Shown: piece after piece, positions 1-23,515 of the stretch
Layout of the letters: every line of letters begins with the position of its first letter
Numbering within the stretch: position 1 is the stretch's first letter
From: a virus
DNA: 23,515 nt
Strand: one strand, 5' to 3'
IMG/VR virus record: IMGVR_UViG_3300008952_000309
Coordinates: 1 to 23,515 of that record
Translations under genes and position numbers: made by a program
Notes under the pieces: generated by a model
Database searches by the model: none
The model's input: only the letters and a program-made list of their open reading frames with translations
Told to the model about the DNA's origin: nothing

Positions 1-328
1 TTTCACTACCCCCTGTGAAACTTTCTTCACCACCTCTTCTCATTTCATTTAAGACAGCAGGATTAATAGATATACATCTGTTTTGAATTTCTTTTGTGTT
101 GTTAACGTACTTATAAGAAATAACAAGATAACCCTTATCAGTTAAACTTGATATGATACTTGATATTCTGCGTGTTGTTACGTTGAAAAGTTTTGATAGG
201 TGTTTGTTAGAGGCATAAAAGGTTTTCTCTTGGTTATCATGAAAACCCTCTATATAAGAAAACAAACATTTTTCCTGTAATGTTAAACTATTATTAAGCA
301 TTACGTAATCGTGAACTACAAAATGCAT
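1..328 (-). CDS. Winged-helix/HTH DNA-binding protein (5' part, runs off left end)
   Basis: This open frame has no stop from the ATG at 328 to the window edge, giving 109 visible residues. Residues 15-35 form a helix typical of the segment before the HTH in phage replication-initiator or MarR-like proteins. Residues 38-62 (YASNKHLSKLFNVTTRRISS and onward) read as a helix-turn-helix, with the recognition helix around VTTRRISSIISSL. A wing follows at about 65-87 (KGYLVISYKYV...). The family resemblance points to a phage replication initiator or transcription regulator; I cannot separate the two without the C-terminal half. An in-frame TGA at 370-368 limits the start, and no better start codon lies between it and the ATG at 328. 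No good Shine-Dalgarno precedes it. It is on the same strand as the lysis genes, 94 bases after the last one. That gap (329-422) holds no gene and no convincing terminator. Confidence 0.72.
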   Translation of the reverse strand, partial: MHFVVHDYVMLNNSLTLQEKCLFSYIEGFHDNQEKTFYASNKHLSKLFNVTTRRISSIISSLTDKGYLVISYKYVNNTKEIQNRCISINPAVLNEMRRGGEESFTGGSE

Positions 329-422
329 TTTATTGTATATTTGTTTAATTTCATCATCACCCCATTTTCATTAATTGTAAGATAAAGAAATCTACAAATA
401 CTTTTTGGATTTTACAACAATT

Positions 423-617
423 TTATTTCTCTTCAAGGATTGCTTTTTTTAATACTTCTTCAACTGAGTTCCAAATTGCCTCAAATATCTTTTGTTCTGT
501 TTTTTCAGTAAGAATAGGTATATCAATATTATCATTTAATGCTTTTATTAATTTAACCTTTCTTTCTTCTGCAAATAGCCAATCTACAACTATATGTTTA
601 AAACCTCTTTTGCTCAT
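423..617 (-). CDS. Small phage protein of unknown function (64 aa)
   Basis: A 64-residue protein whose start overlaps the stop of the preceding gene as ATGA, with AAAGGA upstream as a plausible ribosome site. The N-terminus is basic (MSKRGFKH), followed by a VVDWLFAEERK segment and a helical second half rich in Glu and Lys (EKTEQKIFEAIWNSVEEVLK). It has no signal peptide and no membrane span. It is the last gene of the tightly coupled lysis-region run, so it is probably made late with the holin-like proteins. The overlap and the intact frame support a real gene. I do not recognise a family and assign no function. Confidence 0.7.
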   Translation of the reverse strand: MSKRGFKHIVVDWLFAEERKVKLIKALNDNIDIPILTEKTEQKIFEAIWNSVEEVLKKAILEEK

Positions 618-898
618 TTCTTTTTCCTTTCTAACTTTTTTAAGCGTTTATTTATTTTTTCCTTATCTTTTAAAGTAAATAGTGGTGAATGGCTTAATTT
701 TTTAAGTTCTGCCACCTCTTTTTCTAAAATTTCTATATATTTGCCATATATACTTACTTTATTATAAACATTTTTCATTTGAATATCAAGTTCGTTGTTC
801 TTGTGTACATAGTTATCTATAGATTTCATATCGTATTTTTTATTAATTGCTTTCATTACAAGATTAAATATCATTTTAACCACCATTGCCTGTATCAT
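614..898 (-). CDS. Small coiled-coil protein of the lysis region, function unknown (94 aa)
   Basis: A 94-residue protein. Its start overlaps the stop of the tail-anchored protein gene (ATGA) and it has an AGGAG site 8 bases upstream. Residues 1-19 are hydrophobic and Met-rich (MIQAMVVKMIFNLVMKAIN) and could be an amphipathic or weak membrane helix. Residues 30-70 look like a coiled coil (NNELDIQMKNVYNKVSIYG, EILEKEVAELKKL). The C-terminus is very basic (KINKRLKKLERKKK). An N-terminal hydrophobic segment plus a coiled coil next to holin-like genes is the layout of an inner-membrane spanin. However, the hydrophobic stretch is short and carries a lysine, and there is no partner outer-membrane spanin with a lipobox nearby. 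The spanin reading is therefore only a guess. It could equally be a small cytoplasmic protein. Confidence 0.68.
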   Translation of the reverse strand: MIQAMVVKMIFNLVMKAINKKYDMKSIDNYVHKNNELDIQMKNVYNKVSIYGKYIEILEKEVAELKKLSHSPLFTLKDKEKINKRLKKLERKKK

Positions 899-1107
899 AA
901 AAATACTCCTACTATTGTTATTGCCATTCCTAATATAGTAACAAGTGTTGTTCCAATTGCTACAATTTTACCAATATTACCTTCAGACTTTCCTAATCTG
1001 CCATTAACTTTTTCCAAATGGTTGTGGTTTGCATCAACTTTTTCTTTTATATAAGAAAGATGTGTCATCACCTCTCCTCTATATTCGTCAGTATTTCGTG
1101 TTTTCAT
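895..1107 (-). CDS. Tail-anchored XhlA-like membrane protein (70 aa), probable lysis accessory
   Basis: A 70-residue protein starting inside the preceding holin-like gene (20-base overlap, AGGAAA upstream). Residues 10-40 form a charged helix (VMTHLSYIKEKVDANHNHLE, then KVNGRLGKSEGNIGK), and residues 46-70 form one C-terminal membrane helix (VAIGTTLVTILGMAITIVGV). The shape is a soluble coiled-coil domain followed by one C-terminal transmembrane span. That is the layout of the XhlA/haemolysin family, which acts together with a holin in other phages. The tight coupling to the 102-residue holin-like gene supports a joint role in membrane disruption. Family assignment is by pattern only. It could instead be the holin itself. 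Confidence 0.72.
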   Translation of the reverse strand: MKTRNTDEYRGEVMTHLSYIKEKVDANHNHLEKVNGRLGKSEGNIGKIVAIGTTLVTILGMAITIVGVFL

Positions 1108-1396
1108 TTTTTTCCTGCATTCTCATAAATTTGTTTTTCAACCCATTTCCCGATAACGATGCTATCACCTCTACTAAAGTTTTGTAAGAATTTTCTATAC
1201 CTTTTTGTTCTAATTGCATTTTTTTTTGTTGGTCAATTAGTTTAACTATAATGGCTTCAACTCTACCGAAACTTTCTCTTAATTCTTTTTGTAGTTCATC
1301 TTGTATAAATTTGTTCTGTTTCCATATAAAAAACCCAAATGCTATTGCAACCACGATAGGTATTCCATATTGCTCTAATATTTGTAACCAATCCAT
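1088..1396 (-). CDS. Holin-like small membrane protein (102 aa)
   Basis: A 102-residue protein with one N-terminal membrane helix at about residues 9-25 (QYGIPIVVAIAFGFFIW), followed by a long charged helix (KQNKFIQDELQKELRESFGR) and a basic C-terminus. The MDWLQILEQYG start followed by an IPIVVAIAFG span recalls the BhlA/UviB group of single-span holins, whose soluble part is a cytoplasmic helix. The start overlaps the stop of the 2353-residue gene by one base (TAATG), with AAAGGA a few bases upstream, so translation is coupled to the end of the ejection module. The predicted role is timed permeabilisation of the inner membrane. The next gene (tail-anchored, XhlA-like) starts within its 3' end. 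No endolysin gene is present in the window. Confidence 0.75.
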   Translation of the reverse strand: MDWLQILEQYGIPIVVAIAFGFFIWKQNKFIQDELQKELRESFGRVEAIIVKLIDQQKKMQLEQKGIENSYKTLVEVIASLSGNGLKNKFMRMQEKNENTKY

Positions 1397-4300
1397 TAAT
1401 TCCTTTCCTCATATATCTTTCTTTGGTTGTTTATAAATTCATTTAAATGACCACCCGTACCATCTTTGCCATACGCCTTTTCTCTATCAATAGTACCATC
1501 TTGTACTGCTAAATCTAAATAATATTTAAACTTATCAGTCCAATGAGTATTGTAATAATGTGATGCGCTTTTGTTTAACATTTTATACATCTTAGATGAA
1601 ATAGTATAATCAGCAGGTCTTTCAACGTGTTGTGATACTATTGGTATAACATTATAATTAATTAATCCTGTTTTAATTTCATCGTTTCTAACTCTTGGTA
1701 GTTCAGCATCTACTATTGCAGATTTTCCTATATCCCAAGATTGTTGTGCAAAATTCCATGCACCACCACCCAAGAAGTTTGCCCACGTTTTTATAGTTTC
1801 AGGACTTATATCAACCATTCCGGGTTCTAATTTATTTCCACCTGTAATATCATTCATCCACTTAGCAGATTTTTTATATTTTTCACTTGTATATCTTTTT
1901 GTTTTAGACCAATCAGGCGTTTCATAATAACCCCACTCTCTTGGATATAAATCATCACCTTTATAATCTTTTCCTTCCCGTATTTGAACAACAGGGTCAA
2001 GTAGTGTTGGTGATATTGTTTGTAGTGGTGTTCCTCCACCTAAAGGATTAAATGAGTGGTCAAGAGAACTAAATATTCTTGCTGTTGCCTCACCCTCATC
2101 TATGTCTCCATTCATATAATCAAAGGCTATTCCTCCTGTTGATTTAAAAACTCCCCAACCATATGGCATTCTTAATTTTAATGCTATTTCACAATCAGGT
2201 GTCATAAACATCATATAATTATCTTTTTTATAACCACTTATTTTATCATATCCTTCAGGACACATTTGTTTATTAATAAAAGCGTTCATCATTCCAAGAC
2301 CAAATAAAGTTCCCGATAAGGCTCTTCCTTTATCTGTAAAAAAGGCTCTCTTTCCTACGTTAACTGCACCCTGCACACCTGCATTAGCAAATAAGTATAG
2401 AGAGTTAACAAGAGAACCCCACTCTCCTTTGCGATTAAAGTTAACAGTTAAATCTTTTGCAACTGCCATTGCTTGTTCCTTGGTCATTCCTTTCTTCTTC
2501 ATAAAACTATAAGTAGAAAGTCTAACACCACTCTCAACAGCCTGATTAAGGTCTTCTATAAACTTAGCAACCTCTCCTATCATTTTTCTTGGTTTGTTAC
2601 CCTTTGATAACATCTCAAGTCTTTTATTTAACTCATTAACTTTTTCATCTACCGTTGCGCTATCAAACCAACCCATCTGCCCACCGGCATCTTTATATTC
2701 TTCATATAATTTATTCCACTTATCACCTGATTTTTTATATCCCCTAACGTTTCTAAATACCCCTTTTAGCGCCAAAGGTATATCTTTCATAATAAGCAAG
2801 GCATCTTCTGTGGTATAATCTACCTGAAGGTTTGCGAATGCTGTTTGAAGGTCTCTTTCAAAATTTGATATAACAAAATTAGGACTGAAAGTTGTGTATA
2901 CTGAACGTAAATGTTTGTTGATTTTTTGGACATATGGGATACTATGTTCAACTCCAATAGTTTTAATTGTTTGCATTAAAGGATTTCTTAGTTTTCCTGT
3001 TATAGGCTCTCTTTCAATGATAGATTGGTCGTTTATCTCAATAATCATAGGAACTCTTTTGCCATTAACGTTGTCTATAAAACCAACCTCATTATCCCCT
3101 AAGTTCTCAGGCATAACATATTCATAATTACCCTCTGTATCCCAAGTTGGTTTATATAATTTATATTTTGGTTTTTTAACTTTCCAAAGACTTGATGGGT
3201 TCTTTTTAATAAGTTTAGCCAAGGTAAGTGAAACTCTATTTTTTTCAACTCTTTGTATTGTTTCTTGTAAGTCAGCAACACTTTGAAGTATAACGTTATC
3301 TGCTCTGCTGTTTCTACCTCCGGCAGGATGTATATCTTGACCCCTAACATCAAAACCTCTTGCCAAGTTCATCATATATTGAACAACACCTGTTCTTCCT
3401 TTTAAAGGAACATAGTTTTTAAATTGTTTTTGATATTGGTCATATTGGTCTTGTGCTATAAATCCATTGTCTAATAATATTTTTAATCTTTTTTGTGTTA
3501 CATTTTTATAAAAACGTTCTGCAATTTTATCTAATTTAGAGCCTTGATATTTATCTATTATATCATTAGCATCTGCGTCTGTCATTCCTGCACCTGCATC
3601 ATTCTCCCCATTTGTTCTTTTTCTTACAAGTTTATTTCTTTCATGGGTGTGTAATGCATATAAATAATCTTCGAGTTCGTTAACTGTGAACCCTGCTTTT
3701 TCGACTGCCTTAAATAAACTCTCAACAAAATCCTCTACCTTTTGAAGTTTTGCTTTTGTCCTTCCGGGATAAGCAACCATTTTTAAATGTACATCTAAAT
3801 CTCTTGGAACACTTGAAAGCGTTTCTTGTACGCCTAACATCCTTGCGTGCTTGTCAACTATCTTTTGGAAAAACCATTCTCTGAGGGTTTCAGGCTCTAA
3901 TTCAAGTTTTCTTTTAACTACTTTAAGTTTATAACTTTCTTGCTTTTGTATTTCAATTTCATTGGCATCAAAAACAACAAAACCCTTTGGAAACGGGTCA
4001 AGGTTTTGAGCCATTTTATTTCCAATTCTAAATTGTATTCCATCAATACCTGCGTTTAATAAAAACATAGATGTTTTTTTATGTATTTCATGAACATTTG
4101 CAGTTCCTTTACCAACATAGTCCATTTTATAAAATTGAGTTGCTACTAAATCATATATATCTCTTGTGTTCCAAGTTCCCGGTGCATCATAAGTTACATC
4201 CATGTGATGAGTTCTGCCTAAGCCATACACAAGGCTTTCATATGTTGAAGGCTTGCCTGTTTGTATAGTATTCCATAACTCAAACAACTCTTGTTGACCC

Positions 4301-7300
4301 TGTTCAGGCAATACGTTTATTGCTTTAATAATTTTTTCTGTTTGTTTTGGATTTGGTGCATCAGACCACACTAAGTAATCATACTCGCTTGGTCTTTTGC
4401 CTTTGTGGATTATAACATCATATACTGTTGATTTATCCCCTTTTTCTGAACCGTCAGGCATATGAGCATAATGCTTTGCTACATCTTTTCTGTCTGTGAA
4501 GTAAGTTCCATATCCCTGCGCTCTTCCTACTCTAACTCCTTTGTCAGGGTCGAACTTTATTATGTTTGGTTTAGTAGAACCATGGAAGGCGCTTATTTGG
4601 TAAGAAGTACCTTTCCGGACACTCTCTCTAATTTCTTTATTTCTTGCTTTAACATCCCTATCACTTCTTCCTTCTTCTCCGGGTTTAGCATCCCCAACTC
4701 GTCCAATTTGTTGAGACTTTTTATTACTCTCGGATGTGGTAAGTTGCTCATTTTTTAGTTCCCACCTTTCTTGTGCTACATCTTTAAAATCAAATGATAA
4801 ATCTTCTTTTCTTGCACCTGAGTTAATATACAAATCTTTTTCGTAATACCAAAGAAGTGCTTGTACATCCTCAGGATTGATACGTTCACCATAAAAATCT
4901 GATAACTTATCTGAGAGCCTATATAATATTTGCGTCATAACCTTACGCTCACTCTCATTTCTTGGTGCATCTTGTTGTTCTGTTCCTGCTATGTTTAATG
5001 GTGTACCCATCCACCTATTGTATGTTCTTGCCCACCACACATCAAATGTTGGATGTTCAGATATTCCGTTTAAATTTAAAAAGAAAGCACCTAATTTTTT
5101 TCCAAACCTTAGAGAACCATAATGTTCCCCTGTTTTATATTTAAAACCAACCTTCTCATTTATATAAGATGCGTCTTGTTTTTCTAATAAAAATCTCATT
5201 GCACCTGACATACCCAAATCTTCAATTAAACCTTCTAACAGTATTAAATGTTCTTTTTGAGCCTTTCCTCTAATTCCACCAACAACCTTAGGAACGTTAT
5301 TTAAATTGTTAACCATTATATATTCGTTAGTGTGTTCTATCCCTGTTTTTTTATCAACAGTTTTCTTTTCCTGTAATAGGTGTTTCCATGTTCCATGCTC
5401 AACAAATTCTTTAACAAGTTCTACTGTTTGTGTCCAATTAGGTCTAACCTTTTGACCGTTAGATGTAATAGCCATCACTATCTTTGAGAATGATTGTAGT
5501 TCAGGCTTTTTGCCAACCTGAGGAACTTCTTTTGTTAAATAATCAAAAGCACCTTGTACACTCTCATTATACCATTTTCTTGCACCATCTATGTTTATTG
5601 TGTTTTTTTGAAGTGCATCCATTATATTTCTAAACCCCTGCAATACTCCTCTATTAATATATTTATTTCTTAAGTGTTTATCTTTAGCACCATCAGGACT
5701 AAGAATAGTTTTGTTTGCAAGTTTTTCTGCAACCTCTTTAACAGGAATAACATCATAACTTGTTCCGTCTCCGTTATATTCCTTGTTAACATTACTAACC
5801 TCTTTTTTAGGCTTTTCTTCTATTTGTATATTAAATTCTTTTTTCTCTGTTCCGGGAAATAGATTGTCATACATAGCCTCAACGTTATCAGGCATTTCAT
5901 ATATTCCATCTAACATATTAAATATTTCTTTAAAACTATCTTTTGCTTTATCCCAAAACTGAATAAGTGGATGACTTCCAAACTCACTTTCTCTTAAAAT
6001 GTATTTAACTCCATTTTTTTCAAAATATTCTTGTTCTGTTAACTTGGTTTTGCCATCTGCTTTTGCATTTTTATAAACCTCTTTAAATTGTTCTCTCTCA
6101 GATATAGGCATAGTTTTATAATAGTATCCTAAAAATTCTTCAATTATAGTATTGTTAGATAAGTTTTTACTATCATATAAACTTAGAACTACTTTATTAC
6201 CACTATCAAAAGTATCAACAGATGTACTTCCCATTATTCTAACCATAGTGACATCTTCAGGGTCGTTTATTCCCTCGCCCTCTAACCATTCAATAAATTC
6301 TTTTTCTGCCTCTTTTTTAGAAATTTGTTTTTCTTCCATAATTTCTTTTATCTTTTTTTCTTTTGTTACTTCATTTACTTTGTCAAATATTTTCAACAAA
6401 GAAGTATCATCAAAGTTTGAATTGTTGCCTAAAATTAAGTACATATAGTTTGCTGTATTTTGGTCAATAATTCCATCTTTCAATGCTTTAGTAACTGTCT
6501 TTACACTATCACGTCTTTTAAATCTTGGTTTTTTAAGGAACTTATTTGCTTGTCTTCCTATCTCAACATTCTGAAAGTTTACAGTATAATTAAATCCTGT
6601 ACCCATTGCAGTAGGAACAAGGAAAGATGTAAACATAGCAGAGTATTCTTTAAAAGATGGTCTTCGGTAGGAAAAACTTTCATCACCATCATCTACTAAA
6701 TGAATAAGTCCTTTTACTCCCATGGCAACCTCTTCCTCAAACAACTCAGGAATAGCACCATGAAAGCCACCTTTCTTTAAAACAGTTGAGAGTTGTCCTT
6801 TAGTCATGTTAGGATTTAACTCTTCTAAAATTTTAACAAGAGATAACCTTGCCATTAATTCTTTCTTAGGTTTAGGCATTTTATTCCAAAGCATAAGAAA
6901 ACCCTCACCTGCCTGCTCTGACATAACTTCTACAAAAGTATCAATAGATGCCCACTTGTAAGCCTCTGTTAAATTCATGCCATCTCCGGTTATCATTGCC
7001 ATATTCTCACCCTCTAAATCAATACCAATTTCAAACTGAGGTAACATTTTTTCTATTGTTGATTTCATTACACGTGGTGAAAATGCTGTTTGGGTTCTAA
7101 TAAGATTAGCACCAACATGAGTGCTTGCCTTAATAGAGTAATCTAATAGTTTTTTCTCTAAAAGTTCACCTCCCGATTTTGTCATTAACTTCTTTAGAGA
7201 TTTTTTTACAAGTTTTTCACTACCTTTTTGAAATGTTTTTGTCATACCACTTGTAGAGGCAATTTCCATAAAGAAAGCAGGCATTTGACTTACGCCCTCT

Positions 7301-8457
7301 AAAACCAAAGCACCCCACGTTGGGTCTACGTTATTTTTATCATAAAACTGTTTTAAAAGTTGAAGGTCTGCGCCTGTTTCAGTTCCAAGTTCTAAGTGTT
7401 CTAAAGCATCATAAACCTCCATTAATTCCATTGCTTCAAGCGTTGAATTAATAAAAGGCAAAAACCTTTTACCATAGCCTGCCTTGATTTCGTCAAAAAC
7501 ATCTCCGGCTGTTTTCTTTTTTGGTTCTTTGTCTACTTTAAACATTTGTTTTTCTAATGCTTGTTCTTTATATCCAAATAAAACATCACCATCATCAGTT
7601 AATAATCTGTATCCCTCATCATATAGTTTTTGAGCGCCTTTCCATTCGTCTCCCAACTCATAGGTTTGAGCCTCTTCAAAGTTGTTTGGTATGTTAATAA
7701 GTGTGTTTAAAATATCATCATCCTCTATATACTTCCAATATCTAATAGGTTCATTTGGGTCTGTTGTCTCGTCATACATTTTAATTAAATGGTAAGTGTT
7801 ATCATCTAACCACATCGGCTGAAAATAAGGTGAAAGGTTAATTGTTGATAAAGGTTGCTCATCACCTTGTTCAACTTTCGTTAAAAAAGCAAAAGGGTTT
7901 GCTGAAGAATATCCTCTAACATCTCCTTTTATAAAGATTTGCTCACTCCAATCCTCTGTGCCAATTATTTCACCATGCGTCATGTTTGCATAAGACATAT
8001 CTTCACTTAAAAGTTTTTCCCACGCACCACCAATATCACCTGCTACAAAAAGTTCAGCAACAGATGGGTATTTTTTTTGTATAAGAGGATTGCTTAAAAT
8101 TTCTTGCTGTGTTAGTTTTGTTGTTATTTTTGTAGGCTTTTCTTTCTTGTAGGACTTGATGTTTTCAATAGTTTTTTTATCGTTTTTAAGAACTATTTTC
8201 CCATCAACATCAATTACTTCTTTCCACTTATTTTCTATAAACTGTAGAAGTGTATCGCTTTTGTGGTCTATTTTAAACTTATCCCCATATGAATTTGGAA
8301 TTGCTTTATCATACCAAGGACTATCAACATCTTCCTTCATATCTGTTTTATAAAGTTTTCCTTGAAAAGAAAATGTTTTTTTAAAACCTAATTCTTTTCT
8401 TGCATTTTTAAATGCCTCTGAAAAATTAGAGTAATGTGAATAATCAGGTACGCTCAT
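1396..8457 (-). CDS. Giant polyvalent internal virion protein with ADP-ribosyltransferase and LPD38-type domains
   Basis: At 2353 residues this is the largest gene here, and it sits at the end of the ejection module like T7 gene 16. Residues 12-42 carry the phage motif F..AF..AR..lG...F.f.Gk.Y.T. Residues 757-790 look like a zincin relic: the usual HExxH position reads E773-E-F-L-G777. Residues 1285-1505 match the ART-PolyVal layout: FHGS (His1292), GYGTYFTD (Tyr1319) and A..YA, ending in AGIDGIQF (about 1470) and VVFDANEIEI (about 1500). Residues 1600-1745 contain ELEDYLYALHTHERN, YVPLKG (1683) and GRNSRADNVI, and EKNRV follows at about 1740. Residues 1840-2250 match LPD38: SPNF..SNFERD (Asp1869), LTVNFNRKGEWG (about 2004) and LFANAGVQGAV, then a FNPLGGG...ISP tail. 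It has only two cysteines (2066, 2089). Known relatives are phage polyvalent proteins that enter the host with DNA. Delivery and enzyme activity here are inferred. Its weak ribosome site (TAGGAAAAT) overlaps the preceding stop. Confidence 0.9.
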   Translation of the reverse strand: MSVPDYSHYSNFSEAFKNARKELGFKKTFSFQGKLYKTDMKEDVDSPWYDKAIPNSYGDKFKIDHKSDTLLQFIENKWKEVIDVDGKIVLKNDKKTIENIKSYKKEKPTKITTKLTQQEILSNPLIQKKYPSVAELFVAGDIGGAWEKLLSEDMSYANMTHGEIIGTEDWSEQIFIKGDVRGYSSANPFAFLTKVEQGDEQPLSTINLSPYFQPMWLDDNTYHLIKMYDETTDPNEPIRYWKYIEDDDILNTLINIPNNFEEAQTYELGDEWKGAQKLYDEGYRLLTDDGDVLFGYKEQALEKQMFKVDKEPKKKTAGDVFDEIKAGYGKRFLPFINSTLEAMELMEVYDALEHLELGTETGADLQLLKQFYDKNNVDPTWGALVLEGVSQMPAFFMEIASTSGMTKTFQKGSEKLVKKSLKKLMTKSGGELLEKKLLDYSIKASTHVGANLIRTQTAFSPRVMKSTIEKMLPQFEIGIDLEGENMAMITGDGMNLTEAYKWASIDTFVEVMSEQAGEGFLMLWNKMPKPKKELMARLSLVKILEELNPNMTKGQLSTVLKKGGFHGAIPELFEEEVAMGVKGLIHLVDDGDESFSYRRPSFKEYSAMFTSFLVPTAMGTGFNYTVNFQNVEIGRQANKFLKKPRFKRRDSVKTVTKALKDGIIDQNTANYMYLILGNNSNFDDTSLLKIFDKVNEVTKEKKIKEIMEEKQISKKEAEKEFIEWLEGEGINDPEDVTMVRIMGSTSVDTFDSGNKVVLSLYDSKNLSNNTIIEEFLGYYYKTMPISEREQFKEVYKNAKADGKTKLTEQEYFEKNGVKYILRESEFGSHPLIQFWDKAKDSFKEIFNMLDGIYEMPDNVEAMYDNLFPGTEKKEFNIQIEEKPKKEVSNVNKEYNGDGTSYDVIPVKEVAEKLANKTILSPDGAKDKHLRNKYINRGVLQGFRNIMDALQKNTINIDGARKWYNESVQGAFDYLTKEVPQVGKKPELQSFSKIVMAITSNGQKVRPNWTQTVELVKEFVEHGTWKHLLQEKKTVDKKTGIEHTNEYIMVNNLNNVPKVVGGIRGKAQKEHLILLEGLIEDLGMSGAMRFLLEKQDASYINEKVGFKYKTGEHYGSLRFGKKLGAFFLNLNGISEHPTFDVWWARTYNRWMGTPLNIAGTEQQDAPRNESERKVMTQILYRLSDKLSDFYGERINPEDVQALLWYYEKDLYINSGARKEDLSFDFKDVAQERWELKNEQLTTSESNKKSQQIGRVGDAKPGEEGRSDRDVKARNKEIRESVRKGTSYQISAFHGSTKPNIIKFDPDKGVRVGRAQGYGTYFTDRKDVAKHYAHMPDGSEKGDKSTVYDVIIHKGKRPSEYDYLVWSDAPNPKQTEKIIKAINVLPEQGQQELFELWNTIQTGKPSTYESLVYGLGRTHHMDVTYDAPGTWNTRDIYDLVATQFYKMDYVGKGTANVHEIHKKTSMFLLNAGIDGIQFRIGNKMAQNLDPFPKGFVVFDANEIEIQKQESYKLKVVKRKLELEPETLREWFFQKIVDKHARMLGVQETLSSVPRDLDVHLKMVAYPGRTKAKLQKVEDFVESLFKAVEKAGFTVNELEDYLYALHTHERNKLVRKRTNGENDAGAGMTDADANDIIDKYQGSKLDKIAERFYKNVTQKRLKILLDNGFIAQDQYDQYQKQFKNYVPLKGRTGVVQYMMNLARGFDVRGQDIHPAGGRNSRADNVILQSVADLQETIQRVEKNRVSLTLAKLIKKNPSSLWKVKKPKYKLYKPTWDTEGNYEYVMPENLGDNEVGFIDNVNGKRVPMIIEINDQSIIEREPITGKLRNPLMQTIKTIGVEHSIPYVQKINKHLRSVYTTFSPNFVISNFERDLQTAFANLQVDYTTEDALLIMKDIPLALKGVFRNVRGYKKSGDKWNKLYEEYKDAGGQMGWFDSATVDEKVNELNKRLEMLSKGNKPRKMIGEVAKFIEDLNQAVESGVRLSTYSFMKKKGMTKEQAMAVAKDLTVNFNRKGEWGSLVNSLYLFANAGVQGAVNVGKRAFFTDKGRALSGTLFGLGMMNAFINKQMCPEGYDKISGYKKDNYMMFMTPDCEIALKLRMPYGWGVFKSTGGIAFDYMNGDIDEGEATARIFSSLDHSFNPLGGGTPLQTISPTLLDPVVQIREGKDYKGDDLYPREWGYYETPDWSKTKRYTSEKYKKSAKWMNDITGGNKLEPGMVDISPETIKTWANFLGGGAWNFAQQSWDIGKSAIVDAELPRVRNDEIKTGLINYNVIPIVSQHVERPADYTISSKMYKMLNKSASHYYNTHWTDKFKYYLDLAVQDGTIDREKAYGKDGTGGHLNEFINNQRKIYEERN

Positions 8458-8463
8458 ATTTTC

Positions 8464-10236
8464 CTATTTTAAATTAGACGGTTGTGGATACCAAAAAGGT
8501 TCTAAGGTATACCAATCCCAAGGTGTTCCTGTTGGGTCTACTTCTCCATATTCTTTATCTAAGACTTCAATTATTTGCAGTTCTTGATTTCTATTTAATA
8601 TACTTCCAAACTCATTGTCTCCTCTTGCCTTTCTACTTGCCTGTATATATTTAATTAATACATCAGGTTTGTTTTTAGCCAAGTGACTATGAAAACCGGC
8701 TTTGTTATATCCATATTTAGTTTGTTCGCTATCATAAGAACCTCTCGCTAATTTTTCACTTTCAAAGTCATCTTCTGACATATGATTAATAGATAACACT
8801 CCCCCTAAATCACTCCCAAACGGAATATCATCTATCAGTTTAGAGTTCTCAAAAATTTCGACATAAGACCATTCTTCGTCATCTCTATCAACGCCTGAAT
8901 ATTTTTCATCTTCATGGTTATACAGCCAATTTTTAAACATTCTTCCATCAAATTTTCCATGTTCTAACATATATTCTTTTTTTAAATCTTCAAATAATGG
9001 GATTGCTATCTTTTCAGTCCAAACACTTGCACCATGACCTCTTGGTTCTGAATTTGATTTGTCATAAAAAATATAATCTAATGTTTCTTGGTCATTGTTT
9101 ACAAATACCCTTACATCATTAACAGGTCTATTGTTTATAATTGTTTCCTTCTTAACTCCATTAGCATTTGTGTTTGAACTCACAATCTGACTATCTAATA
9201 ACTTTTCAGTTTCTATATTATTTTCAATTGTGTCAGCCAAACCACCTAAAGTTGCAACATTACCCCACGCCCATTCCCAAAAACCCTGCTTGTTTTTACG
9301 TTCTTCTTCTTCTCTTAAATGTTTGTGAATATTTTTATATGCCTCAGAGTTTAATTTTTCTATGTGTTTTTCAGCAGTTGCTACAGTCTGTTGTAGTTTT
9401 TTGTTTGTTAAATAAGATTTTGATTTCTTCATGTTTTCGTTAACATATTCAAGAGCATCAATTAACTTCTGAGGAATATCTCTAACCATACCATCTTCTC
9501 CAACTAATAAAGTTAAAGCAAACTCATTGTATTCACTTGGATGCTTAGAATAGTAAACTGTACTGTAATTTTCAAATTCATTATATATGGCAGTTTCTTG
9601 TGTTGCATCATACTTGGGTGGTTTTTTCAGGCTTTCTGAATAACCATATTCAGTAACAAAGTTTTTAATTTCTTCATAATTTTTAGTTTTAGTATTATTA
9701 AAGGTTGATGGATTTTTATCTAATTTTTGGAATGTTTCTGATAATTCAGTTCCATATGTATCTATTTGTATTTGCTTATCAACCTCTTTTTGATTTTTAT
9801 ATGTTTTACCTTTATACTTAACTTGGTCTTTCTTTTTTTGAATGCTTTTTTGCATTGCATTAAATTTACTATGCACTACCGACTTGTCTTTTTTCCACTC
9901 AGTCATTGGTTTGTACACATTATTTTCATCAGGCATAAACAACATATATTTTCCTGCTTTATTTTTGTTGTGTTTTTCTACAGCCTTAGGCATTCCATAA
10001 AAATCATTATATATATTTTGCCTTTCTGTTGCTTGTTTATGAACATCCAAATCGTTAAATCCATCTATTTTTGCTATTCTTTGTTTTAAATAATCATCAA
10101 CAGTTAGATTGGTTGGTTTAAATAAAGGCGCTTTAATTATAATTCCACCATCAAGTTGGGTTTCAATATAATTATTTAAACTATCATCCCAATTTGGACT
10201 ATAGTCTACTTCGTTTTGATATACTATTTGTGTCAT
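8464..10236 (-). CDS. Probable internal virion / ejection protein (590 aa)
   Basis: A 590-residue hydrophilic protein encoded between the 216-residue and the 2353-residue ejection proteins, in the position of T7 gene 15. The N-terminal half is Lys/Asn-rich and largely helical. It includes a VKYKGKTYKNQKEVDKQIQ segment (about residues 140-160) that resembles the GKxY motif at the N-terminus of the giant neighbour. A GFWEWAWGNVATLGG segment at about 316-330 could touch membrane or a partner protein. The C-terminal third is acidic, and the end is aromatic (WDWYTLEPFWYPQP). There is no signal peptide and no recognisable enzyme domain, including no lytic transglycosylase motif. The sequence contains no cysteine. 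The gene starts 9 bases after the preceding stop with AAAGGGGATTT as ribosome site. Role and name come from gene order and composition, not from a recognised family. Confidence 0.75.
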   Translation of the reverse strand: MTQIVYQNEVDYSPNWDDSLNNYIETQLDGGIIIKAPLFKPTNLTVDDYLKQRIAKIDGFNDLDVHKQATERQNIYNDFYGMPKAVEKHNKNKAGKYMLFMPDENNVYKPMTEWKKDKSVVHSKFNAMQKSIQKKKDQVKYKGKTYKNQKEVDKQIQIDTYGTELSETFQKLDKNPSTFNNTKTKNYEEIKNFVTEYGYSESLKKPPKYDATQETAIYNEFENYSTVYYSKHPSEYNEFALTLLVGEDGMVRDIPQKLIDALEYVNENMKKSKSYLTNKKLQQTVATAEKHIEKLNSEAYKNIHKHLREEEERKNKQGFWEWAWGNVATLGGLADTIENNIETEKLLDSQIVSSNTNANGVKKETIINNRPVNDVRVFVNNDQETLDYIFYDKSNSEPRGHGASVWTEKIAIPLFEDLKKEYMLEHGKFDGRMFKNWLYNHEDEKYSGVDRDDEEWSYVEIFENSKLIDDIPFGSDLGGVLSINHMSEDDFESEKLARGSYDSEQTKYGYNKAGFHSHLAKNKPDVLIKYIQASRKARGDNEFGSILNRNQELQIIEVLDKEYGEVDPTGTPWDWYTLEPFWYPQPSNLK

Positions 10237-10245
10237 AAATCCCCT

Positions 10246-10896
10246 TTACAAATTTTTTAACTGTGCTAATTGTTGCTGTAAACTTTTATATTCATCAGAA
10301 GTTGTGTCCATGTTACTCATTTGATTTATAATATTAGCCATATATTCATTTGTACTCATGCCTGCTTGATAACCACCACTTGCACCACCCGAACCCCCTG
10401 CAAATGAAGTCATCATTTGACCAAAAGCACCCCATTGATTAGCAGACTGTTGGTTCTCAAATGCTGATTGTTGTTGTTGTGAGCCTCTTATCTTATCTCC
10501 CTCTGATTGATAAAAACTATGTAGTTTGTCTTCTGCTTTATCTTTATATGCTTGGTTTTGTTCGGCAATTGAAACAGCCATATTTTGAAGGTGTTGTTGG
10601 GTTGACCTATCCTGTTTTCTCAACATTTCATCTGTTATAATAGAGTGTTCCATCCCTCTCCCAACTGCTCTTCCTATTGATGTTTCTTTTGCGTGTTGAC
10701 CAACATCAATAATTGGTCTTGCACCCTGCCTTAGTTTTTCAGAAACATTAAATCCTTCCCTTTGTTTCTTTTGCAACTCATCAACCATTTTTTGCTCATC
10801 GTCTGTACGAGCATATTTAGGTGGCGCATCTTGTTGATTTGAACCTATTAAACTTGTTACCCCTGATACTAAGGGTTGTATCCACCATGCAGGCAT
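10246..10896 (-). CDS. Probable small internal virion / ejection protein (216 aa)
   Basis: A 216-residue, Gln-rich, mostly helical protein. The short hydrophobic N-terminus (MPAWWIQPLVSGVTSLIGS) is followed by a charged, Gln-rich helical body (residues 25-150), a Gly/Ser/Ala-rich hinge at about 165-180 (FAGGSGGASGGYQAG) and a C-terminal helix. An N-terminal hydrophobic patch, a Gln/Ala-rich helical body and a glycine-rich stretch are typical of small podovirus ejection proteins such as T7 gp14 and P22 gp7/gp20. Those proteins leave the capsid first and form part of a channel across the envelope. The position, first of three genes ahead of the 590- and 2353-residue proteins, fits that role. 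It has no cysteine. Its ribosome site (GAGGAG) lies in the 3' end of the preceding gene. The assignment is by analogy of order and composition. Confidence 0.72.
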   Translation of the reverse strand: MPAWWIQPLVSGVTSLIGSNQQDAPPKYARTDDEQKMVDELQKKQREGFNVSEKLRQGARPIIDVGQHAKETSIGRAVGRGMEHSIITDEMLRKQDRSTQQHLQNMAVSIAEQNQAYKDKAEDKLHSFYQSEGDKIRGSQQQQSAFENQQSANQWGAFGQMMTSFAGGSGGASGGYQAGMSTNEYMANIINQMSNMDTTSDEYKSLQQQLAQLKNL

Positions 10897-10897
10897 A

Positions 10898-11497
10898 TTA
10901 AATCTCCTCTCTTACTGTATATAGCATTTCTCTGTCACCTTCATCTTTATTGATTTGCTCTATTGCCATTTTCCATAATTGTAAAAATGAACTTGCAGTA
11001 GCAGGGTCAGTTTTTAGAGTAGCCATATAGCAGGCATAATTACATAAATCTTTTTGATATGTTGGTATAATATTTGGTTCTATATTGTTATGTGTAGTTA
11101 TAACACCGTAATAAATTATCTTTATTTTATCCCCTGTTTTTGCAATGTGAGACAAAATTATATTATTATTTTTTACAGCATATCCAATAGGTGTTCCTGA
11201 ATGTAAAGAGTTGTCAGATTTATGATAAAAATCATATTCTTGCATTGCCTTTAATTTAACACCATTATGCAAAACAACGATAGGTTTTTTAAATACAGGT
11301 GAAGTTGGAAGACCCTCATCTTCTGTTGGTAAAACAATAGTGTTTGTTTCTTCATTAAGTGTTTCGGTATGTTCGGCTTCATGTATATTGCAAAGCCTTG
11401 TCATTTCTTCTTCACCTTCTTTTAGAAGATTTGCCAACAAACTTCTATCTGCGTTAACCATTACCTCACATCTATCTGTTAATTTTCTCCAATTCAT
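10898..11497 (-). CDS. Head-tail adaptor-like protein, second copy type (199 aa)
   Basis: A 199-residue protein with an N-terminal helical segment (residues 1-45, NWRKLTDRCEVMVNADRSLL), a central beta domain (about 50-145, with TIVLPTEDEGLPTSPVFKKP and GDKIKIIYYGVIT) and a C-terminal helical segment (LCNYACYMATLKTDPATASS and onward). A helix pair with an inserted beta domain is the fold layout of podovirus tail adaptors (T7 gp11, P22 gp4 type), which join the portal to the nozzle. Another adaptor-like gene is at 15588-16292. One of the two may be the true ring adaptor and this one a tail-completion or hub protein. The preceding stop TAG lies within its AGGAG site. Assigned from predicted architecture, so moderate confidence. 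Confidence 0.6.
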   Translation of the reverse strand: MNWRKLTDRCEVMVNADRSLLANLLKEGEEEMTRLCNIHEAEHTETLNEETNTIVLPTEDEGLPTSPVFKKPIVVLHNGVKLKAMQEYDFYHKSDNSLHSGTPIGYAVKNNNIILSHIAKTGDKIKIIYYGVITTHNNIEPNIIPTYQKDLCNYACYMATLKTDPATASSFLQLWKMAIEQINKDEGDREMLYTVREEI

Positions 11498-11505
11498 ATT
11501 ATCTC

Positions 11506-12147
11506 CTAATTTCTAAAATCCACGACAACACATCTTATACTATTAATGCTCTCTAATGAAAAATATTGATATTCATTTGCTACAACATTCCAACAAACAA
11601 AAGGGTCATCATCAGTATCACCAACACCTGAAAAAGTAACCACAACCAAAGGTGAGGAAGAAGGAAGTGATATACAAACAGGGTAAGGTTTTGTTGTTGA
11701 TGATTGTCCACTATCAATATTAGTTAAATCAAGCATAGTTATTCCTGTGGTCTCATAACTTGCACTTCCACCTACATTAGTTTCTGCAACAGTAACTTTT
11801 CCATAAACCTTAACAATAGGACTAACTAAACCACCTAAACCATGAGAAAATATACGTTTATCAGGCTCTGTGCCACTATCTATATCATGTGAAACCCAAC
11901 CACTATCATATTTAACAGCCAACGTCATATCATTTAATTGCCCTTGTTGTGCTTGATAAAGATTATTTAATGAACTTAATAGAGTAGAGTTTCCATCTAT
12001 ATCTACCCCTAACCCTTTTTCAATAATATCTAATCTTCCAATTACCATTTGTTTAAGGTCGGATATTTCTTTAATAACCCTATCCTGTCCTTTATCTTGA
12101 ATTTTTTTGCTGTTTTTTTTGTCTACTTCTGATTTAGTATATGACAT
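11506..12147 (-). CDS. Fibre-like virion protein with N-terminal coiled coil and beta-rich tip (213 aa)
   Basis: A 213-residue protein in two parts. Residues 1-75 are helical with heptad character (DLKQMVIGRLDIIEKGLG, then NSTLLSSLNNLYQAQQGQL), suited to a trimeric coiled-coil stem. Residues 80-213 are beta-rich, beginning YDSGWVSHDI, with HGLGGLVSPIVKVYGKV following. YDSGW followed by an H-[ND/G]-LG stretch is a recurring pattern in the tips of phage fibres and receptor-binding proteins. The gene starts directly after the nozzle gene's stop (TAA then ATG, no gap) with only a weak ribosome site, so it is probably translationally coupled to the nozzle. Likely a short fibre or tail-tip protein sitting on the nozzle. 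The exact partner is not visible from the sequence. Confidence 0.65.
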   Translation of the reverse strand: MSYTKSEVDKKNSKKIQDKGQDRVIKEISDLKQMVIGRLDIIEKGLGVDIDGNSTLLSSLNNLYQAQQGQLNDMTLAVKYDSGWVSHDIDSGTEPDKRIFSHGLGGLVSPIVKVYGKVTVAETNVGGSASYETTGITMLDLTNIDSGQSSTTKPYPVCISLPSSSPLVVVTFSGVGDTDDDPFVCWNVVANEYQYFSLESINSIRCVVVDFRN

Positions 12148-15100
12148 TTATTGTTCCCACTCTACTTCTACTGTTAACAACTCAAACAAATCTCTTGTAT
12201 CATTTAAAACTTCTTGCATATCATCATTATGAAATTCTATTGCAAAATACTTACACCTAATTCCTGCTCTTAGTGAGAAGTTAGCCTCATTTCCTGTTTT
12301 GTCTGTAAATAATTTATCACCATCAACTGTATATACAGCATCATCAGAGCCATCAATATATATATTTAAATTTGGTGCAAAATTAGAACCCTCATATTTA
12401 TTTCTATATCTCATATTAATTCTACGTATAGTTTTATTTTCTTTTAAATCACCTAATCTAATCCATCCTGTTTTCTTCTTCATTCTTAATTTATTATTGC
12501 CTGCTCTTGCTTCTAATTCACCAAATTCAACATTATCTCCGTTGTTTCTCCAAAAATAAGAACGTGCTGTGTCGTCATATGCAAACCCTGACCAACCTAC
12601 CTTCTCACTTGTTTCTCCTCTATCAATTAATTTAACCCAAGTTATATTATCTTTTATGTTCATATCTAAAACCCAAGTTTCAAACTCGTTGTTTTGGTTA
12701 ATATAAAGCATTTTAGATTTTGGACAAAAATGAACTACAGTATGGTCATCATAATTATCTTGATAATGGTCTCTCCAAGGTCTACTCATTTCTGTTGGCA
12801 TAAAGTTTTGAGACATCATCCAAACACCCTCTTTATTTGCAAAAAACACACCTCCTTCATAAGGGAAAATACTCACAGGGGAAGTACACCCTAATTCTTT
12901 ACTGCTTTCTAATAAAGACCAATCCTGTGGTCTTGCTGAAGGAACTAATAATCTCCAAATAGAATTTTCCATAAACACAATTAAATTGCCCATTATTTCT
13001 GATAAACCTGTAATTCTTCCACCTTGATTATCTTGTACTTTTATAAAATTAGTTATAGGTATTTGATTAGGCGCTTCAAGTTCTGAAAACATAACTAAAT
13101 TAGGGTCTTCTTCTAATTGGTCACCGAATTGATTTGTATATCTACACCAAGCAACAAAAAGCCTACCTTCAATATATTGTGAGTATTGGTATTTAGGGTT
13201 AATAGGTATTTCTTGTGTTGGGTGTTCTTCAACAGAAGTATATCCAATATCCTGAAATTCTATTTTAACAACATCATCCCCTTCATGTGTGTGGTTTGGT
13301 GTTATATTAACTGTCTTTGTTATTGTTGTTTGACGATTTCCCGACAATAAAGAATTTGGTATTGCTTCAGTTAATGTGAAAATAGTATTAAGATTTGTTT
13401 CAATAGGTAGTTTAGTTGTCTCAATAAAAGCATTACCCCCTGCATACTCATAGTCTGCAAAAGCCTCACTACCATCATAATAGTTTTTATTATTAATAGG
13501 AATAATAACCTTATTACCACCATAATATGTTGTACCTGCCGACTTGTTTAATATTTTATAACAACCTAAATCTTTTAATCTCCAAAAATCTTCATCTCCA
13601 AATGGGTATAATGAACTTTCATAATGCAATCTCATATGAAACCAATATTCACCCGTCTCATCACAGTCATGTCTAAATGCTACAAATCCAAAAGGACTAT
13701 CACCTTGAGGGTTACCATTGTTTAAGAAATTTTGATTATATTCAAAAGCACCTGCATTTCTATCAGTATAATGAATATCTCCTTGACCCCAAGCCTTCCA
13801 ACCTGAACCTGTTGCACCACCACCACTTGCCACTTGTGATGGTGAAGAAATACTAATTACTATATGTCGGTGGTTCATAGAACTACCTTGATAGCCTTGT
13901 TTTGTCCAACTAACAGCATAGGTAATCCAATAACTTTCACCTGAAATCATATAAAAAGGTTGTGCTATTCCATTGTTTCCACTATTGGGGTCAAAATTAG
14001 TGTCATTAGTAGTACCCTGCATCCAAATACATGGTCTCCTCAATCCATGTGGTTCATCGTTGAAATGAATAATTTGGTTATAAGAAGTACCAAAACCTCC
14101 TCCACCATTACCATGAACTTTTTGCCAACTTGGGTTATAACCCCAACCTCCACCTGTTGACCAATCATATGCATCATTATGTTCATCACCGGGGTCAGTC
14201 GTTTGTCTTGCATATGTATAATTATTGTTTCCTGCGTCATTTCTAAATCTATTGTATCTTGATAATATATAATATGGTTTCTCTCCACTTGAATTATATG
14301 TTCCTTGGGTGACTTCTCTTAAATTTTGTTTAAGAACCATAATATCTGTTGCATTATCTTGTGCATCATCAGGGTCGTTATGATTATATTCCAAAACTGA
14401 ATAACAATCCTTTCCTCTTCCATAATCATCCCCATCACAACCAATAGTAGCATTCCAAACAGCAAAATCATGGGTAGACCCGGCTGTACCATCATACTCA
14501 TTAAGATGCATACGTGATGTGCAATATCCCTCAACAGGCAATCCTGCTGTATCATCATTCATGTTTACCCAATTCCAACCATTTTTTGTGTCTCTTGTTC
14601 TTATACGAGAACCGTCAGAAGTGTAACTCAAATACTCATCCTCTATTGGGTCTAAAATAACCATTGTTAATTCGGGTGTCCATTTCCCATTTCCTGCACC
14701 AAAATTATATGCACTATTACTTGCTATTCTTCTTAAAGGGGAACACGTATCAAATATACCTCCATCTTGAGACACGGGATTATAACTTGAAACTGATTTA
14801 ATTTTATGATATGTTAAATTGTCTTCTAATTCTGAAACAGGGTTTTCTGCTCTATAAATATTTACAGAAGTACACCTTGGATTAAAAAATTCTTTATTGA
14901 CATATAAAGTTATTAAGAACTTTTGAGTATCAGATTGTGATTGTGCAAAAATGAAGTGATTTTCAAGTGAGGCTTCTTGTATTCCATCGAACACAGGAAC
15001 TGCCTTGTAAAAATAATAAGTACCACTTTTTAGAGAACCACCTGTTGTTTGTGTAACATCAATTGCATTGTCAAATGATAAAAAGTCATTTCTTGGATGT

Positions 15101-15588
15101 GCTATATCATAAAAAAACCCATTATATTGAACTGAAAATTGCCACCAACTACCATTATAATATTTAAATCTTGTTGGTGTTTCGCTAAGACCATTTGTAA
15201 AAAGAATAACATCTCCCAATACTTCAATTTTATTAGGGATTTTTGAAAGTCTTGACCAAGAAAGTTCAACGTTTTCACCTGCTATAATTTCATCCCACCT
15301 TTGGAAATCTCTACTTACCATCCAAAGAGTTGGGTAATCATGATATTTACCTTGTCCTGCTATTATCCAAACAAAACCACCGTCTACAGTTTCAGAACTC
15401 CATCTTACCATACTTTTTACATTAAAATCTTCTTTTATGGTTAACTCTTTTGTGTATGGTCTTGATATTAGTTTTCCGGGAAAATTTATCCAACAATTTT
15501 CTAATTCGACATTTCCTTTAACACCAACTTCTTCAGGGTCTGCATAAATATCTATTCCTGTGTTAAGAGGTACTTTTACGTGAGGCAT
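12148..15588 (-). CDS. Tail nozzle (tail tubular B / P22 gp10-like) protein with large insertion (1146 aa)
   Basis: A 1146-residue protein of the podovirus nozzle type, which forms the hexameric lower tail and stabilises packaged DNA. The N-terminal part (1-290) includes ENCWINFPGKLISRP and VLGDVILFTNGLSETPTRFK. The C-terminal part (about 795-1146) includes YIEGRLFVAWCRY, IMGNLIVFMENSIWRLL, LGCTSPVSIFPYEGGVFFAN and KEGVWMM. The G.LI.F.e.siwrL ... G..s..Si....gGv.faN..GVw.m pattern is characteristic of these propeller-type nozzles. Between them, roughly residues 305-790, lies a segment rich in Gly, Asn, Tyr and Trp that does not fit the core. T7 gp12 is about 790 residues, so the extra length is about that of the insertion. 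The start shares one base with the stop of the adaptor gene (TAATG), as expected for co-translated adaptor and nozzle. Confidence 0.83.
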   Translation of the reverse strand: MPHVKVPLNTGIDIYADPEEVGVKGNVELENCWINFPGKLISRPYTKELTIKEDFNVKSMVRWSSETVDGGFVWIIAGQGKYHDYPTLWMVSRDFQRWDEIIAGENVELSWSRLSKIPNKIEVLGDVILFTNGLSETPTRFKYYNGSWWQFSVQYNGFFYDIAHPRNDFLSFDNAIDVTQTTGGSLKSGTYYFYKAVPVFDGIQEASLENHFIFAQSQSDTQKFLITLYVNKEFFNPRCTSVNIYRAENPVSELEDNLTYHKIKSVSSYNPVSQDGGIFDTCSPLRRIASNSAYNFGAGNGKWTPELTMVILDPIEDEYLSYTSDGSRIRTRDTKNGWNWVNMNDDTAGLPVEGYCTSRMHLNEYDGTAGSTHDFAVWNATIGCDGDDYGRGKDCYSVLEYNHNDPDDAQDNATDIMVLKQNLREVTQGTYNSSGEKPYYILSRYNRFRNDAGNNNYTYARQTTDPGDEHNDAYDWSTGGGWGYNPSWQKVHGNGGGGFGTSYNQIIHFNDEPHGLRRPCIWMQGTTNDTNFDPNSGNNGIAQPFYMISGESYWITYAVSWTKQGYQGSSMNHRHIVISISSPSQVASGGGATGSGWKAWGQGDIHYTDRNAGAFEYNQNFLNNGNPQGDSPFGFVAFRHDCDETGEYWFHMRLHYESSLYPFGDEDFWRLKDLGCYKILNKSAGTTYYGGNKVIIPINNKNYYDGSEAFADYEYAGGNAFIETTKLPIETNLNTIFTLTEAIPNSLLSGNRQTTITKTVNITPNHTHEGDDVVKIEFQDIGYTSVEEHPTQEIPINPKYQYSQYIEGRLFVAWCRYTNQFGDQLEEDPNLVMFSELEAPNQIPITNFIKVQDNQGGRITGLSEIMGNLIVFMENSIWRLLVPSARPQDWSLLESSKELGCTSPVSIFPYEGGVFFANKEGVWMMSQNFMPTEMSRPWRDHYQDNYDDHTVVHFCPKSKMLYINQNNEFETWVLDMNIKDNITWVKLIDRGETSEKVGWSGFAYDDTARSYFWRNNGDNVEFGELEARAGNNKLRMKKKTGWIRLGDLKENKTIRRINMRYRNKYEGSNFAPNLNIYIDGSDDAVYTVDGDKLFTDKTGNEANFSLRAGIRCKYFAIEFHNDDMQEVLNDTRDLFELLTVEVEWEQ

Positions 15589-16292
15589 TAATCATTTCCC
15601 CCTACGTCTCCAATCCCTATTTTCCTTTCTTGACCAAATCTTTGATTTAAAAGATTTACTGTTGCTGTTGCAGATTGCTGTGCTAAACCAACTCTATTTG
15701 GTTTGTTGTCAATTTTCCACAAATAACTTTCTGCATAATCAAGTAATGGGTCAATTAAAGACCTTTCTAAATCACAATATGTACTTAATGAATAACTATT
15801 AAAGACATCTCTAAATTGAGTTGGTTCTTTTAAATATAATATTTCAACTTCCCAACCACGTTTTGGTAATAAATATATAGCATCAGAATAAATATAAAAC
15901 AAAGGGTTGTCAAGAGACGCAGATAAATAATCATTATCTAATTTATGTTTATCTTTTACGCTGATTTTTTTAAAATTTCTATCAATATTTGCTATTGTTC
16001 CTTTAATACTTATTATTTCATTTCTAAATAAACCTTGGTATTTTGTTCCATCATCTGCTGTTTGTATACAAAGAGCGTCTAAATTTATTTTTCCATTAGC
16101 ATCAGATGTTACTGTAACTAAATTTTCTAATGATGTTAAATAATTGTTATGAACAACTGTGCATAAATAACGTTGTGCTTGTTCCATAGCATCATATTTT
16201 TGTCCTTCACTAAATGCTAAATCTGTTACATCTTCAACCCTTACACGTAAAAGTCTAAGTAATTCTTGAATATCTGTTTTTTGACTTGCCAT
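15588..16292 (-). CDS. Tail adaptor (tail tubular A / gp11-like) protein (234 aa)
   Basis: A 234-residue protein. The N-terminal helices (DIQELLRLLRVRVEDVTDL, then YDAMEQAQRYLCTVVHNNYL) have the D...d.....ALn.AQ..l pattern of podovirus tail adaptors. A beta domain follows (residues 60-170), ending in the common NPLFYIYSDAIYLLPKRGWE and VEILYLKEPTQF stretch. C-terminal helices complete it (DPLLDYAESYLWKIDNKPNR and onward). In T7 the equivalent, gp11, forms a dodecameric ring between portal and nozzle. It is immediately upstream of the nozzle gene and shares one base with it (TAATG), the same order as T7 genes 11 and 12. The ribosome site is AGGAG, 7 bases upstream. This is a better adaptor candidate than the 199-residue protein at 10898-11497. 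Confidence 0.76.
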   Translation of the reverse strand: MASQKTDIQELLRLLRVRVEDVTDLAFSEGQKYDAMEQAQRYLCTVVHNNYLTSLENLVTVTSDANGKINLDALCIQTADDGTKYQGLFRNEIISIKGTIANIDRNFKKISVKDKHKLDNDYLSASLDNPLFYIYSDAIYLLPKRGWEVEILYLKEPTQFRDVFNSYSLSTYCDLERSLIDPLLDYAESYLWKIDNKPNRVGLAQQSATATVNLLNQRFGQERKIGIGDVGGND

Positions 16293-16299
16293 ATATCTC

Positions 16300-16656
16300 C
16301 TATGTTGGTGGGTCTAAATTGTTTTGAACATCACCACCTACAGTTTGGTTTACAACAAGTGTCTTTGGAATTGCCACATCTTCTTTAATTAAAGATGCAA
16401 TTTGAGTTACTCCATCAAAAGAACCACCACCTCCGGCATAACTTCCACCTGATAAATAATCATGAATATAAGTTTTAATTTGTGCATCTGTTGGTGTGCT
16501 TATATATCTAAGTTTTTCGTTGGTTTCCTCCCATTGATATGTTCTTCCATTGCTATCTATAACACTAAAAGACCACTTTTGAAAAGCACCATTATTTAAA
16601 ATTTTGTTAACTTTTTTAATTATACATTTGTTTGCTTCTGTTGACGTAAATGCCAT
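16300..16656 (-). CDS. Small virion-module protein of unknown function (118 aa)
   Basis: A 118-residue protein between the fibre and adaptor genes. Residues 1-65 look like an alpha/beta domain (KCIIKKVNKILNNGAFQKWS, then FSVIDSNGRTYQWEET). Residues 68-85 form an amphipathic helix ending in a glycine-rich linker (YLSGGSYAGGGGSFDG). The C-terminus (VVNQTVGGDVQNNLDPPT) looks flexible. There is no signal peptide and no membrane span. It has a strong AAGGAG site; the 18 bases spanning start and ribosome site are identical to those of the fibre gene at 18285. Placement suggests a minor virion component, perhaps a fibre chaperone or attachment protein, but I recognise no family. Confidence 0.7.
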   Translation of the reverse strand: MAFTSTEANKCIIKKVNKILNNGAFQKWSFSVIDSNGRTYQWEETNEKLRYISTPTDAQIKTYIHDYLSGGSYAGGGGSFDGVTQIASLIKEDVAIPKTLVVNQTVGGDVQNNLDPPT

Positions 16657-16669
16657 TTAATCTCCTTAT
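16652..16669 (-). promoter_or_regulatory. Shared ribosome-binding/start segment, copy 2 (118-residue gene)
   Basis: Identical over 18 bases to 18281-18298. The TAA within it is also the stop of the fibre gene, so termination on the fibre and initiation on the 118-residue gene happen at the same place. A similar but not identical segment precedes the 74-residue gene at 20878. Confidence 0.7.
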
Positions 16670-18285
16670 CCTATATACCATTCTTTATCTTCTCTTCCAC
16701 CAACAGTATCCCAATATGCTGTTGTTAAATTTGATTGTACGTTAATGGGTAATCTTTGACCACTATCTCCATTCATGTAGTAATAAAAACCTGTACCAAC
16801 ACCGTTTACCATATTATAACCTCTTTCAAATCGGTTATCTGATGTTGGGTCTGCGTATGTATAACTTCCATCGCCACTACTATTAGTATGTGGATAAAAA
16901 CCATAAAAGCCTGCATTAGCACCATCTAAAATTCCACTACCTTCCCACCACCATTGACATCTTGAAATGTCAGCAAAATATCCACTATCTGCTTGGTTTG
17001 TAAAATATGTACCACCATGAATAGGTGGATTAGACGCTGTTCCTCCATTATCCTGACCACCCGTTTGACCTATTGTTCCATATGTCAATGCTGTATTACT
17101 TCTTATTATTCTATTTCTATAATTCTGAATTTCTATTTGTCCATATCTCGCACCCACAATACATCCATCTCCTAATTCTGTTCTACAATAAAAGAAACCT
17201 GCTTTTCCATTTGAGGCAGAAGTAAATCTAATAAGTCCAACTCCACCTTTTTGATATGTTGCGCTGTCATCACCACCTACATATATAGGTGATACTATTC
17301 TTAAATAACTAAAATTAACTATACTATTTCCTAAAGCATCAATACCATTGCTTTCTCTTACTTGTCCTGTAGTGTTTGTTGTTAACATTGTAAAGTGTAA
17401 TCTTGGATAATCATGTTGATTATCATTGGAAGGAAGAGCAGTTCCATCAAATTTTACTCCTATAAATTCTAAAAGAGTATTTGTTATTTGATATTGATTT
17501 TCAATTGTGTATCCACTATCTGCTATATTACCTGATGAGGTGTTGTCTTTTCCTACTAAATAAATTTTAACATGACCACCAATAGTACCTGAAATTCTTG
17601 ATAAAGCCTCATCTACTGTTGCTAATGCTGAGCCTAACGTTGTTCCTACGTTAACATCACTACCTTCATCTGCATCTACATATAACATATAAGCAGATTG
17701 GTAAAGCAATCCACTAATTAGAGCATTCCCCTCTACTTCTAATTTGTGTGTTTGAGAACCACTCTGATTTCCGATGCCAACGTTTCCATTCGGATTAATT
17801 GTTGTATAATATATATCATCTGTTGAACTACCAACATTCCATTGTCCTGTTTCAAAGTTAATAAACCCGTGACCACCTGCACCACTACTACCTACTGATT
17901 TTAAAGTAATAGTACTTGCATTATAACCCGTATCTGCCGGGTCTGATATAGCATGAATTTTAAATTCTTTATGTGCATCCACATTATACCAATTTTCATG
18001 GGTAATTTTTAAATGTGCTGTTCCATCATGATTAATGCAAGATAAGATAGGGTAATCATTAGTTTCATCTCCTTGCTGTTTGGCAGTTAACGTTGCATTT
18101 GTTTCAGGTGCTACATTTATACCTATTCCTTTACCATTTGTTAACCACAGTCCTGTAGCATTTCCTCCACCATCATGGACTTGTTCACCATCTGCATCTA
18201 CGTTTATTGGTGTTCCTGAGCCATTATCTGTGTGTAACCAACCCGGTTGGACTTCAGATATTTTTTTTGTGGTTAAATTAGCCAT
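16666..18285 (-). CDS. Tail fibre or tailspike with beta-helix signature (539 aa)
   Basis: A 539-residue Gly/Asn/Thr-rich protein. The N-terminal 90 residues (PGWLHTDNGSGTPINVDADG, LWLTNGKGIGINVAPE) resemble repeating fibre shafts. A classic phage-fibre segment follows (NPNGNVGIGNQSGSQTHKLE, residues about 165-185). From about 200 the sequence begins YMLYVDADEGSDVNVGTTLG SALATVDEAL (split here for readability). This is the YVD...GsD.n.GT...s..Tv.eAl entry of right-handed beta-helix (pectate-lyase-like) spikes. The C-terminal part is rich in Tyr/Asn/Gly, as in receptor-binding tips. The likely role is host recognition, possibly with surface-polysaccharide binding; no catalytic pair can be assigned by eye. 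The stop codon overlaps the ribosome site of the next gene. It differs from T7 in lying upstream of adaptor and nozzle rather than after the ejection genes. Confidence 0.78.
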   Translation of the reverse strand: MANLTTKKISEVQPGWLHTDNGSGTPINVDADGEQVHDGGGNATGLWLTNGKGIGINVAPETNATLTAKQQGDETNDYPILSCINHDGTAHLKITHENWYNVDAHKEFKIHAISDPADTGYNASTITLKSVGSSGAGGHGFINFETGQWNVGSSTDDIYYTTINPNGNVGIGNQSGSQTHKLEVEGNALISGLLYQSAYMLYVDADEGSDVNVGTTLGSALATVDEALSRISGTIGGHVKIYLVGKDNTSSGNIADSGYTIENQYQITNTLLEFIGVKFDGTALPSNDNQHDYPRLHFTMLTTNTTGQVRESNGIDALGNSIVNFSYLRIVSPIYVGGDDSATYQKGGVGLIRFTSASNGKAGFFYCRTELGDGCIVGARYGQIEIQNYRNRIIRSNTALTYGTIGQTGGQDNGGTASNPPIHGGTYFTNQADSGYFADISRCQWWWEGSGILDGANAGFYGFYPHTNSSGDGSYTYADPTSDNRFERGYNMVNGVGTGFYYYMNGDSGQRLPINVQSNLTTAYWDTVGGREDKEWYIG

Positions 18286-18298
18286 TTAATCTCCTTAT
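18281..18298 (-). promoter_or_regulatory. Shared ribosome-binding/start segment, copy 1 (fibre gene)
   Basis: The 18 bases around the fibre start, ATAAGGAGATTAAATGGC in coding sense, are identical to those at 16652-16669 upstream of the 118-residue gene. They contain a strong AAGGAG site 6 bases from the ATG. This supports both start choices and hints at duplication or shared selection of the leader. Confidence 0.7.
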
Positions 18299-19134
18299 AT
18301 TGCTTCCGTGTTTGACTTACACGTAATTTTAATTTCTGTGTCTCTATCTATATAATCTTCCCAATCGCCTGCAAGTGGCTCAGGAATTTTTATTCCTACC
18401 CATTTAGGGGTAATACATCTTGCATTTGTAGTACCAATAATTAAATCACTATCCCCAATATAACCTTCATCTACTTCAAACATCTCACTACTACTTGAAG
18501 AACTATCTAATAAGTTGTTGTGAGCATCATAAAAATATGTGTTAATTGCGTCTGTAAAAGGCATATTTGCACCTACCAATGTACCTGAACTATAATATTC
18601 TAATTTTGATGAAAAGTGATATTTATAGTTTCCATTAAAAGGCTTGAACTCAAATTTAATTTCACTCGGATACTCGTCTATTTTATTAAAATTTATATAA
18701 TCTAATGGTGTATTATCATCTTTAAAACTCCAATTAGGTGACCACCGTATATCAACTTGAAATAATGGTGCTTGTTCATACTGACTGCCTGATGGTGTAC
18801 TTATTTTAAGACCAACACTATAAGTTTTAAATTCATCTTCTTTGTGAGTTTTTAAAACTTTTGTCGCATCCCAAATTGTTGACATTCTATTATATGAGGT
18901 TGCGCCCTGCTCAGGCAGGAAACCTTGATAAGGTAATGTAGCAAAATCACCCATTAAAAACATAAAATACGCACCCTCTAAAATATCATCTGTTCTATAA
19001 TCAAAAGATACTTCTAATAAACCTGAGTTATTTATATGTTCTACTTTAACATTTTTAACCGAAATTAACTTATTTTGAAGTTGAGATGTATGCGATTGTG
19101 TTGGTGGTTGTATTTTATAATCTGAAAGTGACAT
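18295..19134 (-). CDS. Beta-rich virion protein of unknown function (279 aa)
   Basis: A protein of 279 residues, counted from the ATG at 19134 (MSLSDYKIQPPTQSHTSQ). That ATG shares one base with the stop of the preceding gene (TAATG), the junction used elsewhere in this genome. A TTG at 19149 would add five residues but would lie inside the upstream gene, so I prefer the ATG. The sequence is beta-rich with many aromatic residues (GLLEVSFDYRTDDILEGAYF, FQVDIRWSPNWSF, YPSEIKFEFKPFNGNYKYHF). It has a run of six serines before MFEVDEGYIG (about residue 215) that probably forms a linker. No signal peptide or membrane span is visible. It sits between the three paralogue-like proteins and the fibre, suggesting an appendage, baseplate-like or fibre-adaptor role. 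I do not recognise a family. Confidence 0.7.
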   Translation of the reverse strand: MSLSDYKIQPPTQSHTSQLQNKLISVKNVKVEHINNSGLLEVSFDYRTDDILEGAYFMFLMGDFATLPYQGFLPEQGATSYNRMSTIWDATKVLKTHKEDEFKTYSVGLKISTPSGSQYEQAPLFQVDIRWSPNWSFKDDNTPLDYINFNKIDEYPSEIKFEFKPFNGNYKYHFSSKLEYYSSGTLVGANMPFTDAINTYFYDAHNNLLDSSSSSSEMFEVDEGYIGDSDLIIGTTNARCITPKWVGIKIPEPLAGDWEDYIDRDTEIKITCKSNTEAI

Positions 19135-19586
19135 TATATTATATACCAATTTTTTATTATGCCTGCACCATCACTTTCATATATACCAAAAGCACAATCA
19201 ATGTTATTTGTTTGAGCAACGGATGAGGTAACTGTACCTGTACTATTAACTGAAGTAATAAGGTTGTTTTTTGTGTGTGTACCCATTAATCCTTGAACTC
19301 TACCTCTAACAACAAAATTATCGTGATAACCTGCGCCTAAACTTGAACTTCCTGTATAAATAGCAATTCTATTTCTATCAAAAGCACGACTATATCTTGC
19401 ATCAGATAATGTAGATGTCAATTTTTCAGCGTGAACTTCTTGCGTATAAGGGTCATTCTCAGTACCACTACCACCTATTTGCAGATAAAGTAAATATACA
19501 GAATTTTGAAGAGGTGATACGTCACAATGTGCTTTTACTTTAAATGTAGAATTTGGCGTATAAACTGCTTCGTCTACTGCAAACAT
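19134..19586 (-). CDS. Virion protein, member 3 of a tandem paralogue-like trio (150 aa)
   Basis: A 150-residue beta-rich protein. It resembles the 137-residue neighbour upstream at matching points: a VKAHCDV strand near the N-terminus, a VYLLYLQI strand, DPYTQEVHAEKL (neighbour: DPYTHKLMAMDG), VVRGRVQG (VVQGKCKL), NNLITSVNSTGTVT (NNLVTGISDAGAIT) and TNNIDCAFGIY (TNIDLAIAVS). This pattern of short shared motifs in order indicates common descent after duplication. Start and preceding stop share one base (TGATG). Function is unknown. The position downstream of the capsid gene and the all-beta character suggest capsid decoration, head fibres or a tail appendage. Confidence 0.72.
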   Translation of the reverse strand: MFAVDEAVYTPNSTFKVKAHCDVSPLQNSVYLLYLQIGGSGTENDPYTQEVHAEKLTSTLSDARYSRAFDRNRIAIYTGSSSLGAGYHDNFVVRGRVQGLMGTHTKNNLITSVNSTGTVTSSVAQTNNIDCAFGIYESDGAGIIKNWYII

Positions 19587-19999
19587 CAGTAAATATATAT
19601 TTCATCAGCATCTAATGATACTGCTATTGCTAAATCTATATTTGTAACACCCGGTGTTGCATCTGTTATAGCACCTGCATCTGATATGCCTGTAACTAAA
19701 TTATTCAGAGTTCCACCTGATGCTAATTTACATTTTCCTTGAACAACCACATCTACTAAATCTCCAATTGCACCTGCGACCTCAACAACTCCCCATCTAC
19801 CCGGCAAAGTATTGGCATCAATAGTAATACCATCCATTGCCATTAGTTTATGTGTATATGGGTCACTTGGTGTTATTGGGTCAACAAGTTCCAAGTAAAC
19901 TCCAACAGGTGTGTTTGCTACAACAACCGATGCTAATGTACATTTTACTACCTGTCTTGCCAAATGATTTGACACAGGTAACGCTGTATTAAATAACAT
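19586..19999 (-). CDS. Virion protein, member 2 of a tandem paralogue-like trio (137 aa)
   Basis: A 137-residue beta-rich protein, the most compact of the trio. In order it has LARQVVKCTLASV, a VGVYLELVDP strand, DPYTHKLMAMDGI, GDLVDVVVQGKCKL, NNLVTGISDAGAIT, TNIDLAIAVS and a YIY C-terminus. The ARQVVK and GD[LI]V[DN]VVV[QK]G motifs also occur in the 191-residue member upstream, and the NNL[IV]T and TNxID motifs in the 150-residue member downstream. This protein therefore bridges the two. It has a strong AAGGAG site and a start supported by its 14-base intergenic gap. The role is unknown; a capsid-decoration or appendage subunit fits the place and composition. Confidence 0.74.
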   Translation of the reverse strand: MLFNTALPVSNHLARQVVKCTLASVVVANTPVGVYLELVDPITPSDPYTHKLMAMDGITIDANTLPGRWGVVEVAGAIGDLVDVVVQGKCKLASGGTLNNLVTGISDAGAITDATPGVTNIDLAIAVSLDADEIYIY

Positions 20000-20013
20000 T
20001 TACTTCTCCTTTT

Positions 20014-20589
20014 TTAATATAATATAATTCTTACTAATTTCCATCCTTCATCCTCAGGAACATCATCCACTACCACTCCCCAAGAGTAGTTTTCCACATA
20101 ACTTTCATCCCCTGCTCTACAATTCAACGCACCATTATGTCCTATCTTTCCAATTTTCAAATTTATACCACTAAATTGGGCTGTGTTAATCCATGCCCAT
20201 GTAAGACCTTTAACTACAACATTAACTATATCACCTTCTTTTCCACCTGTCTCACATATACCATATTCCTGACCAATCTGACCTGCGCCCATCTGCGCTG
20301 TTGCTGATGCACCTGTAGGTTGACTGTCCGTAGAATACCCAACTAATTCCATTTTTGGTATTTTGTCAAGATGTGGTAAATCTGTAAACCCATCAGAATA
20401 TGCAGTTATACTTGGATGTAATTTTTGTGTATGCATATCATGTACGTGTTCTAATTTAATTAAACACCCAACAAAATCTAAGCCACTCCCTGTACTATCA
20501 GTACTTGCCGGGTTTGTTTGTTCTAAATCTTCTTTTAATCGTACTTTAACTACCTGTCTTGCTGTATAATCAATACCATCATGTATCAT
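20014..20589 (-). CDS. Virion protein, member 1 of a tandem paralogue-like trio (191 aa)
   Basis: A 191-residue protein, the first gene after the hairpin that follows the capsid block. It contains YTARQVVKVRLKEDL near the N-terminus, HDMHTQKLHPSITAYSDG, GDIVNVVVKGLTWAW and ends WKLVRIILY. The ARQVVK and GDIV.VVVKG motifs match the 137-residue protein. It is longer because of an inserted middle part with TDSQPTGASATAQMGAGQIG. The start ATG has AAGGA upstream. It is likely a structural protein of head or appendage; no enzymatic motif is visible. Being downstream of the hairpin, its level may differ from that of the capsid genes. Confidence 0.72.
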   Translation of the reverse strand: MIHDGIDYTARQVVKVRLKEDLEQTNPASTDSTGSGLDFVGCLIKLEHVHDMHTQKLHPSITAYSDGFTDLPHLDKIPKMELVGYSTDSQPTGASATAQMGAGQIGQEYGICETGGKEGDIVNVVVKGLTWAWINTAQFSGINLKIGKIGHNGALNCRAGDESYVENYSWGVVVDDVPEDEGWKLVRIILY

Positions 20590-20604
20590 TTTAATTCCTT
20601 ATTT

Positions 20605-20637
20605 AATTGGGGGGAAACCCCATCGTTCCCCCCAAAT
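20605..20637 (-). terminator. GC-rich hairpin after the capsid block (terminator or RNA-processing site)
   Basis: Arms TTGGGGGGAA (20607-20616) and TTCCCCCCAA (20626-20635) are perfectly complementary over 10 bp, with a 9-base loop. Further pairs flank them across one mismatch. Such a run of six G:C pairs stands out in this AT-rich DNA. In the transcribed sense it is followed by AATTAAATAAGG, not a clean U-run, so it may act as a partial terminator or protect and process the RNA. It lies in the 64-base gap after the capsid and 74-residue genes, the place where T7 has its late terminator. A shorter alternative stem, GGGG-AAA-CCCC (20611-20621), could compete with it. Confidence 0.6.
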
Positions 20638-20653
20638 ATTAATGCGAGATTTC

Positions 20654-20878
20654 TTAAGTAGCCTCTGCCCAAGTACCTGCACCATTGGTGTCTACATACA
20701 ACTTACCATTAGTTGTATCAGAGTATAGACATCCTTTGATACCTGTAGTATGGTCAGGTGCGCCTTGACCTGTATAAAAGCGAATACCACCTATAGGAGT
20801 GTAATAAAATCCACCTGCATCTACATCGCTAATTTGACCAACATTAGGTCTATCTGCGCTTGTTTGTGCTGTTGCCAT
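20654..20878 (-). CDS. Small head-associated or decoration protein (74 aa)
   Basis: A 74-residue protein starting 10 bases after the capsid stop with an AAGGAG site that overlaps that stop. The second half, GIRFYTGQGAPDHTTGIKG then CLYSDTTNGKLYVDTNGAG TW, is the common phage motif of G.GaP....kG.lY.dt...kLYv.t.G...W. That motif is found in small structural proteins and at the ends of fibres. The N-terminus is polar and flexible. Pairing with the capsid gene and placement before the hairpin suggest it is made at capsid-like levels, as expected for a decoration protein. It could alternatively be a small appendage protein. Confidence 0.72.
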   Translation of the reverse strand: MATAQTSADRPNVGQISDVDAGGFYYTPIGGIRFYTGQGAPDHTTGIKGCLYSDTTNGKLYVDTNGAGTWAEAT

Positions 20879-20888
20879 TTATTTCTCC

Positions 20889-21947
20889 TTATACATGGTC
20901 AGGTGCGCCACCAACAAGTAAGCCTTGCATTCTTGGATTAGTACAAGTCAATTGACCCATCCAAAATATTTTTGCAACTCTACTGTCTTGGTTCACCGGT
21001 TTTTGGAAATCTTCAAAAGCAAAATTTCTCTTACTATGTACTTTAAAGTCAAGATATTTAGTATTTAAAAAATACATTTGACCGGCAGGTACGTGACTGT
21101 CAACAACGACAGTAGCGCCTTTAAATCTAAGAGTTTGGAAACCTGCATCTGCTAAATCAGACGCACCTTCAAACCTTTTATTAGACATTAAAGAACTTTC
21201 ATATGCATCCATAAGAGGCTGAGTAGTCACGATTAAATCAGGACTATCATTATCTATGGTACAAGTTCCGTACATTTTAGTCATATCTTGTACTATGTTT
21301 GATACACCATTAGAGGCAGTTATGTGTTCTGACCATAAACTATCGTCAGTACCATCTGCTGTTGAAAACGATTGCACTACAGCATCCCACCAAGAGTAAG
21401 TTGCACTATCAATGCCACCTAAGGCTCTTTCTGTACCTATGATACAGTTATCAACTTCACTTGAAAAGTAATTACCTGTTCCTGCACTTGCATCATATTT
21501 CGCACCACCTAATGCAGTAATTTCGCCTGTAGCAGGTGCTGTTGCACCATCACCATTGAACATACTGTCACCAAACATATCTTTAAGAGATTTTTCTGCG
21601 TTACGCATCTTTGATTTTAGTAACGATAAAACTTGACTATCACCTGCATTTTTCAATTCATCTTCGCCTGAAATTGAAATTGTGCTATATGCTAAGCACC
21701 AATCCCACTCTGCTGAAGTAATTGGGTCACTTGGTGTTGTATCAAGTACATCGTAACCTGAATAGTAGCCTTGAGCCGTATTCTTTCCATATTCAAGTGG
21801 TGTAATAATCTTTTTACCACCATCTAATTTCTCAGCATTTTTCAATAATCTAAATGCTAATACATTAGAGTTAAAAATATTATCCACTAAAACAGGGATG
21901 AATTTGTCTCTTGTTAAACTACTTAAAGCGTTATAATTCAAAGACAT
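20889..21947 (-). CDS. Major capsid protein (352 aa)
   Basis: A 352-residue protein directly after the scaffold-like gene, with a strong AAGGAG site. Near the N-terminus LTRDKFIPVLVDNIFNSNVL is followed by LLKNAEKLDGGKKIITPLEY, a pattern seen in marine and environmental podovirus capsids. The middle has DMFGDSMFNGDG and the segment IDSATYSWWDAVV; PDLIVTTQPLMDAYESSL and GATVVVDSHVPAGQMYFLNT are typical of HK97-fold capsid P-domains. The length is close to T7 gp10A (about 345). It would build the icosahedral head around the acidic scaffold encoded just upstream. I see no second, frameshifted form. The T7-like order scaffold then capsid supports the call. Confidence 0.85.
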   Translation of the reverse strand: MSLNYNALSSLTRDKFIPVLVDNIFNSNVLAFRLLKNAEKLDGGKKIITPLEYGKNTAQGYYSGYDVLDTTPSDPITSAEWDWCLAYSTISISGEDELKNAGDSQVLSLLKSKMRNAEKSLKDMFGDSMFNGDGATAPATGEITALGGAKYDASAGTGNYFSSEVDNCIIGTERALGGIDSATYSWWDAVVQSFSTADGTDDSLWSEHITASNGVSNIVQDMTKMYGTCTIDNDSPDLIVTTQPLMDAYESSLMSNKRFEGASDLADAGFQTLRFKGATVVVDSHVPAGQMYFLNTKYLDFKVHSKRNFAFEDFQKPVNQDSRVAKIFWMGQLTCTNPRMQGLLVGGAPDHV

Positions 21948-21962
21948 TTTTTATCTCCTTAA

Positions 21963-22922
21963 TTACGAATTAAAATAGCGTGAGATTTCAGGACTATCCA
22001 TATTAATATCATTGTAGTTCTTAGGACTATCTCCGGAACGAACTTCCTTTGCGCCTATTTCAGAATTTCCAATTTTACTTTCCTGATTTCTCATTCTATT
22101 GTTTGTCAATTGCTCAGATTGAGAGTTCTTTGACATTACCTTATCATAACTCCACAGTTTAAATGATGCATCCATATCAATATCTCCATCAGTAATAACG
22201 CCTCCGTCATTACAAAACTGAAGAAAATCTAAACCATCATTGTCTGCTTGGAAAAAATCAGGATTAGTTTGTTTAATGTTATCAAATCTATCACCAATAG
22301 AATGAGTTAATTTCTCATCTTCAAGGTTTTCAATTCTATCCATTAAACCACCTATTCTTTCATCTTCTTCCCAAACATCCTCAGATACTTCAATATGGTC
22401 ATTTTTAGGTTCAGGTTCAGTAAAATCTACTTTATACTCACCATTAAGTCCATATTTTTTAAGTTCACCTTCATCTTCATAAAAGTATTCCTTAACATGG
22501 TCTTTGAACTCTGCGTCATTATCAAGTAATTCAAGCAACCTACTACCTTTTGCAATTGCTTGTGCTTTCTGAGTGTTAGATTTATTCCAATCATCTTTAT
22601 TTTGGCTATCTTTCTGCCACTCCAACACAGTATCTAAAGAATAACTATCATCACCAATCTGCAATTCATAATCTCCATCAAGGAAATCATCAACTGTTTC
22701 AGGTTTTTTAGTTAAATCATCCATTGAACTATCAATAGATGAATTAGATACATCCCCTTTATCTTCATTTACTTCTTGGCTTACTTTTGAACTTTCGGCA
22801 CTTGAAGGTTCTGTTAAAGGTTGATTTAGACTTTGAGAAGATTTATCCTCGACCTGAGATAAACTACCTTTCTCTTCATCTGTGACTTCTATATTACTAT
22901 ATACGTCAGGCATTTTAGACAC
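21963..22922 (-). CDS. Capsid assembly scaffold protein (319 aa)
   Basis: A 319-residue, strongly acidic, Ser/Asp/Glu-rich protein. The N-terminal 75 residues are low-complexity (SLSQVEDKSSQSLNQPLTEP). A structured part follows, with VDDFLDGDYELQIGDDSYSL DTVLEWQ and a predicted helical region (ARGIAKGSR-like stretch AIAKGSRLLELLDNDAEFKD). The end, NSEIGAKEVRSGD...YFNS, is polar. Composition, size (T7 gp9 is 307 residues) and position just upstream of the capsid gene identify it as the scaffold, which would fill the procapsid and leave before DNA packaging. The start has AAGGAG. Family membership is inferred from these features, not from a motif. Confidence 0.76.
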   Translation of the reverse strand: MSKMPDVYSNIEVTDEEKGSLSQVEDKSSQSLNQPLTEPSSAESSKVSQEVNEDKGDVSNSSIDSSMDDLTKKPETVDDFLDGDYELQIGDDSYSLDTVLEWQKDSQNKDDWNKSNTQKAQAIAKGSRLLELLDNDAEFKDHVKEYFYEDEGELKKYGLNGEYKVDFTEPEPKNDHIEVSEDVWEEDERIGGLMDRIENLEDEKLTHSIGDRFDNIKQTNPDFFQADNDGLDFLQFCNDGGVITDGDIDMDASFKLWSYDKVMSKNSQSEQLTNNRMRNQESKIGNSEIGAKEVRSGDSPKNYNDINMDSPEISRYFNS

Positions 22923-22966
22923 TCCTTTCTTGAGTTGGTCTTAAAAATTTTTTATTTACAAAAAGA

Positions 22967-23389
22967 CTATGGTCTTCTTGGTGGTCGTGCAGGTGGACGA
23001 GGACTTGGCGCAGGGCTTGACACAGGTGCTTTCGCAGGTTTTTTCTGCGAACCAATACCTTGTACATTCCTTGAGCCTCCACTTACAATATTACTTACGC
23101 TATTAATTAAATTTTGTGTTACTTTTATTTTTTTACCATCAAAAGTTATAGTAGAGCCAATAGAAACACCTGCTATTGCATTACTTAATGCCCTTGCCTT
23201 CTCATGGGATAGATTATTCATATCCAAACCTTCATCAGGTGTTGAGTGTGGTTGATTATCTTGATTTTGTACAAACATATTGTGAGTATTTACACCTGTA
23301 TCAACATCACTTCTATTTGTTTTTTTTCTTTTAACTGTATTAACAATTCCTAATACAGCATCTTTTTCTTCATTGGTATAAGTACCCAT
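22967..23389 (-). CDS. Small head-module protein with Pro/Arg-rich tail (140 aa)
   Basis: A 140-residue protein. Residues 1-25 are helical and basic (EEKDAVLGIVNTVKRKKTNR). A polar middle follows (to about 60), then a small folded stretch (HEKARALSNAIAGVSIGSTI, TFDGKKIKVTQ). The C-terminal 25 residues are a basic proline-rich tail ending in SPRPPARPPRRP. The GGGAG ribosome site includes the preceding stop region (TAG then AA then ATG). It precedes the scaffold gene by 44 bases. In podoviruses this spot sometimes holds head-assembly or portal-associated small proteins. The basic tail could bind DNA or the acidic scaffold. No family recognised. Confidence 0.68.
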   Translation of the reverse strand: MGTYTNEEKDAVLGIVNTVKRKKTNRSDVDTGVNTHNMFVQNQDNQPHSTPDEGLDMNNLSHEKARALSNAIAGVSIGSTITFDGKKIKVTQNLINSVSNIVSGGSRNVQGIGSQKKPAKAPVSSPAPSPRPPARPPRRP

Positions 23390-23391
23390 TT

Positions 23392-23515
23392 CTATTCTCC
23401 CTTTATCCTTTTGACAATTCCTTGTTTTAAATGTTTTTTAGCCATTTCTTTCAACTTAGGGTCTTCTTGTTGTGATGCACTTAGCACACATTCCTTAGTT
23501 ACACCATCATAACCG
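23392..23515 (-). CDS. C-terminal 40 residues of an unidentified head-module gene (5' part outside window)
   Basis: An open frame enters from the right edge, reads 40 codons (GYDGVTKECVLSASQQEDPK, then a Lys-rich helical end KEMAKKHLKQGIVKRIKGE) and stops at TAG 23394-23392, two bases before the next gene's ATG. The tight junction supports a real gene. The fragment is too short to name. By T7-like order the portal protein or a small portal-adjacent protein could lie here, but nothing in these residues decides it. Confidence 0.6.
   Translation of the reverse strand, partial: GYDGVTKECVLSASQQEDPKLKEMAKKHLKQGIVKRIKGE

Follow-up and report, generated by a model that had tools for sequence, protein, structure and literature searches.

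The locus considered here raises the question of what is encoded by three adjacent genes, gA, gB and gC, that follow the capsid module of a virus, and whether their products could work together on the virion. The window, i.e. the whole stretch of DNA that was analysed, is a viral record 23,515 bases in length, with its main genes on the minus strand. In order of transcription, the region comprises a gene at 21963-22922, the capsid gene, a 74-aa gene, gA, gB, gC, gD and gE. The first of these (minus strand) occupies the usual scaffold position and is without a family match. The major capsid protein (20889-21947, minus strand) was assigned by its match to the major head protein family PHROG 9953 (E = 1.1e-59). 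gA lies close to the capsid gene, with only the 74-aa gene (20654-20878, minus strand) between them. The 74-aa gene is conserved in relatives (18 phmmer matches in 80 loci, the best at 3.7e-28), and no meaningful family match to its product was found in Pfam and PHROG searches. A G6/C6 stem-loop (20608-20634, minus strand), conserved in the closest relatives, lies in the spacer ahead of gA. The three genes follow at 20014-20589 (gA, 191 aa), 19586-19999 (gB, 137 aa) and 19134-19586 (gC, 150 aa), all on the minus strand. The gB stop and the gC start share one base (TGATG), and the start of gD (18295-19134, minus strand) shares one base with the stop of gC (TAATG) if gD begins at the ATG at 19134; the open-reading-frame list has an upstream TTG start at 19149. 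From these overlaps, gB and gC look translationally coupled to gD. gA, gB and gC each fall below every Pfam, PHROG and NCBIfam cut-off, and gD has no meaningful match in the same three collections.

Elsewhere in the window, a 2353-aa protein (1396-8457, minus strand) matches Pfam LPD38 (E = 2.5e-33) and, weakly and below the cut-off, ART-PolyVal (4.9e-4); from these two matches it is probably a polyvalent protein. A 199-aa protein (10898-11497, minus strand) matches the SU10 adaptor protein above the Pfam cut-off (E = 2.7e-8), which suggests a short-tailed phage. An open-ended reading frame at 2-328 (minus strand) resembles phage replication initiation proteins or DnaD-like helicase loaders (PHROG 270, E = 1.1e-9).

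Relationship of the three proteins

Relatives were gathered through the capsid gene; 80 of 140 loci were kept, and all open reading frames of at least 50 aa in them were searched. A profile started from gB and the single-unit homologues described below was then iterated. The sequence-only reading had proposed three tandem, divergent paralogues downstream of the capsid block with the middle protein as the link, and both BLASTP and the profiles bear this out. By BLASTP, gB reaches gC (E = 3e-8) and gA (E = 3e-5), and the direct comparison of gA with gC gave nothing better than E = 0.44. The ordered motifs reported earlier are present, but they are shared by pairs and not by all three proteins. 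ARQVVK occurs in gA and gB, as does GD[LI]V[DN]VVV[QK]G, of which gC has FVVRG only; DPYT and NNL[IV]T occur in gB and gC. gC reads TNNID and gB reads TNID, so that the earlier pattern TN.ID fits gC only.

Profile searches recovered all three proteins. A 53-row profile of the relatives' domains gave 59.5 bits for gB, 23.1 for gA and 14.6 for gC; like the profiles that follow, it contains no window protein, but is not fully independent of them since the relatives were gathered by an iteration that included them. A 24-row alignment (A6), likewise free of window proteins, gave E values of 9.9e-18, 4.8e-8 and 1.3e-5 for gB, gA and gC, respectively, and the corresponding hhalign values were 2.7e-15, 1.2e-6 and 6.6e-5. 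A profile built from three single-unit genes alone found gB and gC and missed gA (E = 2.4).

The empty gA-gC BLASTP comparison and the shortness of the shared motifs are what would be expected if the likeness were convergent or compositional, with short Gly/Val-rich strand motifs recurring in unrelated β-proteins. We consider this very improbable: the scores of all three proteins with the 53-row profile lie far above the best of 3 × 1000 shuffled sequences (7.5 bits) and above the next window protein among those listed (2.6 bits), and the models of gA and gB align end to end with the same structures. By sequence comparison, gA, gB and gC are strongly diverged paralogues, and gC looks the most diverged.

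Predicted folds

gA and gB were modelled with AlphaFold2 using family alignments, and gC was placed in the family by sequence alone. The gB model (pLDDT 85, pTM 0.75) has nine strands. The gA model (pLDDT 65, pTM 0.63) has a strand order like that of gB, with expanded loops of low confidence; its input alignment included gB and relatives, and it therefore leans towards the family fold. Both proteins are thus predicted to be all-β. In profile alignments, gA residues 6-29 correspond weakly to profile positions 11-34 and residues 106-177 to positions 65-133. The gap in the match at positions 34-65 indicates that the intervening loop is expanded, by about 45 residues relative to the profile.

Foldseek searches with the gB model returned 260 matches; among the best 50, the 31 with the lowest E values were all phage head entries, with E values from 3e-3 to 0.2 and none below 1e-3. 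The top 21 matches of gA were also all phage head entries. In a second structural alignment, the gB model gave Z scores of 9.8 to an HFTV1 capsid chain, 8.5-8.4 to FCWL1, 8.3 to T1, 8.0 to XM1, 7.6 to a C-terminal fragment of the phi29 tail appendage gp12, 7.6 to Pam3, 7.3 to the phi29 head-fibre base gp8.5 and 6.8 to TW1, where a value below 8 may, by the alignment tool's own caution, reflect just a common arrangement. Lower matches comprised MoeA-type enzymes (Z of about 5.5) intermixed with further phage heads. The gA model (pLDDT 65) gave Z scores of 6.8-6.6 to FCWL1, HFTV1 and T1, all in this cautionary range, together with 5.7 to the phi29 gp12 fragment and 3.0 to MoeA. The HFTV1 chain (PDB chain 8qsy_JI) is presumably gp18, judging from its length and from the available text of PMC12494034. 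The gB model thus has a β-tulip-type all-β fold (Z 9.8 to 6.8). Since MoeA is listed as a homologue of the β-tulip protein gpD in PMC7602432, the background matches of gB are as expected for such a fold. The same-fold comparison agrees for gA and gB, whose models match the same capsid proteins along their length. A search of the sequence profile against PDB chains gave no meaningful match.

Among Pfam families, PF09956 (Phage_cement_2) was the most frequent match of the family, with weak hits to 11 of the 41 members of the alignment. It exceeds the cut-off of 24 bits in L022 and L105 (one contig), with 28.3 bits for the three-unit protein of a relative; gA, gB and gC do not match it.

Homologues and gene order in related loci

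The cement unit, i.e. the domain shared by the three proteins, is the first gene 3' of the capsid gene in six loci (L012, L024, L025, L026, L027 and L031), several of which are near-identical to each other. gB matches the single genes of L025, L012 and L027 with phmmer E values of 6.5e-14 to 6e-13 and groups with the single genes in the tree (support 90/91). By these sequence comparisons, gB appears to be the standard version, akin to the lone cement gene that its cousins have after the capsid gene. In other loci the post-capsid slot holds either a gene of the 74-aa type or a member of a 159-186 aa family. The conserved 73-86 aa protein of the 74-aa type alternates with cement-like genes in this slot. 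The 159-186 aa family (L010, L013, L016, L030, L073 and others) may be an alternative decoration protein, and its member in L010 matches a PHROG virion structural family (1.1e-5). A relationship of this family to the cement unit was not supported (hhalign probability 0.3 per cent).

The cement unit was present in 14 and absent from 36 of the 50 contigs searched out of 80, and those of L003 and L005 are among the contigs without it. Viral contigs scanned with gB and gA as single proteins yielded no relatives, and a four-member alignment recovered six loci, none of them on a contig new to the set. No match was obtained in a scan with gE, in a genome-contig scan, or in tblastn searches of 'phages' with gB and the single gene of L012.

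In L003, L004 and L005, whose capsid proteins share 87, 85 and 80% identity, respectively, with that of the window, a hairpin of the G6/C6 type follows the 74-aa-type gene, and immediately after it comes a gene for a protein of 353, 324 and 310 aa, respectively. This spacer with its hairpin is also present in the window, where gA-gB-gC come next, ahead of gD. A profile of nine proteins from this slot matches gD modestly (E = 2e-4) and at the expected position; by sequence and position, gD is probably the homologue of the gene directly 3' of the stem-loop in these three loci. Because the closest kin pass straight from the hairpin to a gD-like gene, the trio forms a discrete three-gene block. 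This block would separate the fibre-like genes from the capsid cassette, and may have been gained in the window, or lost in the kin, directly past the conserved stem-loop. Of 17 loci examined, 15 have a hairpin-forming spacer 3' of the slot gene, and the other two lack a slot gene. At −1.5, the folding z-score of the hairpin in the window is modest (three relatives reach −2.1 to −2.7), and the stem-loop is not listed by a simple terminator scan, so that it is termed a putative terminator.

Large proteins of 711-945 residues carrying cement units are found between the terminase and portal genes of relatives. Exactly three units were counted in 20 of 20 distinct complete large reading frames in the loci scanned, which represent two families (nine and eleven members) and thus not 20 independent cases. 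Eight of nine reading frames cut by a contig end hold two or three units, with cut units counted, and one short reading frame holds one. Several of these proteins contain inserted carbohydrate-binding domains; CBM_4_9 matches are above the cut-off in L073 (= L104), L031 and L108. In the second large family the first unit is split by an insert at profile positions ~50 to ~69, and by sequence alignment the enlarged loop of gA appears to lie in the same part of the domain. L027 and L031 each have both a single-unit gene and three-unit chains, and in L012 the slot of the three-unit proteins holds a tail-fibre gene. Paired three-unit proteins occur in the terminase-portal interval of L101-L108 and L111-L136 and are candidate single-chain capsid trimers. 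In the tree, gA falls close to the single genes and to the first large protein's unit 1, but with weak support, and the very long branch of gC could not be placed. A one-to-one correspondence of gA, gB and gC with fused units 1, 2 and 3 was not found.

Probable capsid decoration and known systems

The structure matches of gA and gB and the recurrent Pfam cement family favour capsid decoration. Our main reading, to which we assign a probability of roughly 0.7, is that gA, gB and gC are diverged copies of a β-tulip cement domain, expected to form trimers on the outer head. Each would trimerize, alone or mixed, and the trimers would bind the outer head where three capsid subunits meet, i.e. at (quasi-)threefold sites by analogy with known cement proteins. 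Bound trimers would stabilize the shell and could display extra loops outwards. Capsid binding, trimerization and any gA-gB-gC heterotrimer are here deduced by analogy. The earlier proposal of a decoration or appendage system is upheld by the fold matches and the family, and its 'unknown type' can be narrowed to the capsid cement or head-fibre-base class of β-tulip proteins. Of the proposed multi-part system, diverged duplicates of a decoration or appendage protein stand, and a joint action of the three would be a further step that we only infer.

The position of the trio does not favour the cement reading, since it lies beyond the hairpin and adjoins fibre-like genes; a place past the stem-loop that closes the capsid cassette argues against capsid-level expression. 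The trio could instead be tail or neck appendages that use the same β-fold as trimeric adhesins close to the tail, alongside the fibre-like gD and gE. The variable module past the stem-loop, the one-base gB-gC and gC-gD overlaps and the similarity to the phi29 gp12 fragment agree with such a location; this similarity, the place past the hairpin beside fibre-like genes, the tail-fibre slot of L012 and the missed cut-offs give it some chance. Most structure matches and the only often-recurring Pfam family are, however, capsid cement proteins, and the single-unit homologues lie directly 3' of the capsid gene in six loci; we judge a tail or neck location to be improbable.

Within the cement reading, two arrangements can be weighed. 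An arrangement of three separate decoration proteins, in which each forms homotrimers at a site of its own and mixed trimers are absent, comes somewhat short of an even chance. The trimer is the most typical state of decoration proteins in the available part of PMC7602432, gB groups with the single genes instead of with any one domain of the fused chains, and both gene types occur together in L027 and L031. Against this stand the exact count of three units in every complete fused chain, the one-base gB/gC overlap and, according to the accessible text of PMC11945409, the placing of two paralogues in one trimer by T1. The strict count fits the trimeric state reported for β-tulip decoration proteins and suggests that the fused chains are single-chain trimers; by extension, a gA-gB-gC heterotrimer could exist. 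A tentative proposal, and on balance an unlikely one, is that the three are unlike subunits of an obligate heterotrimer on the capsid, equivalent, as separate genes, to the single-chain, CBM-bearing, glycan-binding trimers in the cousins. Under it, three cement units would have become fused in the cousins and gained carbohydrate-binding modules, converting a shell-stabilizing trimer into a capsid adhesin that binds glycans. If mixed trimers form, the three tandem cement genes would allow each threefold site of the head to present three different surfaces, and the fused chains of the relatives would amount to naturally occurring single-chain trimers. The comparison also offers a clean case of capsid decoration genes duplicating, diverging, fusing and acquiring sugar-binding modules.

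Among known assemblies, the herpesvirus triplex (Tri1/Tri2, VP19C/VP23) is a heterotrimer. It belongs to different viruses. PMC7602432 includes the triplex among the β-tulip decoration proteins. As far as the available texts of the cited papers describe them, β-tulip decoration proteins are trimers on capsids (PMC7602432), a trimer of the HFTV1 CSP binds each capsid-protein trimer (PMC12494034) and the phi29 gp8.5 base is a trimer at quasi-threefold sites (PMC6542822, PMC7602432). HFTV1 gp18, TW1 gp56 and phi29 gp8.5, all outer-capsid trimers in these accounts (PMC12494034, PMC7602432, PMC6542822), are among the best structure matches of gB, but a three-paralogue or three-unit arrangement is not described for them in the same portions. 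Among the titles and abstract openings covered, the two-paralogue case of T1 was the only mixed, tandem, fused or sugar-binding cement system. T1 gp48 and gp49 (Pfam PF22758, Phage_cement) are likewise paralogous β-tulip cement genes beside the capsid gene, and T1 matches the gB model with a Z score of 8.3. Sequence similarity to the trio family was not found (hhalign probabilities of 0.5 and 2.0 per cent in comparisons with gp49 and gp48). T1 differs in having two paralogues instead of three and in the C-terminal Ig domain of gp48. Its capsid carries gp49 homotrimers and heterotrimers of one gp48 with two gp49, as stated in the available part of PMC11945409. On that account, a cement heterotrimer built from two paralogues is already known, and the three-paralogue arrangement is the variant seen here.
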